Source: Spirochaetota bacterium
GTDB taxonomy: Bacteria; Spirochaetota; Brevinematia; DTOW01
Length of the DNA stretch: 64,000 nucleotides
Direction: 5' to 3'
NCBI GenBank assembly: GCA_025061835.1
Contig: JANXAC010000001.1
Coordinates: 140,684 to 204,683, forward strand
Shown: in pieces, positions 1-64,000 of the stretch
Layout: each line of letters opens with the position of its first letter
Numbering within the stretch: the stretch's first letter is position 1
Position numbers and translations under genes: made by a program
Notes under the pieces: model-generated
What the model saw: the letters and a program-made list of their open reading frames with translations, nothing else
The model's database searches: none
What the model was told of the DNA's origin: nothing

Positions 1-844
1 GTCAGTAGGAGCATCTCATACTCAAAGTGACCTGTCCCTTATTAAAACTCTTGCAGACCAAGCTGCCATAACTATACGCCAGTTTGAGATGTATAAAGAG
101 ATTGTTGAAAAGAAACAAGCCGAAAGAGATATAAACATAGCCAGTGAGATCCAAATGAACCTCCTACCAAGAAAATTTATAACTTCCCAGAGACTTGATA
201 TGTTTGGTTTTTCTATTCCAGCCAAGGGTGTAGGTGGTGACTACTTTGACTACATTAAGTTTGGACAAGACAAATTGGGTATCATAATAGCAGATGTATC
301 TGGTAAGGGTATTCCAGCCGCACTAATAATGGTTATGATCAGAAGTATCACAAGAACCGTTTCATCACTTGACAAGGATGCTAACATAGTTCTCTCACAA
401 CTTAACAACTCTTTGAGTGGAGATATTGTTGAAGATAGATATGCTACTGCTTTCTACTGCGTTTTAGATGCTGAAAGGAGAATACTGAACTTCTCCAACG
501 CTGGTCATGGTCCTCTTCTACTCTATAGAAGTAAGTCAAGAGAATTTGAGCTTTTAGATACGGAAGGGATGCCTGTTGGTATAATGCCCGGTGTTGATTA
601 TGGTCAAGATTTTGTCGTACTTGACAAAGGAGATATAGGAGTTCTATACACTGACGGAATAACTGAGGCTATGAACAACGCCCACGACCTCTACGGACTT
701 GATAGACTCAAGGAAGTAATATTCAAAAATCATGAACTTTCAGCCAAAGAACTTTGTGATAAAGTATTGGAGGATGTAAATAAGTTCGTAGCAGGAGCAC
801 CACAACACGATGACGAAACTATGATCATATTTAAGGTTCTTTAA
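1..844 (+). CDS. RsbU/SpoIIE-type PP2C serine phosphatase, 5' truncated by window edge
   Basis: The reading frame is open from base 2, so the internal ATG at 89 is not the true start and the gene begins outside the window. The first codons (SLIKTLADQAAITIRQ) look like the last helix of a GAF sensor domain. A SpoIIE/PP2C catalytic domain follows, with all metal-binding motifs visible: GGDYFDY, ADVSGKGIPAAL, YTDGITEA and the final HDDETM. The family dephosphorylates serine-phosphorylated STAS antagonists in partner-switching control of sigma factors or other outputs. A STAS protein lies 1.1 kb downstream on the other strand and is a possible substrate (inference). The next gene starts 3 bp after the stop, so the two are probably co-transcribed. 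Confidence 0.9.
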   Translation, partial: SVGASHTQSDLSLIKTLADQAAITIRQFEMYKEIVEKKQAERDINIASEIQMNLLPRKFITSQRLDMFGFSIPAKGVGGDYFDYIKFGQDKLGIIIADVSGKGIPAALIMVMIRSITRTVSSLDKDANIVLSQLNNSLSGDIVEDRYATAFYCVLDAERRILNFSNAGHGPLLLYRSKSREFELLDTEGMPVGIMPGVDYGQDFVVLDKGDIGVLYTDGITEAMNNAHDLYGLDRLKEVIFKNHELSAKELCDKVLEDVNKFVAGAPQHDDETMIIFKVL

Positions 845-847
845 TAA

Positions 848-1981
848 ATGATCGCAGTCTTCGCAAATGGTTTTGGGGAAACTGTAATAGCGAACAAGCT
901 GTCAAACAGAATATCAGAATACGGTAAGGATGTAATACTCTTCTCTCTCGTTGGTAATGTTAATGTCAATGATAAAGTTATTATAGGATTTAAACCTAGA
1001 AATCTTGGTTCCAGCGGAAGAACATTCCATTCTATCACTAACTTCTTATCAGACTTAAAAAGTGGTTCTCTCTTTGAAGTGTTAAGGTTTATAAAGGCGA
1101 TAAGGAAGTATGAAAACATAAAAACTGCCGTGATTATAGGTGACCCCTTCCTACTTTTTATCGCAAAGACATTTATAAGAGGTAATCCAACGATAATTTT
1201 CAACTCTATATATAAAAGCGAGATGATAGAGAGACACTTCTGGTTTGAAAAATCTTTTATAAAGAGATATGTTAATCATTTTATTCCTAGAGATAGATAC
1301 ACAAGTGAAGTTTTCTCAAAACTAGGTATCAATACGGTATACTTCGGAAATCCTATGGTAGATTCGGTTGATATACTAGGTATAGAATACAGAAAGGACC
1401 CAAAGTTGAAAACATTGCTTCTACTACCTGGTAGCACGGATACAGCATATAGGATAATGCCTAAACTCTTGTATGTCGTAGAAAGTGTTTTCAGGAAGTT
1501 TGGTTTTTTTAATGTGCTTTGCTCTTTGAGTAGTAGGATAATACCGGACAACATGAAGAAATATGTCATTCATCATGGTTGGGAATTGTTAAAAGGTGAT
1601 GGTATCAACATACTTAAAAAAGATCTTATTGAAGTCATCGTTGGTGTAAACACTTTTGGGGATATGCTCTCTCAGAGTGATGTAGTTTTAAGTTGTGCTG
1701 GAACGGCAACTGAGCAGTCTGCAGGTTTTGGAAAACCTACCATAATGTTTATAGACAAAGATACTGGATTGAGTAAGAAATGGTTCAGGAGACAAGCCAT
1801 ACTATTAGGAGAGAACTTAAGGATTTTTAAATCATTCAACATATCAGATATATCAGACGAAATAGTATTACTTTTTAACGACGCTGCAGAGAGAGAAAGA
1901 CGGGGAAGAATAGGAATGAAGATGATAGAAGGTAAAGGAAGTATCAACAAAATGGCAGAGTTTATTTCTACCCTTTCATAG
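848..1981 (+). CDS. Lipid-A-disaccharide synthase-related glycosyltransferase-like protein
   Basis: A 377-residue protein with a GT-B fold outline. The N-terminal glycine-rich turn (ANGFGETVIANKL) is followed by a central PGSTDTAYR motif and the C-terminal nucleotide-sugar site DVVLSCAGTATEQSAGFGKP. This arrangement is typical of the LpxB-related family (the TIGR03492 type) rather than true LpxB. Its reaction is not established; a role in envelope glycolipid synthesis is inference from the fold. It follows the PP2C gene by 3 bp, and its 3' end overlaps the convergent STAS gene by 14 bp. No lpxA, lpxC or lpxD gene is nearby. Confidence 0.7.
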   Translation: MIAVFANGFGETVIANKLSNRISEYGKDVILFSLVGNVNVNDKVIIGFKPRNLGSSGRTFHSITNFLSDLKSGSLFEVLRFIKAIRKYENIKTAVIIGDPFLLFIAKTFIRGNPTIIFNSIYKSEMIERHFWFEKSFIKRYVNHFIPRDRYTSEVFSKLGINTVYFGNPMVDSVDILGIEYRKDPKLKTLLLLPGSTDTAYRIMPKLLYVVESVFRKFGFFNVLCSLSSRIIPDNMKKYVIHHGWELLKGDGINILKKDLIEVIVGVNTFGDMLSQSDVVLSCAGTATEQSAGFGKPTIMFIDKDTGLSKKWFRRQAILLGENLRIFKSFNISDISDEIVLLFNDAAERERRGRIGMKMIEGKGSINKMAEFISTLS

Positions 1982-2303
1982 AATTTAACGCCTCATCCAG
2001 GGAAGTATATATTGGAATTATTTTATCAAGTCTATCAATTTTGATAATAAATAAAACCTTGTTATCAGATGCTACGATAGAAACTCTAATATTCCTACTT
2101 TTAGCCAAAGATACTATCCTAAGAACTACACTCAAACCAACAGAGTCAATTTCAGTAGTATTTGAAAGATCAAGTATTAATGATCTTACATCCTCAGGGA
2201 TGTCCAAATTAATATTATCAAAGTCTTCAATATCAAAAATTGTCAAAGACTTGCCAACTTTCAGTATTGCAACATCCTCTACTCTCAGAATTTGAATATT
2301 CAT
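1968..2303 (-). CDS. STAS-domain anti-sigma factor antagonist-like protein
   Basis: A single-domain protein of 111 residues. The signature LILDLSNTTEIDSVGLSVVLRI has the conserved aspartate-serine pair: the serine of IDSVGL is the usual phosphorylation site in SpoIIAA/RsbV-type antagonists. Such proteins bind an anti-sigma kinase when unphosphorylated and are reactivated by RsbU-type phosphatases, two or three of which are encoded in this window. No RsbW/SpoIIAB kinase gene is seen here. The start has no Shine-Dalgarno sequence, and a TTGATA-18-TAAAAT promoter ends 8 nt before the ATG, suggesting a leaderless message. Confidence 0.85.
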   Translation of the reverse strand: MNIQILRVEDVAILKVGKSLTIFDIEDFDNINLDIPEDVRSLILDLSNTTEIDSVGLSVVLRIVSLAKSRNIRVSIVASDNKVLFIIKIDRLDKIIPIYTSLDEALNSMKG

Positions 2304-2650
2304 ACAAAAAAATTTTATTTTAGTAAAACAAGGTTTATCAACTAAACGAGATGGTGTTCAAGAATTTGTCTTCATAAGTTATCTAATAGCGAGGTAGAGT
2401 TTTATCCTTACAGTTCTTTAACTAAAATTTTGATCAAACCCTAGTATGATTAAAGAAAAGATTTAAATCACTTTATCAAAAACTTTCTACAAGGGAAATT
2501 TTGAGTATTGCTTGGGTAAGATATGAAAATTATAAGGTATTTATAATACTCTTCAACAAAAAATACCCAACCCTACTACAAACTTCAGTTCTTGGTTCAT
2601 TGAAAGAAAGAATATCAATTATTTAGAATCTTAATTAAGATAAAAATTTT
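2304..2650. other. Intergenic region of 347 bp with nested inverted repeats
   Basis: No ORF with coding character is seen. The region holds the STAS promoter at its left end. It also holds a nested pair of inverted repeats: TTGGGTA (2512-2518) with TACCCAA (2564-2570), enclosing a perfect hairpin ATTATAA-ggtat-TTATAAT (2529-2547). This lies about 80 bp before the CHAD-HD gene and could be a leader RNA structure or an operator. No Shine-Dalgarno sequence precedes the CHAD-HD ATG. Confidence 0.4.
2312..2341 (-). promoter_or_regulatory. Promoter of the STAS gene, apparently leaderless
   Basis: On the minus strand a -35 box TTGATA (2336-2341) and a -10 box TAAAAT (2312-2317) are separated by 18 nt. 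The -10 box ends 8 nt before the ATG, which puts the predicted transcription start at or next to the start codon. Confidence 0.5.
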
Positions 2651-4174
2651 ATGATAAACCAAAGGATGCGTAAAAGTCAAATAGAATTCATCTCCATCAA
2701 TTTCAAATCCTTGTTGATAAAGGATATAGAAGTTCTTATTTACAACCTTAAGCGATTTATTGACACATACAGTGAGATTGGAACCGTTTCACAACAAACA
2801 GTTCATCTGATAAGAATCAAGGCACTAAAAATTTCGTCTATCGTTAGGTCAGTTCATAAACTTCATAATATCTACATATTGAAAAAATTCTATGTATATA
2901 CCTACCAGTTAGCGAAATCTTTTGGTAAGATAAGAGATATGGACACTATGATAGGACTACTCAACAATGAAAAATCACCAAGGTCGCTAGTAAAAGATTT
3001 CTCTAACAAAAGGCACAGATACATGAGAGAAACTTATCATAAGATCTCAAAAGTTATGGATAAATATGTGGATACAGTTAATGCTTTTCTAGATGAGATT
3101 AGTAATCCAAAATATATCTTACAATTCAAGGATATTTACAAAATATACAAAATAATAACTAACGAGTATCAGTTTGCAAAATTGTCTTTTATGCTAGAGC
3201 CAAGTTATGAACTTTTCAATAGAGTCAGAGCAAAAGTTAAAAATATGAAGTATGCTTTTTGGCTTCTGAAGGTTTTTCTTTCAATGTATTCGGATAGTAA
3301 CCTTTTCAAAGAATCAGAAGATAATCTAAGGTTTGTAAATGATTTTCAGAAAAGCCTAGGATATTTTAGGGATGTGATAACATTAGTAGGTATTCTATCA
3401 AAAACCAGTTTGAGGGTCTCAAGGAAGAAAGATTTTGTTGAGTCTTTTCTCAACAACAGGAAGAATATATGGAAGGATACGATATCTAACTTCAAGGAGA
3501 GACACTTAAGACTAGACTATAGAATAAACAACATACACAGAAGGTTAAACGATATAGACATAGTCTTCCACCCTGTTGAGCAAGATAGGTATAATAGAAT
3601 ATTAGGCTATATTGAAGAGTTTGTGGTGGCAAATGGTGGTGAGATTGAAAAGTCAAAGAAGATGTCAGAGATTGCTGTTGGAATATACAGAAAATTTGAT
3701 AAGTTTAACTTTATAGTTTATGAACCAGTTGAAGAGTTTATAATAAAGGCTTCATCTTTAATACACGACCTAGGTAAGAACATATCTCCTGATGTATACC
3801 ATAAAGCATCTATGGAAGCATTTGCAAACGCTGAAATACATGAAATAAAGACAAAAGAAAAACTTCTGATAGCAATTGTCACTAGATACCACACTAGGTC
3901 AATACCGAAATACTCTCACAAGTGGTATACCAACCTAAAGGATCATGATAAAATGTTGGTCAACAAACTTGCTGGATTTGTTAGGATAGCCTTTGCAATC
4001 TCAAAGATGACTAATTTCAGTGCTGAATTAGCTGATGTAGAATATAATAAGGATAGTATAGATATAATTTTATGTTGTAGTGAAGAACCTAAGTCAGTTT
4101 TATTAGATGAAATTGACAAAGTGATATTAGAAAAGATTACAGGTGTTCCAATAAATGTTTTGATAAAAAATTGA
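2651..4174 (+). CDS. CHAD-domain protein fused to a Ppx/GppA-like HD domain
   Basis: A 507-residue protein. Residues about 20-290 form an alpha-helical, lysine/arginine-rich CHAD module with its two-fold repeat: VHLIRIKALKISSIVRSVH with GKIRDMDTM, then RVRAKVKNMKYAFW with LGYFRDVI. Residues about 310-480 resemble the HD domain at the C-terminus of exopolyphosphatases: LIHDLGKNIS (about 372), YHKASMEA, then RYHTRSIPK. CHAD domains bind polyphosphate. The HD module is known in Ppx, but the ASKHA phosphatase domain is absent. A role in polyphosphate sensing or hydrolysis is inference. It is a single gene, ending one base before the convergent ribH stop. Confidence 0.75.
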   Translation: MINQRMRKSQIEFISINFKSLLIKDIEVLIYNLKRFIDTYSEIGTVSQQTVHLIRIKALKISSIVRSVHKLHNIYILKKFYVYTYQLAKSFGKIRDMDTMIGLLNNEKSPRSLVKDFSNKRHRYMRETYHKISKVMDKYVDTVNAFLDEISNPKYILQFKDIYKIYKIITNEYQFAKLSFMLEPSYELFNRVRAKVKNMKYAFWLLKVFLSMYSDSNLFKESEDNLRFVNDFQKSLGYFRDVITLVGILSKTSLRVSRKKDFVESFLNNRKNIWKDTISNFKERHLRLDYRINNIHRRLNDIDIVFHPVEQDRYNRILGYIEEFVVANGGEIEKSKKMSEIAVGIYRKFDKFNFIVYEPVEEFIIKASSLIHDLGKNISPDVYHKASMEAFANAEIHEIKTKEKLLIAIVTRYHTRSIPKYSHKWYTNLKDHDKMLVNKLAGFVRIAFAISKMTNFSAELADVEYNKDSIDIILCCSEEPKSVLLDEIDKVILEKITGVPINVLIKN

Positions 4175-4175
4175 T

Positions 4176-4658
4176 TTATAGACTTCTAACAAGGTTAGCA
4201 AGTTCAATCGCGTGTAATGCTGCTTCTGCTCCCTTATTCCCCATTTTCATTCCAGCTCTGTCTATCGCTTCTTCAGGAGTATTAGCAGTTATAATACCAA
4301 AAGTTACAGGTATCCTATACTTTACGGACAAGTCAAGTATGCTTTTGGTTACATGCGTTGCTATATACTCAAAATGAGGTGTCTCACCTCTTATGAGAGT
4401 TCCTAAACAAATCACAGCATCATACCTACTCATTGCTAATACCTTTTCTAGCACAACTGGTATTTCAAAAGAACCAGGAACCAAATATACATCAATATTA
4501 CCTTCATCAACATCAACTTGTTTCAAGAGATTTATAGCACCATCAAGAAGTCTATCAGTTATAAGTCTATTAAACTTACTACAAACTATACCTATCTTTA
4601 GACCTTTACCCGAGATCTTACCTTCAAACATTCTCATAACATTATGATAATTGATCAT
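4176..4658 (-). CDS. ribH: 6,7-dimethyl-8-ribityllumazine synthase
   Basis: Catalyses the penultimate step of riboflavin synthesis, joining 5-amino-6-ribitylamino-uracil with dihydroxybutanone phosphate. Recognisable motifs are IGIVCSKFNRLIT near the N-terminus, VPGSFEIPVVLEK, the catalytic histidine in RGETPHFEYIA, and FGIITANTPEEAIDRAG, with GNKGAEAA at the C-terminus. The total length is normal. The start at 4658 is chosen because AAAGGG (4665-4670) lies 6 nt upstream; an ATG at 4664 is also in frame. No other rib gene is in the window, so the pathway is dispersed. Confidence 0.95.
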   Translation of the reverse strand: MINYHNVMRMFEGKISGKGLKIGIVCSKFNRLITDRLLDGAINLLKQVDVDEGNIDVYLVPGSFEIPVVLEKVLAMSRYDAVICLGTLIRGETPHFEYIATHVTKSILDLSVKYRIPVTFGIITANTPEEAIDRAGMKMGNKGAEAALHAIELANLVRSL

Positions 4659-4703
4659 ATTCATCCCTTTAAAGAAAAGTTTGCTTCCATAGTCTTACTG
4701 AGT

Positions 4704-5195
4704 TTAATGAAATTTAATTGAGTTGAGTATCTTAACAAGTCTTATTCTATTGTATCTTTGAATGGCAATAAATGGTGTATTGATAACTACACAGAAGCCC
4801 GTCATCACCAACATAGCCCACAAGACATTATTCCATATAAAACTTATTGGCAGAAATATGAAAGGAAGAATATGAGCTAACTCTGCCCTACATGTCTCAA
4901 GTATAAATCTCTCTATGTATTCTTCATCTCTTGACTTAAAGTTTTTCTTATTAAACGGATTTATACCTAACAACTCACCTGCCTCTGGTAGTCTATCCTT
5001 CCAGAGTTTTATGAGAAAGGCTCTCTCATACAACTTTCCCTCAAACTCCCACCATCTTTTCTTAAACATAAAGTTTTTAACTGTGTAGAATTCGTTAGGA
5101 ACAAGATGAACCAGAAAACCGCAAAGGAAGTGAGTTGCTACCCAAAAAACAGAGTTTGCTATTATCATAACTATAACAAATACAATCTCATTCAT
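4704..5195 (-). CDS. CrtO-like glycosyl-carotenoid/glycolipid acyltransferase
   Basis: A 163-residue membrane protein resembling staphylococcal CrtO, the glycosyl-4,4'-diaponeurosporenoate acyltransferase. Shared landmarks are the N-terminal membrane helix, WEFEGKLYERAFLIKLWKDRLPE, the ETCRAELAH motif, two further membrane helices and the terminal VINTPFIAIQRYNRIRL block. In staphyloxanthin synthesis this enzyme esterifies the sugar of the glycosylated carotenoid. The start overlaps the end of the glycosyltransferase gene by 4 bp, so they are translationally coupled. No carotenoid-backbone genes (crtM, crtN) are present, so the actual acceptor lipid is unknown. Confidence 0.8.
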   Translation of the reverse strand: MNEIVFVIVMIIANSVFWVATHFLCGFLVHLVPNEFYTVKNFMFKKRWWEFEGKLYERAFLIKLWKDRLPEAGELLGINPFNKKNFKSRDEEYIERFILETCRAELAHILPFIFLPISFIWNNVLWAMLVMTGFCVVINTPFIAIQRYNRIRLVKILNSIKFH

Positions 5196-6325
5196 TCTAC
5201 CCTAACCTCTCTACCTCTCCATTTTATAGGTTTTCTAAATGTATAGAAGTAAAACGATCTTACAAATACGAAAATGAAGAAGATAGCAAAAATCGGAAAT
5301 AGAGTAGAATAGTATCCGAAGTTCCCTACCTCGTTGGAGGATATGTGTATAAACAACCAGTATATAAAGTAAAACAACACGAAGATTTGGAAAAAAGGTG
5401 TATTGAAAACTGTGATACCATAACATAAAAGGTTAACAACGAATGCAAGCAATCCAGAGACCAGGATTATTTCACTAAAGGCCAGATTTTTTGAACCAGC
5501 AAACATATTTTTTGTCCAACCATCAATAAGATTTCCAAGACCCTCCTCGTACATGCGAAATTTGACCAATTTTCTGTGAGGTATTGAGTATATGTTTATA
5601 CCCAATCTTATCATCTCATTCCCTAGTTCTACATCCTCAACTATAGCATCAGAAAATTTTATATGTCCTCCTGCTTTGAAATAATCCTCTCTTCTTACCA
5701 AAAGAAAAGGGCCAAAGTATCCTTTTCTCAAACTAAAGGGCAAATAAAATCTGCCAACTCCAAGACCTAAAACGACTATTATATTAAAATAGAATGAGAA
5801 TTTTTCAAAAAACTTCTCAGTAGCATGATATGGTTGTATAGATAAGGCACCATCTTTAGGTATGTTCTTGAGAATATATTCAAATGCTCCATCTTCAAAA
5901 AATAGATCCGAATCTAGAAAAACAATGTATTCACTCTGTGAATTTAGAGATCCCACATAACAGGCAACACTCTTACCACCTTTTTGAGGATAGAAATCTT
6001 TCACCTTGATGACCTTTACTCTATAACTTGTAGCAACTTCAACAGTATTGTCACTAGAACCATCATCTACAACGATAATTTCATTAAAACCTATCTTCAC
6101 AAGGCTTTCTAGTAGTCTCGGTAGTCTTCTTTCCTCGTTTCTAGCAGGAATAACTACTGATATCCGTTTTGGTTCAACATTAGAAGTCTCAAAGTTAAAA
6201 TTCTTTCTGCGATAGAAATTCAAAAATCTCGTAACTACAACAAGACAGGCTGGAAGTGATATAAACATACCAAGCATAAATATTACTTGTAAAACTGTTA
6301 TATGCGAAGGTAAATAAGATTCCAT
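5192..6325 (-). CDS. CrtQ-like family 2 glycosyltransferase
   Basis: A membrane-bound GT2 enzyme of 377 residues. An N-terminal helix is followed by the nucleotide-sugar domain VVIPARNEERRLPRLLESL, IIVVDDGSSDNT, GGKSVACYVG, the metal-binding FLDSDLFFE and the acceptor-side DAIVEDVELG with DGWTKNM. At least three C-terminal membrane helices follow. The order and motifs match CrtQ, the diaponeurosporenoate glycosyltransferase, and the downstream CrtO-like gene overlaps by 4 bp as a functional pair. It likely glycosylates a membrane lipid or carotenoid at the inner membrane. No Shine-Dalgarno sequence is obvious at the start. Confidence 0.8.
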   Translation of the reverse strand: MESYLPSHITVLQVIFMLGMFISLPACLVVVTRFLNFYRRKNFNFETSNVEPKRISVVIPARNEERRLPRLLESLVKIGFNEIIVVDDGSSDNTVEVATSYRVKVIKVKDFYPQKGGKSVACYVGSLNSQSEYIVFLDSDLFFEDGAFEYILKNIPKDGALSIQPYHATEKFFEKFSFYFNIIVVLGLGVGRFYLPFSLRKGYFGPFLLVRREDYFKAGGHIKFSDAIVEDVELGNEMIRLGINIYSIPHRKLVKFRMYEEGLGNLIDGWTKNMFAGSKNLAFSEIILVSGLLAFVVNLLCYGITVFNTPFFQIFVLFYFIYWLFIHISSNEVGNFGYYSTLFPIFAIFFIFVFVRSFYFYTFRKPIKWRGREVRVE

Positions 6326-6408
6326 AAATCAATAAAAACTTATCATAGAATAAATTTATTCTTTGCTTGAATATTATCTCAACTTCAGATAACTTCTATG
6401 CATACATG

Positions 6409-7518
6409 TCACCTGTAGTATATTCTGAATATCATTCCATAGTGGTCATCCGAGACTAGAATTGATCCATCTTCAAGTATCTCAACATCTACCGGTCTTC
6501 CGTAGAATTTCTCTCCTTCAAGAAAATCTGCTATTATCGTATATTCCACTGCTTCTCTAGCATCGTTGAGTTTCAAAAATGAAACTCTATATCCTATCTT
6601 CTTTGACCTATTCCAAGAACCATGTTCTGCTATAATAAGCCCATCTTTATAGTAATCTGGAAAGTTTGTCCCTGTATAAAATTTCACACCTAATGGTGCA
6701 ACATGTGCTGGAAGTTCCCATACGGGCTTCACAAAACTAAATCTTGATAGGTTTGTTTTAGTTGAAAATTCTGGATCTGGAACCCCTTTACCATGAATGA
6801 AGGGGAAACCATAGTGTTGTCCTTTTTCTTTTGCGACATTTATCTCATCAGGCGGTAGATCATCGCCCATCCAATCTCTACCGTTTTCAGAAAACCACAT
6901 ATACTTCGTTTTTGGATCCCAGTCAAATCCTACAGTATTCCTTACACCTTCAGCAAAAATTTCAAAACCACTTCCGTCAGGGTTTATCCTAGTAATTGTT
7001 GAATATATTCTCTCTTTCCTCAAGCATACATTACACGGAGCACCAACGGGAACATATAACTTACCATCAGGTCCAAATCTTATAAACTTCCAACCATGCC
7101 ATCTATCATCAGGATAGTTATCAAATATAACTTTGGGTTTAGGTTTAAGTTGAAAGTTAGTGTATAGCAAAACATTAGAGACAACAAGTATCTTATCTAT
7201 TGATGAGAAATACAGATTCCCTCTATAAACATCAACCCCAACTGGCCAATCCGTACCATCAACCAATACTCTATGTATATCTCCTCTGAAGTCACGGTTA
7301 GTATCAATAACCATATACACCTTATCTTCTCTACTACCAGCGACCAGTACTCCATTTCCTAAATACTTCATTGCTCTTACTTTTGGTAGCCCTTTGTAGT
7401 AGTATTCTATCCTGAATCCTTTTTCCATCTTAATTCTGTTTATAAACTCATCCGACGAAGCAAGATTAGAGGTAAAAACAATAGACAACAAAGATATGAA
7501 TATTACTATTACCCTCAT
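6409..7518 (-). CDS. Exported glucose/sorbosone dehydrogenase-type beta-propeller protein
   Basis: A 369-residue protein with a signal peptide (about residues 1-22, cleavage near ASSDE). It is followed by a six-bladed PQQ-dependent sugar dehydrogenase (GSDH/sorbosone dehydrogenase) propeller. Visible motifs are FIRFGPDGKLYVPVGAPCNVC, TRINPDGSGFEIFAEGVRNT, FSENGRDWMGDDLPPDEIN, IAEHGSWNRS and the final PVDVEILEDGSILVSDDHYG. The family oxidises sugars in the periplasm using PQQ, but many members have unknown substrates and no pqq biosynthesis gene is seen here. It is transcribed alone, divergently from the coiled-coil gene at 7733. Confidence 0.8.
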   Translation of the reverse strand: MRVIVIFISLLSIVFTSNLASSDEFINRIKMEKGFRIEYYYKGLPKVRAMKYLGNGVLVAGSREDKVYMVIDTNRDFRGDIHRVLVDGTDWPVGVDVYRGNLYFSSIDKILVVSNVLLYTNFQLKPKPKVIFDNYPDDRWHGWKFIRFGPDGKLYVPVGAPCNVCLRKERIYSTITRINPDGSGFEIFAEGVRNTVGFDWDPKTKYMWFSENGRDWMGDDLPPDEINVAKEKGQHYGFPFIHGKGVPDPEFSTKTNLSRFSFVKPVWELPAHVAPLGVKFYTGTNFPDYYKDGLIIAEHGSWNRSKKIGYRVSFLKLNDAREAVEYTIIADFLEGEKFYGRPVDVEILEDGSILVSDDHYGMIFRIYYR

Positions 7519-7593
7519 AAGTATTTATAGAAATATACTAAATAACTTCTTTGGAGTAAATTTTGAAGTTATTTTTGGTCCAAAACAATTGAA

Positions 7594-7682
7594 TTATTTT
7601 CCGAAGGAAAATACAAAATACCTAAATTCATTGTCAAATTGTCTCAAGTGAAAATTTTAGAATCCAAGTTTATTTTCCGAAG
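7594..7682. promoter_or_regulatory. Possible operator pair in a divergent intergenic region
   Basis: The 13-bp word TTATTTTCCGAAG occurs twice, at 7594-7606 and 7670-7682. The first copy lies inside a perfect palindrome ATTTTCC-gaa-GGAAAAT (7596-7612). Two copies of one word between divergent genes suggest a binding site for a dimeric regulator. No regulator gene is next to it. Confidence 0.35.
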
Positions 7683-7686
7683 TATA

Positions 7687-7716
7687 TTGAAAGAAACTAG
7701 ATTCCTTTGATATACT
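7687..7716 (+). promoter_or_regulatory. Sigma-70-type promoter of the gene at 7733
   Basis: A -35 box TTGAAA (7687-7692), an 18-nt spacer and a -10 box TATACT (7711-7716), followed by a GGGTAGAGGT ribosome-binding region just before the ATG at 7733. The second TTATTTTCCGAAG copy ends 4 bp upstream of the -35 box. Confidence 0.6.
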
Positions 7717-7732
7717 TCTGTAGGGTAGAGGT

Positions 7733-8329
7733 ATGAAGATTTTGAAGATTGGAGAGAACATAAACATAAATATCACTAAAGATAACATTGATAAGTCTAT
7801 AAATTCAAACCGAGAGTTCAGTCCTAGCAAGGGGGCAGACGAACTTATTCTTGAACTAAAATCTAAAGGGTTACCTAATTCACTAAAAGATGAGATGAAA
7901 GAAGTTCAAAGAAAAATATCACTAACGCAAGCAAAAATAGACGCTGTATCAAGAGTCTCAAAATTACTAAAGGAAGTAAAAGAATATTCTGATGAGGTTG
8001 AAGTAATGTTAAGAGAGGTGTATAATACGAGTAAGTTTGAAGATATATACCTTTTAGATGACATTAAAGAAGAACTCTTCTCAAAGGATATTTTAACTAT
8101 ATATCAGGCTCTTGAAAAAGAAATTGACAAACTATCTCAAGAAGTAAGACAAAACCAAAAGAGCGTAAGTTCTATAATGGTTAAATTCCAGAATATAGCC
8201 ACATTTATTGACAACTTATCAATAAACTATGTTGACGATACAGTAAGATTGATGCTCACAGGAATTGACAAGAGTTATAAGGTAATAAACCTATCACCAG
8301 AAACTATAATTAAGTTTCTATCAAATTAG
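7733..8329 (+). CDS. Unknown coiled-coil protein beside the flagellar/chemotaxis genes
   Basis: 198 residues, not recognised. No signal peptide or membrane helix is seen. The middle (about residues 50-150) is a highly charged, mostly helical stretch with heptad-like leucine/isoleucine spacing. The C-terminal part (VSSIMVKFQNIATFIDNLS) vaguely recalls the C-terminal helix of flagellin or FlgL-type proteins, but the resemblance is too weak to name. It has its own sigma-70-type promoter and a good ribosome-binding site, and converges on the cheX-like gene with 25 bp between. Location next to CheX and FlgI hints at motility (inference only). Confidence 0.5.
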   Translation: MKILKIGENININITKDNIDKSINSNREFSPSKGADELILELKSKGLPNSLKDEMKEVQRKISLTQAKIDAVSRVSKLLKEVKEYSDEVEVMLREVYNTSKFEDIYLLDDIKEELFSKDILTIYQALEKEIDKLSQEVRQNQKSVSSIMVKFQNIATFIDNLSINYVDDTVRLMLTGIDKSYKVINLSPETIIKFLSN

Positions 8330-8354
8330 CCTGACTAGATTTCTATTACCTAGT

Positions 8355-8864
8355 TTAACTTGATATTGATTTAATGTCTAGCATTTCATCAAAGAGTATT
8401 GATATAGTAAGACTGCCATATATTGTGTCAAGAACTGCTTCAACATACTGTTTGTGAGATATAAAAGTTCCTTCCTTGTTTATCAACACAAGCGGTGAAG
8501 ATATGTGAATTTTTATACCGTGATTGTAAAGTTCAGTTACTGAACTACCACTTATCTGGTTTGCTATTTCTCCGATTGCATCTTTGAATATCTCTCTAAA
8601 TTCTTCATTTGACATACTTTCAACACCTTTACCATAAACTTCCTTTGCCATATTGTCAACCATCTTAACTGATAATCCTCTATCAAACTCAAAAAGTATG
8701 AACCCCTTAACATCCTCCTTAAACTCTATCACAACAGCAACAGATTTGTTAATCTTTTTTGATTTTTTTATAGTGGTATTATTCCTATAAAGTTCCAGGT
8801 TCGTTACCTCTTTCACTACCTTTATTGCTGACATTACAAAAGATAATATTATCTTCGGGTCCAT
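8355..8864 (-). CDS. CheX-like CheY-P phosphatase
   Basis: 169 residues with the CheX/FliY-family fold. VAVVIEFKEDVKGFILFEF is the first beta sheet. DAIGEIANQISG contains the conserved E-x-x-N acid-amide pair that dephosphorylates CheY-P, and HISSPLVLI is the second half. CheX is the main CheY-P phosphatase in spirochaetes such as Borrelia. The gene stands alone, divergent from flgI by 56 bp. No Shine-Dalgarno sequence precedes the ATG. GATAAT lies 6 nt upstream, so the transcript may be leaderless, with a weak -35. Confidence 0.8.
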   Translation of the reverse strand: MDPKIILSFVMSAIKVVKEVTNLELYRNNTTIKKSKKINKSVAVVIEFKEDVKGFILFEFDRGLSVKMVDNMAKEVYGKGVESMSNEEFREIFKDAIGEIANQISGSSVTELYNHGIKIHISSPLVLINKEGTFISHKQYVEAVLDTIYGSLTISILFDEMLDIKSISS

Positions 8865-8920
8865 AGAGTAATTATCTATAAATATATTACATTACTTTAG
8901 GTTATTACGAAAATTTAAAT

Positions 8921-9919
8921 ATGAAAAAAGCTACTTTTCTACTTATTCTTATTCTGATACTAAAATTCAGTCAGGCTTACTCAGACACTATCAAAGTAAA
9001 GAACATAAGTAGGATTGTCGGTGGTGAAGAGATACAAGTCTATGGATACGGTTTAGTTGTAGGTCTTAAAGGAACAGGAGATACAACCAAAAACCTCCCA
9101 ACATCACAGTCAATCGTAGAGTATCTCCGAGGTTTCGGGATAGAAGTTAGTCATACCAACTTCCAGTCTAGGAACACTGCATCTGTTGTTGTATCTGCTA
9201 GAATACCACCAAACCTTAAGAGAGGAACACTGTTTGATGTTAATGTTTCATCAATTTTTGATGCTAGGTCGCTAGAAGGCGGTATCCTAGTAAATACACC
9301 ACTAAGAGACAATGAAGGTAATATCGTTGCTTTTGCTCAAGGTGCTATAGTTACACCTAAAGGTAGTGTTAGAACAACAGGAATAGTACCAAATGGTGGA
9401 GTGCTCCTTTCAAACTACACTGATAATGCGTTTGAAGATGGTAAGGTTAAGATTGCGTTTGAAAATGTATCGCCATCCACGGTTAATTCGGTTGTAAAAT
9501 TGATAAAAGAAAACTTTGAAGGAGTAAATGTTTATCCCACCGATATCTACACTATTGAGGTAGAGATTCCCAAAGCGTTTGAAGGTAATGAAATAGAGTT
9601 TGTATCCAGGATAATGGAATTGGAAGTTGAACTGATTGATGAAGCAATTGTTGTAATAGACCAAAAGAGCAGTAGTATTGTGATAACCGGCAATCCTAAG
9701 GTATATCCTGTAAGCATTTCATACAAGGGTATGAAGGTAGAGTTTGGAGATTTTGGTAATTTTTTTGAGCGAGGTGAGGTTTATACCATACCTACAAACA
9801 ACTTGAGAGATTTTGTTGATACTTTGTCAAAACTTGGAATAAAATCAGAAGACTTAATACAGATACTTATACTTATGAAGGAAGCAGGTGCTATAAAGTC
9901 AAGGTTTAGTTTTAAATAG
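8921..9919 (+). CDS. flgI: Flagellar P-ring protein FlgI
   Basis: 332 residues with an N-terminal signal peptide (cleavage near AYSDT), slightly shorter than typical FlgI. Family motifs are clear: VYGYGLVVGLKGTGDTTKNLPTSQSI near the start, FDVNVSSIFDARSLEGGILVNTPLRD, FAQGAIVT and the C-terminal LIQILILMKEAGAIKS. The protein forms the periplasmic ring around the flagellar rod. In most bacteria it sits next to flgH or flgJ; neither is here. The next gene is an unrelated MFS carrier 22 bp downstream. There is no clear ribosome-binding site before the ATG. Confidence 0.95.
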   Translation: MKKATFLLILILILKFSQAYSDTIKVKNISRIVGGEEIQVYGYGLVVGLKGTGDTTKNLPTSQSIVEYLRGFGIEVSHTNFQSRNTASVVVSARIPPNLKRGTLFDVNVSSIFDARSLEGGILVNTPLRDNEGNIVAFAQGAIVTPKGSVRTTGIVPNGGVLLSNYTDNAFEDGKVKIAFENVSPSTVNSVVKLIKENFEGVNVYPTDIYTIEVEIPKAFEGNEIEFVSRIMELEVELIDEAIVVIDQKSSSIVITGNPKVYPVSISYKGMKVEFGDFGNFFERGEVYTIPTNNLRDFVDTLSKLGIKSEDLIQILILMKEAGAIKSRFSFK

Positions 9920-9941
9920 TTGCGAGTAGGTATCCTTGTAG

Positions 9942-11273
9942 ATGGAGAAGTGGATAAAGGAAAGACAGTTCTCTTTGAAAATATCAATCATTGAAGGAAG
10001 CATATCTTCAATCTCTGGTGCGATAATACATCAGGGGTTTTTCTTACAAAGCTTTATCATCTTTCTAAACGGTCCTGACTTTTGGATCTCAATCATACCA
10101 AACTCTCAATTCATATTCTCATTTATGGGCATCTTGAGTGGATATTATCTTACAAAGTTTGGTGAGAGGAAGAAGGCGAGTATAATCACAAATACTATAT
10201 ACAGAGGTATCTTCATTCTACCTGCGATAGCAGTACTAGTTTTTGGTAGATCAGAGATAACACTGGTGATATTCATCGTCTCAACCCTTGTATCATTCAT
10301 ATTCTTTAGGTTTTTGATGGTTATATGGATGAGATGGATGGACCTATTAGTGTTTGAAGAGACAAGAGGAAGGTATCTAGGAATAAGAAAAACGTTTGTA
10401 ACATTCTTCCTTCTTGTTGGTTTTCTAGCAGGTGGATACATAGTAGAGTATTTCTCAAAGATAGGTAGAGGAGAGATAGCATACTTCATATTGTTCTCAA
10501 CAGTAGCATTGATTGGAGTTATTGGTAGCTGGCTTTATGGATTCCAGTTTGACACAAAAACTAAAACTCAAAACATCAGTTTCAGAAAATTTCTGTCAAT
10601 GGCTTTTGACTCTCTGAAAGTTAAGAAGTTGAGAGGCATAATAGTTTTTTTTGCCGTGTTTGAGGGAATTTCAGCAATAGGAGTTCCTTTTATACCAGTC
10701 CAGATTCTCAAAAACTTCGGGCTTTCCGCGGAATATTTAGGAATACAGTTCTCAATATATGCTGTTACGATGACTATATCAAGTTATTTCTGGGGCTTAT
10801 TACTTGACAAGTTTGGCCCTAGAAGTGTATTACAGCTCTCAACACTTGGACTGTGTTTCACAATCTCACTGTGGTTTTTCGTTCCTAAAGAGTTGTGGTT
10901 CATATTATCCTTTGTTGAACCTGTGTTTTCTGGTATCTTCTCGGGTGGATACGAGTCAGTGTTTATGTATGTTATATTCTCAGAGGTTAGACAGAAGTTC
11001 AAAGATTATTTTTTCTCTGTTGTCAGTGCTATAAATGGTATCACCATACTTGCAGGTAGTCTGATCTCAAGTTTAATAGTAATGCTATTAGGTAACATAA
11101 GTGTATTCATTCTATACAAGGATTTTAAAGTTTATGAAATACTGTTTTTGGTGACCCTAATAGGTAGAATTATTTGCGGGCTATTTCTAGTCCCAAGCAT
11201 ACAATATAAAAAGAATGTAAAGAACGCGTTTGATCTTGTGAGGATAACACTATCAAAGATTTTCCAACAGTAA
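9942..11273 (+). CDS. Major facilitator superfamily transporter
   Basis: 443 residues with about twelve hydrophobic helices. The loop between helices 2 and 3 carries YYLTKFGERKKA, a weak version of the MFS signature G-x-x-x-D/R-x-x-G-R/K-R/K. The matching loop in the second half is WGLLLDKFGPRSV. Substrate cannot be read from the sequence. The gene follows flgI by 22 bp and precedes hslV by 55 bp, so it could share the flgI transcript. No regulator or metabolic gene nearby suggests its cargo. Confidence 0.8.
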   Translation: MEKWIKERQFSLKISIIEGSISSISGAIIHQGFFLQSFIIFLNGPDFWISIIPNSQFIFSFMGILSGYYLTKFGERKKASIITNTIYRGIFILPAIAVLVFGRSEITLVIFIVSTLVSFIFFRFLMVIWMRWMDLLVFEETRGRYLGIRKTFVTFFLLVGFLAGGYIVEYFSKIGRGEIAYFILFSTVALIGVIGSWLYGFQFDTKTKTQNISFRKFLSMAFDSLKVKKLRGIIVFFAVFEGISAIGVPFIPVQILKNFGLSAEYLGIQFSIYAVTMTISSYFWGLLLDKFGPRSVLQLSTLGLCFTISLWFFVPKELWFILSFVEPVFSGIFSGGYESVFMYVIFSEVRQKFKDYFFSVVSAINGITILAGSLISSLIVMLLGNISVFILYKDFKVYEILFLVTLIGRIICGLFLVPSIQYKKNVKNAFDLVRITLSKIFQQ

Positions 11274-11328
11274 GTAATTTGGATACAAAGTGATAAGATA
11301 CTTATAATTTCTAGTAAAGGAGAATGGT

Positions 11329-11865
11329 ATGTCTAAAATCAAATCAACAACTGTTATTGGAATTCTCAAAGATGGCAAACTTGTGATTGGCGGTGATGGG
11401 CAAGTAACCTATGGTAATACCGTTCTCAAATCCAACGCAAGGAAGATAAGAAAAATATTTGATGACAAGGTTCTAGTTGGCTTCGCTGGGGCAACTGCAG
11501 ACGCACTAGCACTACTTGAGAAGTTTGAAGAACACTTAAGAGACAACAATGGTAATATACTCAAGGCATCTGTGAGCCTAGCAAAGGAGTGGAGGACGGA
11601 TAGACTACTTAGAAGACTAGAAGCACTGATGATAGTTGGGAACAAGGAGAAGATACTGATACTATCAGGAACGGGAGATGTGATAGAACCAGAGGATAAT
11701 ATAGCGGCAATAGGCTCTGGGGGACCTTATGCACTCGCATCAGCAAGAGCATTCCTTAAAGCAAACCCTAATCTAGACGCAAGGTATATAGTTGAAGAGT
11801 CTCTTAAAATAGCGGGAGAAATATGCATATTCACCAACAAAAACATAATTATTGAGGAACTTTAA
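11329..11865 (+). CDS. hslV: ATP-dependent protease peptidase subunit HslV (ClpQ)
   Basis: 178 residues, full length. The N-terminal-nucleophile threonine of TTVIGILKDGKLVIGGDGQVT follows a six-residue leader (MSKIKS), more like Bacillus ClpQ than E. coli HslV, where only Met is removed. Other family blocks are GFAGATADALALLEKFE, LAKEWRTDRLLRRLEALM, IAAIGSGGPYALASARA and the C-terminal ICIFTN. HslV forms a double hexamer capped by the HslU ATPase. hslU is not next to it and is not in this window. AAGGAG lies 7 nt before the ATG. The stop codon overlaps the next ATG by one base. Confidence 0.95.
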   Translation: MSKIKSTTVIGILKDGKLVIGGDGQVTYGNTVLKSNARKIRKIFDDKVLVGFAGATADALALLEKFEEHLRDNNGNILKASVSLAKEWRTDRLLRRLEALMIVGNKEKILILSGTGDVIEPEDNIAAIGSGGPYALASARAFLKANPNLDARYIVEESLKIAGEICIFTNKNIIIEEL

Positions 11866-13442
11866 TGCCACACATTGATGCAACGACAGGGCTATTTCTA
11901 GTATTCCTAATCTCATCAGTATTACTCTACCTGCTTGGTCGCTTTGAGATACCTTTCATCGTATCACTTATTATAGCAGGCTTGATACTAGGACAATTCG
12001 GATTGCTTGGTGAGAATGAGATATTCAGAGAGATAGCAGACTTCGGCGTAATGCTAATGCTATTCTTCGTAGGTGTTGAGTTCTCCATTAGAACACTCTG
12101 GAGTTACAGGAAGGAAGTTGCTATAATAGGAGTAGGACAGATTGTTTTGACATTCTTACCATCCTTCGCTTTGCTAGCATACATATTTAACGACGTGAGA
12201 GTTTCATTCATCCTATCCTCTGTCATTACTATGAGTAGCACAATAGCAATATTATCGTTGGTAGAAAAGAAAAGTGCAATCGGAATAAGATACGGTAGAA
12301 TTTCGTTCCTAGTAGCACTTATACAAGACATAACTTCTATAATCATCCTTGTTATTCTCTCTCTCATAACGACAAGAACTGACATTAGTTCTAACCTATT
12401 CTTAGGATTATTAGTTTTCACACTCTACTCAGTTGCCTTATACTACTTCACAAAAACGAAGTTTGCTGACGTATTGATTGTTAGAGATAGATACTTGATA
12501 GTTTTCCTTGCAATTGTGATAAGTTTCGGTAGTGCCGTAGTTGCAAAGTTGTGTGGTCTCTCCCCCTTCTTGGGCGCTTTTGTAGCAGGAATGATAATAT
12601 CAGACTCGTTTTTTGGAAGACAGATCGCTTCCGAAGTTCTACCGATAAAGGAGATTTTTGTCGGTTTCTTCTTCATCTACATAGGATCAACAATCAAGAT
12701 AGAACTTCTTGTCCAAAATATTTTATCTACAATCTTAGTGTCTGTTGCGGTGATGTTTTTTAAATTCCTTGTGATGTTCTTGCTTCTCCTATTTAGAAAG
12801 GAGTCAATAGAGCATAATTTAAGGGCATCAGTGCTTCTTTCTAATATGGGTGAATTTGGTCTTCTTATACTATCATTATCCCTATCTAGTAAGATTATAA
12901 CAGAAACTACCTTCATAATATTTTCATCAGCTATCGTTATAAGTATCGTTATTACATCATTTATGTTCCACCTGATGGACAAAATCAGTAATAGAGTTCC
13001 AATCTTAAGAATCGGCAAAGTCGGGTATTCATTAGGAGACTTTGAAGTTGTGATTGTCGGCTTTGGACCTGTTGGTAAGAGAGTCGCTGAAGTTCTAAAT
13101 ACTATGAATATCTCAAACATAATTCTTGAGATGAATTCTGACACGGTCAGGAAGCATAAAAATGAATTTAACATACATTTTGGAGATGCTAAAAGAGAAA
13201 ACATACTGAGATGGGCTGGCATTGAAAAGGCAAAACTTCTAGTCATAACTGCACCAATCCTAAATGAAGCATTATTCATATCTGAGAAAGCAAGAGCCAT
13301 AAATCCAAACATAGACATATTAGCAAGAGTTAAATTTATCTCTGAAGTAGAGATACTGAAACAGAATAATATTCTCAATGTCGTTTGTGATGAAACTAGT
13401 GCGCTTGAATCTTTGATCAAACTTCTTTCTCAAAAGGTATGA
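11865..13442 (+). CDS. CPA2 (Kef-type) cation/proton antiporter with RCK domain
   Basis: 525 residues. Residues 1-380 hold a Na+/H+-exchanger fold with about twelve membrane helices, including the CPA2 motif GLSPFLGAFVAGMIIS. A cytoplasmic TrkA-N/RCK domain follows (VVIVGFGPVGKRVAEVLN, then FGDAKRENILRWAGIEKAKLLVITAP), which normally senses NAD(H) or another nucleotide. The protein likely exports K+ or Na+ in exchange for protons. Its ATG overlaps the hslV stop by one base, so the two are coupled. A second RCK protein and a DisA_N-type protein in the window are compatible with c-di-AMP control of potassium (inference). Confidence 0.85.
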   Translation: MPHIDATTGLFLVFLISSVLLYLLGRFEIPFIVSLIIAGLILGQFGLLGENEIFREIADFGVMLMLFFVGVEFSIRTLWSYRKEVAIIGVGQIVLTFLPSFALLAYIFNDVRVSFILSSVITMSSTIAILSLVEKKSAIGIRYGRISFLVALIQDITSIIILVILSLITTRTDISSNLFLGLLVFTLYSVALYYFTKTKFADVLIVRDRYLIVFLAIVISFGSAVVAKLCGLSPFLGAFVAGMIISDSFFGRQIASEVLPIKEIFVGFFFIYIGSTIKIELLVQNILSTILVSVAVMFFKFLVMFLLLLFRKESIEHNLRASVLLSNMGEFGLLILSLSLSSKIITETTFIIFSSAIVISIVITSFMFHLMDKISNRVPILRIGKVGYSLGDFEVVIVGFGPVGKRVAEVLNTMNISNIILEMNSDTVRKHKNEFNIHFGDAKRENILRWAGIEKAKLLVITAPILNEALFISEKARAINPNIDILARVKFISEVEILKQNNILNVVCDETSALESLIKLLSQKV

Positions 13443-13486
13443 AAAGTCAATGTCTAATCTTATACAATTTCTAAGTATGGAGTAAG

Positions 13487-15769
13487 ATGAGACTGAGAGA
13501 CACTATTCTTATTGTCTTTAGTGTTTTAGTTTTCATATTTTCCTTTTTTATCATATTCGCTACACTATACCGCAGTTCGCTGATGATGAATAAATACTTT
13601 CCTGGGTTCTTTGTCTACCACACTAGAGTTATAAATATCTATGATATTCCCGAGTGGTGGGGTGGCAAAACTCATAACTTACCAAAGTCTGCCATACTAC
13701 TCAAACTAAACGATCAGGAGATAAATAGTCCATCTGATTTTTGGAGAGAAGTTTTCAACAATTTAGACAGAGAGGTTGAATTCAAAGTTGAGTATAATTT
13801 TAATGGCGATAAATTTATCAAATTTATAAAGTCTCAACGGTTTGAAATAAAAGATTTCATATTTTTTACTCTCTTTTGGCAGTTATCAGGGCTCCTGTTG
13901 CTTCTACTAGGCTTTGTCATGTTTTTGAGCAACAGGAGTAAGAAAGGTGTGTTATGGCTGATTGCAAACATGCTTACAGGCATTAATTTTATTGCAACAC
14001 CATCCAGTTCTCTACTATCTGACGTATTAATCATAACTCTCGTTGAGAGACTTACATTTTCAATGTTTCCAGTGAGTATGATTTGGCTGTTCCTTAATTT
14101 CCCTCTGGTTAAGTTCAAAAAACAGATAAGATTAGTCATAATATCAATTGTTAGCGGTATAGGACTTTCCTTTATCCTAGTTTCTTTGATGGGGTATACC
14201 ACCGATGTAAATATTATAATGTTTCAGGAGATGTATTATTTTTATCCCGCTATTGGTGGAATATTTGCGGTACTATCTCCAATTTATGACTATATCAGAG
14301 CAAGGAGATATAGAATACATAATCTATCAAAGTCTCTTTTACCCCTTATGGTTGGTTCATTGATTTTCATTCTTATCCCCTCATCACTAGCCGTACTTAC
14401 CACCTTTATGTCACTACCGTCGTACTATATACCTCTACTGATCGTCGGATATCCATTAGTAGTTATCTTCACCGTAATGGTATCTACAGTTAGTTTCGTA
14501 AAAGAAGTGTCTATCAATCTTTCAGCAATCATTCTCATTTCTTTTATCTTCACTCTTGTGTATGTTCTACTCCACGATCTTTTCACCTTGATACCAAAAG
14601 GATTGTTCTTTATAATCTTTACACTCACATTTTCGGTAGTTTCAATCATAGTCTTCTCAATAGTTATGAGATATGTCAGTATGAGAAAGTACGGATTTAA
14701 CAAAGAATTAATCCTAGAGATAGTAGATAAGCTCAAAATGGTAGATAGATTCGGTAAATTTATAGTCTTCGTGAATAGTCAATTAGGCAAGATACTACGA
14801 TTTTCTTTCTCTAGATTTGTGTCATACAAACTTATACCTAAGGATGTTAGAAAAATGTTATTTCTTTCAGACAAACACTTTATGACGAAAGAGGAAGTTC
14901 AAGATTGTTGTAAGTATGATAGAATTGAAAAGTTTTCCGAGGTTATGGAGAAGTCTAAATATGTTATCGTTTTAAAAAATGATACTAAATTCTTTGGCAT
15001 TATAGTCTTGGGGAAAGAGCAAGGGGGAACTGTATTAAGTAGCAAAGAAATTGATGTTCTAGAAGTTGTATCTAGGTTCATGGGTGCATATCTAAACTCT
15101 CTCATCAAGTATGTATCTCAAAGACCTATCAAAAGTATCCTAGAGAAAAAACCTTATTTCGTAAGCAATTTACTTACCAAATCAATACCAATTCATGATA
15201 TTCACAGGAGTTCTTTTAGGGTAAGTTCATACCTAAATGGGAATCTAGACAAACCTGTTGTGTATAAATCAAAGGAAACTCATAACGGCTTGTTCTTCTG
15301 CATAGTTTGGATAGTGCCTGAGTCAGTACATACATTCGTTCTAGCATCTTCTATAAAGGGTTTTCTTGAAGAATACTTCTTTAGAGGTAATATTAACATC
15401 AATAAACTACCTAGAGAGATAAGAAACCTGATATACCTTTCCAGTCCTGTTGAGGTGGACGCAAACATAGTGTGCGGGTTTGTCAAGGATAGTATGAGTA
15501 TGAATGTAGTTAATGATGGAAAGAGCTCAATACTTCTGGTTACAAAACATAATTCCGTTGTCCCAATGCCTATCCATAAGAGAGTTTTTAACTTCAACAA
15601 GATAAAGGATGGTGACAGTTTCTTCTTCATAACAGGTGAGGAAATTTCAACACAGTTTCACGAGGTCATAGAAATGGGGGTAAAAAAATTATCACCTCAT
15701 AAACTCATAAAGAACTTACCTGACAAATTCATACTTGAGGTCAAGTTTCATGGTACAGATGTTCAGTGA
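13487..15769 (+). CDS. Polytopic membrane sensor with PDZ-like, GAF-like and degenerate PP2C-like parts
   Basis: 760 residues. One N-terminal membrane helix is followed by a roughly 90-residue PDZ-like extracytoplasmic segment (ILLKLNDQEINSPSDFW), then about eight membrane helices (about 120-410). A cytoplasmic GAF-like region covers about 430-545. The last 200 residues resemble a SpoIIE/PP2C domain in outline (VNDGKSSILLVTKHN, then KIKDGDSFFFITGEEIS, where active enzymes have TDG), but the metal-binding aspartates are missing. I infer a catalytically dead regulator or scaffold. It follows the antiporter by 44 bp, and its 3' end overlaps the convergent RCK gene by 29 bp. The function is unknown. 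Confidence 0.55.
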   Translation: MRLRDTILIVFSVLVFIFSFFIIFATLYRSSLMMNKYFPGFFVYHTRVINIYDIPEWWGGKTHNLPKSAILLKLNDQEINSPSDFWREVFNNLDREVEFKVEYNFNGDKFIKFIKSQRFEIKDFIFFTLFWQLSGLLLLLLGFVMFLSNRSKKGVLWLIANMLTGINFIATPSSSLLSDVLIITLVERLTFSMFPVSMIWLFLNFPLVKFKKQIRLVIISIVSGIGLSFILVSLMGYTTDVNIIMFQEMYYFYPAIGGIFAVLSPIYDYIRARRYRIHNLSKSLLPLMVGSLIFILIPSSLAVLTTFMSLPSYYIPLLIVGYPLVVIFTVMVSTVSFVKEVSINLSAIILISFIFTLVYVLLHDLFTLIPKGLFFIIFTLTFSVVSIIVFSIVMRYVSMRKYGFNKELILEIVDKLKMVDRFGKFIVFVNSQLGKILRFSFSRFVSYKLIPKDVRKMLFLSDKHFMTKEEVQDCCKYDRIEKFSEVMEKSKYVIVLKNDTKFFGIIVLGKEQGGTVLSSKEIDVLEVVSRFMGAYLNSLIKYVSQRPIKSILEKKPYFVSNLLTKSIPIHDIHRSSFRVSSYLNGNLDKPVVYKSKETHNGLFFCIVWIVPESVHTFVLASSIKGFLEEYFFRGNININKLPREIRNLIYLSSPVEVDANIVCGFVKDSMSMNVVNDGKSSILLVTKHNSVVPMPIHKRVFNFNKIKDGDSFFFITGEEISTQFHEVIEMGVKKLSPHKLIKNLPDKFILEVKFHGTDVQ

Positions 15770-16439
15770 ACTTCTTTATCCCTTCAAGAGGACCTACTAC
15801 TACTATTGACATATTTGCATCCATTACAGTATCTGCTCTTACATCAACTTTATCAACAAATACTTTGGATACTCCTTTCTCAAGTTGAACTACCTCCTTC
15901 CTAAAAGCCACTATTATGTTTAGGTTATACTCGTTTCTCAAGTTTAACTCACTAACTTTCTTATTACATATCTTTGACTCCGGAAGGACGTTTATTCTAG
16001 CTATAAAGTAATCCTCTATGAAAGGTGTTATATTCTCAATAGGTCCAGATTTAAGTAAAATCTCACCAACGGTCTTTACAGCAATATCGTAAGATGGAAC
16101 TATATAACTAACTCCTAGCCTATTGAATATGTTCTCATATTTCCGGTTAGGTAGTATCACCAAAACATCCACACCAATTTCCGATGCTATAGATGATATG
16201 TTTATGATATCAAGGATTCGTTTTTCTTCTAGCGATATTATACACTTGTCAAAAGATAAAATATCTTTATCCTCAAGAAATTTTTTTGTTATCATTGAGT
16301 AATCATCAAGTTTTTCGTAATTACTAAGAATATGCGAATAACTACCTATTGAGAGTAAATAAACATCTACATTGTTTCTTATTAGTTCCTCTAACATTAT
16401 TTCAACTAGGTCACCATCCCCTATTAGAAATACTCTCAT
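15741..16439 (-). CDS. TrkA/KtrA-like RCK potassium-channel regulator
   Basis: 232 residues. A Rossmann-type RCK_N domain (about 1-130) begins MRVFLIGDGDLVEIMLEEL, where the usual G-x-G-x-x-G is altered. An RCK_C (TrkA_C) domain (about 140-225) contains the typical ESKICNKKVSEL and DVRADTVMDANMSIVVVGP blocks. Such subunits gate Trk/Ktr K+ uptake, and RCK_C domains can bind c-di-AMP in some bacteria. No trkH or ktrB gene is adjacent. No Shine-Dalgarno sequence is seen. TATAAT ends 7 nt before the ATG, so the message may be leaderless. Confidence 0.75.
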   Translation of the reverse strand: MRVFLIGDGDLVEIMLEELIRNNVDVYLLSIGSYSHILSNYEKLDDYSMITKKFLEDKDILSFDKCIISLEEKRILDIINISSIASEIGVDVLVILPNRKYENIFNRLGVSYIVPSYDIAVKTVGEILLKSGPIENITPFIEDYFIARINVLPESKICNKKVSELNLRNEYNLNIIVAFRKEVVQLEKGVSKVFVDKVDVRADTVMDANMSIVVVGPLEGIKKFTEHLYHET

Positions 16440-16472
16440 ATCGTTGATTATAAATTGTTAAGAATGTTCTTA

Positions 16473-17882
16473 TCATCTAAATTTGATCACTAATATACAT
16501 ATATCATCATCTAGTTCTTGCTTTGAAAATTCTCTAAGATGCTTAAGTATGTTATCTACTATTTCTCTAGGTTCTAGATGCTTTGTCTCCAGTAGTATTT
16601 CCTTAAGTCTAGGTATTCCAAACTCAGATCCTTTCACATCCATCTGTTCAATTAATCCATCTGTGTACAGAAGCAATAAGTCTCCTTGATTTACTTCAAC
16701 ACTCTTCTTCTTTATGTTGATATTGCTAAAAAGCCCGAGAGGTTTAGCATCAGCAGACAACAGTTCTACTTTATTAGATTTCCTAACAAGTATGCCTGGG
16801 ACATGTCCTGTGTTCGTGTAATGTATTATCCGCCTTTCAGGTACGTAATTGAGTATCAGAAGTGTCATGAATGTAAGGATATTTTCCTCGCTATAGAACC
16901 ATCTATATATGTAGGAATTTAAATTTTTCATAACTCTAGTAATGTTCTTATTGTTGATATCAGTTGAGTTCAAGATAGCCTTCACCATCATTGCTACAAT
17001 ACCTGCTGATATACCTTTGCCTGACACATCTCCAATAGCGAATGTAAATCTCTTACCCATACTTATAATATCTAGGTAATCACCACCTATGTTATAGGCA
17101 GGTATATAAACACCATAAGACTCAAACCAACTGTTGCTTATGTAGTCTGTAGGTATCAGTTTAGACTGGATTTGCGATGCTATTCTTATGTCCTCTTCAA
17201 GAACCTTTCTCCTCTCCGCATCCTCAACGGTCTTAAACATCATTCCAAGTATGTTTATGAATTGCGATAGGTAGAATAACTTTTTAAAACTAACCTTATC
17301 GGAGTTGAAAAATACCAATCCCAATACATCGTAATTTGGTGAGTAGATAGGTATCATGTAATTACTACTAACTTGTGTGATGATCTCTTTTGAATTATCA
17401 AACACTTCTCTAGGGATAAGAGTAGTGTTTTTCAAGTCAACAAAAGGTATCATGGCTTTCGTAGAGCTTATAAATTTAGTTATCATGATGTCTTCTTTCG
17501 CAATCTCCCTTATGTAACTAGATTTTTCACCTTCTACAAGACCATAAGTTCCTTTGCCGTTGTCAATGAATAGTAATATGTCATTTGCTTTTATATCAAC
17601 TACCTTGAACACATTCTTGATTACATTCAAGAAATCTCTCCTGTTAGGAAAGTCATACATTTTTGTAAATACCAATTCTACAAAGTTTATCATCACATCT
17701 TTACTAACTACGAAGTTAAGTCTATAACCGTATACCAGAATTAAAATACTTACAACATATACCAAGAAAACTATCGTAGAGTAATCCTTGAAAACGGATA
17801 TTAGTATCAAAAACACTAGAGAGTATATTAAGAGTATTGCTACTCTAACAGGAGATGAAAGGATGAGTTTAAGAATAGTCAT
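16473..17882 (-). CDS. Membrane-bound GAF-PP2C (RsbU-type) serine phosphatase
   Basis: 469 residues: two N-terminal membrane helices (about 12-55), a GAF-like sensor (about 70-215), a linker coiled coil and an intact SpoIIE/PP2C domain (about 240-469). Metal and substrate motifs are present: EEDIRIASQIQSKLIP linker, NIGGDYLDII, IGDVSGKGISAGI, TNTGHVPGILV, LLYTDGLIEQM and the final ELDDDICILV. It probably converts a membrane or small-molecule signal into dephosphorylation of a STAS protein. It begins just downstream of apt (3 bp), so the two are likely one transcript. Confidence 0.88.
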   Translation of the reverse strand: MTILKLILSSPVRVAILLIYSLVFLILISVFKDYSTIVFLVYVVSILILVYGYRLNFVVSKDVMINFVELVFTKMYDFPNRRDFLNVIKNVFKVVDIKANDILLFIDNGKGTYGLVEGEKSSYIREIAKEDIMITKFISSTKAMIPFVDLKNTTLIPREVFDNSKEIITQVSSNYMIPIYSPNYDVLGLVFFNSDKVSFKKLFYLSQFINILGMMFKTVEDAERRKVLEEDIRIASQIQSKLIPTDYISNSWFESYGVYIPAYNIGGDYLDIISMGKRFTFAIGDVSGKGISAGIVAMMVKAILNSTDINNKNITRVMKNLNSYIYRWFYSEENILTFMTLLILNYVPERRIIHYTNTGHVPGILVRKSNKVELLSADAKPLGLFSNINIKKKSVEVNQGDLLLLYTDGLIEQMDVKGSEFGIPRLKEILLETKHLEPREIVDNILKHLREFSKQELDDDICILVIKFR

Positions 17883-17885
17883 TTA

Positions 17886-18395
17886 CTAGTATGTTATCAA
17901 CGAATACACAGGGACATCTATGCTTTCTCTTCCTTTGAGGAAAGTTAGTTCTACTAGGAATGCCGTTGCTACCACCTCGCCACCTAGTTGTCTTACGAGT
18001 TCAATCATTGCTTTTGTTGTTCCACCTGTTGCTAGAAGGTCATCTACTACTAAAACTTTCTCACCTTTTGTTATAGCATCCTCATGCATTTCTAGGGTTG
18101 CACTACCATACTCAAGTGAGTAACTATAAGATATGGTTTTGTAAGGTAGTTTGCTAGGTTTTCTTACAGGAACAAACCCACATCCTTTGAGGTATGCTAT
18201 CAATGACCCAAAGATAAACCCTCTAGCCTCCGGTGCTACAACCTTATCAAATTGAATATCCTTGACCAAATTATACAGATCATTGATTGCACTTTTGAAG
18301 ACTTTGCCTTCCTTAAAAAGTGTCGTAAGATCTCTAAAAATTATACCTTGTATAGGGAAATCAGGAACATCTCTTATGAATTTCTTGTAATCCAT
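17886..18395 (-). CDS. apt: Adenine phosphoribosyltransferase
   Basis: 169 residues, normal length. It salvages adenine to AMP with PRPP. Motifs: FPIQGIIFRDLT near the N-terminus, PEARGFIFGSLIAY, RKPSKLPYKTISYSYSLEYG, and the PRPP loop VLVVDDLLATGGTTKA. A clear AGAGGTG ribosome-binding site lies before the ATG, and a TTGAAA-16-TATAAT promoter lies 20-50 bp upstream. The PP2C phosphatase gene follows after 3 bp. Confidence 0.95.
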   Translation of the reverse strand: MDYKKFIRDVPDFPIQGIIFRDLTTLFKEGKVFKSAINDLYNLVKDIQFDKVVAPEARGFIFGSLIAYLKGCGFVPVRKPSKLPYKTISYSYSLEYGSATLEMHEDAITKGEKVLVVDDLLATGGTTKAMIELVRQLGGEVVATAFLVELTFLKGRESIDVPVYSLITY

Positions 18396-18415
18396 TGCTA
18401 CACCTCTTGAAAAAT

Positions 18416-18443
18416 ATTATAAGTGATAATAAAACTTTTTCAA
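18416..18443 (-). promoter_or_regulatory. Sigma-70-type promoter of apt
   Basis: On the minus strand, TTGAAA (18438-18443), a 16-nt spacer and TATAAT (18416-18421). A normal leader with a ribosome-binding site separates it from the apt ATG, unlike the leaderless units elsewhere in the window. Confidence 0.55.
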
Positions 18444-18566
18444 TTTAACTGACAGAGTTAGCAAAACCTGAAAATCAATATAAGACTTTGAACTTTTCTT
18501 GATAACCCCAAGTAATTTTACTTTTGCTATCCTTTTACATTTAAATATATGTCTCTTGGAGGTATT

Positions 18567-19238
18567 ATGAAGATAGTTTTTGCATCGGACTTTGATGGAA
18601 CAATATCGCTAAGAGATTTCTACTGGATTATAATTGACAAATACTTGGGTAAAAACTACATTGAACTTTACACACAATGGCAGAACAGGAAAATAAAAGA
18701 TGTTGATTTCTTAAACATGGTCTTCAACAACATAAACAAGGATTACGAAACGGTTATGGAAGACATCCTTTCCATACCTATTGATGTAAGTGCCGTTGAA
18801 TTTATAAACTGGTTTACAGATAATGTTGGAGACTTTTACATTATCAGTGCAGGCTGTAAATATTATATAGACATACTTATGGGGAAATATAACCTATCTG
18901 GTAAAGTCAATGTAATAGCAAACCCCGGATACTACAAAGACGGTAGTATATACATGGTTCCCGATACTACCAAAGAGTATTATTCTGAAATTTTTGGTGT
19001 TGATAAGGGCAAAGCAGTTGAAATGATAAAGAGAAACTCTGACTTCCTATTCTTCGCTGGAGACTCTAGACCTGACTACTACGCTTCTAAAGTAGCAGAC
19101 TATGTTTTCGCTAAACACCAACTGGCTGATATTCTGAAAAACGAAGGAATAGATTTCTATGAATTTAGAGATTTTAAAGATATATTTGTTGAGACAAAAA
19201 GAGTTTTAGAACTACTAAAGGAGGGTAAGAAGATATGA
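18567..19238 (+). CDS. HAD-superfamily phosphatase (MtnX/SerB-like)
   Basis: 223 residues. HAD motif I is ASDFDGTIS (nucleophile D and acid D), motif II is the serine of YIISAGCKYY, and motif IV is FFAGDSRPDYYA, so the active site is complete. An alpha-helical cap lies between motifs I and II. The substrate is unknown; the closest style is HAD-IB phosphatases such as MtnX. The start at 18567 is chosen because GGAGGT (18558-18563) lies just before it, while the in-frame ATG at 18549 lies upstream of that site. The 3' end overlaps the glycerol-1-phosphate dehydrogenase gene by 4 bp, suggesting joint function. Confidence 0.82.
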   Translation: MKIVFASDFDGTISLRDFYWIIIDKYLGKNYIELYTQWQNRKIKDVDFLNMVFNNINKDYETVMEDILSIPIDVSAVEFINWFTDNVGDFYIISAGCKYYIDILMGKYNLSGKVNVIANPGYYKDGSIYMVPDTTKEYYSEIFGVDKGKAVEMIKRNSDFLFFAGDSRPDYYASKVADYVFAKHQLADILKNEGIDFYEFRDFKDIFVETKRVLELLKEGKKI

Positions 19239-20305
19239 ATAAGTTTCTAACACCTAGAGAAATATCCATACCTTATGTTCTGAAGATATATAAAGGTTTG
19301 AAAGATGAGGTTGGAGAAGTATTAAAAAATATCGGTGTAAGTTCAGTTGTGATATTCTATGGTGAAGGTATTCAGAAAATGTTTGGTTCATACATAGAGA
19401 AATCAATAAAAGACAACGGTATATCAATGATTGAGATACTCGAAGGTAGGTCAAACAAGATTGAGGACATATACGACATTGCTTTTAAAATCAAGCAGAG
19501 TGATGTTATACTAGGTATAGGAGGTGGAAAGGTTATAGATATAGCAAAGTATGTGGGATACATAAGAAAGATACCTGTTATAACATTTCCTACTGCTCCT
19601 TCAAATGACAGTATATGTAGCCCATTGTGCTCTCTTATGGTAGATGGTAGGAGGACAACAGTCCCAGCAAAAATACCTTTTGGTGTCATTGCAGACACGA
19701 ATATACTTTCAAGCGCACCAGAAAGTTTTATATACTCAGGTATAGGTGATATTATCTCAAAAATCAGTGCTCTATACGACCTTGACTTTGAAGAGAAACA
19801 CAAGAAGATAAACCATGATGATTTCGCAAGGATGGTTGCCGAGAAGTCCATTGATAGCCTACTTTACTACAACACCGATAACATAAGAGATGAAGAGTTT
19901 CTAGGAAAGTTAATAGACTCTCTCATAATGAGTGGTATAGCAATGGAGATAGAAGGTGACAGTGCTCCCGCGAGTGGGTCAGAACATCTCATATCACACG
20001 CTCTTGACAAGATTTTACCAAACCCGCATCTTCACGGAATACAAGTAGGAGTAGCAACCTACATTATGGTAAATGTTCAGGAAAACCCACGAAGAAATAT
20101 CGCTATTGACATTCTGTCAAACACAGGTTTTTGGGAATTCGCCAAGAAGGAAAACTTCAACCTTAACGCATGGCTTCTAGCAGTAGATAATGCCCCATCT
20201 ATAAAACCTTACAGATTTACAACTATTCACGATGAGAAATACAGAAAGAAAGCAAAAGAATTTATACAATCCGATACTATGCTAAAGGAAGTCTTTTCAA
20301 TCTAG
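19235..20305 (+). CDS. sn-Glycerol-1-phosphate dehydrogenase family protein (EgsA/AraM-like)
   Basis: 356 residues in the iron/zinc alcohol dehydrogenase and dehydroquinate-synthase fold. The NAD(P) loop is LGIGGGKVIDIAKYVG, followed by PTAPSNDSICSP. Metal ligands are the aspartate and histidine of EGDSAPASGSEHLISHALD and the histidine of HLHGIQVGV. These are the hallmarks of G1P dehydrogenase, which makes the archaeal-type glycerol backbone and, in Bacillus, AraM. A fit to related inosamine dehydrogenases cannot be excluded. The ATGA overlap couples it to the HAD phosphatase. No geranylgeranylglyceryl phosphate synthase (PcrB) gene is in the window. Confidence 0.78.
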   Translation: MNKFLTPREISIPYVLKIYKGLKDEVGEVLKNIGVSSVVIFYGEGIQKMFGSYIEKSIKDNGISMIEILEGRSNKIEDIYDIAFKIKQSDVILGIGGGKVIDIAKYVGYIRKIPVITFPTAPSNDSICSPLCSLMVDGRRTTVPAKIPFGVIADTNILSSAPESFIYSGIGDIISKISALYDLDFEEKHKKINHDDFARMVAEKSIDSLLYYNTDNIRDEEFLGKLIDSLIMSGIAMEIEGDSAPASGSEHLISHALDKILPNPHLHGIQVGVATYIMVNVQENPRRNIAIDILSNTGFWEFAKKENFNLNAWLLAVDNAPSIKPYRFTTIHDEKYRKKAKEFIQSDTMLKEVFSI

Positions 20306-20306
20306 A

Positions 20307-21884
20307 CTATATTTTGGACATCTTGTTGATATATACAATGGTAGAATCTATATCATCTAGGATGTTTTTCAATGAATTATTTATTATGGAACTTGATATG
20401 GATAGTTCATCGTAATATTTCTTCAGTTTCTTATAGATCAGGTTTATGTCGTCTAACCTTCTACTAACTTCCATATAGAATTCAGGCACGATTAACATCA
20501 TCTTGCTTACTTCATCAATCTTTCTGGTTATACTTCCCGCAAGACTAGAAAAAGTTTCAAACTTTCCAAGTATCACTGAGGCACTCTTTGCTATATTTTT
20601 TAAGCTCGTTTCTATTTCTATAAACGACATAACAAGTGTCTTTATCATATAATCACTGAACTCTGCCTTTGCGTCTAAATCCTGGATAAGAGCTTTTGTT
20701 GTCTCAACATTTGATGAGATTATATCCGAAAACTTTTTAGCCTGCTGTGAGAGTTTAGAGAATGATAACCCTTTACCTCCCAACTTTGACGCTTCAATGC
20801 TTATGTTTATTGAAAGTATTGACGATTGGTCTGATATTTCACTGAATACCTTTAGTCTATCAGTTAAACTTTTAGCACTATTCCTTAGTTCTTTTATTGA
20901 TTTTGATACTCCCATTACCGACTTCTCACTATCCAATGCAATCTTGACCAAAGACATAACACCTGTATTTATATCTAAAACTGTCTGTTTCATACCTGCG
21001 AGTTCCTGAAAATCTCTTGCTAAACTATCAGATAAATTCGGTATATCTTTTGATACATCGTCGGCTTTTGACTTAAACTCTTTTGTAATCTTCTGGATGA
21101 AGTCAATAATAGGCCCCATATCACTAATAACCGAGTAGAGATCCTTGATAAGATTTTGAATATTGTTTTTATCAATCTTATCCTTGTGTAGTTCCATATT
21201 TGAATTACAACTCTCAAACTTCTGTATCATATTCTGGAATCTATTACTAAAAGTATTTATAAGATGTTCTTTCTCAACTAATACTTTAGTAATGTCATTG
21301 TTTATCTTGTCAATATCCCTTGCGTATGAAGTTAGTATAACTATTCCAGATGATAGAGAAGAAACAGCAAGTAGTATAGGCACAAAAGAACTGGAATTGT
21401 GTTGTATATCAAACACAATAAAAGCACTTATAACCGCTACGCCTATTAAAGAAAACATTGAAGTAGCACCTATAATTCTCTTAAAGTCTTTATCATAATC
21501 CTTATAGAAGACGTAGAATAATGTATATGCTAAAACATAAACAACTCCGAAAAAGAAGAATAATTTCACATTAGACAAAGAGTCAATAATTGAAACCACG
21601 ATAAAAACTACACCTACAATAATATCAAACTTAGCGATATTTCGCTTCTGGAAGAAGTTTGATAGGAAAGACACTATACTGAACCAAATTATTAGAAGAT
21701 ATTTGGAAAAGCCAAGAGGTATAATAGAAGCTGGTATGACAAAGAGTGATAGAATATAAGAGTATCTCACAAATATCAGGATATTATTTGACACACCTTT
21801 CATCTCTCTGATTGTTTTGAGTATGTAGAACCCAAGAATAGCATATCCTACATAAACCAGAAGCGCCTGTATTAGAATATCCAT
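20307..21884 (-). CDS. Methyl-accepting chemotaxis-like receptor with polytopic membrane sensor
   Basis: 525 residues. About six membrane helices fill residues 1-200 without a large periplasmic domain. A long coiled coil follows to the end. The hairpin tip of the MCP signalling domain is recognisable but divergent: SSILSINISIEASKLGGKGLSFSKLSQQAKKFSD against the canonical [21 protein letters not shown]. It probably senses a membrane or cytoplasmic signal and controls CheA or another kinase (inference). It converges on the G1P dehydrogenase gene with one base between. The start lacks a Shine-Dalgarno sequence, and a promoter lies 7 nt before the ATG. Confidence 0.7.
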   Translation of the reverse strand: MDILIQALLVYVGYAILGFYILKTIREMKGVSNNILIFVRYSYILSLFVIPASIIPLGFSKYLLIIWFSIVSFLSNFFQKRNIAKFDIIVGVVFIVVSIIDSLSNVKLFFFFGVVYVLAYTLFYVFYKDYDKDFKRIIGATSMFSLIGVAVISAFIVFDIQHNSSSFVPILLAVSSLSSGIVILTSYARDIDKINNDITKVLVEKEHLINTFSNRFQNMIQKFESCNSNMELHKDKIDKNNIQNLIKDLYSVISDMGPIIDFIQKITKEFKSKADDVSKDIPNLSDSLARDFQELAGMKQTVLDINTGVMSLVKIALDSEKSVMGVSKSIKELRNSAKSLTDRLKVFSEISDQSSILSINISIEASKLGGKGLSFSKLSQQAKKFSDIISSNVETTKALIQDLDAKAEFSDYMIKTLVMSFIEIETSLKNIAKSASVILGKFETFSSLAGSITRKIDEVSKMMLIVPEFYMEVSRRLDDINLIYKKLKKYYDELSISSSIINNSLKNILDDIDSTIVYINKMSKI

Positions 21885-21891
21885 ATTAAGT

Positions 21892-21921
21892 ATCTTATAA
21901 ATATTGCAAGTCCAACCTCAA
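21892..21921 (-). promoter_or_regulatory. Promoter of the MCP-like gene, apparently leaderless
   Basis: On the minus strand, TTGAGG (21916-21921), an 18-nt spacer and TAAGAT (21892-21897). The -10 box ends 7 nt before the ATG. Confidence 0.4.
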
Positions 21922-22257
21922 ATTTAATGATTAAACATCAATAAAGTCTAAAATTTGAAGGTTATGGATAGATAACAATGCAATAAAAAGATTATCATAT
22001 AAGACAATAACCATACAAACACTATCGCTGCCTACATTTTCAACACAATATTACTTCATTGACTAATTTATAGGCACAACATCAACATATTCAAAAAACT
22101 TAAATATCACCTACTATGACAAATTCATAATTACACTTGATCAACAAGCCTTCAATAATTTTGTTTACCAATAAAATCAATCCCTATTGTAATCTCTTAC
22201 AGAGATAATATAAGCATTTTAGAAAAGTTATAAATTTCAAGAATCTAAAGATAGGAC

Positions 22258-22274
22258 TTGGCACAAAAATTGCT
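22258..22274 (+). promoter_or_regulatory. Sigma-54 (RpoN) promoter upstream of the GAF gene
   Basis: TTGGCAC, five A residues, then TTGCT. The -24 GG (22260-22261) and -12 GC (22272-22273) have exactly the consensus spacing. The predicted start of transcription near 22285 leaves a short leader containing GGAGGT (22290-22295) before the ATG at 22300. An NtrC-family activator is encoded at 41824-43149. Confidence 0.8.
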
Positions 22275-22299
22275 TATACATAGCAATTCGGAGGTTTGT

Positions 22300-22755
22300 A
22301 TGAGATCTAAAAGCGTTCTAAAAGAGCAGATGGAAGTATATAATGACCTTCACAATCTTGCTGATGAGATTGGTGTAGATGTTGTCAGCGTATATTACTT
22401 CTCAAAAGTAGACAAATCGCTAGTTCTGTTTGCAAGTTATGGACTAGATATGGATTCCTGGGGCTCCAGGATAAACATAGACAAAGGTTTGGTCGGCAAA
22501 TGTGCCAGAGAGATGAAACCATTGTCAGTAAAGAACCCTATGAACCATCCTGATTTCTACTATCTGCCCGGATCAGGTGAAGAAAAATACAAAACATTCA
22601 TATCATTCCCTATCACAGAAAAAGGAGAACTACTAGGAGTTCTAGTAATACAGACGATTGAGATGAGAAGTTTCAGATTTGAAGAAATAAGTAAAATGTA
22701 TGACATAGCATATAAACATATACCCTATATCTACAGTAAAGCTCATGATCTTTAA
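22300..22755 (+). CDS. Single GAF-domain protein under sigma-54 control
   Basis: 151 residues, essentially one GAF domain: VDVVSVYYFSKVDKSLVLFASYGLD, then NIDKGLVGKCAREMKPLSVKN, and FPITEKGELLGVLVIQT. It most resembles the N-terminal GAF of nitrogen-PTS enzyme I (PtsP), but no PTS domain follows. The start is set at 22300 by GGAGGT 5 nt upstream. A possible TTG start at 22258 lies inside the sigma-54 promoter and is rejected. It likely acts as a small ligand-binding signalling subunit; ligand unknown. Confidence 0.8.
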   Translation: MRSKSVLKEQMEVYNDLHNLADEIGVDVVSVYYFSKVDKSLVLFASYGLDMDSWGSRINIDKGLVGKCAREMKPLSVKNPMNHPDFYYLPGSGEEKYKTFISFPITEKGELLGVLVIQTIEMRSFRFEEISKMYDIAYKHIPYIYSKAHDL

Positions 22756-22756
22756 T

Positions 22757-22814
22757 CTAGCGTATAATTACTAGCTTGAGGTTAGTGTTAAATTCATTGC
22801 CGGCAATCCCAAAC
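22757..22814 (-). pseudogene. 3' remnant of a subtilase-type C-terminal domain gene
   Basis: The outer 58-bp copy reads, on the minus strand, FGIAGNEFNTNLKLVIIR and a TAG stop, against IAGNRFNTNLKLVIIR in the intact protease. It has no start or upstream part. Its preserved frame and silent differences suggest the tail of a former neighbouring paralogue, most of which was lost by recombination. Confidence 0.5.
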
Positions 22815-22872
22815 CTAGCGTATAATTACTAGCTTGAGATTAGTATTAAATCTATTGCCGGCAATCCTAACA
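22757..22872. repeat. Tandem 58-bp repeat: copy of the protease gene 3' end
   Basis: Two copies of a 58-bp unit, 22757-22814 and 22815-22872, differ at only a few positions. The right copy is the last 58 bp of the subtilase coding sequence including its stop. The left copy lies just beyond that stop and still encodes the same tail (IAGNEFNTNLKLVIIR and stop) in its own frame. Several differences are silent (for example AAT/AAC), which suggests a remnant of a paralogous gene. Confidence 0.9.
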
Positions 22873-24959
22873 AGATAGACACCAGTTCTAAAAGAATTAT
22901 CAACCACTAGATTTATCTGATTAAGCCCACTTTGAATATAAAAATTACCCATGCTCTTCATAAGGTTACCTTCCATGTCGTATATATCTATACTCACATT
23001 ATCACTTCCATCCTTTAATCTGAAATTGAGTAATGTTGAGTTTTGAAAATTATCTAACCTTACCACATTACCCGAAAACCATACCAGATCTTCAGGAGTC
23101 TTAAGAGTTTCTACAATCGTTTTAACATTCACCTTACCCCATCCCCAGCTCTCATCCCAGTTCTTACCATTTAGGTCGTATATGCTTACTTCTGAATATG
23201 TCTTCAAATAATTAATAATGTCAGAAGAAGTAAATTTCGGATTGACGCTAAGAAGTAAGGCTACTACTCCAGCAACAACTGGTGCTGACATACTAGTTCC
23301 CATCATACCTATATAGTTTCTATAAGTTTTGTCAACGTATCCGTCTCTTTCTGACTGTGAAGATAGAGGTGCGAATATTACAGCTCCTGGCGCAGAAATA
23401 TCTGGTTTTTTTCTACCATCTCTTGTTGGACCTCTAGAAGAGAAGTAAGATATGTTGTCATTAGTTAATCTCGGTAAGTAAATATTGCCAGAAGTAGAAG
23501 AGAAGGAGTTTCTTGAGTTGTAAGACGATACAAAGATAACTTCGTCTATCAAAAACATGGAGTTTATGGTGAAATAGTTATCACCATTACTAAACTGAGA
23601 TATAATGCCATCTGAATATTGAAGCCATCCGTGTAATATACTCGTTCCAGAGATAGTTTTAAACTGTATTTGCCAATTCCCAGTAGATATGGATTTTGAC
23701 TGTGTGTCTAGGAATGTAATTTGTATATTTAAATCATTATTATAGCGGTTTGAAACCATACTTACAATTATCTCGCCATCTGGTAGTGAAACATTTTTAG
23801 TATAGTTATTACTAAATGTTATCCATCCCGAAGTGTTACCGTTAGGACTTACTATTCTAACCTCTGGTACAACGCCCCCATCTACCCAAAAATCAGCAAC
23901 TAATTCATCGGCCTCCCGTGTTGAGTTTGAGGAAATCTCTAGGACTGATGATATTGGTATTAGTGTTATAGTGTTTGAAAAATGCTGCTTGAAGTAGCCA
24001 CTATTCCCAGCAGAAACAACTATCACTTTACCTTCCCTTCCGTAGGAGTTAATAATGTCTTTCAGAACTAACGACTCTATATCGCTACCATCGTGAGACC
24101 CTATATCTAACCCGAGACTTAGATTGACAACGCATGATTTTCCAAGTTCTCTAGATTTCAAGAATATGTATTCTATACCTTCTAGTATTCCTATTATTGA
24201 GAAATCTGTCTTTACGACAATTAAATCACTCCCCTGCGATATTCCCGAATACTTACCACTACTCATCCTACCATTCCCAGTTGCAATTCCTGATACATGA
24301 GTTCCATGTCCTTCTTCATCCTTAACAAGCCCAAGGTCCCTATCTAGTTCAGATTTTGTATACTCTCTACCATACCCCAATCTTGAATTAGTTACATCTA
24401 CTGTCTGATCCCAAACATACAAAATTCTACTACTACCAGATGATGTTCTGAAGTCTGCATGAGAACTATCTATACCAGAATCAATAACGCCTATTATCAC
24501 ATCTTTCCCCTGAACTTTGTCTTGTCCATAGTAGTTGTATATATAGTTAAGGTTAAGTTTGTCTCTAACCATGTCCAAATGTAGTTTCACCTTCCTAGGT
24601 AAAGTTGCATAGACTAGGTTGGTATCCCCTAATATGTATCCTAATTCCTCAATAGGAACTCTTAAAACCGCAAACCTACCACTTCCAGAGAAAGTCCTCA
24701 AGAGATACTTGCTTATCTGTGGAGATATACTATCTATCTCAACCAATAGATCAACACTTTTACTTGATACTCTTCCTACCCTCGTTTGAGACAAAACATT
24801 TACTCTCTTATCTTCTTTGTTAACACGATGGATTTCTAGAAAAGTCAGAAGGTCTGCTGATATGTTAGTTGAATATACACTCCTAGGTAATGTATATATA
24901 AACACAGAACTTAAGATAAAATACAGTAATACAAGATATTTATAACTCAAAACCTTCAT
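22815..24959 (-). CDS. Exported subtilisin-like (S8) serine protease with C-terminal sorting-like domain
   Basis: 714 residues from the ATG at 24959. An N-terminal signal segment (YLVLLYFILSSVFIYTL) and a prodomain precede the S8 catalytic domain. The triad is complete: D in GVIDSGIDSSHADF (about 158), H in GHGTHVSGIA (about 216) and S in GTSMSAPVVAG (about 556), with the oxyanion region VVSAGNSG. An insertion between H and S contains beta-rich sequence. The last 80 residues (SIDIYDMEGNLMKS to GVYLVRIAG) resemble a type A T9SS/FlgD-like Ig sorting domain. The start at 24959 is preferred over 25001 because the latter lies inside the promoter. Confidence 0.88.
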   Translation of the reverse strand: MKVLSYKYLVLLYFILSSVFIYTLPRSVYSTNISADLLTFLEIHRVNKEDKRVNVLSQTRVGRVSSKSVDLLVEIDSISPQISKYLLRTFSGSGRFAVLRVPIEELGYILGDTNLVYATLPRKVKLHLDMVRDKLNLNYIYNYYGQDKVQGKDVIIGVIDSGIDSSHADFRTSSGSSRILYVWDQTVDVTNSRLGYGREYTKSELDRDLGLVKDEEGHGTHVSGIATGNGRMSSGKYSGISQGSDLIVVKTDFSIIGILEGIEYIFLKSRELGKSCVVNLSLGLDIGSHDGSDIESLVLKDIINSYGREGKVIVVSAGNSGYFKQHFSNTITLIPISSVLEISSNSTREADELVADFWVDGGVVPEVRIVSPNGNTSGWITFSNNYTKNVSLPDGEIIVSMVSNRYNNDLNIQITFLDTQSKSISTGNWQIQFKTISGTSILHGWLQYSDGIISQFSNGDNYFTINSMFLIDEVIFVSSYNSRNSFSSTSGNIYLPRLTNDNISYFSSRGPTRDGRKKPDISAPGAVIFAPLSSQSERDGYVDKTYRNYIGMMGTSMSAPVVAGVVALLLSVNPKFTSSDIINYLKTYSEVSIYDLNGKNWDESWGWGKVNVKTIVETLKTPEDLVWFSGNVVRLDNFQNSTLLNFRLKDGSDNVSIDIYDMEGNLMKSMGNFYIQSGLNQINLVVDNSFRTGVYLVRIAGNRFNTNLKLVIIR

Positions 24960-24972
24960 ACACACTATGAAG

Positions 24973-25001
24973 ATTATAGATAATTCTCTTAGTGTTATCA
25001 A
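24973..25001 (-). promoter_or_regulatory. Sigma-70-type promoter of the subtilase gene
   Basis: TTGATA (24996-25001), a 17-nt spacer and TATAAT (24973-24978) on the minus strand, a near-consensus match. The -10 box ends 13 nt before the chosen ATG, leaving a leader of only about 6 nt and no Shine-Dalgarno sequence. Confidence 0.6.
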
Positions 25002-25019
25002 ACTTCAAAAAGGGCAATT

Positions 25020-25054
25020 TTGAAATACAATACTTACTTGTTTAGAATATTCTA
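25020..25054 (+). promoter_or_regulatory. Sigma-70-type promoter with overlapping palindrome, gene at 25079
   Basis: TTGAAA (25020-25025), a 17-nt spacer and TAGAAT (25043-25048). The -10 box is the left half of a perfect 12-bp palindrome TAGAATATTCTA (25043-25054), a plausible operator. It is divergent from the subtilase promoter. Confidence 0.5.
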
Positions 25055-25078
25055 AAGATATTCTTTTTTCAGGAATTT

Positions 25079-25567
25079 ATGAAGAAAACTGTCATTGTGT
25101 TGATAATAGTCTCAGTCATAATTCTGACTATAATTACTCTGTCGTATGTGTTCTACTTAATTGAAGTTAGGACTCTTCAAGATACTGCCGAGAAATTCAT
25201 CAGAGCAGTTCAGTCAAAAGATAAAAATGTTCTTGAAAAAATATCTGGCGGAAGAATATTTGTAAATCTATTCTCAGGTGATGATAGTTCCAGAGAATAC
25301 TACTTGGAAGAGATCGTTAATAAATTTCCGAATGATGCTGAGATAAGGTTTCTTAAGTCGTATAGAGCAACAGAATTCTCACAAAATGAAAGGAGAAGGT
25401 ATGGTTCTATGTCTTGGAAGATAAATATACTAGTTATAAGCCACTCGCGTCAATACATAGGTGGCTATATATTCTACATATCAAAGTTAGAAGATACTGA
25501 TAAAGAAAACGGTTCTTATGCTTACAAAGTTATAGATATATCAAACGTAGGAGAAATAAGTTTTTGA
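25079..25567 (+). CDS. Unknown protein with a single N-terminal membrane anchor
   Basis: 162 residues, not recognised. Residues 5-29 form one strongly hydrophobic helix (TVIVLIIVSVIILTIITLSYVFYLI) with lysines before it, so the rest is probably periplasmic. The remaining 130 residues look like an NTF2/SnoaL-style alpha-beta domain (DTAEKFIRAVQSKDKNVLEKI start), but this is a loose impression. The stop lies 2 bp before the ATG of the methyltransferase gene, and the pair shares one promoter. Confidence 0.55.
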   Translation: MKKTVIVLIIVSVIILTIITLSYVFYLIEVRTLQDTAEKFIRAVQSKDKNVLEKISGGRIFVNLFSGDDSSREYYLEEIVNKFPNDAEIRFLKSYRATEFSQNERRRYGSMSWKINILVISHSRQYIGGYIFYISKLEDTDKENGSYAYKVIDISNVGEISF

Positions 25568-25569
25568 GT

Positions 25570-26130
25570 ATGGTTTGGTTGTCTTTGACGATAATATTAC
25601 TTGCTATAACTTTCTTAAGTTTTTACTACGGACTATGGATAATTGGAATCATATCTGTTTTATTAAATATCTCTCTGCTTTGGACTTGGAAGTTTGGTGC
25701 TGCTTGGGATCCTACTCCTATCAGTGTTGTAAGAAAAATTCTAGAATACCTTGAACCCAAAGAAACCGATGTTGTCTATGACCTTGGCTGTGGCGACGGT
25801 AGGTTCATAATAGAGGCTGTTACAAAATACAAATGTAGAGCAGTTGGAATTGAGATTGACCCCATAAGGTATATCATAAGCAAAATCAGGATCAAGATGC
25901 TAAATATTGAGGACAGAGCAAAAGTAGTACTAGCAAACTTCTATAATTACCCCATCAAGGATGCTACAATTGTATTCTGCTTTCTTACGGACGAGGCTAA
26001 TAGAAAGCTTAGTATTAAGTTTTCAAAGGAACTATCCAATGGAACCATAATTGTTTCTTATATATGGAGATTCTATGGATTTACACTGGTAAATGTGCTT
26101 GATGATGATATATTCATCTATATGATTTAG
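25570..26130 (+). CDS. Membrane-anchored SAM-dependent methyltransferase (ATPSC-KMT/FAM173-like)
   Basis: 186 residues from the ATG at 25570; a TTG at 25564 is possible. Two N-terminal hydrophobic helices are followed by a compact class I methyltransferase: WDPTPISVVRKILEYL, the SAM loop VVYDLGCGDGRFIIEAV, acidic GIEIDPIRY, and the later VFCFLTDEANRKL. The layout matches the small membrane-bound lysine methyltransferases related to ATP-synthase c-subunit KMT. The substrate here is unknown. It is translationally linked to the preceding unknown protein, with flaA 158 bp downstream. Confidence 0.75.
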   Translation: MVWLSLTIILLAITFLSFYYGLWIIGIISVLLNISLLWTWKFGAAWDPTPISVVRKILEYLEPKETDVVYDLGCGDGRFIIEAVTKYKCRAVGIEIDPIRYIISKIRIKMLNIEDRAKVVLANFYNYPIKDATIVFCFLTDEANRKLSIKFSKELSNGTIIVSYIWRFYGFTLVNVLDDDIFIYMI

Positions 26131-26237
26131 AATCGTAAGATCCTAATCTAAACACTTAACTTTGTCAAAATTATAGTAAATCTATACCATGGACTAAAAC
26201 TTGTATGATATTATTTCTCAAGCAAAACAAGTTTTAC

Positions 26238-26264
26238 TAATCCCTTTTTCACAATAACCGATAT
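26238..26264 (+). promoter_or_regulatory. Sigma-28-like promoter of flaA
   Basis: TAAT (26238-26241), exactly 15 nt, then ACCGATAT (26257-26264), against TAAA-N15-GCCGATAA for flagellar sigma-28. Three of four and six of eight bases match, with exact spacing. A TATAAT overlaps the end (26262-26267), but no -35 box fits it. Confidence 0.5.
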
Positions 26265-26288
26265 AATAAAAATGAGAGGTTAGACAAT

Positions 26289-27242
26289 ATGAAAAAAGCA
26301 GTATTTGTAATACTTTTTTCGGTATTAGCCGTTTCTTACTTGAATGGAGTAGTCAAAGAAGTATTGATAGACTTCTCAAAATCGGATGAACTATTTCAGA
26401 GGTTCATGCCAGAACCTAGAGAAACCTATGAAACCAACGAAAACGGTGTATATAAGGTTTATGTAAGCGCCCAAGAATACTTTATAGAGAACTGGAAAGT
26501 AGAGCTAAACAGTTCAGCAAAGAATATGTCACTAGCGAATATGGTCAATAGTTACCCTAAAAGAGTTGAAAGCAAAACTTATGGTAGTGTGCTTGGTATT
26601 AGAGCACGATTCCCGCAAGGAACCATGCCTGCTTATGCAATAATAAGACCTAACTTCACAATACCAGCGTTTGATGAGAATGGTAAGTTCATAAATGTAG
26701 GTAATGGTGTTGTAATAAATGTTAATGAAATTAAATCTATCTCAATAAGAGTCTCTGGAAGAAATTACCCTTACCAACTTGCCATAAGGCTTATGGACAG
26801 AGATTTCAATATTCACGAACACTTCTTCGGAGACTTATTCTTTCAAGGTTGGAAAACTCTAGTTTGGTTTAACCCTAACTTCATTGATGATGAGAGGCTG
26901 AAAATAATCAAGAGAGATCCTCTCTATCCAAAACCTATACCATTTTATAGATTAGAATCAATCGTAATATATAAACCCCCTCAAGCTCAAGGTGGTGACT
27001 TCATCACATACATACATTCAATAGAGATGGAATACACACCATTCTTAATAGAACCAGCGGATGATATTGATGATGAAAGTATATGGCAGATATTAGCAAA
27101 AGAGACTATAAGAAGGAAAAATATAGAACAATCAAGAATGAATGACTTTTTTGAACTTCTTTTGAGAGAGAGAAAGAGACTAAAAATGATGTATAATGAA
27201 TTACTAGAGGAAACGAGACAACAAAACCAGCAACAGCGGTAA
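26289..27242 (+). CDS. flaA: Periplasmic flagellar filament outer-layer protein FlaA
   Basis: 317 residues with a signal peptide (residues 1-20). The body matches spirochaete FlaA throughout: ENWKVELNSSAKN, KTYGSVLGIRARFPQG, AIIRPNFTIPAFDENGKF, GNGVVINVNEIKSISIRVSGRNYPYQL, FFQGWKTLVWFNPNF, RDPLYPKPIPFYRLESI and GGDFITYIHSIEMEY, then DIDDESIW. FlaA coats the periplasmic flagellar core filament and is confined to spirochaetes. The C-terminal 50 residues form a charged helix ending in a glutamine-rich tail. GAGAGG precedes the ATG. The galT ATG overlaps its stop by one base, an odd pairing. Confidence 0.95.
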   Translation: MKKAVFVILFSVLAVSYLNGVVKEVLIDFSKSDELFQRFMPEPRETYETNENGVYKVYVSAQEYFIENWKVELNSSAKNMSLANMVNSYPKRVESKTYGSVLGIRARFPQGTMPAYAIIRPNFTIPAFDENGKFINVGNGVVINVNEIKSISIRVSGRNYPYQLAIRLMDRDFNIHEHFFGDLFFQGWKTLVWFNPNFIDDERLKIIKRDPLYPKPIPFYRLESIVIYKPPQAQGGDFITYIHSIEMEYTPFLIEPADDIDDESIWQILAKETIRRKNIEQSRMNDFFELLLRERKRLKMMYNELLEETRQQNQQQR

Positions 27243-28246
27243 TGAGTATGTCAGAACTTCGTCAGAACATCGTATATAAGGAATGGGTTATCATAGCCAA
27301 AGAGAGAGCAAAAAGACCTCACGACTTCATAGACGATAGTCCTAAGCTAGTATCAGACAAAGAGTATGATGAGAATTGTCCTTTCTGCCCTGGGAATGAG
27401 GAGAGGTTTCCACATATAGAGGTAGATAGAGTAGGCGAAGGTAGTAAATGGTTCTTAAGGTCAGTTTATAACAAATACCCTGCTCTTAACATAAATACTC
27501 AGTTTGAGTGGTCTGAAAGAGATATTTACAGAACGATATCAGGGTATGGTATCCACGAAGTTATAATAGAGTCTCCTATTCACAACACTAATCCAGCACT
27601 TATGACGGATGAAGAAGTTGAGAGGATAATTTTATTCTACAAGAAAAGAGATATTGAGGTGTCTAGAAAGGACAATGTGGAATATGTTGTAATTTTCCGA
27701 AATCATGGGTATAAAGCAGGTGCTTCACTAGTTCATCCCCATTCACAACTACTTGCACTACCTATAATACCTAGGGATGTCAAACAGAGAGTAGAGGAAG
27801 CATTTAAATACTATAGCGATCACGGCAGATGCGTATTCTGTAAAATGATAGAGGAAGAACTAAAGATCAAAGAAAGAATCGTTATGGAGACAGAGTATTT
27901 TGTCTCAATTGTTCTATATGCAGCATCATCACCTTTTCACTCTTGGATATTACCTAAAAGGCATGTATCAAAATTCGCCGATACAACCGATAAAGAGATG
28001 AAGGATCTAGCAAAACACTTAAAAAAATTCTTGCTTAAACTCTACAAAGGACTTAAGAACCCCGACTATAACTATATCATAAGAACATCTCCTGTCTCAT
28101 ATGGAGTTAACAAATATTTTCACTGGTATATCACGATCGTTCCAAGACTTACAAGATCCGCAGGTTTTGAGTTAGGTTCAGGAATGTTTATAAATCCCTC
28201 TATACCCGAAGAGGATGCTAAGTTTTTAAGAGAAATTGAAGTTTAG
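27242..28246 (+). CDS. galT: Galactose-1-phosphate uridylyltransferase
   Basis: 334 residues of the HIT superfamily. The first half has the zinc/UDP region CPFCPGNEERFPHIEV and the catalytic HPHSQ (about 165-169, nucleophilic second histidine). The second half has CVFCKMIEEE and FHSWILPKRHVSKF. It exchanges UDP between glucose and galactose phosphates in the Leloir pathway. galK and galE are not in the window, so the role may lie in nucleotide-sugar interconversion. It is co-transcribed with flaA (one-base overlap), and its stop overlaps the convergent DisA_N gene by 4 bp. Confidence 0.92.
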   Translation: MSMSELRQNIVYKEWVIIAKERAKRPHDFIDDSPKLVSDKEYDENCPFCPGNEERFPHIEVDRVGEGSKWFLRSVYNKYPALNINTQFEWSERDIYRTISGYGIHEVIIESPIHNTNPALMTDEEVERIILFYKKRDIEVSRKDNVEYVVIFRNHGYKAGASLVHPHSQLLALPIIPRDVKQRVEEAFKYYSDHGRCVFCKMIEEELKIKERIVMETEYFVSIVLYAASSPFHSWILPKRHVSKFADTTDKEMKDLAKHLKKFLLKLYKGLKNPDYNYIIRTSPVSYGVNKYFHWYITIVPRLTRSAGFELGSGMFINPSIPEEDAKFLREIEV

Positions 28247-29607
28247 AGAACTATTATATTCTGACTTATAAGAGATTCAATTACTTCTTCCATCTTCTTA
28301 TTTTGTATATCTTCTGGTGAAATTATATCAAACATTCCGTCATCAGATAATACTATTGCGATAGCATTGTTATTCCTACTCTCAATGTATCTCAACGAAG
28401 AATTGTATCTGGAACCCCTTGAAGGTTTTTCAACGGATGATACATCTCCATCAAGTATTATCCCAATACCATAACAAATTCCATCGGTATCGGCTATTAT
28501 AGCACCATCAATAGATGTTATAGCAGACATTATATCCCTATTAACTTCACTGTTATCCTCTATTAACTTGAATGGTTCTATCCTAAATATCCTGTTTGAA
28601 AGCCTTTCCGACTCATATTTGGCAGACTCTTGAGTTGTTATTATAAGTATAAGTCCATGATCCATAACTGACACTTCAGTTATAAGTTTAGTAAGTTTTT
28701 TAACCTTATCCTCGTCTATATCTTTAAATGTTGATTTGATGATATTCCTTAACATAGTCTTATTGATTGAGGTCCTTTGTGTCTCAGGAAAACCATTCTT
28801 GAACCTTATTATAGGCAGAAACTCTATACCTTCAATCCTCTCAAAAAGTTCTTTAGGAATCCTAGATTTTGATAGAGATGCATCACTTATCATTATCTCC
28901 CAAAAGTCTTCACGAAGTTGGAATAGTATAGACCTATATTCCTTATAATTACTAATCCTTGATAATCCAACTATTTTATCGTTATATCCTACTATGACTA
29001 GTTTCCCACTACTAGCAAGTTGCAATATTTTTCTAATTACTCGGTAGTTCCTCCTATCAAACTCTGTTTGATTTGTGAATACCATATCAACCTTCTCATT
29101 TCTAGGAATAAATATTATCTTGCTTTCAAGTTTTTTACCTTCATAAGTCTCATTAGAAAGAAAATTGAGTAGAAAGAATAGTTTTTCTGATGAAAACCTT
29201 TCATAACCAAGCCATTCAAAAAGACGATTTATAAAACGCTTTGAGATATTCCTCAATATTTCCTCTTTGTCAGAAAACATTATACTGCTTATATCTGAAA
29301 TACCACTTAAGAACTTATTGACAATATCATCCATTAGAAACTCAAAGAACGAGGGAATGCTCTCTGGTAGTGTATAACTCTCTACCCTATGGTACGAAAC
29401 CTTAACTCTTACAAACTTATCCTTGTATTTAGGTATCGCATAATGATAAATATTTTGACCAGGAGTTCTTTCTTTTATCTTCTTTACCATATCCTTTGAA
29501 ACTATTTCAGTCTCTATACCGGGGCTCTGGTAGAAGAAAATCAACGATAAAACTTCACTAATAAAAGTTTCTAGGTTCTCCTTTATAGTATCCAACTTTG
29601 GTAACAT
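28243..29607 (-). CDS. DisA_N-domain (diadenylate cyclase-like) protein with long N-terminal sensor region
   Basis: 454 residues. The C-terminal 110 residues match the DisA_N nucleotidyltransferase: DGAIIADTDGICYGIGIILDG (about 365), RGSRYNSSLRYIES (about 396) and AIVLSDDGMFDIISP. The DGA motif is intact, but the usual R-H-R of GTRHRAA is replaced by R-Y-N, as in some sensor-domain DAC proteins. The 360 N-terminal residues are not recognised and have no membrane helix; they are probably sensory. If active, it would make c-di-AMP, which often controls K+ transport and osmotic balance; RCK proteins are nearby. Activity is uncertain because of the altered motif. Confidence 0.75.
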   Translation of the reverse strand: MLPKLDTIKENLETFISEVLSLIFFYQSPGIETEIVSKDMVKKIKERTPGQNIYHYAIPKYKDKFVRVKVSYHRVESYTLPESIPSFFEFLMDDIVNKFLSGISDISSIMFSDKEEILRNISKRFINRLFEWLGYERFSSEKLFFLLNFLSNETYEGKKLESKIIFIPRNEKVDMVFTNQTEFDRRNYRVIRKILQLASSGKLVIVGYNDKIVGLSRISNYKEYRSILFQLREDFWEIMISDASLSKSRIPKELFERIEGIEFLPIIRFKNGFPETQRTSINKTMLRNIIKSTFKDIDEDKVKKLTKLITEVSVMDHGLILIITTQESAKYESERLSNRIFRIEPFKLIEDNSEVNRDIMSAITSIDGAIIADTDGICYGIGIILDGDVSSVEKPSRGSRYNSSLRYIESRNNNAIAIVLSDDGMFDIISPEDIQNKKMEEVIESLISQNIIVL

Positions 29608-29988
29608 AATCTTTTAAAATCATAATAAAGATTTTAATGTTTTGAAATCTACTTTGATACCAAGTCTCAAAACTACATGAGAGGGATAAAACTACTACTA
29701 GACGCTGAATAGAAATAAAAATCCTCAAAGCCCTAAAGGTTAATTACAGTATTCTTCATTGAAAATAATATATTGCTAAGAAGTGATGGTTTATTTATGT
29801 TTGTCCAGTAAATTCTGTTTGCTATTGAGCCAAATAGGTTTGAATACAACAAGCACTAGGTTATAAATCTAACGAAACTCTGTGAATACAAGACTTTGAA
29901 ATCTCACTTTATAACACTATTTAAACTTTTGTTCTATAGTGCTAATAGATTCCTACACAACCAGACACTTATAATTACATTCAGTCTT
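29608..29988. other. Intergenic region of 381 bp between divergent genes
   Basis: No coding ORF is seen. A short hairpin AAAATC-ataataaa-GATTTT lies close to the DisA_N gene start. TTGAAT-16-TATAAA lies around 29839, and TATAAT at 29970-29975, 13 nt before the rfbD start, is a likely -10 without a good -35. The remainder is AT-rich and featureless. Confidence 0.4.
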
Positions 29989-30861
29989 ATGAAAGTCTTA
30001 CTAGTAGGTGCTTATGGACAACTTGGAACGGAGTTTAGAAAATTCTTTGAAAGCAAAAGTATTGAATACATACCCGTAAGCAAGAATAAGAGAGACGATA
30101 AAACTCTAGTTGCTGATGTATCTAGTATGTTAAGCATTAGCAAAGTTTTTGACACAAGTAGGTTTGATGTTATTATAAACTGTTCTGCTTACAATCAGGT
30201 TGATAAAGCGGAAACTGAAGGTATGAATGAAGCGTTTAGCACAAACGTGATAGGCGTTGGGAATTTAGCTTGGATTTCTAGGATTATGGACATACCTATA
30301 ATTCACTACTCAACGGACTATGTCTTTGATGGGGAGAAAAAATCTCCATATGTTGAGGAAGATATTACAAACCCTCTATCAAAGTATGGTTTCACTAAAC
30401 TGCTTGGAGAAAAACTTCTATCGGAGGTCTGGAATAAGTTTATATGTATCAGAGTAAGTTGGGTTTTTGGGAGAGGAGGTGAGACAAATTTCATTAGAAA
30501 ACTTCTGGAGTGGAGTAAAAAAGGTTCTGTTAAAGTTTCTACCGACGAGGTATCGTCACCAACTCCAACGGATGTAATAGTGAAAGTGAGTTGGAAACTA
30601 CTTGAGGAACAAGCATTCGGTCTCTACCATCTCTCAAGTGAGGGAGAGTGTAGTAGGTATGAGTATGCTAAATTCATTCTAGACACGCTTAAGTGGAACG
30701 GTGAAATATCGGAAACAACGCAATCATACTTCAACCTACCTGCGAAAAGACCTAAGTATTCAAAACTTGACCCATCTAAGGTGAAAAAAATAACTAAAAT
30801 TGAGATACCACATTGGAAGGATTCCGTATATAAATATTTGAAGGAGGAGTATAACTTATGA
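29989..30861 (+). CDS. rfbD: dTDP-4-dehydrorhamnose reductase
   Basis: 290 residues from the ATG at 29989. The frame extends upstream, but the NAD(P) motif VLLVGAYGQLGTEF follows this Met directly. Other SDR landmarks: INCSAYNQVDKAE, HYSTDYVFDGEKKSPY, the catalytic YGFTK and the C-terminal RPKYSKLDPSKV. It performs the last step of dTDP-L-rhamnose synthesis. The stop overlaps rfbB by 4 bp (ATGA). rfbC lies 30 kb away and no rfbA is in the window. Confidence 0.93.
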   Translation: MKVLLVGAYGQLGTEFRKFFESKSIEYIPVSKNKRDDKTLVADVSSMLSISKVFDTSRFDVIINCSAYNQVDKAETEGMNEAFSTNVIGVGNLAWISRIMDIPIIHYSTDYVFDGEKKSPYVEEDITNPLSKYGFTKLLGEKLLSEVWNKFICIRVSWVFGRGGETNFIRKLLEWSKKGSVKVSTDEVSSPTPTDVIVKVSWKLLEEQAFGLYHLSSEGECSRYEYAKFILDTLKWNGEISETTQSYFNLPAKRPKYSKLDPSKVKKITKIEIPHWKDSVYKYLKEEYNL

Positions 30862-31919
30862 AACTTCTTGTTACGGGATGTGCTGGATTTATTGGGACTA
30901 ACTTCGTTTATTACTACTTGAGAAAACACAAGGATAGCCTGATAGTAGGTCTTGATAAGCTCACATACGCTGGTAACCTTGAAAACCTTTCAAAACTTGA
31001 TGAAGACAGTAGAAAAAGATTTGTTTTTGTAAAAGGAGATATAATTAATTCTGAACTTGTCAATCATCTTTTCACTCTATACGACTTTGATGTTGTTGTG
31101 AATTTTGCCGCAGAGTCGCATGTTGATAGGTCAATATTTGACCCTCATATATTCATACAGACGAATGTTTTAGGTGTTCAGAGCTTATTAAGCGTTGCTA
31201 TGGACCATTGGAGAGTCGGAGAGAGGTGGAAAGGGAATAAGTTATTTGTCCAAGTATCAACCGACGAAGTTTACGGATCGCTGGGACCTGAAGGATACTT
31301 TACTGAAACAACCCCTCTTGACCCACATAGCCCATACTCGGCAAGTAAAGCAGGAGGAGACTTAATTGCTAAAAGTTATTACGATACCTTTGGTATGCCT
31401 GTTGTAATAACAAGATGTTCCAATAACTATGGACCTTATCAATTTCCAGAGAAACTCATACCTCTAATGATTTGGAACTGCCTAAATCACAAAGAATTAC
31501 CTGTTTATGGTGATGGTAAAAATATAAGAGATTGGCTTTATGTTGAGGATCATTGTATAGCGATAGACCTAGTAATACAGAAAGGTAGGATAGGTGAAGT
31601 TTATAACATAGGGGGACACAACGAGAGAGAAAACATATATGTTGTGAAGAAAATAATAGAGATTTTAAGGAAGAAAACCTCCGATGATAGGATAAATGAG
31701 AGTCTCATAAAGTTTGTCAAAGATAGACCAGGACACGACAGACGCTATGCGATGGACCCAACAAAGATTATGAATGAACTAGGATGGAAACATACTCTCT
31801 CCTTTGAAGAAGGACTTGAAATTACAATTGATTGGTATCTCAACAATCTTGATTGGGTCAGGAATGTAATATCAGGTGAGTATCTAAAGTTCTACGAAAA
31901 GAACTACACAAATAGGTAG
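30858..31919 (+). CDS. rfbB: dTDP-glucose 4,6-dehydratase
   Basis: 353 residues. Motifs: TGCAGFIGTNFVYYY (NAD loop), NFAAESHVDRSIFDP, the catalytic STDEVYG and YSASKAGGDL, ITRCSNNYGPYQFPEKLIPLM and the C-terminal DRPGHDRRYAMDPTK. All are typical of RmlB. It is coupled to rfbD by a 4-bp overlap and followed 22 bp later by rsmG. GGAGG lies before the ATG inside rfbD. It supplies dTDP-4-keto-6-deoxyglucose, most probably for rhamnose in surface polysaccharide. Confidence 0.96.
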   Translation: MKLLVTGCAGFIGTNFVYYYLRKHKDSLIVGLDKLTYAGNLENLSKLDEDSRKRFVFVKGDIINSELVNHLFTLYDFDVVVNFAAESHVDRSIFDPHIFIQTNVLGVQSLLSVAMDHWRVGERWKGNKLFVQVSTDEVYGSLGPEGYFTETTPLDPHSPYSASKAGGDLIAKSYYDTFGMPVVITRCSNNYGPYQFPEKLIPLMIWNCLNHKELPVYGDGKNIRDWLYVEDHCIAIDLVIQKGRIGEVYNIGGHNERENIYVVKKIIEILRKKTSDDRINESLIKFVKDRPGHDRRYAMDPTKIMNELGWKHTLSFEEGLEITIDWYLNNLDWVRNVISGEYLKFYEKNYTNR

Positions 31920-31941
31920 TCAATTCATATCTTAAAACTTT

Positions 31942-32526
31942 ATGAACATTATAAGCGAACTAGAGAAGGTAGGTATATACAATTACGAGTTGCTTGAAGA
32001 TAAAGTCAATAGGTATCTGGATACTCTCTTTGAATGGAATAACACTACAAATCTGACATCCGTTGGCAGGGATGAGTTTCTTAAAAAGCATTTTCTTTTT
32101 TCATACAACTTTAAACAGCTTATAGAGGCATACGAGAATATCTTTGATTTTGGTAGTGGCAACGGCGTTCCTGGAATACCTTTGAGTTTAGTATTCCCTA
32201 ACAAGAAATTTATCCTTGTTGAGAATAAAAAGAGGAAGATAGCGTTTCTTGAGTATGTTATAGATGTTTTATCACTTAAGAATGTTGAAGTTATTGACTC
32301 TTCAGTGGCAAAACCACTGAAAGAGTATCTATCCAACTTTTGTGTTGTAACAAAGGCATTCAACGATATAAAAGCAATCCGAAAATTTTTCAATACAAAC
32401 TTCACTCTTTTTCTTCCATCTAGTAAAGGTATTGAAGACAAAAAGACCAAAGTCTTGAGCGTGTCTTCTCCTAAGATTGGAGATACTGGGAGGATAGTTT
32501 TTTACCATATAGAGGTTTTTATTTAA
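31942..32526 (+). CDS. rsmG: 16S rRNA (guanine527-N7)-methyltransferase RsmG
   Basis: 194 residues. The SAM site IFDFGSGNGVPGIPLSLVFPN and the following VENKKRKIAFLEYV match RsmG (GidB), as does the N-terminal LFEWNNTTNLTS. The C-terminal part is shorter than in E. coli. It methylates G527 in the 530 loop; losing it gives low-level streptomycin resistance in other bacteria. It follows rfbB by 22 bp, without an obvious ribosome-binding site. Confidence 0.88.
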   Translation: MNIISELEKVGIYNYELLEDKVNRYLDTLFEWNNTTNLTSVGRDEFLKKHFLFSYNFKQLIEAYENIFDFGSGNGVPGIPLSLVFPNKKFILVENKKRKIAFLEYVIDVLSLKNVEVIDSSVAKPLKEYLSNFCVVTKAFNDIKAIRKFFNTNFTLFLPSSKGIEDKKTKVLSVSSPKIGDTGRIVFYHIEVFI

Positions 32527-32866
32527 TCGTATGATGGTCAATTACGAAATCCTGAAAGTTCAGATAAGGCTTAATATATGAATGGGCTATATCCTTTTTA
32601 CGTAAAGACAAACTGTTGTTTAATTTATAATGAGGATGTTTAAAAAATTGCTATACGTCTTTAGAGATTAGCCAAGAAGAAGGATAAATTTGTGAAAGTA
32701 TATTAAATAATGTATCTTGAAGGTAGGATTTGATACTCTTTCTGAAGAGCATCAAAAAAGTCTAAACCCCTGTCTGCCTACCTAGTAGAAATTGGAATTT
32801 ATTTGAGACATTCTGACAATTTGAAATGGATGTAAATCTCTACTTATAATAATTCTGAGGTTAAGG
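32527..32866. other. Intergenic region of 340 bp with one hairpin
   Basis: No ORF with coding character is found. A nine-pair stem with one mismatch (TGAT-a-CTCTT-tctg-AAGAG-c-ATCA, 32731-32754) is followed by a run of A. It is not a good terminator in either direction. GAGG at about 32852 belongs to the next gene. Confidence 0.4.
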
Positions 32867-33295
32867 ATGGTAGGAGTTGTTTTGTTTTCCTTGTTTGGGA
32901 TGGTTATCGGAATCCTTTCTGCTGGGGGATTAGTAAAGAGGATACTAAAATCTGAAACCATAAATAGATTTCTTGACAGAGTCGATAAGTTTGACCTAAT
33001 TATAGGTTTAGTAGCAATATTTGTTGGAGTTTGGAATTTGTTCTCTCCAAACTTTGGTTTCAGGGTTGATATTCCGGGAGCTGACATTACAATACTTGGC
33101 GCAACTATACCATCACTCCTTGTCATACTTTCTGGAGCTTCAATATCCTTACACTACATACTACAAATCCTAAACATCCAAACCAACAAGAAGGAACAAT
33201 TAATTAGAATAAGGTCTCAATACGGAGACTTGATAGGTATTGCTACATTCGTATTTTCTTTTCTCCATATACTAACTTACCAAACTGTTTTACTC
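32867..33295 (+). CDS. Small unknown integral membrane protein
   Basis: 143 residues with four hydrophobic segments (about 1-22, 43-62, 75-100, 118-140) and a basic loop after the first. It is not assigned to a family. GAGG about 12 nt before the ATG supports the start. The stop codon TAG occupies 33296-33298, and its last base is the first base of the tRNA-Ala gene, so the two are probably one transcript. Confidence 0.55.
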
Positions 33296-33297
33296 TA

Positions 33298-33369
33298 GGG
33301 GATGTAGCTCAGCGGGAGAGCACTGCTTTCGCACGGCAGGGGTCGGGGGTTCAAATCCCCTCATCTCCA
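33298..33369 (+). tRNA. tRNA-Ala (anticodon CGC)
   Basis: 72 nt. A seven-pair acceptor stem GGGGATG/CATCTCC includes the G3-U70 pair that identifies alanine tRNAs. The D arm is GCTC/GAGC, the anticodon arm CTGCT-TTCGCAC-GGCAG (anticodon CGC) and the T arm GGGGG-TTCAAAT-CCCCT; discriminator A. CCA is not encoded. The 5' base overlaps the stop codon of the preceding gene. Confidence 0.95.
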
Positions 33370-33561
33370 AAACTTATAACCTTAGTAGTTATTGGAATTC
33401 TTACTAGAAGGTAGCATTCTGCTTCGCATATCTCTCAATTCAATTTCTAGAATTTACAACCTATCTTATCCATTAGAGGTAAATTCTGAATTTTTAGAAA
33501 AGGAGAGTTTCTGTAATAAAACTTTACATTCTGATGTTTAATTAATAAAAGGAGGTTTGAT

Positions 33562-33816
33562 ATGAAGGTTAACTTTGTTGCCATATCGGGTAAGATATAT
33601 GACGATAACCTTGAAGTCTATACCAAAAGTGGTAAGAAGTATAAACTTTACACTATTCGTTCAAGCCTAAACAGTTGGATAAGAGTAGTATCAAGAGACC
33701 CTATAAATACTTCAAGTGAAGTGATAATCTTCGGTAAAATTATAAACATATACGGAAACCTCGCCATCCTAGCAGTTGAGTATAAGAAATCAAGTATTTC
33801 TGAAAAATCATACTAG
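33562..33816 (+). CDS. Small unknown protein of 84 residues
   Basis: Not recognised. A strong AAAGGAGG ribosome-binding site lies before the ATG. The sequence is mostly beta-prone (VNFVAISGKIYDDNLEVYTKSGKKY, then EVIIFGKIINIYGNLAILAV), reminiscent of a small OB-fold or single-strand-binding-like protein, but this is only an impression. It precedes the NuoE-like gene by 71 bp on the same strand. Confidence 0.55.
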   Translation: MKVNFVAISGKIYDDNLEVYTKSGKKYKLYTIRSSLNSWIRVVSRDPINTSSEVIIFGKIINIYGNLAILAVEYKKSSISEKSY

Positions 33817-33887
33817 TGATATAAGGATATACAAGTTTGTAGAATTGACTATAGGTAGTGATAGATAATTCTACTTGGAGGTAGCAA

Positions 33888-34388
33888 ATGGTTGAGACCA
33901 AGAAACCTGATACGCAAACTGATAAAAGATGGAAGATACTAGAAGGTCAGTTAAAGTTACACCAGTATAGGAAGGATGCACTTATAGAAATATTACACAA
34001 AGCACAGGAGGCTTTCGGTTTTTTGACAGATGAAGTTCTGACTTACATTGCCAAATCTCTAAGGCTACCAAAATCTTATGTTTATGGTGTAGTCACATTC
34101 TATCACTTCTTTAAACTAAAGCCACAGGGTAAGCATGTTGTTGTTCTCTGTATGGGAACGGCCTGCTACGTCAAGGGAGCAAATAAAATAGTAGAGTATA
34201 TGAAAGAAAAGCATGGAGTGGATTTGGGACAGACAACGAAGGATGGGATTGTTAGTTTTATGTCTGCAAGATGTATAGGTGCTTGTGGAGTAGCACCAGC
34301 AGCAATGGTTGATGGTGTCCTAGAGCCATATTTTTCAATTGAGAAACTAGAAAGCAAAATAAGTGAGTGGAGGCAAGAAAACCAGTAA
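33888..34388 (+). CDS. NuoE/HoxE-type [2Fe-2S] thioredoxin-like ferredoxin
   Basis: 166 residues. A helical N-terminal region (RKDALIEILHKAQEAFGFLTDEVLTYIAKSL) precedes a thioredoxin-fold [2Fe-2S] domain. The four cysteines are in VVLCMGTACYVKGA (C-x4-C) and SARCIGACGVAP (C-x3-C). VCMGTACYVKGA is closest to HoxE/HydC subunits of bidirectional or bifurcating hydrogenases and to NuoE of complex I. The usual partner, the flavin/NADH subunit NuoF/HoxF, is not next to it; the following gene is on the other strand. GGAGGT lies before the ATG. Confidence 0.85.
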   Translation: MVETKKPDTQTDKRWKILEGQLKLHQYRKDALIEILHKAQEAFGFLTDEVLTYIAKSLRLPKSYVYGVVTFYHFFKLKPQGKHVVVLCMGTACYVKGANKIVEYMKEKHGVDLGQTTKDGIVSFMSARCIGACGVAPAAMVDGVLEPYFSIEKLESKISEWRQENQ

Positions 34389-34449
34389 GGTCTTAATTTT
34401 TAAATTTTTGACTAACACAACATAAAAGAAATACCTATTTATCACAGGT

Positions 34450-35034
34450 TTATCTAAACTTACCTTTTATATATTCATAAACCTTGTGGTGAAGGAAGTA
34501 TCTTACATCCTTACCTTGAATAATCCTCTCTCTTATAGATGTTGAACTTATGTCAATAAGAGGTGTGTTGAGGAACAAGATTCTATCTTTGAACTCTTCA
34601 AGAGACTTCGGAACTTTGGTAGTGTAGCCGAAACGAGGATACACAACCAACTTAACCTTCGTTAGTATGAACTCGTAGTTTCTCCATTTATGAAAATCTT
34701 TAAGGTTATCTCCACCTATGAGTAGAAAAAACTCATCTTTAGGATATTCGTTTGTGAAATGCTGGATAGTCAGGTAAGTGTAAGATACTTCTTTGTTAGA
34801 CATTATCTCAAAGTTGGATACCTCAAAATTTTCGTTATCTTGTATTGATAATCTTACCATCTCGAGTCTCTCTTCGTTAGAAAATAATGGTTTTGTGTTT
34901 GCTTTGAAAGGAGACACTTTGGAAGGTATGAAAATGACTTTGTCTGCTTTCAAGTATTCTAATGACAACTCCGCTACTACGAGATGTCCGATGTGAGGGG
35001 GGTCAAATGTCCCCCCAAAGAGTATTACCTTCAT
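34450..35034 (-). CDS. nadD: Nicotinate-nucleotide adenylyltransferase
   Basis: 194 residues. The adenylyltransferase motif GGTFDPPHIGHL starts at residue 6 and ISSTSIRERI is near the end, as in NadD. It makes nicotinate adenine dinucleotide in NAD synthesis. The ATG at 35034 is chosen because the family motif follows directly; a TTG at 35052 lies inside the upstream gene. It is the last gene of a minus-strand run with the FecR-domain gene, separated by 10 bp. Confidence 0.93.
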   Translation of the reverse strand: MKVILFGGTFDPPHIGHLVVAELSLEYLKADKVIFIPSKVSPFKANTKPLFSNEERLEMVRLSIQDNENFEVSNFEIMSNKEVSYTYLTIQHFTNEYPKDEFFLLIGGDNLKDFHKWRNYEFILTKVKLVVYPRFGYTTKVPKSLEEFKDRILFLNTPLIDISSTSIRERIIQGKDVRYFLHHKVYEYIKGKFR

Positions 35035-35044
35035 CAAAAATAGA

Positions 35045-35806
35045 CTATTCAAACATCTTTGATGGATCTTTCAAGTATTCTTTTTTCTTTCTCTCAAGTT
35101 CCTCTTTTCTTTTCTTCTGAAGTTCTCTTAATGTTTTCATTCTCTGGTTAAACCTCTCCTTCTCCGATTCTATTAGGAACCTTTTCTTTCCGTTGAGGAA
35201 AATACCATAACCTTCTTCATTACCTTCTTTGATGAATGTTGTTGCGTTTATTATATCTATCTCCGATATTTCTATCTTCTCACCTTTTCTCACATCCACT
35301 GCTCTACGGATAAGTTCCTCTTCGGTTAATGATAGCAAAGGAGCAACACCTACAGCTCCTTCAAGAACATAAACAACTGTTGATCTACTATCGGCATCAA
35401 TTACAAACTCAGTTCCCCTGACAGTAGCAAAAGCAGTCTGTGTCTTAATATTTAGAGTCTTGTCCTTTGAAAACACACCACCTACTGACAGTATCACGCT
35501 ACCAGATACTCTAACATTATCACTTTTAAAGCCTTTAGCAATCTTATCAAGTTGTTCAAATGTTATAGAAGAATTCTGTTCAACTTTTATGTATCCATTT
35601 TTGATTGAAATATAGCATTCCGAATCTCTTCCTGTAGTTATGGTATCGCCTTGTTTTATTACATATCCTACTTCAACACCAATTGTTTTACCCTTGTTCC
35701 TAACGAATACATCACCTATTGCGTTATCAACTACATATTGACTCGCTAGAGAAAACGGTATCGCAAAGCAGGTGAATAAGATAAACAACACAACTAATCT
35801 ATACAT
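35045..35806 (-). CDS. Exported FecR-domain protein
   Basis: 253 residues from the ATG at 35806, supported by AGGAGGT at 35811-35817. A signal peptide (about 1-21, cleavage near SLASQ) is followed by a FecR/LysM-like beta domain: GDVFVRNKGKTIGVEVGYVIKQGDTITTG, then SECYISIKNGYIKVEQNSSI, then TAFATVRGTEFVID and VLEGAVGV. The C-terminal 60 residues are a lysine/glutamate-rich helix. Unlike FecR of iron uptake, there is no anti-sigma N-terminal domain and no TonB receptor nearby. Such periplasmic FecR proteins are common in spirochaetes; the function is unknown. Confidence 0.8.
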   Translation of the reverse strand: MYRLVVLFILFTCFAIPFSLASQYVVDNAIGDVFVRNKGKTIGVEVGYVIKQGDTITTGRDSECYISIKNGYIKVEQNSSITFEQLDKIAKGFKSDNVRVSGSVILSVGGVFSKDKTLNIKTQTAFATVRGTEFVIDADSRSTVVYVLEGAVGVAPLLSLTEEELIRRAVDVRKGEKIEISEIDIINATTFIKEGNEEGYGIFLNGKKRFLIESEKERFNQRMKTLRELQKKRKEELERKKKEYLKDPSKMFE

Positions 35807-35884
35807 AACAACCTCCTCAGTCAATAATATAGATTGTTGTTTAGTTTTTTCAAAATGCTTGTAAGGAGCAGTATAGAGCAGAAA

Positions 35885-36661
35885 TCAAATAGTCAAAATC
35901 TCCGGTAGAGAGTCAGTTATGAGTATAGTATGTTCCCAGTGTGCTGACGGTTTTCTATCAAGAGTACATACAGACCAACCATCTTCAAGTATCACTACTT
36001 TGTAAGTTCCAGAGACAACCATAGGTTCAATAGCGATAGTCATACCCTTCTGCAATCTAGGCCCCATGGAGACTGGATAGTTAGGTATAGGTGGTGCTTC
36101 GTGTAAATACCTACCTACACCGTGCCCAGTGTATCCTCTTATGACATCAAAACCATTTTTTCTAACGTACTCATAGATCGCTCTTGATATCTCTCCAATT
36201 CTAACACCTACTCTACACATATCTATTGCTACCATAAGTGCTTGTCTAGTAACTTCTGATAGTTTGATTTTTAGTTGAGAAGCATTACCCACGACATAAG
36301 TTCTTGCTCCATCACCATACCTTCCTTCATACACAACACCTACATCTATTGAGATTATATCGCCTTCTTTGAGTATTACATCCTTTGAAGGAACACCATG
36401 AATGACTATCTCATTTACAGATGCACAAATGGAGTGGTTATACCTCAATACTTTTTTACCATCCGTAATGGAATACCCCTTAAAAGCAGGTCTTCCATTT
36501 CTTGAAAGGATAAAATCCTCTGCTATCCGATCTATTTCTAATGTAGAAATACCAGGTTTTATAAAATTCTCTAAATATGAGAGAGTCTCGGCAACAATCC
36601 TTGAAGCTTTTCTAATTTTTGCGATCTCTTCACTATCTTTGATTATTATTTCATTTGACAT
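35885..36661 (-). CDS. map: Methionine aminopeptidase, type I
   Basis: 258 residues. All five metal ligands are visible: D in ISIDVGVVYEGRYGDGART (both aspartates), H in GYTGHGVGRYLHEAP, E in AIEPMVV and E in HWEHTI. It removes N-terminal methionine from nascent proteins. No Shine-Dalgarno sequence is obvious before the ATG. A GC-rich stem-loop (36678-36695) separates it from spoVG upstream. Confidence 0.96.
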   Translation of the reverse strand: MSNEIIIKDSEEIAKIRKASRIVAETLSYLENFIKPGISTLEIDRIAEDFILSRNGRPAFKGYSITDGKKVLRYNHSICASVNEIVIHGVPSKDVILKEGDIISIDVGVVYEGRYGDGARTYVVGNASQLKIKLSEVTRQALMVAIDMCRVGVRIGEISRAIYEYVRKNGFDVIRGYTGHGVGRYLHEAPPIPNYPVSMGPRLQKGMTIAIEPMVVSGTYKVVILEDGWSVCTLDRKPSAHWEHTILITDSLPEILTI

Positions 36662-36677
36662 CTATAAAAGGTATAGT

Positions 36678-36695
36678 CGGGAGATCAAACTCCCG
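36678..36695. promoter_or_regulatory. GC-rich stem-loop between spoVG and map
   Basis: CGGGAG-atcaaa-CTCCCG, a perfect six-pair stem with a six-base loop. With TAGT before and GACTA after (beyond a short bulge), the pairing extends to about ten pairs. It is striking in AT-rich sequence but lacks a U-run, so it may be an mRNA-processing or stability element rather than a simple terminator. Confidence 0.5.
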
Positions 36696-36727
36696 TAGGG
36701 ACTAGTGTATCAACAAATAACTACAAA

Positions 36728-36988
36728 CTAGATAGAGTTGTAGTGTGATAGGATTGTATCCTCTAACTCCTTTCTAAACTCTGAAGTTATTGGATGCGCA
36801 ATATCTTTGTTTTGATCGCCAACTCTCCTTGAAGGCATTGAGACAAAGAGTTTGCCCTTACCTTCAACGATCTTAATGTTGTGAACCACAAACTGCCCAT
36901 CAAAAGTCACGGAAGCAATACCCCTGACTTTGCTAGGTCTCCTTGAGTCACTAGGCAGTTTTTTGACTTTTACATCTGTAATCTTCAT
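36728..36988 (-). CDS. spoVG: SpoVG, RNA/DNA-binding regulator
   Basis: 86 residues from the ATG at 36988, which has TGGAGG before it; upstream in-frame codons (to 37018) overlap ispE and are not used. The sequence ITDVKVKKLPSDSRRPSKVRGIASVTFDG, then FVVHNIKIVEGKGKLFVSMPSRR and AHPITSEFRKELED is typical SpoVG. In Borrelia and Firmicutes it binds nucleic acids and regulates gene expression. It lies 16 bp downstream of ispE, the same order as in Bacillus. Confidence 0.95.
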   Translation of the reverse strand: MKITDVKVKKLPSDSRRPSKVRGIASVTFDGQFVVHNIKIVEGKGKLFVSMPSRRVGDQNKDIAHPITSEFRKELEDTILSHYNSI

Positions 36989-37004
36989 ACAAACCTCCAG
37001 TAAG

Positions 37005-37940
37005 TTAGATAAATTCAACAGGTGCTTCTACAAACCTAGAAGCAAAAAATCTATCATTTGTTAAATTGATTCTCTGCGATAGTTTTTTAATTATTCTCTC
37101 AACATCCAATCCCTCATCAAAAACACCATAAACCGACGAACCACTACCACTCATCATTGCAAACAACGCTCCCAATAAGTAAAACTCGTTCTTTATTTTT
37201 TCAACTCTGTCTATTATGAACAATTCAAATGTGTTTTTCAACAAACCTCTTAAATTATGAATATTAATTTGATTCCGAATTATTCTACTTGCTATTTCAT
37301 CAGCCCACCTGTGCTTATCGTAGAGTTTGTTATCCGATATGTATCTGTATGCTTCCGCAGTTGATACCGAAAAGTTTGGATACACGACGATGACGGTGTA
37401 ATCTTTGAGCACCTCTACAAGCCCTCTAACTTCTCTTATCTTCTCACCCTTACCCCTCACAATACATCCTCCTTTGCGCAGAAAGAATGGAATATCAGAG
37501 CCTATAGTGTGGATACTTGATAGTATCAATTCTTTCTTGTCCTGCTTCAAGAGCCTATTTTCTTCAAGAAACCGAAGGAGTGATAGCAATACTCCCCCTC
37601 CATTACCACTACCACCACCAAGACCTGCTTTAGTAGGAATCCTCTTGTAAATCTTAATATCAAAACCCATCTCCACTCCTAATGTTTTCTCAACGAATTC
37701 AACAACTTTCCAAACAATATTCCTACTATCTTCAGGTATTTCAGAACTTTCAAACAAACTATTCTCAAAAATAACTTTAAGTTCCTTAGTGTTATTTTCT
37801 AGGTTAAATGAACACTCTAACTTATCGTATATGCTAATAGGAAGAAATATGCTCTCAATCTCGTGATACCCATCAGGCAATTTGCCAACAACCGTAAGTC
37901 CAAGATTTACTTTTGCTGAAGTTAGTAAAGTGTATTTCAT
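37005..37940 (-). CDS. ispE: 4-diphosphocytidyl-2-C-methyl-D-erythritol kinase
   Basis: 311 residues. It phosphorylates CDP-ME in the MEP isoprenoid pathway. The N-terminal SAKVNLGLTVVGKLPDGYHEIESIF and C-terminal MMSGSGSSVYGVF motifs are standard. The central GHMP loop reads TKAGLGGGSGNGGGVLLSLL, with GNGGG where most IspE have SDAAA. The ATG overlaps the GNAT gene by 4 bp, with AGAGG upstream. It is followed by spoVG. Confidence 0.93.
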   Translation of the reverse strand: MKYTLLTSAKVNLGLTVVGKLPDGYHEIESIFLPISIYDKLECSFNLENNTKELKVIFENSLFESSEIPEDSRNIVWKVVEFVEKTLGVEMGFDIKIYKRIPTKAGLGGGSGNGGGVLLSLLRFLEENRLLKQDKKELILSSIHTIGSDIPFFLRKGGCIVRGKGEKIREVRGLVEVLKDYTVIVVYPNFSVSTAEAYRYISDNKLYDKHRWADEIASRIIRNQINIHNLRGLLKNTFELFIIDRVEKIKNEFYLLGALFAMMSGSGSSVYGVFDEGLDVERIIKKLSQRINLTNDRFFASRFVEAPVEFI

Positions 37941-38428
37941 GCAAGCCTCTTTATCATAGCAATCTCATCACAACTGTTGAGTTTAGGACATAGAATACAA
38001 TCATTCCAAACTTTTTCAGGAAATATCTCCTTCACAACAGTTTCAAAACCAATTTTTTTAAAAAACTCCTCACTTCTTGTGAGGACGAAAACTCTCTTAA
38101 CACCTAAACTCCTAACAATCTCAAGCCCCTTTTCAACCAACCTTCTTCCTATCCCTCTACCTTGAAACTTCTCTGAAACAACCAATGTTCTAAATTCTGT
38201 CATCTCCTTACTATAAAACTTTATAGCCATACAACCTACAATCTCTCCATCATATTGAGCAACTATGAAGTTCCTTATGTGATCAGAAATGTCATCCTTT
38301 GTTCTAGGCAACAAGTCTCCAGTCTTGACGTAGGGATCCATTAAGCCGTATATACTATCAACATCATCTAAAGTAGCATCTCTTATTGTGATACTATTTG
38401 AAATGTTTTGATCTTCAACACTACGCAT
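37937..38428 (-). CDS. GNAT N-acetyltransferase, short ArgA-like
   Basis: 163 residues. The GNAT core has the acetyl-CoA loop FQGRGIGRRLVEKGL, EFRTLVVSEKF and FFKKIGFETV. GDLLPRTKDDISDHIRNFIV at the N-terminus and the C-terminal FPEKVWNDCILCPKLNSCDE, a cysteine-rich end, are typical of the stand-alone ArgA-like (N-acetylglutamate synthase) group. It may start arginine biosynthesis, but no arg genes are nearby. It overlaps ispE by 4 bp and so heads the ispE-spoVG-map run. Confidence 0.8.
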   Translation of the reverse strand: MRSVEDQNISNSITIRDATLDDVDSIYGLMDPYVKTGDLLPRTKDDISDHIRNFIVAQYDGEIVGCMAIKFYSKEMTEFRTLVVSEKFQGRGIGRRLVEKGLEIVRSLGVKRVFVLTRSEEFFKKIGFETVVKEIFPEKVWNDCILCPKLNSCDEIAMIKRLA

Positions 38429-38552
38429 ATTTTAAACAATATAAACTAACAAATCTTTTAGTGCTCAAATGAGAGAATTCTAGTTGGCTAGTCAGTAGAA
38501 TAAATTTCAACTTCATAACTCTATAACCCTAATTGAAAACATAAAAAACGAA

Positions 38553-39404
38553 TTATCTCTTACTTTCTTCTAGTTCATTCCAAAGTCTTGCACACATACT
38601 TGCGAGTTCTCTAACTCTTGCTATGTAGTTTGCTCTCTCGGTTATGCTAATAGCATTCCTTGCATCAAGCATATTGAAGGTATGGGAACACTTCATAACT
38701 AGGTCGTAAGCAGGGAATATTAGTTTTGCTTCTATTAATCTTTTCGCTTCTTTCTCAAACTTGTTGAATAGTTCAAAGTATAGTGAAGTATCTGAAAGCT
38801 CAAAGTTATACACAGAATATTCGTATTCAAAGTATTTCTGAAGGTCTCCATACTTGACATCTTTATTCCATTTAATATCAAACACATTATCAACATCCTG
38901 AAGATACATAGTTATTCTTTCTGAACCGTAAGTAATCTCAACTGGTATAGGGTAAAGTTCTATTCCACCAACTGCTTGGAAGTAAGTGAATTGAGTTATC
39001 TCCATTCCATCAAGCCATACTTCCCATCCAAGACCCCAAGCCCCTAGAGTAGGAGATTCCCAGTCGTCATGGACGAACCTGATATCGTGCTCTTTCGTGT
39101 TTATTCCAAGCCTCTCAAGGCTCTCAAGATACATCTCCTGTATGTTTATCGGTGAAGGTTTCATTATCACTTGGAATTGATAGTAAAAACCGAGTCTGTT
39201 TGGGTTCTGACCGTATCTACCATCAGTTGGTCTTCTACAAGGCTCCACATAAGCAACATTCCAAGGCTTCTTACCAATAACTCTTAAGAATGTATCAGGA
39301 TTGAAAGTTCCAGCTCCTACTTCCAAGTCCCATCCTTCTCTGATTACACATCCCTTCTCCGCCCAAAACTCCTTCAGCGTAGATAACACATCTTGAAAAT
39401 ACAT
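38553..39404 (-). CDS. glyQ: Glycyl-tRNA synthetase alpha subunit
   Basis: 283 residues. The sequence is typical: [92 protein letters not shown] and [13 protein letters not shown]. It is the catalytic subunit of the bacterial alpha2-beta2 GlyRS. The beta subunit gene glyS, usually directly downstream, is not there; the GNAT gene follows after 124 bp. AGGGAG precedes the ATG. The presence of the two-subunit type, rather than the single-chain type of Borrelia and Treponema, is a lineage marker. Confidence 0.96.
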
Positions 39405-39784
39405 ACTATCTCCCTAGAACATAATGATATACAAACAATCTACTTTCTATCAATGAACTGAAAGTTTTAGATGTTCTAACCCCGTACATCACACATATAT
39501 CTTATTTAGTCTCAAGGTATAATATAGCAAATTCACACAAGGTAGGCAATAGAATACCTAGATTTTATCATTTCAAAACAACTAGATAGATTAAAAAGTT
39601 CCTGCATTCTTACACTTTAGGATGAGATACAAAAGGAAGAGTTGAAGATTATCCTATCAGGCAATATGAAACATTCTAAAAACATTCTTTCTCAAAAACA
39701 CTGAATTCCTAATCAATTCTATCAAAAGATAGTGGTAAAGACCGAAGAGAATAGATAAAAATTATTCCTTACCAAGGTAAAAAT
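39405..39784. other. Intergenic region of 380 bp between divergent genes
   Basis: No coding ORF is seen. Near the glyQ side, a minus-strand TTGATA-16-TATATC could be the glyQ promoter. Around 39539-39560 an AGGTA...TACCT inverted repeat is present. No other structure is recognised. Confidence 0.4.
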
Positions 39785-41686
39785 ATGTTCAATAACTCTG
39801 CCTCGGCACTCATAGTTGCGCTACTTATGATAATGATACTATCAATAATATCAGTATCTCTACTAAATTTTATCAACTTCTACTATCTAGATGCTTCAAG
39901 GTTCTACGAATTTGAAAAACTCAAGTTAGCATCTGAAAACGATATTCTTGAAACCATATTATCAGTCAGGAGAGGTGAATTTATCACAAATACGGTTTTT
40001 AGAACCAATACCGACGATTTTGTGTATAAAGTTAGTAGAAGAATTTTTTCAACTAACAATCTATACACTGTAGTGCTTGACCTTGAATCGCCTAAAGCAC
40101 GAGTTAGAAGAAGCATTAAATTCTATGTAATAACTCCTACTGATTTCTGCTACATGGTTATTGACAGATTAAATATAAAGAAGGATACTAAAGGGGTATT
40201 TTGGGGATACTCGTTCGTTAGAGGTGCATTAGGTGAATCTGATAACTTATTCTTTTCATATACATATCCACCTTTGTTTTCAGATATGACGAACTTAAAT
40301 CTAGTATCCTATGTAGCATCCGCTGACATTTCACCAGAAACTCCTTCTCTTAACCTAAACATAAAATACAAAACAAACATCGTCAACTCTGCAAGTATAA
40401 GTATAGATATTAATGAGATAGTTAAGAAGACAATACCTCTAGTAAGCAAAGGTTGGTTGATTGACTCAAACTACCAAACAACCGAAGAGATACAAAATAG
40501 TCTAATCTCTGAAAAAGAGTATCTTGGGAGGTTTTCATACTCGGAAGCGAAAATAAGGTTGTCAAAATCTGTTGAAAACATATACTTTTCCAGAAGCAGG
40601 AATAGTGAAACTATAGACATTCTAAACAATTCGGATACCTTTGGTTCCAGAGGTGAAGTTACAAGGAAATTCATAAAATTTGAAGATGGTTTTTTAAAAT
40701 TCAATACTTTTCCTGTTCAGATCACTCTACAACCCGAATCATTTTACGAACCTTATAAAATAAAACTCAACAGTGATACATTGAGGAATGTCAGTGAGTA
40801 TAGGAAGGTAATAGGAGTGTATCTTGAGGATACTAATAGAAACCTTCTTAACGACGGAGTAATACTAGACAAAGATATTCTAACTATCACATCACCAGAT
40901 ATAAGGAGTCGGTATTATACAAATATTGGTAAGAGTGATGGCGTAAGAAGTAGATTTAGGATTTCAGCAGATATAAACCCTCAAAAGGTTTTCGTTGGAG
41001 GTAGAGAGGTAAGAGGTTTTTACATAGATAACTTTGAGATAGTTATGCCAACTACTCCAGAAAAAGGTAAAGACATTATCGTTATGCACAAAATACCAAA
41101 AGTTTTTATTAGGAAATCATTACCTGAAAACGGCATTCACCTTTTTACTGACAAGACAGACAAAGCTGTGTTGATAGACTTTGACTCAATTCAAAACTTA
41201 CCAAAGAATGGACTAATATATTCCAAAAATCCTGTCATTCTAAAAGGTAGTCCTAACGAACCCGTCATAGTAGTTTCAGAAGATAATATCTATATTGATA
41301 GCATAAACAGGATACCTAATCCAAAAACACTAGTTATTATCTCTGCCAAGGGTGTCTTCATCAAAGAAGATGTAGAGGTTTTGAGGAATGTTATAATACT
41401 TTCAAAACTTGATGGTATTTACAGAGTTGGACCTAGTAGAACTGATGATATCTCTGAAGAGAGAAGCAAATGGGTCTTTGGGACAGTTATACTCACATCA
41501 GAACTAAAGAATAATGTTGCTAACAATTCCAAGAAAGGATACATAACAAGTTATGAGAACCCTATCAATAACTCAACATTCTCAATCTCACCAAGAGTGA
41601 TGTCAGACTACCTGTCAGATAGTGAATTCGGTAAAACATTAAGGTCTATTTTGCCTCCTATAGTAGTAGTTGTGAGTATTAGGTAA
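39785..41686 (+). CDS. Large PilX-like surface or pilus-associated protein, unknown function
   Basis: 633 residues. The N-terminus (ASALIVALLMIMILSIISVSLLNFI) is a hydrophobic helix in the style of PilX/type IV pilus minor-pilin assembly proteins, without a clear prepilin cleavage motif. The rest is beta-rich with short repeats of charged and asparagine-rich sequence, and would be periplasmic. No other pilus gene is adjacent. The downstream gene 138 bp away is an NtrC-family regulator. CAAGG lies before the ATG. Function unknown. Confidence 0.55.
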   Translation: MFNNSASALIVALLMIMILSIISVSLLNFINFYYLDASRFYEFEKLKLASENDILETILSVRRGEFITNTVFRTNTDDFVYKVSRRIFSTNNLYTVVLDLESPKARVRRSIKFYVITPTDFCYMVIDRLNIKKDTKGVFWGYSFVRGALGESDNLFFSYTYPPLFSDMTNLNLVSYVASADISPETPSLNLNIKYKTNIVNSASISIDINEIVKKTIPLVSKGWLIDSNYQTTEEIQNSLISEKEYLGRFSYSEAKIRLSKSVENIYFSRSRNSETIDILNNSDTFGSRGEVTRKFIKFEDGFLKFNTFPVQITLQPESFYEPYKIKLNSDTLRNVSEYRKVIGVYLEDTNRNLLNDGVILDKDILTITSPDIRSRYYTNIGKSDGVRSRFRISADINPQKVFVGGREVRGFYIDNFEIVMPTTPEKGKDIIVMHKIPKVFIRKSLPENGIHLFTDKTDKAVLIDFDSIQNLPKNGLIYSKNPVILKGSPNEPVIVVSEDNIYIDSINRIPNPKTLVIISAKGVFIKEDVEVLRNVIILSKLDGIYRVGPSRTDDISEERSKWVFGTVILTSELKNNVANNSKKGYITSYENPINNSTFSISPRVMSDYLSDSEFGKTLRSILPPIVVVVSIR

Positions 41687-41823
41687 GGATAATGAGATGT
41701 TGCGTTCAGAAATCATTTTCTTAATCTCTACAAGATAAATAAGAAGCGCTATTAGGTGTGGATATTAGAATTATCTCTTTATCTGTAAAGAGAAATGTTT
41801 TTACATATAAAATTTATATCAAT

Positions 41824-43149
41824 ATGCTAAAAGTTCTCGTTGTAGATGATGAGAAAGGTATAAGGATGTTCTTTGAAGAGATGTTAAAGGATAGTTGTGA
41901 AGTGGATACTGCCGAAGATGGACTTAAGGGTTTTGAAAAGATAAGGGATAATAATTACGATTTAGTATTCCTTGACTTGAGGATGCCTGTGATGAGTGGT
42001 ATTGATGTGCTTGATAAAGTCTCAAGTTTGAAAACTGACACAAATGCCCCACCTTACATCGTAGTTTTGACAGCGATAGATGACATAGCAACAGTTGTGA
42101 AATGTGTTAAGATGGGTGCTTATGATTACATAGTAAAACCTATAAATGTTGGTAGAGTTGAGATAATAATTAACCAGGTTAAGATCCTCGTCTCAAAATA
42201 CAAGGAAATAGATGAACTAAAGAAATCCAAAGATGCTGTGGTGTTTGTTGGTAAAAGCGAAGCTGCTAGAGAGGTTCTATCAAAAATAGAACAAGCATCA
42301 AAGGTTGATGTTAATGTAATAATAAGTGGTGAGAGCGGTGTTGGAAAGGAGATAGTTGCCAAACTTATACATCTTAAAAGTAAAAGAAGAGATAAGAAGT
42401 TTGTTCCTGTTGATTGTTCATCTTTTCCAGAAACACTAATTGAGAGTGAGTTGTTTGGATACGAAAAAGGTGCTTTCACAGGAGCATACTCAAAGAAGAT
42501 TGGTAAGATAGAATACGCAGATGGAGGAACACTGTTCCTAGATGAAGTTGGGAATATGCCACTATCAGTCCAAGCAAAACTCTTAAGGTTTCTACAAGAG
42601 AGAAGCTTCACAAGGATAGGAGGACTAAAGAACATTGAAGTTAATATTAGAATCATCAGTGCAACGAATGTAGAGCTAAAAAAACTCATAGAAAATGGAA
42701 AGTTTAGAGAGGATTTATTCTACAGACTTAATGTATTCCCGATATACATACCACCGCTAAGAGAAAGAAAAGAAGATATACCACTACTAATTGAACACTT
42801 CATAACTAGATATTCCTTGGTTTATGGAAAAAGGATTTCATTCTCCCAAAAAGCCATCAAAAAACTAATGTCATATAACTTCCCTGGCAATGTAAGGGAA
42901 CTACAGAACTTGGTTTTACGGTATTTGGTCATGTCAAGAGATGGAGATGAGATAGAAGATGTGGATATTGAACTATATAGCGAAGCTCCATACTTCCCCA
43001 AACTTTATTCATTGAAGGAGATACAAGACATTTATATCAGTTATATTCTCAAACATACTGGGAACAACATAACAAGGGCATCAAAAATTCTAGGTGTTTC
43101 AAGAAGAAGTATTTACAATTGGTTGGAAAGGAGAGAGAAAAAGATATGA
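41824..43149 (+). CDS. NtrC-family sigma-54-dependent response regulator
   Basis: 441 residues from the ATG at 41824; the frame runs further upstream, but the receiver motif VLVVDDEKG begins here. Receiver domain: phospho-acceptor D in VFLDLRMPVMSG. AAA+ domain: Walker A GESGVGKEIV, the sigma-54-contacting GAFTGA (about 217), Walker B GGTLFLDEVG and the arginine-finger region FREDLFYRLNVFP. A Fis-type helix-turn-helix ends the protein (NITRASKILGVSRRSIYNW). No sensor kinase is adjacent. It heads an operon with the PhnP-like and folK genes and is a candidate activator of the sigma-54 promoter at 22258. Confidence 0.93.
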   Translation: MLKVLVVDDEKGIRMFFEEMLKDSCEVDTAEDGLKGFEKIRDNNYDLVFLDLRMPVMSGIDVLDKVSSLKTDTNAPPYIVVLTAIDDIATVVKCVKMGAYDYIVKPINVGRVEIIINQVKILVSKYKEIDELKKSKDAVVFVGKSEAAREVLSKIEQASKVDVNVIISGESGVGKEIVAKLIHLKSKRRDKKFVPVDCSSFPETLIESELFGYEKGAFTGAYSKKIGKIEYADGGTLFLDEVGNMPLSVQAKLLRFLQERSFTRIGGLKNIEVNIRIISATNVELKKLIENGKFREDLFYRLNVFPIYIPPLRERKEDIPLLIEHFITRYSLVYGKRISFSQKAIKKLMSYNFPGNVRELQNLVLRYLVMSRDGDEIEDVDIELYSEAPYFPKLYSLKEIQDIYISYILKHTGNNITRASKILGVSRRSIYNWLERREKKI

Positions 43150-43919
43150 GAGTAGTCTTTCTAGGAACTGGAACTTCCACCGGCGTTCCTGTAATAGGTT
43201 GTAAATGTAGAGTTTGCAATTCTAACAATCCGAAGAACAAAAGACTAAGAACTTCTGCTTTTGTTGAGTATAATAACAAAAAGATACTTATAGATGTCAC
43301 ACCAGATTTCAGGTTCCAGGCGCTGTCAAACAATATAAATTATATTGATGCTGTTCTAATAACGCACTCTCACGCAGATCATGTAAATGGTTTTGATGAT
43401 CTAAGACAAATTAACTTCTCTATGAACTGGAAGGTAATCCCTGTATTTATCAATAGAACATCATACTGGGAATTACAGAGTAGGTTTGAATATGTTTTTA
43501 GTGATTCAAATCAACTTGGTGGAGGAAAGCCTTTGGTTAGCGTTCATGTCGTTGAAGACTTTGATGAGATAAACCTAAATGGAACTAAAATATCTACTTT
43601 CTTCTACTATCACGGAAGACTGAAAGTTAACGGTTATAGAATGGGTAATTTCTCGTACCTTACTGATGTTAGTTTCATACCGAAGAAGACTTTGGAAATG
43701 CTAGAAGGAGTTGAAGTTTTGGTTATAAGTGCCTTAAGGTTTCTTCCCCATGCGACACATCTCTGCTTTTCTGAAGTAGTGAATCTGGTTAGAGATATTA
43801 AGTTCAAGAAAGTATATCTTACTCATATAGGTCATGATGCCGACTATGATGAAATAGTTGAATATCTTAAGGGAACAAATATAGAACCTGCTTACGATGG
43901 ACTTGTTCTGGAATTATGA
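43146..43919 (+). CDS. PhnP-like metallo-beta-lactamase-fold hydrolase
   Basis: 257 residues from the ATG at 43146, overlapping the regulator stop by 4 bp. The N-terminal zinc cluster GCKCRVCNSN is followed by the MBL motif THSHADHVNGFDDLR and later histidines and an aspartate (YLTDVSF, LPHATHLCFSE, THIGHD). PhnP removes cyclic phosphate esters in the C-P lyase pathway, but no phn genes are present; the related family also includes other phosphodiesterases. A housekeeping role is inferred from its coupling to folK. Confidence 0.82.
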   Translation: MRVVFLGTGTSTGVPVIGCKCRVCNSNNPKNKRLRTSAFVEYNNKKILIDVTPDFRFQALSNNINYIDAVLITHSHADHVNGFDDLRQINFSMNWKVIPVFINRTSYWELQSRFEYVFSDSNQLGGGKPLVSVHVVEDFDEINLNGTKISTFFYYHGRLKVNGYRMGNFSYLTDVSFIPKKTLEMLEGVEVLVISALRFLPHATHLCFSEVVNLVRDIKFKKVYLTHIGHDADYDEIVEYLKGTNIEPAYDGLVLEL

Positions 43920-44386
43920 AGAAGGTAATTCTTTCACTTGGGTCTAACATTGAACCAAGAAATGTTTTCATAGAAAGAGCAATTGAAAAGTTAAGAGTAG
44001 GAGTTAATATCCTAAAGATCTCAAGAATCTACCAAACGAAGCCATGGGGCTATGAAGAACAGAATGATTTCCTTAATCTTTCACTTGTTGGATACACCAA
44101 TCTTCTTCCATTTGAACTCCTAACTTTTATAAAAGATATTGAAAAATCCGTTGGTAGAAAGGATAGGTTCAAGTGGGGACCTAGAGAAATTGACATTGAT
44201 ATTGTGTATTACTCATCAATCGTAATCCACACAAATACTCTTCGTATTCCACATCCCTACAGGTTAGACAGAAGATTTGTCCTAATTCCAACTTTTGAGA
44301 TAGAGCCTAACTTTATTGATCCAGAATACAACATCAGTATTTCTAAACTAGTTCAAAAATGCATCTACAGGAACTCAGAGTTTTAA
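43916..44386 (+). CDS. folK: 2-amino-4-hydroxy-6-hydroxymethyldihydropteridine diphosphokinase
   Basis: 156 residues. Signature sequences: LSLGSNIEPRNVFIERAI, ISRIYQTKPWGYEEQNDFLNL, VGRKDRFKWGPREIDIDIVYY and LRIPHPYRLDRRFVLIP. It transfers pyrophosphate to the pterin in folate synthesis. It overlaps the PhnP-like gene by 4 bp. The other folate genes (folB, folP) are not in the window. Confidence 0.95.
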   Translation: MKKVILSLGSNIEPRNVFIERAIEKLRVGVNILKISRIYQTKPWGYEEQNDFLNLSLVGYTNLLPFELLTFIKDIEKSVGRKDRFKWGPREIDIDIVYYSSIVIHTNTLRIPHPYRLDRRFVLIPTFEIEPNFIDPEYNISISKLVQKCIYRNSEF

Positions 44387-44493
44387 AATAACGCCTGTAA
44401 TGTCATTGTGATAATACTACCATTTACACTCTTCTAAAAATATGGTATTGTAAAGGTAATTAACAAGCTACAATACGTGAAATTTGATTATTT
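44387..44493. terminator. Possible bidirectional terminator between folK and fliF
   Basis: The 107 bp between convergent folK and fliF contain TACCAT...ATGGTA with an 18-base loop, extended by AATAC/GTATT-type pairing. It is placed where a shared terminator would be expected, but the poly-U run is poor. Confidence 0.3.
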
Positions 44494-46194
44494 CTACTCT
44501 TCGGAGATCCAAGTTCTTATGACTCTAGCAGCGATGTCAGGTTTCTCTCTTGCTATGCTTATTATACTTTCAAGTAGTTCCATTCTGGCTTTCTCTTCAA
44601 CAGATAGTTCAACCATAGCACCTTCTTGTTCTGCTGCTCTGAGTGCTGCTTCACGCATAAGCTGTTGTTGCCTTGCGAGTTCTTCCTCTCGTAGTCTCCT
44701 TCTCCTTGCAACTTCTTTCATTATCGCTCTGTAGAGTAGTAACAGTAGGAATAGGACTATTAAGACAAGTATAGTAGCAATCAAGATTCTTCTTATCTGG
44801 TATCTTCTTAGAAGTTCTTCATCTTCTTTTTGAAACTGCTTCGTTCTGTCAAACTTTATGAAGGTTACAACAACGCTATCCCCTCTTATAGGGTTATAAC
44901 CTATTGCTCTCTTTACCCATTCTTCTATCCTACGTAGTTCTTCTTCATCAGGTGGAGTAAACTTCCTTTTGACTCTACCCCTCTCATCAAGCACTGGTTC
45001 ACCGTCCTTGAGTTCAACTTCCCATACACCATCAACAGCAACTGCTACACTAACACGGTTTATATCGTAAGGTTGGTTCTTTTGATTAACTTTTTCCTTA
45101 CTCAACTCATAATTCACAATCTCCTCATTCTTCTGGTATGTAGTGAACTTATCTATCTTTTCTTTTATACCAGGTGGAACATTTGCTTCAACACCAGGAG
45201 GTCCTTCCGGTATATAAGCGGGGCCTTTGAAGTCCTCTTTCGTTGTTTTCTTACTTATAGGCACATTTATTTCAACCTGACTCTCATCATAGGGCGTAAG
45301 AGGATTATCCTGTTTTACAACAGTTGGTATTACCTTATCCTGTTGTATCTCCTTCTTATCCCACCTCATATCAACTTCTGCACTTACTATTATTCTATCC
45401 TCACTTATTGCCTTTGAAAGCTCATTATGGACTCTTTCAATAAGTTCTCTCTTTATTCTCTCTTTAACCTTTATTTGCTCTCTCGCCGCTCTTATATCAT
45501 CCGAAACTTGATCTCCCAGAAGGAGGTCGCTTAATACATTACCCTGATTATCAACAACAACGATATTTTCAGGTTTCAGACCGTCAATACCACGAGCAAC
45601 GAGTTCTACTATAGCTTTCACTTTATTCTTATTCTCTCTCAAGTCCGAGTAAGGAGATGGTGTTACTACAACTGAAGCGGTTTTCTCTGTCTCATCCTCT
45701 TTAAAGAGTCTTTCTTTCTGAAAAGGTAGCACTATTTTGACATCTTCAATATCATCAATCATTTTAAGGTGTCGCTCAATTTCACCTACTATTGCCCTGT
45801 GTAGATTAACATTCCTTTCAAAGTCGGTCGTTGTGAAAGATTGAACATCAAAAAGTTCAAATCCTTTTATGTTGTTTGGGATTATCCCTTCCCAGGCAAG
45901 TCTCATTTTTGCCTTTTGTTTTGTCTCTTCATCTGAAACTAGAACAAATTTATTGTCTCTTGTCTCAAATGGTATGTTAAGTTCGGTTAATTTCTTTGTG
46001 ATCCTTGCAAAATCGTCTGGAGATAGTGCCTGAGGGTAAAGTAAAACTTTAGTAGTTGGCCTTGATATTAAAACTACAACAACAACTGCAACTACTACTG
46101 CTAAAATTGAAGATATTACTACTATCTTTGATGTGAGAGAAAGCTCCCTAAATCTGTTAAAAACGTTTCTCAAAAACTCAAGGATATTATTCAT
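44494..46194 (-). CDS. fliF: Flagellar MS-ring protein FliF
   Basis: 566 residues from the ATG at 46194, chosen for GGGAGG just upstream; longer starts in frame lack this. An N-terminal membrane helix (about 23-46) precedes a large periplasmic ring domain (LLYPQALSPDDFARITKKLTELNIPFE and MRLAWEGIIP). The C-terminal membrane helix (ILIATILVLIVLFLLLLLY) is followed by the FliG-binding tail ending ARMELLESIISIAREKPDIAARVIRTWI. It is full length. In most spirochaetes fliF lies between fliE and fliG; here neither is adjacent. Confidence 0.95.
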   Translation of the reverse strand: MNNILEFLRNVFNRFRELSLTSKIVVISSILAVVVAVVVVVLISRPTTKVLLYPQALSPDDFARITKKLTELNIPFETRDNKFVLVSDEETKQKAKMRLAWEGIIPNNIKGFELFDVQSFTTTDFERNVNLHRAIVGEIERHLKMIDDIEDVKIVLPFQKERLFKEDETEKTASVVVTPSPYSDLRENKNKVKAIVELVARGIDGLKPENIVVVDNQGNVLSDLLLGDQVSDDIRAAREQIKVKERIKRELIERVHNELSKAISEDRIIVSAEVDMRWDKKEIQQDKVIPTVVKQDNPLTPYDESQVEINVPISKKTTKEDFKGPAYIPEGPPGVEANVPPGIKEKIDKFTTYQKNEEIVNYELSKEKVNQKNQPYDINRVSVAVAVDGVWEVELKDGEPVLDERGRVKRKFTPPDEEELRRIEEWVKRAIGYNPIRGDSVVVTFIKFDRTKQFQKEDEELLRRYQIRRILIATILVLIVLFLLLLLYRAIMKEVARRRRLREEELARQQQLMREAALRAAEQEGAMVELSVEEKARMELLESIISIAREKPDIAARVIRTWISEE

Positions 46195-46389
46195 CGTTCC
46201 CTCCCAATTCCTCTTGTAGATATTATTTTTTATTAGTATCTGATTTTCAATATAAGAGGTTAAACAACTATTACCCTTACCAATGGCATTGAAGATACTA
46301 TCTTGCATCTTTTTAACATATCTTAAACTCTAATTGACTTAATTGAGAGTATTTATATATCATTCCAAAAGTTAGTTCTGGAGAAAACG

Positions 46390-48246
46390 ATGGACTGGAA
46401 GAAGTCAATACTCTCTGAAGTAAATTATACATTTGTCTCAAACCCTTATCCAAGATATAATGAGTATGTGAAAGTAAGTTTCAGAGTTATAAAGAACAAT
46501 CCTATAAAGAATGCTTACATAAGGGCTATAATTGATGGTGGTTCGCATTACTCAAGGATGAATATCTCAAGACAAACAAAACATTTTGTGTATTACGAAG
46601 GTTGGCTTAGAATGTCTCAAAAGAGTATAAACTATCATTTCATAATTGATGCTGGAAGCGAGGTTCTCTTCTATACAAGAGCTGGGCTATTTTCATATGC
46701 TCCAACTGAAGACCACGATTTTGTAATAATAGCCGAGTTTGAAAACCCTGAATGGGTTCCAGGAAGTGTATTTTACCAAATCTTTCCAGATAGGTTCTGT
46801 CAAGGAAGACCAGAATTGTCTGTAAAAACAGGTGAATACGAATACAGGGGACACAAAACTATTAAACTTGAATGGGGAACTGAACCTCTACCTTACAGCA
46901 AAGGTTTCTGTCTTGATTTTCAGGGCGGAGATTTGTACGGAATAAAAGAAAAAATCCCATACCTTGCTTCTATTGGAGTAAATGCGCTATACTTAAATCC
47001 TATTTTTAAGGCGATGACACATCACAGATATGATACCATTGACTACTTCAATGTAGATCCTCACCTTGGCGGTAATGAAGCTTTGAAAGAACTAGTTGAT
47101 GAACTTCACAAGAATGGTATGAAGATAATACTTGACATATCAATTAACCATACCGGAGATAAACATTACTGGTTTCTTAAAGCACTTGAAGACAAATCCT
47201 CCGAAGAGAGAAGTTTTTACTATTTTAACGAGAGAGACGAGTATAAGGGATGGGCTGGACTTTCTGAACTACCTCAACTTAATTACAACTCAAAGAAATT
47301 GAGAGAGTTAATTTTTGAAGGTGAGAACTCTGTTGTTAGGTATTACATTAAAAACTTTGATATAGACGGATGGCGTTTTGATGTTGCTAATGACACTGGT
47401 AGGAATGGTAGAGACCAGTTCGGTAATGAAATATTTGCAAGGATAAGAGAAAGAGTGAAGAGTGTAAAAAGGAGTGCTTACCTAATTGGCGAACACTGGG
47501 AGGATAATATTAGTTATTTGCTTGGAGATCAGTTGGATGGTTGTATGAACTACTTTGCATCATCAAGACCTTTGAGAGTATTCGCTGGTGAGGTTGATAG
47601 ATTTCTAAGAAATGTAGTAGAACCAGGAAGAAAGTTGAGGCCATCTACAGGTGCAGAAATCAATGAACAGATCCAACAACACTTTACAAGACTGCCAAAC
47701 CAGATAGCATTCCTTCAGTTTAACCTAATAGATTCACACGACATACATAGATTCCACAACTCAGTATTCTTTGAAAGAGATATATATAAAGGTATGCTAA
47801 TAATTCTCTTTCTACTACCGGGCACTGTGTCAATATACTATGGGGATGAGATAGGATTAGGAGGAAGAACAACAGATGTTGAAGGATGTAGATATCCTAT
47901 GGAATGGAATGAAGAAAAATGGGACAGATGGTTTCTAAATCTATACTCTACTTTGTCTAAACTCAAAAGAGTAGAAAAAGTACTCCATACAGGAGCATAC
48001 AGACCTCTGTATGCCGATGAAGATACGTTTGTTTTCTCAAGGTTTGATGAGAGTAAGTGCTTTGTAGGTACTCTATCAAGATCCGAAGAAGAGAAGAAAA
48101 TATCAATTCCAGTTTATCCATCAGGTGTAATTGATGAAGAAGGATTTGATGTATTCACAAACGAAAGGTTCAAAGCGAAAGATGGATACCTAAATGTGAA
48201 AGTATCTAAAAAACGACAGATGTTAATATCATTCAATCTACAATAG
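46390..48246 (+). CDS. GH13 alpha-amylase / neopullulanase-like glycosidase
   Basis: 618 residues, no signal peptide, so cytoplasmic. An N-terminal beta domain (about 1-125) is followed by a TIM barrel with all GH13 motifs: DISINHTGD, the nucleophile in GWRFDVAN (about 328), the acid in IGEHWED (about 366) and DSHDIHRF (about 448). A C-terminal beta domain follows. The combination resembles cyclomaltodextrinase/neopullulanase, which degrades small maltodextrins. CTGGAG lies before the ATG. A GH57 enzyme is encoded 7 kb downstream, suggesting glycogen or maltodextrin use. Confidence 0.88.
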   Translation: MDWKKSILSEVNYTFVSNPYPRYNEYVKVSFRVIKNNPIKNAYIRAIIDGGSHYSRMNISRQTKHFVYYEGWLRMSQKSINYHFIIDAGSEVLFYTRAGLFSYAPTEDHDFVIIAEFENPEWVPGSVFYQIFPDRFCQGRPELSVKTGEYEYRGHKTIKLEWGTEPLPYSKGFCLDFQGGDLYGIKEKIPYLASIGVNALYLNPIFKAMTHHRYDTIDYFNVDPHLGGNEALKELVDELHKNGMKIILDISINHTGDKHYWFLKALEDKSSEERSFYYFNERDEYKGWAGLSELPQLNYNSKKLRELIFEGENSVVRYYIKNFDIDGWRFDVANDTGRNGRDQFGNEIFARIRERVKSVKRSAYLIGEHWEDNISYLLGDQLDGCMNYFASSRPLRVFAGEVDRFLRNVVEPGRKLRPSTGAEINEQIQQHFTRLPNQIAFLQFNLIDSHDIHRFHNSVFFERDIYKGMLIILFLLPGTVSIYYGDEIGLGGRTTDVEGCRYPMEWNEEKWDRWFLNLYSTLSKLKRVEKVLHTGAYRPLYADEDTFVFSRFDESKCFVGTLSRSEEEKKISIPVYPSGVIDEEGFDVFTNERFKAKDGYLNVKVSKKRQMLISFNLQ

Positions 48247-48449
48247 GTATTTATCTAAAACTAAAGTTCAAATAGGAATGGTTTAGAAATCGCTCTTAAA
48301 GTATTCCAGATACTAAACTTCACAGTAGTCAGTTTGATTGACATAACAAGACTATCGGGACTATTCAAAATCATGAAGATTATAGGATAATTCCTTAAGG
48401 ATGATAGAAAATTTTTAGACTTTAATTCGTGGTTTTAGGGTTATCTTTA

Positions 48450-48483
48450 AGAGTTCTAAACTCTAGTCAGAGTTTAAATTTTT
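48450..48483 (+). terminator. Terminator-like hairpin with alternative pairing, downstream of GH13 gene
   Basis: AACTCT (48459-48464) can pair with AGAGTT before it (48450-48455, loop of three) or with AGAGTTT after it (48469-48475, loop of four). The second pairing is followed by AAATTTTT, as in an intrinsic terminator. It lies between the convergent GH13 and trpGD genes. Confidence 0.4.
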
Positions 48484-50071
48484 AAGCCTTGTTCGTTTCA
48501 CCTATCAGGTTCTGTAGTTTTTCAAGTGCTTTACCTGATGAGATTGATTTCTTTGCTAGCTCAACAGCATCCTGAAGATTTTTAACTCTACCTGTTAGGA
48601 ATATAGCCAAAGCAGAGTTTATTAGAACTGCATTTTTTTGAGGTATAGGTTTATCATTAAGTATGTCCATACAAATGTTTTTGTTATACTCAATATCACC
48701 ACCTAGTATGTCTTCAAACGGTATTGGATCAAGACCAAAATCTTGAGGTTTTAGTCTGACATACTTGACATTACCATTGTTTAGGTATGCTACTTTTGTT
48801 GAGGAAGAGGGTGAAACTTCATCAAGCCCATCTTCACTATGAACCACGAAAGCTTTTTGCAAGCCAAGATTATGTAAAACTTCAGGAAGTATCTTAAGTA
48901 GTTTCTCATCAAATACTCCTATGAGTTGATATTTAGGTCTTGATGGGTTTACCAGTGGTCCAAGTATGTTGAATATCGTTCTAACACCAAGTTCTTTTCT
49001 TATCGGTGCTACATTCTTCATCGCAGGATGGTAAATAGGGGCAAACAGAAACCCAATACCCAATGTATTTATTATTTTCTCCATCCTTTCAGGCTTTATA
49101 TCTATCTTCACACCTAGCGATTCTAACAGGTCTGCACTACCAACCTTGCTTGACACTGATCTATTACCATGCTTTGGAACCTTCAACCCTTCAACTCCAG
49201 CAATCACAAAAGAAGATATAGTAGAGATATTTATAGTATGTTTTCCATCACCACCAGTTCCACAGTTATCTACAGTTTCTCCATCAACGTTTATCTTGAT
49301 AGCATTATCAAGCATACCTCTCGCAAAGCCAAGAATTTCGGAGCTACTCTCTCCTTTTACTCTAATCCCGAGAAGTAGAGCAGATGTCAGAACAGGTGAT
49401 ATTTCACCTCTAATTATCTTATCAGCAATAATCTGTGATTCTTGATCTGACAAATCTTCCTTTGAACTTACTTTATTTATGAAGAATGACACACTGATAG
49501 TAGGCTTAATAAAATCTATGAAGTTTTTGATCATCTTCATACCATACTCCGTTGCGATAGACTCTGGGTGGAACTGAACGCCGAAGAGAGGATATTCTCT
49601 GTGTCTAACTCCCATTATCTCATCATCTTCGCTTGAAGCAGTAATCTCAAGTTCTTTAGGTAATGAAGATGGGTCTATCACAAGAGAATGATATCTTGTT
49701 GCTTTCAGAGGGTTGGTTATCTCTTTGAAAACATCTTTCTGGTTATGAACTATCACAGAAGTTTTTCCATGCATGATTCTCTTTGCGTGTATTATCTTCC
49801 CACCAAAAACTTCACCTATTGCCTGATGACCTAGGCAAACGCCTAGTATTGGTATCTTTGTGTAGAATTCTTTTATTAGTTCCTCTGAAATACCTGCATC
49901 CTTGGGCCACCCGGGACCAGGTGAGATTATTATGCCTGAGGGGGACATTTTCCTTATCTCTTCTACGCTAACCTCGTCATTCCTAAAAACTTTTACATTA
50001 CTATACAGTGTTCCAACATACTGAACAAGGTTATACACAAACGAATCATAGTTATCAATAAACACAATCAT
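48482..50071 (-). CDS. trpGD: Fused anthranilate synthase glutaminase / anthranilate phosphoribosyltransferase
   Basis: 529 residues. Residues 1-190 form the TrpG glutamine amidotransferase: FIDNYDSFVYNLVQYVG, nucleophile cysteine in GVCLGHQAIG, and HPES with the triad histidine. Residues about 200-529 form TrpD: DNCGTGGDGKHTINIST, PKHGNRSVSSKVGSADLLESLG and MKNVAPIRKELGVRTIFNILGPLVNP. The fusion is known in enterobacteria. trpE and the remaining trp genes are not in the window. The start has no ribosome-binding site, and a consensus promoter ends 8 nt before the ATG, implying a leaderless message. Confidence 0.95.
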   Translation of the reverse strand: MIVFIDNYDSFVYNLVQYVGTLYSNVKVFRNDEVSVEEIRKMSPSGIIISPGPGWPKDAGISEELIKEFYTKIPILGVCLGHQAIGEVFGGKIIHAKRIMHGKTSVIVHNQKDVFKEITNPLKATRYHSLVIDPSSLPKELEITASSEDDEIMGVRHREYPLFGVQFHPESIATEYGMKMIKNFIDFIKPTISVSFFINKVSSKEDLSDQESQIIADKIIRGEISPVLTSALLLGIRVKGESSSEILGFARGMLDNAIKINVDGETVDNCGTGGDGKHTINISTISSFVIAGVEGLKVPKHGNRSVSSKVGSADLLESLGVKIDIKPERMEKIINTLGIGFLFAPIYHPAMKNVAPIRKELGVRTIFNILGPLVNPSRPKYQLIGVFDEKLLKILPEVLHNLGLQKAFVVHSEDGLDEVSPSSSTKVAYLNNGNVKYVRLKPQDFGLDPIPFEDILGGDIEYNKNICMDILNDKPIPQKNAVLINSALAIFLTGRVKNLQDAVELAKKSISSGKALEKLQNLIGETNKA

Positions 50072-50079
50072 AGGTAAGA

Positions 50080-50108
50080 ATTATAGTCAAATATTACCCT
50101 TTTTTCAA
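50080..50108 (-). promoter_or_regulatory. Consensus promoter of trpGD, apparently leaderless
   Basis: On the minus strand TTGAAA (50103-50108), a 17-nt spacer and TATAAT (50080-50085). The -10 box ends 8 nt from the ATG at 50071, which is certainly the start because MIVFIDNYDSF is the family N-terminus. Confidence 0.7.
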
Positions 50109-50299
50109 ATTCAACCTACTGTTGGGATAATTTTGAAATTAATCCGACAAATTTTCAACTAACCTGAAGAGTATCCAGAAAATTGAGTAATTAACATTAA
50201 AAATGAGTTAATAGAGTTATGGATTTGAAAGGTATATTAATTATCTATAATCACTACGCCAAATTTTGAAAAATCTTAATTCAGCAAATCTAACACTAT

Positions 50300-51610
50300 T
50301 TACCTAATTAGCGATATAAAGTTAGTCTCGCTAAAGTTTCCGTTCATATCTTCCAGCCACATTGAAACTTCGTTGGTGTTATTATCTATTTCAAACGATA
50401 GATATTTGACATTCCCAAAAGCACTCTCACTCAGCTTCTTTTCGTTAACTGTATAGTGTATGAGTTTAACACCGCTACCATAATCTCCATCTGAAAACTC
50501 CAGAAATACAGACACCCTTTGCCCTTTTACAACAAACTTACTTTCTGATAACTTCTTTGAACCTTCAATTTCTACCCTTTTAAAGAAAGGTTTTTCTCTG
50601 TCTAGAGAGTATGAAACAACTTTGAACTTTACAACTTGATTTGTGAAGTTTCCATCAAGATCTGTGTATCCAATACTACATTCATAGTTACCTTCCGATA
50701 GCGACAGATAAACTATTTCATAAGGGTTTATCTCTGATTCCCTGTTGAACTTCCTATAAAGAGGGTATTCAACAACTCTACTTCTACCATCACTTATAGA
50801 CAGATAGGATTTGGAAAAATCAATACCTGATATGTCAGTAGGGTCTAGCCACTTTATCTGTATGTCATTAGTTCGGTAGAATACTGAACCATTTGTAGGA
50901 TTTAGTATTCTGAATGTAGGTGGGTTTTTGTCAAAATAAACTCTACTTGTAATCTGGCTATTACCAATCACTACCAAATACTCGCCTTCCTTAAAGAAGG
51001 TATGATCAGCAGAGTATAAACCTTTTATTCTTGATGTAGGTTGTGTAATTAACACATTCGTTACACCTTCATAACTGTCTATAACAAGAGCCTTGACAGG
51101 AGATTGATAGATAAAAAAGAAACGAACCTGTTGAGTTATCTTTCTAGGAATTTCAACTTCATTGATACCTTCAGATATTATTATTGGAGTTTGAGTTGTG
51201 TTTGATATTGAAAAGGCAATGTTGGTCTTGAAAACGATCTTCTTACCTTCAGAGAAAGAAAACGATACAATCCTTCCTTTACCATAAGTTATGGTATGAA
51301 ACCAAGGAGTGAATAATCTTATCGTGTCCTCAGAAACTCTTTTGAATAGTATATCTTCTCCTAGTGTAAAGGTTTGAACCTTGTTGTCTATCTTTACTGA
51401 TAACTTTATATCTTGATGTCCATGACTATTTTTATGGTTTTCTTTCAGTGAGTATGATAACTCTAATATGAATATAGGGTTTAGAGGAATGAAGTTTGTA
51501 TAGTTGATAACTGAAAAACTTTTGACAGAGAAAGTAGTATGACCATAAATTTTCATACACTCCGAAACAATCAGTAGGCTTAACACTGACAGAATAACTT
51601 TGTGTATCAT
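50300..51610 (-). CDS. Exported Ig-like/carbohydrate-binding type protein, unknown function
   Basis: 436 residues from the Met at 51610, giving a signal peptide IHKVILSVLSLLIVSEC. The rest is beta-rich with several Ig/fibronectin-like modules; the motif FRILNPTNGSVFYRTNDIQIKW and CSIGYTDLDGNFTNQVV recur in bacterial surface adhesins and chaperone-like proteins. No catalytic motif is seen. It is a single gene, divergent from the oligopeptide-binding gene. No ribosome-binding site is clear, so the start is uncertain (51658 is also in frame). Confidence 0.5.
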   Translation of the reverse strand: MIHKVILSVLSLLIVSECMKIYGHTTFSVKSFSVINYTNFIPLNPIFILELSYSLKENHKNSHGHQDIKLSVKIDNKVQTFTLGEDILFKRVSEDTIRLFTPWFHTITYGKGRIVSFSFSEGKKIVFKTNIAFSISNTTQTPIIISEGINEVEIPRKITQQVRFFFIYQSPVKALVIDSYEGVTNVLITQPTSRIKGLYSADHTFFKEGEYLVVIGNSQITSRVYFDKNPPTFRILNPTNGSVFYRTNDIQIKWLDPTDISGIDFSKSYLSISDGRSRVVEYPLYRKFNRESEINPYEIVYLSLSEGNYECSIGYTDLDGNFTNQVVKFKVVSYSLDREKPFFKRVEIEGSKKLSESKFVVKGQRVSVFLEFSDGDYGSGVKLIHYTVNEKKLSESAFGNVKYLSFEIDNNTNEVSMWLEDMNGNFSETNFISLIR

Positions 51611-51726
51611 AATACAAATTATGGTTATATCAACGCATTGATTTCTATAAATATTCATAAATCAGTTTGTAGAAACTGGTTTGAGAAACCTAAATAATAC
51701 TTCTGTAAGAATAATCTGGAGGGCTT

Positions 51727-53301
51727 ATGAAGAAGAAGTTCCTTGCTTTCCTTATACTTTCATCAATGATACTAACATTCTGTTCCAGACCTAGTTTAAG
51801 GGATGAGGAGACAATTGTTCTAACCCTTTCTCAAGAGCCACAGACTCTTAATCCTGTTTCATCTCTGGATTTGTATTCATCAATAGTAATATCATTTGTG
51901 TATGACTCTCTCTTTGAAGTTGATAAAAATCTGAATTTCACTCCAAAGATAGTGAAGGAATATACAGTATCATCTGACTCCAAAGTTTTCAGATTTAAGA
52001 TAAAAGAAAACGCGAGATGGCAAGATGGGAAACCAATAACCGCAGACGATGTTATATACACCTACTCAATGATCACAAATCCTATATCAAGAGCGTTTAA
52101 CAAAGTTGCACAATACAAGGATGTTGAGTATGTGAAGAAGATAGATGAACTAACATTTGAGGTAAAATACAGACAACCTTACGCACCAGCACTTGAGAGT
52201 TGGGCTATGATACCAATACCAAAGCATATCTTTGAGAAAGAAGATTTTCAAAATACGAAATATAACTCTTTTCCTATTGGAAGTGGCGCTTATGAAGTGA
52301 AGAAGGTTGTTCCCGGGCAGTATATTATACTTGAAAGAATAACAAATTACTGGGATGTTGATAACACACCAAAAATAAAGAGAATTGTATTTAAAATCAT
52401 AAAAGACCCTACAGTTGAGTTTAACGCACTCAAGGTTGGTGAGGTAGACCTGGCAGGTATAAGACCAATAGACTGGGTCAATCAGGCACAAGAAGACTGG
52501 TTTAAGCAGAAGTTTAACACTTACAGATACTACACTCTAAACATATCTCAAATAGCGATAAACCTAAAAGATGAGATATTATCAGACAAACTCGTTAGAA
52601 AAGCACTATCTCACTCCGTAAACAAAGAAGAGATCAAAAAGAGTGTATATTTCGGTCTTGCAGAGCCACTTTCAGGTCCCTTCCCCCCTAACAGTTGGGC
52701 TTTTAACCCTAATGTGAAAGATTACGAGTTTTCACTAGAAAAGGCTTCAAAACTACTAGATGAGGCTGGTTGGAAGGATACTGACGGTGATGGAGTGAGA
52801 GATAAAGGGGGCAAAAAACTATCCCTTGAACTTATTATTCCTCAGGGTAGCGAAACAGGTATAAAGATTGGAGAGATACTCAAGGAAACATTAAAGAACA
52901 TAGGTGTTGAACTCAATATAAGAGTTATGGAATGGTCAATGGTTACGAAAACAATAGATAGTAAGACATTCCAGATGGTGATGTTTGGATGGTCACTTTC
53001 TCTTGACCCAGATCCCTACGATATATGGCATTCTTCGCAGATAAATGGAGGAATAAACTATGTAAGTTATTCAAACAAGGAAGTTGATAAACTCTGTGAA
53101 GAAGGTAGAAGGATCTTTAACAAGGAAGAACGAAAGAAAATATATGCAAGGGTTCATCAGATAATACAGGATGATTTACCTTACATATTCCTATTCTCAA
53201 GAGCATCACTTGTAGGAGCAGATAGGCGAGTAATTAATATAGATCCTTCAACAGTAGGAATATATTGGAACTTCAATAAATGGGAATTACAAAAACCCTA
53301 A
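51727..53301 (+). CDS. ABC-transporter oligopeptide-binding protein (SBP_bac_5), probable lipoprotein
   Basis: 524 residues. A signal sequence ends in MILTFCSRPS, a relaxed spirochaete-type lipobox with Cys19 as possible lipid site; phenylalanine at -1 is unusual. Family motifs: LSQEPQTLNPVSS, FRFKIKENARWQDGKPITADDVIYTY, FNALKVGEVDLAGI and AGWKDTDGDGVRDKGGKKLSLELI. It captures peptides or sugars-like ligands for DppBCDF/OppBCDF. No permease or ATPase genes are adjacent. CTGGAGG lies before the ATG. Confidence 0.88.
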   Translation: MKKKFLAFLILSSMILTFCSRPSLRDEETIVLTLSQEPQTLNPVSSLDLYSSIVISFVYDSLFEVDKNLNFTPKIVKEYTVSSDSKVFRFKIKENARWQDGKPITADDVIYTYSMITNPISRAFNKVAQYKDVEYVKKIDELTFEVKYRQPYAPALESWAMIPIPKHIFEKEDFQNTKYNSFPIGSGAYEVKKVVPGQYIILERITNYWDVDNTPKIKRIVFKIIKDPTVEFNALKVGEVDLAGIRPIDWVNQAQEDWFKQKFNTYRYYTLNISQIAINLKDEILSDKLVRKALSHSVNKEEIKKSVYFGLAEPLSGPFPPNSWAFNPNVKDYEFSLEKASKLLDEAGWKDTDGDGVRDKGGKKLSLELIIPQGSETGIKIGEILKETLKNIGVELNIRVMEWSMVTKTIDSKTFQMVMFGWSLSLDPDPYDIWHSSQINGGINYVSYSNKEVDKLCEEGRRIFNKEERKKIYARVHQIIQDDLPYIFLFSRASLVGADRRVINIDPSTVGIYWNFNKWELQKP

Positions 53302-53315
53302 AGATAAAATTAATG

Positions 53316-53406
53316 CGGAGAAGGTGGGATTTGAACCCACGGTAGCACTTTTCAGTGCTACGACGGTTTAGCAAACCGTTGCCTTAGACCGCTCGGCCAC
53401 CTCTCC
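53316..53406 (-). tRNA. tRNA-Ser (anticodon GCU)
   Basis: 91 nt on the minus strand. Acceptor GGAGAGG/CTTCTCC, discriminator G, anticodon arm ACGGT-TTGCTAA-ACCGT (anticodon GCU, reads AGC/AGU), a long variable arm typical of serine tRNAs (TAGCACT/AGTGCTA stem) and T arm GTGGG-TTCAAAT-CCCAC. CCA is not encoded. It lies 14 bp after the convergent oligopeptide-binding gene and 23 bp downstream of yajC on the same strand. Confidence 0.95.
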
Positions 53407-53429
53407 GTCGTTAATAAATATAAAAAATT

Positions 53430-53720
53430 CTACTTCTTCTCTTCAACTTTGTTTTGGAAAACCGAAACAACAAAATCCTTACCTATCTCAACGACAGTAT
53501 CCTTTGAGATTTTTGCCTTTATAATCCCCTTCTCTTCGTCACGAGATATGAATTCGGCGATTATACCACCAGCAGTAACAAACCTATCACCTTCTTTCAT
53601 TTCGTTTATCTGTTGCATAAGTTTCTTCCTTCTCCTGTTTTCGGGGAATATAATGAGGAAGTAGAATACAACAAACATCAATACCATCAATATTAGAAAC
53701 GAAAATCCGCCATCCTGCAT
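53430..53720 (-). CDS. yajC: Sec translocon accessory protein YajC
   Basis: 96 residues. One membrane helix (FSFLILMVLMFVVFYFLIIFP) is followed by the family block NRRRKKLMQQINEMKEGDRFVTAGGIIAEF and a short hydrophobic-acidic tail. YajC joins SecDF in the translocon. secD and secF are not adjacent. GAGG lies about 8 nt before the ATG. The tRNA-Ser gene follows on the same strand. Confidence 0.93.
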   Translation of the reverse strand: MQDGGFSFLILMVLMFVVFYFLIIFPENRRRKKLMQQINEMKEGDRFVTAGGIIAEFISRDEEKGIIKAKISKDTVVEIGKDFVVSVFQNKVEEKK

Positions 53721-53876
53721 AAAAATACCTCACATTTTGTAATTATAAACTACTTACACTTAACGTTGCTAAATAACTATCAATTTTTAAACTTTAAATG
53801 AAGAATTAATAACCAATTTGTCAATAGGAAGATATTATGTAAATAATTTTTGAGTAAAATTGCAGAGGTAAATGAT

Positions 53877-56378
53877 ATGAGGAAGAGTAATTTTTACCTT
53901 GTGATACACGGACACTTCTACCAACCACCCAGAGAAGATCCATTTACATATGAGATTGACCTCCAAGATTCTGCACTACCGTGGCATGATTGGAATGAGA
54001 GGATTACGGAGGAATGCTACACCTCAAACGCATTCTCAAGAGTTTTGGACAATTTTGGTAGAATACAAGCAGTTATAAATAACTATGAATACATCAGTTT
54101 CAACTTTGGACCTACACTACTTACATATCTTGAAAAGTATCACAAAAAAACTTACGAAAAGATTCTAGAAGCAGACTTTAGAAGTAGAGATAGAAACAAC
54201 GGACATGGAAATGCAATAGCACAAGGATACAATCATATCATACTTCCTCTAGCATCGGATAGAGACAAGATAACACAAATTGAATGGGGTATCAGAGATT
54301 TTGAGAAAAGGTTTGAGAGACAACCTGAGGGTATATGGCTACCAGAAACTGCAGTGAATGATATTGTCGTTCAGTTTCTAATTAGTTACGGCATTAAGTT
54401 TATCATACTTTCGCCTCACCAAGCAGAAAGAGTTAGGTTTCTCAACGGGAAAGAATGGACAGATGTATCAAAAGGTAATATAGACTTTTCAGAGCCTTAC
54501 ATTCTGAGGGAACCTAATGGAGAAATAATAGTATTTTTCTACAATGGACCTTTATCACACGCTGTTAGCTTCAATCATCTTTTGAGGAGTTCTGAAGGCT
54601 TTAGAGATGCCATACTTTCGTATAGAACTCCAAACAAAGATGATTTTTTCTTATCCATAGCCACCGACGGCGAGATATATGGTCATCATGAACCATTTGG
54701 AGATATGTGTCTCTCATCTATGATATACAGAAATCAATTTGAGAATAACTTTATTTTCACAAACTTTGCAAATGTTCTTGAGTATATAAAACCAAGGTAT
54801 GAGGTTGTTTTGAAGAAAGGGAACAACAATCTAGGAACATCTTGGAGTTGTGCTCACGGAGTTGATAGGTGGTATAGAGATTGTGGTTGTAGCACTGGTG
54901 CACAACCTGGTTGGAATCAAGCATGGCGAGAACCTTTGAGGAATGCTTTTGATTATCTGCGAGAAGAACTATACTCACTTTCCGAAGAAGAACTAAAAGA
55001 TATAATTAGTAATGTTTGGAAAGCAAGGAATGATTACATTGATGTGGTTTTTGTTAGGTCTTCTTTGAAGCCTCCGGAGTGGAAAGGTAAGATTGAAGAA
55101 TTTTTGAAGAAGCACTCAAGGAAAAACTTGAGTTATGATGAGAAAGTAAAGGTTTTAAAGTTTATGGAAGCACTCTACAACGAGATGCTTATGTACACAA
55201 GTTGTGGTTGGTTTTTCGCAGATATATCAGGTATAGAAACTGTCCAAGTTATGAAGTATCCATCTTACATATTCCACTTACTGAAAGAATACATAAGACC
55301 CGAAATTAAGACACACTTCCTTGAGATAATCAGTAGGGCGAAGAGTAATATAAGGCAGTTCAACGACGGAAGATGGATATTTGAAAACTGGATTGAAAAG
55401 TATAAATTCACACCAGAACGAGTGATAGCACAATATATACTCTACAAGTTTCTCGTTTACGATAAGAATATCCATTCAGATATATCAAAAGATTATTACT
55501 ACTATTACACCATATCTGTTAGGAATTCAAATTCGTTTGAAATTGATGGTTTTAAGGTATTCTCAGGTATTGCTGACCTTTTCAACAACATAACGCTTGA
55601 AGAAAGTAAATACATATACTACATCTTCGTCTCTTTCTCAACAGGAGAAGTTCATATATACACAAAAGAACATATGTATGAAGGTATTGAAACATACATA
55701 AGTAAGGTAGTTAAAGAACTACCTTTCGGTAAAGCAAGACGTTTCTTTGATGATTGGTTTTCTGGTGGATACTCTCTGATGGACATAAAATACGAAATTA
55801 GAGAACAAATACTTTACAGAATATTTGAGAGTAAGTTCAAATCCTTAAGAGCTAGGTCAGAGTTTGAAATTGATGAATACATAAAGATAATAGACAGTTA
55901 TTCACTTCTAGGCGTAAAACTACCAAAAAGTGAAAAGACACTAATATCGTTCCTACTAAAAGAGTTTATAGACAAGCAGGCAGAAAACTTACTAAACAAA
56001 CAACAGATTGATTTGCTTTACTTGTCAAAGGTTATGAAAGTAATAAGAGAGAATAACCTTGAGATATCAATGTCAAAACTTGAGAATGCGTTGTATCGAT
56101 ATATCTTTGACAGCATTGAAAAAATTATCAAAGAACCAGGTGAAGATGAGATAGAATCGTTTTCAGGATTAGTTGACTTTGTCGTCAAGAATGGAATCAA
56201 TATCTACAACAGAAGAAGTATAGAGAATAGAATATATGAGTTTTTACACTCAAATGTTTTTGAAGAGTTCTCAAACAACCTTATACATCAAGGCAAGGAA
56301 AGACTCGTTTCAAAGATACTTGATATATTTGAGAAATTCAACATATCAACACTTCACCGCAGAACTCTGAAACACTAG
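53877..56378 (+). CDS. GH57 glycoside hydrolase with DUF3536 C-terminal region
   Basis: 833 residues from the ATG at 53877, with CAGAGG upstream. GH57 motifs: HGHFYQPPREDPF, GHGNAIAQGYNHIILP, the nucleophile glutamate in EGIWLPETAVN (about 157) and the acid aspartate in IATDGEIYGHHEP (about 263). The remainder carries the DUF3536 region (GTSWSCAHGVDRWYRDCGC and NQAWREPLRNAFDYL). GH57 enzymes act on alpha-glucans, as amylases or branching enzymes. The subfamily here is unassigned. Likely linked with the GH13 enzyme in glycogen handling (inference). Confidence 0.88.
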   Translation: MRKSNFYLVIHGHFYQPPREDPFTYEIDLQDSALPWHDWNERITEECYTSNAFSRVLDNFGRIQAVINNYEYISFNFGPTLLTYLEKYHKKTYEKILEADFRSRDRNNGHGNAIAQGYNHIILPLASDRDKITQIEWGIRDFEKRFERQPEGIWLPETAVNDIVVQFLISYGIKFIILSPHQAERVRFLNGKEWTDVSKGNIDFSEPYILREPNGEIIVFFYNGPLSHAVSFNHLLRSSEGFRDAILSYRTPNKDDFFLSIATDGEIYGHHEPFGDMCLSSMIYRNQFENNFIFTNFANVLEYIKPRYEVVLKKGNNNLGTSWSCAHGVDRWYRDCGCSTGAQPGWNQAWREPLRNAFDYLREELYSLSEEELKDIISNVWKARNDYIDVVFVRSSLKPPEWKGKIEEFLKKHSRKNLSYDEKVKVLKFMEALYNEMLMYTSCGWFFADISGIETVQVMKYPSYIFHLLKEYIRPEIKTHFLEIISRAKSNIRQFNDGRWIFENWIEKYKFTPERVIAQYILYKFLVYDKNIHSDISKDYYYYYTISVRNSNSFEIDGFKVFSGIADLFNNITLEESKYIYYIFVSFSTGEVHIYTKEHMYEGIETYISKVVKELPFGKARRFFDDWFSGGYSLMDIKYEIREQILYRIFESKFKSLRARSEFEIDEYIKIIDSYSLLGVKLPKSEKTLISFLLKEFIDKQAENLLNKQQIDLLYLSKVMKVIRENNLEISMSKLENALYRYIFDSIEKIIKEPGEDEIESFSGLVDFVVKNGINIYNRRSIENRIYEFLHSNVFEEFSNNLIHQGKERLVSKILDIFEKFNISTLHRRTLKH

Positions 56379-56432
56379 AATTTATTTGAAAAAACATAAT
56401 AATCTTCATTATCCTTCAAAAAGGAGGTTAGC

Positions 56433-59282
56433 ATGGTAAAAACTATAATTCTGTTCATTTTTTCATTACCTTTAGTTATCCAAGCGATATCCTCTTACAT
56501 TAGGAGAAAGACCGTATCATTCAAAGATGTATGGATAGGAGTGATAATAGCAGTTTTAGGTGCTTTATTCGTTCTGGTTCTAGATGAAATTGTAAAGTTT
56601 ATCGTTGATGTTCTTTGGTTCTCTGAAGTTGGGTATTTCAATGTTTTCTGGGGCATCATTCAATACAAGATTTGGATATTCGTTATAACGTTTGTTATCG
56701 TGCTTACAGGATTCATACTATTCGTGTATATTCCCATTAAGATTTTCTTTCCGAGGTTCCCGATAGGACTTATAAAAGTTGTTGAGTTTGAGATGATGAA
56801 GGTTGTTGAGAGGTTTTCAAATGTTATTGTATGGCTCTTTCTTGTTGTTGTTTCCGGATACTTTGGATACATTGCAGCAACAAATGACTGGATGGATATA
56901 GCAAAATTCTTCAGTAGAGTATCAACGCTTGAATACACGGACCCAATATTCAAGATGCCTGCCGAGTTTTATATGTTCTCTTTGCCATTTATAAACGCTG
57001 TATTTAATAACATACTTTGGTTCCTGTTCATAGTTTCTGCGTTTATGATATTCATACTGTATGTTTATTTGAGATTTCAATCGGGATATTACGGACAGAG
57101 TTTTGTTTTCGCATTACTCTCGGGCAGGATGCCAGATAAAATCTCAAGAGGTATCTTTCTTTACTCAATATTTGTTCTGATAGTTTGGACACTGGTTCTT
57201 GGTATCAGAATAGCGTTCGTTACACCTTACCATATAATGTTTGTAGACAGTGGTTTGTTTAGTGGTCCAGGTTATAAAGAGATATACGCAACACTACCAG
57301 TTATTAGAATAATAGGAATACTCCTGATATTACTCGCTATCCTATCCACTTTCTTCCTCTTCAGCGGTAAAATTCGCAATATACTCATATTATCTGGTGG
57401 AACAGTCGGTATATCTCTAGCACTCTATGTTATTTATCCTTCGCTAATTGAAGTTTTCGTAGTCAAGCCATCTGAATTGGATAGACAGAAAGAGTTTATC
57501 AAAAACAATATTGAATCAACACTGGTTGCTTACAAGTTAGACAAAGTTAAAGAAGTTTTCTTTGACAACAAACCTTTAACTTTTGATATGTTATCAAGAA
57601 ACAAAGAGATAATTCAAAACTTAAGGTTATGGGACTGGAAACCATTAGGAGATGCCTACAAGCAAATACAAACAATAAGGTTTTATTACAAGTTTAATGA
57701 CATTGACATTGACAGGTACAGGCTAGGTGGTAGTTTAAGACAGGTTATGATATCTGCGAGGGAGTTGGATATTGAAGCATTGCCAGAGAACTCAAAGAGT
57801 TGGATAAATGTTCATTTTAGATACACTCACGGTATAGGTGTTGTTGTGAGTCCAGTGAATGAGATATTACCGAACGGTATGCCTAAACTCTTCGTCAAGG
57901 ACATCCCCCCTATATCTTCATATCCAGAAGTCTCCGTTGAAGAACCTAGAATATACTTTGGAGAACTCACAGACCATTATGTCTTCGTAAACGCTGGTAT
58001 TGACGAGTTTGATTATCCATCGTCTGCTGGTGAGGGAGAGGAGAATGTATATACAAGGTATAAGGGAACTGCCGGTATAAAGATTGATAACTTCTGGAAG
58101 AAACTACTTTTTGCAGTTTATCTAAATGAAGAAATAAAAATGTTATTCTCCGAATACATAAACGATGAAACTAGAATCCTAATAAATAGGAATGTCTTAA
58201 AAAGGATTGATAAGATAATTCCATTCATTCTATATGAAGATGATCCATACATAGTTGTATCAAAAGGCAAACTTTACTGGATTATTGATGGTTATACTGT
58301 ATCCGACCAGTTTCCATACTCAACCTATTCAGGAGGTATAAACTACATAAGAAATGCTGTAAAGGTTGTTGTTGATGCCTATAACGGTAATGTTGAATAC
58401 TATATCGTTGATAAGAATGAACCCGTTATAAATGTTTTCAAAAACATGTTTAACATTCAATTTAAGGAACTAGAACAGATGGATGAAGATTTAAGACAAC
58501 ACATAAGGTATCCAGAAAGACTCTTAAGAGTCCAGAGCAGAATTTTTAGATTATATCATATGAAGGACCCTGAAATATTCTTTAATCAAGAGGATGTCTG
58601 GAACATAGCGAAAGAGGTTAAGTTTGGGAACAACATAGAGGTTGAACCTTACTATATAGTAACTAAACTGCCTGATAAGAAAGAACTGAATTTTATACTT
58701 GTTTTGCCCTTCACCCCTAAAGATAAGGATAATCTCATTGCTTGGATGGCCGTTAAATCAGACTACGAAAATTACGGAGAGATTATCGTATATAGAATGC
58801 CAAAAGACAGGCTTGTTTTTGGTCCTCTTCAGATAGAAGCGAGGATAAGCCAAGACCCCGAAATATCAGCACAGATAACACTCTGGAACCAACAAGGCTC
58901 TCAAGTTTTAAGAGGGAATATGATGATACTGCCCATAGAGAATTCACTTCTATACTATGAACCAATATACCTACAAGCAGAGGAAGCCAAAATACCAGAG
59001 TTTAGAAGAGTTGCTATGTCTGATGGCGAGAGAATAGTATGGGATGAGACAGTACCACAGACAATATCAAAATTATTTACAGGTCAAAAGATTGAAATAA
59101 CCGAAGTTGAAAAGGTTGCCTCACAGGTGCCTGAAAAAACAACAGGTATCTCAAAAACAGTCCTCCTAAGAGCACTTCAATATATAGAGGAATATAAAAA
59201 ATTAACAGGCAATGGAGACTTCGTAGGTGGTGCAAGAAAACTTAAAGAGTTAGAAGAGTTTTTAAGAGAAAACACTAAGTAA
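56433..59282 (+). CDS. UPF0182 large membrane protein
   Basis: 949 residues. About seven membrane helices fill the first 320 residues (with SEVGYFNVFWGIIQYKIWIF), followed by a large extracytoplasmic domain with conserved blocks YTHGIGVVVSPVNEILPNGMP, YFGELTDHYVFVN, QFPYSTYSGGINYIRNAVKVVVDAYNG and PYYIVTKLP. These define the UPF0182 (COG1615) family, found in clostridia, actinobacteria, cyanobacteria and some others; function unknown. AAAGGAGG precedes the ATG. It follows the GH57 gene by 54 bp. Confidence 0.92.
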   Translation: MVKTIILFIFSLPLVIQAISSYIRRKTVSFKDVWIGVIIAVLGALFVLVLDEIVKFIVDVLWFSEVGYFNVFWGIIQYKIWIFVITFVIVLTGFILFVYIPIKIFFPRFPIGLIKVVEFEMMKVVERFSNVIVWLFLVVVSGYFGYIAATNDWMDIAKFFSRVSTLEYTDPIFKMPAEFYMFSLPFINAVFNNILWFLFIVSAFMIFILYVYLRFQSGYYGQSFVFALLSGRMPDKISRGIFLYSIFVLIVWTLVLGIRIAFVTPYHIMFVDSGLFSGPGYKEIYATLPVIRIIGILLILLAILSTFFLFSGKIRNILILSGGTVGISLALYVIYPSLIEVFVVKPSELDRQKEFIKNNIESTLVAYKLDKVKEVFFDNKPLTFDMLSRNKEIIQNLRLWDWKPLGDAYKQIQTIRFYYKFNDIDIDRYRLGGSLRQVMISARELDIEALPENSKSWINVHFRYTHGIGVVVSPVNEILPNGMPKLFVKDIPPISSYPEVSVEEPRIYFGELTDHYVFVNAGIDEFDYPSSAGEGEENVYTRYKGTAGIKIDNFWKKLLFAVYLNEEIKMLFSEYINDETRILINRNVLKRIDKIIPFILYEDDPYIVVSKGKLYWIIDGYTVSDQFPYSTYSGGINYIRNAVKVVVDAYNGNVEYYIVDKNEPVINVFKNMFNIQFKELEQMDEDLRQHIRYPERLLRVQSRIFRLYHMKDPEIFFNQEDVWNIAKEVKFGNNIEVEPYYIVTKLPDKKELNFILVLPFTPKDKDNLIAWMAVKSDYENYGEIIVYRMPKDRLVFGPLQIEARISQDPEISAQITLWNQQGSQVLRGNMMILPIENSLLYYEPIYLQAEEAKIPEFRRVAMSDGERIVWDETVPQTISKLFTGQKIEITEVEKVASQVPEKTTGISKTVLLRALQYIEEYKKLTGNGDFVGGARKLKELEEFLRENTK

Positions 59283-59376
59283 TAAGATTTATCATAAGTA
59301 TATTCTAAAAGTTTTTGGGATTTTGAATACTATTTATTCCGATTTTGACTATTTTCATTTTCAGAAGGTAAAAAAT

Positions 59377-60705
59377 CTAACTTGTATGCTGTGTTTCTTC
59401 ATAGATTATGTCTTCCTTTGATACTTGTTTTGGCTCTTTTGAGAGTAGAACCATGAATGATAGAGAAAACAGCAAAACCAAACCAGCTACAAGATCTACA
59501 AGTATCATTTCAACGAAGTTATTATGAAACAGTATGAAACCTACTATTAGTATTATATCGGTTACTGCAAGAGGAATTAGAAAATACCAATTCTTGAAAA
59601 CGATACTGTAGTTTATAAGTAGAAGTGATATACCTATTGGTATCACTGCTAATGTAAATAAAAACAGTATGCTTTTTGCTTCTAGGTATCTTTCACCAAA
59701 TATCTTAAGAATAATATCTCCAAAGATTAGAACAAAGATAAGATATGCAAAGGAAGCAAAGAGTGCTATAACGACTCCTTTGACGAGTGCCATAACACTT
59801 GCCCTATAACCTTTATTATTCAAATCCTCTATCATTCTAGGTAGCATTACAAAAGATATTGGAATGATCACAAAAAAGTTTGCTTTTGCAACAGTAGCTG
59901 CTAGTGCAAATATGTCAGTTTCTACATCATTAAAGTACCTTCTAGAAAATATCACATCACCAAAGTTCAAGACACTGTATAACATATTTATAAGCACTAT
60001 TGGAATAAGAGGTAGAAAATAAGATAAATTTAGAGATAGTTTGTTGTTATTCTCGTTGAGAAGCAACTCTCTACTGTTTTTATTGAGTATTATAACTAGT
60101 GAACTTAATACAAAGGATATGACTACACCTAGAAGCATTGAAGAGGTAGCACCAATATATTGTCCATCCCACACTACTATATAAGGGTATGTGAATACAA
60201 ATCTCAAGAATGGGTAGGAAAAATATACTATACCAAGTATTAGAAACAACTTCAGTGATTGAAAGAGGGATGAAGTAATACTTATTAGGTATGAGAATAT
60301 TACTACCATTACTGACATTACAAACGGTAAGTAGTCTATTTTCATAAATCCTACTATGTAGCCATAAAGTGGAGATAGTAGTAGGAAGAACAACACAAGT
60401 CCTAGGAATGAGTATAGTGTGAATTTATAGGATACTATTATTGCTTTTGGATTTTGACCTTTCGCTATAAGGTCACTAGTTTCTCTTACATTAAACATTC
60501 TAAATGCTAGTGAGATTGTTGTAAGTATATTTATGAATGAATTTATTGACATTATTGCTCCGTACTGACCTGGAGGTAATGTCCGTGTGTATATTATGTT
60601 TACTAGAAAAGCTACTAGGTTACCTAGAAGTGTAAATATAGTTAGAACAATTGAGTCAAAGTAAAATCTGTCAGTCTTTAGTTTTTCAACGATCTTACTT
60701 ATCAT
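59377..60705 (-). CDS. Wzx-like polysaccharide flippase (MOP superfamily)
   Basis: 442 residues with about twelve to fourteen membrane helices. The N-terminus ([44 protein letters not shown]) is typical of oligosaccharide flippases of the Wzx/RfbX type, which move lipid-linked sugar units across the inner membrane. Its start overlaps the dut gene by 11 bp. rfbC is just beyond dut, so a surface-polysaccharide role is plausible. No glycosyltransferases are adjacent. Confidence 0.8.
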
Positions 60706-61147
60706 CTTTCATCAACCCCGTAGATCCAAAACCCCCATCTCCTCTCTGTGTAGGAGTAAGTTCATCAACTACCTTAATCTCAACTCTCTCAAATCTTACT
60801 ATGACCATCTGTGCTATTCTCATACCATCCTTTATTACAAAAGACTCTTTGCCAAGGTTTATCAATGGTATCATTATTTCTCCACGATAGTCAGGATCAA
60901 TCGTCCCTGGAGTGTTGACAAGAGTTATTCCATGCTTTGACGCAATCCCACTCCTTGGTCTTATCTGTGCCTCGTATCCATCCGGAAGTTCTATGCTTAT
61001 TCCTGTTGGTATCATCTTTATCTCACCCGGCCGTATGACAATATCTTCATCTAGGCTCGCACAAAGATCCAATCCTGCTGAGTGCGAAGTTTGGTAAATA
61101 GGAATATGAGAATTACGCTTCAGAAGTTTTACCTTAAGTTCAATCAC
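60695..61147 (-). CDS. dut: Deoxyuridine 5'-triphosphate nucleotidohydrolase
   Basis: 150 residues. All five dUTPase motifs are visible: [40 protein letters not shown] and the C-terminal [10 protein letters not shown]. It removes dUTP and makes dUMP. The start is GTG at 61147, which the family alignment supports. There is no ribosome-binding site, and a promoter with TTGAAA-18-TATCAT ends 7 nt before the GTG. Confidence 0.95.
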
Positions 61148-61154
61148 GATAGAA

Positions 61155-61184
61155 ATGATAATTACTCTACTATCTTGCTTTCAA
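61155..61184 (-). promoter_or_regulatory. Promoter of dut, apparently leaderless
   Basis: On the minus strand TTGAAA (61179-61184), an 18-nt spacer and TATCAT (61155-61160). The -10 box ends 7 nt before the GTG start of dut. Confidence 0.6.
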
Positions 61185-61249
61185 AGTGATAATAGTAGTT
61201 AAATTTTCCTCATGTGAAAACACCTCTAAGCAACTATATGTATACTTTT

Positions 61250-61810
61250 CTACAAATTCTCTATTATATCCTTCAACCTAGGTAACCTGGAATCCTTTTC
61301 TGATAATATTGGATGTTGATTTCCTATCTCTTCAAGAGGCCACTCTATTCCTATCGTTTCATCGCTCCATATGATTCCCCTGTCATATTCAGGGTAGTAG
61401 AATTCAGTAGTCTTATACACAACATCCGCAAAGTCTGATAACACAAGAAAACCATGTGCAAACCCTTCAGGAATGTAAAGCATTTTCATATCTTCGTCTG
61501 ACAAAATTATCCCGAACCATTTTCCTAGTGTTGGAGAGTTTTTTCTAATATCAACAGCAACATCAAATATTCTACCTCGCACTACCCTAACAAGCTTACC
61601 TTGAGGATAAGGATCTTGAAAGTGTAGTCCCCTCAAAACTCCCCTAACAGACCTTGAATGGTTGTCTTGGACGAACTTAATGTTAAGGCCTACTTCTTCA
61701 AACTCTCTTTCATTCCAACTCTCAAGAAAAAAGCCCCTACTGTCTCTGAAAACCTTAGGTTCTATTATGAACAAACCCTGTATGTTTGTTTCCAAGACTT
61801 TGAATTTCAC
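61250..61810 (-). CDS. rfbC: dTDP-4-dehydrorhamnose 3,5-epimerase
   Basis: 186 residues. Motifs: FRDSRGFFLESWNEREFEEVG, the catalytic histidine in VLRGLHFQDPYPQGKLVRVVRGRIFDVAVDIR, FAHGFLVLSDFADVVYKTTEFYYPEYDRGI. It completes dTDP-rhamnose synthesis between RfbB and RfbD, whose genes lie 30 kb away. The start is GTG at 61810, matching the family N-terminus. A TTGAAT-17-TAAGAA promoter ends 8 nt before it. Confidence 0.95.
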   Translation of the reverse strand: MKFKVLETNIQGLFIIEPKVFRDSRGFFLESWNEREFEEVGLNIKFVQDNHSRSVRGVLRGLHFQDPYPQGKLVRVVRGRIFDVAVDIRKNSPTLGKWFGIILSDEDMKMLYIPEGFAHGFLVLSDFADVVYKTTEFYYPEYDRGIIWSDETIGIEWPLEEIGNQHPILSEKDSRLPRLKDIIENL

Positions 61811-61818
61811 TCAAATTA

Positions 61819-61847
61819 TTCTTATTATTCTGCTTCGTAAGATTCAA
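61819..61847 (-). promoter_or_regulatory. Promoter of rfbC, apparently leaderless
   Basis: On the minus strand TTGAAT (61842-61847), a 17-nt spacer and TAAGAA (61819-61824), 8 nt before the GTG. Confidence 0.4.
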
Positions 61848-61978
61848 ATAGTCTTAGAACAAGATCTAATTTGGTAAAAATAGATTATAGTTAGTGATCT
61901 CAGTTTGTTGGTACTGACCAGTATAAAAAACCTTCAATAGTTTTAGACTCTTTTGTTATTCAAGAAGCGTTGAAAAAC

Positions 61979-62005
61979 TAAATCATATTAGGAGTCTGAC
62001 GATTT
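61979..62005 (+). promoter_or_regulatory. Sigma-28-like promoter of flgC
   Basis: TAAA (61979-61982), exactly 15 nt, then GACGATTT (61998-62005), against TAAA-N15-GCCGATAA. A TTAAGGAG ribosome-binding site and the flgC ATG at 62026 follow. Confidence 0.55.
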
Positions 62006-62025
62006 TTATCTTAAGGAGTCCAGGT

Positions 62026-62481
62026 ATGGGAATGTTTACGTCTCTAAACATAGCAGGTAGTGGTCTAACAGCACAGAGATTTAGACTTGATGTAATAGCA
62101 AATAATATCGCTAATGTTGAAACAACGAGAACTACTGAAGGAGGTCCCTACCAGAGACAAAGAGTTGTACTTATGCCGAGAGATGATAGTTTGAAGTTCA
62201 AAAGTTATCTTTTACCTGAAGCACTGCAACCTGGTCAGGGTGCTGGTGTTAAGGTTGTAAAAGTTGAGAAAGACAATAATCCTCCAAGGATGGTTTATGA
62301 CCCATCTCATCCAGATGCCATAAAGTATGGTAAGTATAAAGGTTATGTCTTGTATCCTAATGTGAATGTAGTCCAAGAAATGGTTGATATGATATCAGCG
62401 TCAAGATCCTACGAAGCAAACGTAACCGTAATAAACTCAACTAGACAGATGTTTGAAAAGGCTCTGCAGATTGGTAGATAA
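62026..62481 (+). CDS. flgC: Flagellar basal-body rod protein FlgC
   Basis: 151 residues. The rod-protein signature [35 protein letters not shown] at the N-terminus and the C-terminal [42 protein letters not shown] are diagnostic. TTAAGGAG lies before the ATG. flgB, normally directly upstream, and fliE, normally directly downstream, are both absent; the next gene downstream is convergent. It has its own sigma-28-like promoter. Confidence 0.96.
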
Positions 62482-62487
62482 AATCTG

Positions 62488-62613
62488 TTATTTGCTTCTC
62501 TTTCTCATTTCATATTGCCTTTTTTTATTCCTGTAGTCAATATAGAAGATCAGCGCTAGAAGTCCTAGTAATATCACCAATAACACTACTGCTATCAGTA
62601 TTATTCTTGCCAT
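62488..62613 (-). CDS. Nested 41-residue single-span membrane protein overlapping the amidohydrolase 3' end
   Basis: Starting at the ATG at 62613, this frame encodes a protein with one hydrophobic helix (ARIILIAVVLLVILLGLLALIFYI) and then a strongly basic tail (DYRNKKRQYEMRKRSK), a textbook positive-inside small membrane protein. GAGG (62620-62623) is 6 nt upstream of the ATG; an earlier ATG at 62619 is possible. It overlaps the last 77 bp of the amidohydrolase in another frame and ends beyond it, 6 bp from the flgC stop. The identity of the protein is unknown. Confidence 0.6.
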   Translation of the reverse strand: MARIILIAVVLLVILLGLLALIFYIDYRNKKRQYEMRKRSK

Positions 62614-63859
62614 AGTCATCCTCTACGGTAATAGGAATAAATGGCAACTGTTTCTTGAAACCTACAAACTTCCATACTGTCCTCATAAGCCCTTCAAGAG
62701 AACCGACAATTATCCGGTTTTGCCTATCAATTATTGCTTTTGAGTATTCAATGTTATTTGAGAATTTGTCAAAGAGTTCTTGGTAGTAATCGTAACCATA
62801 TCTAGGTATCCCATTTATGAATACCAACTCAATGTCGTTAAACCACGCTTGAGTTATGTTTGAAAACAGATCCTCATTGTTTCTCCTGAATATCGTTATG
62901 TCCGCAAGATAACCTTTCCTTATATAGCCTACCTTGCTTTGTATCCTGAAAGCTTTCGCTGGATTTTTCGTTATCATATAAAGTATCGTTCTATCGCTTA
63001 GTTCCTCACCATACTTACTCTTGTATGCCATCTTAAGAAACCTCATTTCTTCAAGAATGTTCATACCTCCTGACATTGGTGAGTCCGTTCCCAAAGAAGT
63101 ATTTATGCCTTTTGCCAACCATTCTTTTATTCTAGCAATTAACTTAAACATAAAGTAATTTGACACAGGACAGGTTACAAGATGAGCTCTTGCTTTTGCT
63201 ATTCTGTCAAGGTCTTCATCTGATAGCGCAAGGCCGTGTACCATAACCGTATGGTCTGTTAGTGCTCCGTAATCTATCAAGTAATCAACACCTTTCATTG
63301 ACTCTTCGTCAAAACCCTCTTCTATATGAGTTACAAAGGGCCAGTTATTCTCAACTGCTCTCCTGTGTTCTATGTCAACTCCATCTCCCCACTTGAGGTC
63401 GTAAGAAGATACTTCATGTGCAAGACAGTATTCTCTTATAACCTTAATAGGTAATTTGTCTATGAAGTTATCGTTTACTTTGTGAGGGATGTGATCCATA
63501 ACAGTAGTTACGCCAGATATCAGGTTTTTATACGAACCAATCAGGTAGAGATAGAAGTTTGGTATTCTACTTCTCTCCTTATAAAGGTCGGAGGACTTTA
63601 GTATATCATCCCAGGGTTTCCAAGATATGTGAGGACCCTCTCCGACTCTGGGCCAGTATGAACCCAACAAGTGGTCGTGTGCGTTGATTATTCCTGGTAT
63701 TGCTATCGTGTTTTTGGTTAGAAGCACATTAATATCCGCCTTAGTTTTATACTCGCTTACATCAATGATAAGACCATTCGTAGTGTCAATGTATATACCT
63801 TTATCTTCTACTACCTCATCAGGTGTTATTATTATCCCTGGCTTCAAAAACAATATCAT
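62537..63859 (-). CDS. Amidohydrolase-family deaminase/chlorohydrolase-like protein
   Basis: 440 residues. The metal-dependent amidohydrolase core has IPGIINAHDHLLG (H-x-H), THIEEGFDEES, VMVHGLALSD and the GTDSPMSGG aspartate, followed by a beta-sandwich composite end (GYIRKGYLADITIF). The layout is like S-adenosylhomocysteine/adenosine deaminases and other chlorohydrolase-group enzymes; substrate unknown. The last 25 residues (GKNNTDSSSVIGDITRTSSADLLY) are low-complexity and overlap a small gene in another frame. No ribosome-binding site is seen before the ATG. Confidence 0.8.
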   Translation of the reverse strand: MILFLKPGIIITPDEVVEDKGIYIDTTNGLIIDVSEYKTKADINVLLTKNTIAIPGIINAHDHLLGSYWPRVGEGPHISWKPWDDILKSSDLYKERSRIPNFYLYLIGSYKNLISGVTTVMDHIPHKVNDNFIDKLPIKVIREYCLAHEVSSYDLKWGDGVDIEHRRAVENNWPFVTHIEEGFDEESMKGVDYLIDYGALTDHTVMVHGLALSDEDLDRIAKARAHLVTCPVSNYFMFKLIARIKEWLAKGINTSLGTDSPMSGGMNILEEMRFLKMAYKSKYGEELSDRTILYMITKNPAKAFRIQSKVGYIRKGYLADITIFRRNNEDLFSNITQAWFNDIELVFINGIPRYGYDYYQELFDKFSNNIEYSKAIIDRQNRIIVGSLEGLMRTVWKFVGFKKQLPFIPITVEDDYGKNNTDSSSVIGDITRTSSADLLY

Positions 63860-63929
63860 ACTAGATATATTCGGAAATCAGTATTATTAAAAATAGTCTC
63901 TCTGTAAAATTTTTCAAGTTGTTTTAATA

Positions 63930-63974
63930 CTTGAGATTCAGCAGAGATCCGAGATTTTCTCAATAGATCTCAAG
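63930..63974. other. Inverted repeat near the right window edge
   Basis: CTTGAGAT (63930-63937) and ATCTCAAG (63967-63974) form a perfect eight-pair inverted repeat with a 29-base loop. There is no gene between it and the window edge. It could be an operator or a hairpin of an off-window gene. Confidence 0.3.
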
Positions 63975-64000
63975 TTTCAGGTTTGTTATCGAACTATTTG

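Follow-up and report, generated by a model that had tools for sequence, protein, structure and literature searches.

Can the C-terminal half of an exopolyphosphatase serve as a polyphosphate clamp in its own right? A natural test is offered by a gene in a 64,000-nucleotide stretch of genomic DNA from a member of the Spirochaetota (this whole stretch is hereafter referred to as the window), whose product combines in one chain two modules that grip polyphosphate elsewhere, with no cutting domain. An initial sequence-only reading recognized in this protein a CHAD domain joined to an exopolyphosphatase-type HD domain in the absence of the catalytic ASKHA domain and proposed that it could be either a polyphosphate sensor or an HD-type phosphohydrolase. 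The domain part of that reading was borne out by the match to the Pfam family PF21447, by a CHAD profile built for the host's phylum and by profile–profile comparison, all described below; its functional part fared less well.

Domain architecture of the fusion

The open reading frame begins with an ATG codon, has exactly the boundaries first described and encodes a 507-aa protein (P0001) that consists of a divergent CHAD domain (approximately residues 33–305) and, downstream of it, the entire C-terminal half of Ppx with its domains III and IV (residues 306–507):

2651..4174, + strand: gene for the CHAD::Ppx-domain III/IV fusion, 507 aa (ORF and translation)
2747..3565, + strand: divergent CHAD domain, approximately residues 33–305, basic (profile matches, pI)
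3566..4171, + strand: C-terminal half of Ppx/GppA, comprising the HD domain III and the small domain IV, residues 306–507 (PF21447, PDB, model/Foldseek)

A Pfam search of the protein returned PF21447 and one sub-threshold HD match, with nothing else above the cut-off; the ASKHA catalytic domain (PF02541) was not found.

The assignment of residues 306–507 to the C-terminal half of Ppx is secure. Residues 332–475 match Pfam Ppx-GppA_III (PF21447) with E = 1.3e-9 and 38.6 bits against a curated cut-off of 27.3 bits, a significant match to the Ppx HD family to which the sequence-only reading had referred this part, and its best solved relatives are exopolyphosphatases (PDB, E = 1.6e-9). When residues 306–507 were modelled alone (pLDDT 75.7, pTM 0.79), the 26 best Foldseek matches of the model were all Ppx/GppA proteins, separated by a clear gap from the next match, which identifies the stretch as the whole Ppx C-terminal half, domains III and IV. 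The fusion shares with Ppx/GppA proteins the fold of these two domains and the conserved RYHxxS.PK.SH motif, but has CHAD in place of their catalytic N-terminal ASKHA half. Overall, this half of the protein is not basic (pI 6.4), in contrast to residues 1–305 (pI 9.9).

The Pfam CHAD model (PF05235) gave no match over its cut-off for P0001 or elsewhere in the host genome, and its best score among the relatives of P0001 was E = 0.0047. An HMM constructed from six CHAD proteins of the host's phylum, on the other hand, covered most of the domain both in P0001 (E = 2e-6) and in the fusion protein L005 (E = 4e-10); full-length family members scored from E = 4e-10 to 1e-5, with the best unrelated ORF at approximately 0.2. 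Profile–profile comparison (hhalign) of the N-terminal half of the fusion with CHAD gave a probability of 83.5% (E = 8e-6). Judged by these comparisons, the N-terminal half is homologous to accepted CHAD domains along the length of the domain. A search of solved structures with the CHAD profile produced no match. The CHAD fold comprises two four-helix bundles; the full-length AlphaFold model, built from two aligned sequences, was all-helical in the CHAD half but had a pLDDT of 46 and weak Foldseek matches. In its basic character, its profile match over most of the domain and its two-repeat pattern (H..R...RD and R...K..KY...RD), the fusion resembles CHAD proteins (PF05235; phosins), from which it differs in being too divergent for the Pfam model and in its partner domain, the C-terminal half of Ppx; about half of CHAD proteins have a TTM/CYTH domain at the N-terminus instead.

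The conserved residues of the two repeats are located as follows:

2804..2815, + strand: CHAD repeat 1, H52..R55, equivalents of the polyP-binding His253/Arg256 of CtCHAD (alignments, hhalign, PMC6537752)
2933..2938, + strand: CHAD repeat 1, R95-D96, RD motif, corresponding to Arg296 of CtCHAD (alignments, hhalign, PMC6537752)
3227..3253, + strand: CHAD repeat 2, R193...K197..K200-Y201, corresponding to Arg418/Tyr419 of CtCHAD (alignments, hhalign, PMC6537752)
3368..3373, + strand: CHAD repeat 2, R240-D241, RD motif (translation, alignment)

Among 13 columns that are invariant across nine CHAD proteins of the phylum, with the placement partly read by eye, P0001 has identical residues in ten (H52, R55, R95, D96, R193, K197, Y201, Q233, G237 and D241); the other three hold K200, a conservative replacement of Arg, L59 in place of Arg, and N190 in place of the His of repeat 2. 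By alignment, the conserved basic polyP-contacting residues are present in both repeats, and the two RD motifs pointed out from the sequence, R95-D96 and R240-D241, proved to be real and conserved. P0001 retains the equivalents of His253, Arg256, Arg296 and Tyr419 of CtCHAD; polyphosphate binding by CtCHAD and SsCHAD is reduced or lost when sets of residues that include the counterparts of H52, R55, R95 and K200/Y201 are mutated together (PMC6537752). Arg260 of CtCHAD, a tested polyP-contacting arginine, corresponds to L59 of P0001, which is adjoined by K60; this position is occupied by arginine in both CtCHAD and SsCHAD (PMC6537752).

Distribution and conservation

As to which lineages share this architecture, a question raised along with the sequence-only reading, a survey that covered the host's phylum found the fusion only in the host's own family: it was present in all five sampled genomes, which represent two genera, as full-length or near-full-length matches, and was not found in the 388 other genomes of the phylum. 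Plasmid searches returned ordinary Ppx/GppA genes only. The frame is kept in the sampled family genomes at 50–74% protein identity, which argues against both a chance ORF and a chimera of the assembly, and the HD domains of the fusions form a single clade in the HD tree (support 100/100). The convergently oriented neighbour, ribH, is the same in all five genomes, whereas the upstream neighbours differ. Upstream in the window, positions 848–1981 encode a protein that matches TIGR03492 (lipid-A-disaccharide synthase-related) with E = 9.5e-46, below the curated cut-off.

We consider it most unlikely that the gene is a relic, devoid of present function, of a polyphosphate system that is being lost. 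The remainder of the known pathway is indeed missing (see below), but the gene is intact in G004 and in each of the three assemblies with a completeness of 95% or more; in G002 it is split into two contig-edge pieces. Furthermore, 211 of the 507 residues (42%) are invariant across the two genera, and strongly conserved blocks are found at residues 101–120, 241–260 and 401–420.

Among the open-access papers searched, we found none that describes the combination of CHAD with Ppx domains III/IV, an absence that does not amount to proof of novelty. As far as these tools reach, the fusion is real and undescribed, a new combination of components that are already known.

The HD metal site

The HD pocket was compared in an alignment of six fusion rows with 44 Ppx-type sequences. 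The positions concerned are:

3650..3652, + strand: K334, position of the first HD metal ligand His, lost (alignment)
3764..3769, + strand: H372-D373, HD dyad, retained (alignment)
3884..3892, + strand: R412-Y413-H414 of the conserved RYHxxS.PK.SH motif, retained (alignment, conservation)
3992..3994, + strand: F448, position of the last HD metal ligand Asp, lost (alignment)

The first ligand His (position 334) is lost in all six fusion rows, being replaced by Lys in five and by Asn in one, and the last ligand Asp (position 448) is Phe in all six. The pocket is thus not devoid of all its metal ligands: it retains the HD dyad but has lost the first His and the last Asp. The fusion rows also keep P419 and H423, and H384 is kept in five of the six (Tyr in L005). 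Most HD domains of the same Ppx-type family elsewhere in the phylum keep the ligand positions that are lost in the fusions. In the alignment, E. coli Ppx, likewise devoid of the first ligand His, has Gln at this position and HE in place of HD.

With two of the four ligands of the HD superfamily set (H...HD...D) replaced in every fusion protein, a standard HD hydrolase function appears unlikely, which disfavours the phosphohydrolase option of the initial interpretation. That the fusion nevertheless acts as an HD-type phosphohydrolase, for which CHAD would deliver the substrate to an altered pocket using H372, D373, H384, H414 and H423, seems to us quite improbable. Such an activity would be in line with the retention of the dyad and of three further histidines and with the high conservation of the RYHTRSIPKYSHKWYT stretch, which is among the most conserved in the protein (16 of the 20 residues in 401–420); an active ancestor is also plausible because stand-alone HD domains coupled to CHAD elsewhere in the phylum keep the full ligand set. 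However, neither the first His nor the last Asp is found in any of the fusions, H384 is replaced in L005, and in Ppx enzymes catalysis does not lie with the HD domain.

Related gene pairs, polyphosphate genes and the predicted role

Three other genomes of the phylum (G058, G081 and G185) carry a CHAD gene that precedes a stand-alone Ppx-III HD gene and overlaps its beginning. Depending on the start codon, the overlap is 8–95 bases in G058 and 20–77 bases in G081; it is 29 bases in G185. Both domains are Pfam-confirmed for the pairs of G058 and G185, and those of G081 were found by genome searches. A PPK1 gene is located close to the pair in G081 and G185, unlike in the fusion's family, where PPK1 was not detected. 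The fusion matches these pairs in domain content and domain order, although in one gene instead of two and without the metal ligands that the HD of the pair keeps. Given this shared order and the nearby PPK1, the fusion resembles the products of a polyphosphate-tied gene pair joined in one chain, and it helps in turn to annotate the overlapping genes as one functional unit.

The HD tree, in which the CHAD-coupled HD of G058 adjoins those of the fusions, weakly favours an origin of the fusion from such a gene pair. We do not claim a common origin with the G058 pair, as the support is only 86/89, the branches are long and the CHAD tree leaves the source of the fusion's CHAD without resolution. 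At the G081 and G185 loci (L086, G081:C62; L087, G185:C30), a metallophosphoesterase gene adjoins the overlapping genes together with PPK1, and the stand-alone HD, with its full ligand set, may be an active hydrolase.

In the five genomes of the host's family (assemblies 82–96% complete), profile searches detected neither PPK1 nor PPK2 over the cut-off, no over-cut-off copy of the Ppx catalytic domain (PF02541) and no RelA/SpoT. A role related to (p)ppGpp was set aside because of the latter result. Three related families of the same class (f2, f3 and f4) mostly have PPK1 adjoining a full Ppx. Two others (f1 and f5) are also without PPK1 and over-cut-off Ppx, and the RelA/SpoT domain was not found in any of the 17 class members sampled besides the host; across the class, alarmone and polyphosphate genes seem to have been lost widely. 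With none of PPK1, PPK2 and Ppx detected in the family, the presumed ligand of the fusion has no known source, and a polyphosphate pool that the protein might sense is not evident.

The fusion is probably a non-catalytic, two-module binder of polyphosphate or a similar polyanion. In studied relatives, the basic groove of CHAD binds polyphosphate, and domains III/IV of E. coli Ppx are a polyphosphate-binding part that is separable from the catalytic ASKHA half. In the fusion, the CHAD groove and Ppx domains III/IV would hold one chain together, and the protein would store, shield or localize this chain, not cut it. The use of the C-terminal domain of E. coli Ppx as a polyP probe and stain (PMC13193609) provides a precedent for binding without catalysis by this domain. 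Such a binder fits better than an enzyme, and also better than the polyphosphate sensor proposed initially, which is possible but has to be set against the lack of any detected polyphosphate enzyme in the family. The initial interpretation stands, then, for the identities of the domains, is disfavoured for the phosphohydrolase and holds for the sensor only as the poorer fit.

It is possible, if rather unlikely, that the fusion has been repurposed for another polyanion, such as RNA, a nucleotide or a phosphorylated metabolite, because the lineage stopped making polyphosphate. The family is without known polyP enzymes or RelA/SpoT, and its CHAD domain has drifted beyond the range of Pfam and carries conserved basic loops specific to the family, EKSPRSLVKDFS and SKTSLRVSRKKDF, all of which agree with repurposing; yet the key CHAD residues are mostly retained, and the CHAD domains studied bound no nucleic acids (PMC6537752).

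For the binder that we prefer, retention in genomes without detectable PPK1, PPK2 or Ppx raises the question of whether polyphosphate is present, and made by what, or whether CHAD binds another ligand. What makes the fusion interesting is the kinase that is missing: the protein is either a gripping protein that has been orphaned or a hint of phosphate-chain chemistry not yet known. We offer only tentatively the suggestion that the fusion, as a conserved polyphosphate handler, may signal an unrecognized route for making polyphosphate or an unrecognized linear polyanion.

Elsewhere in the phylum, unusually long open frames were seen around PPK1 (1219 aa, G028:C110:32750-33067) and around Ppx-III (994 aa in G320:C73 and 851 aa in G379:C19), which are possible further fusions.
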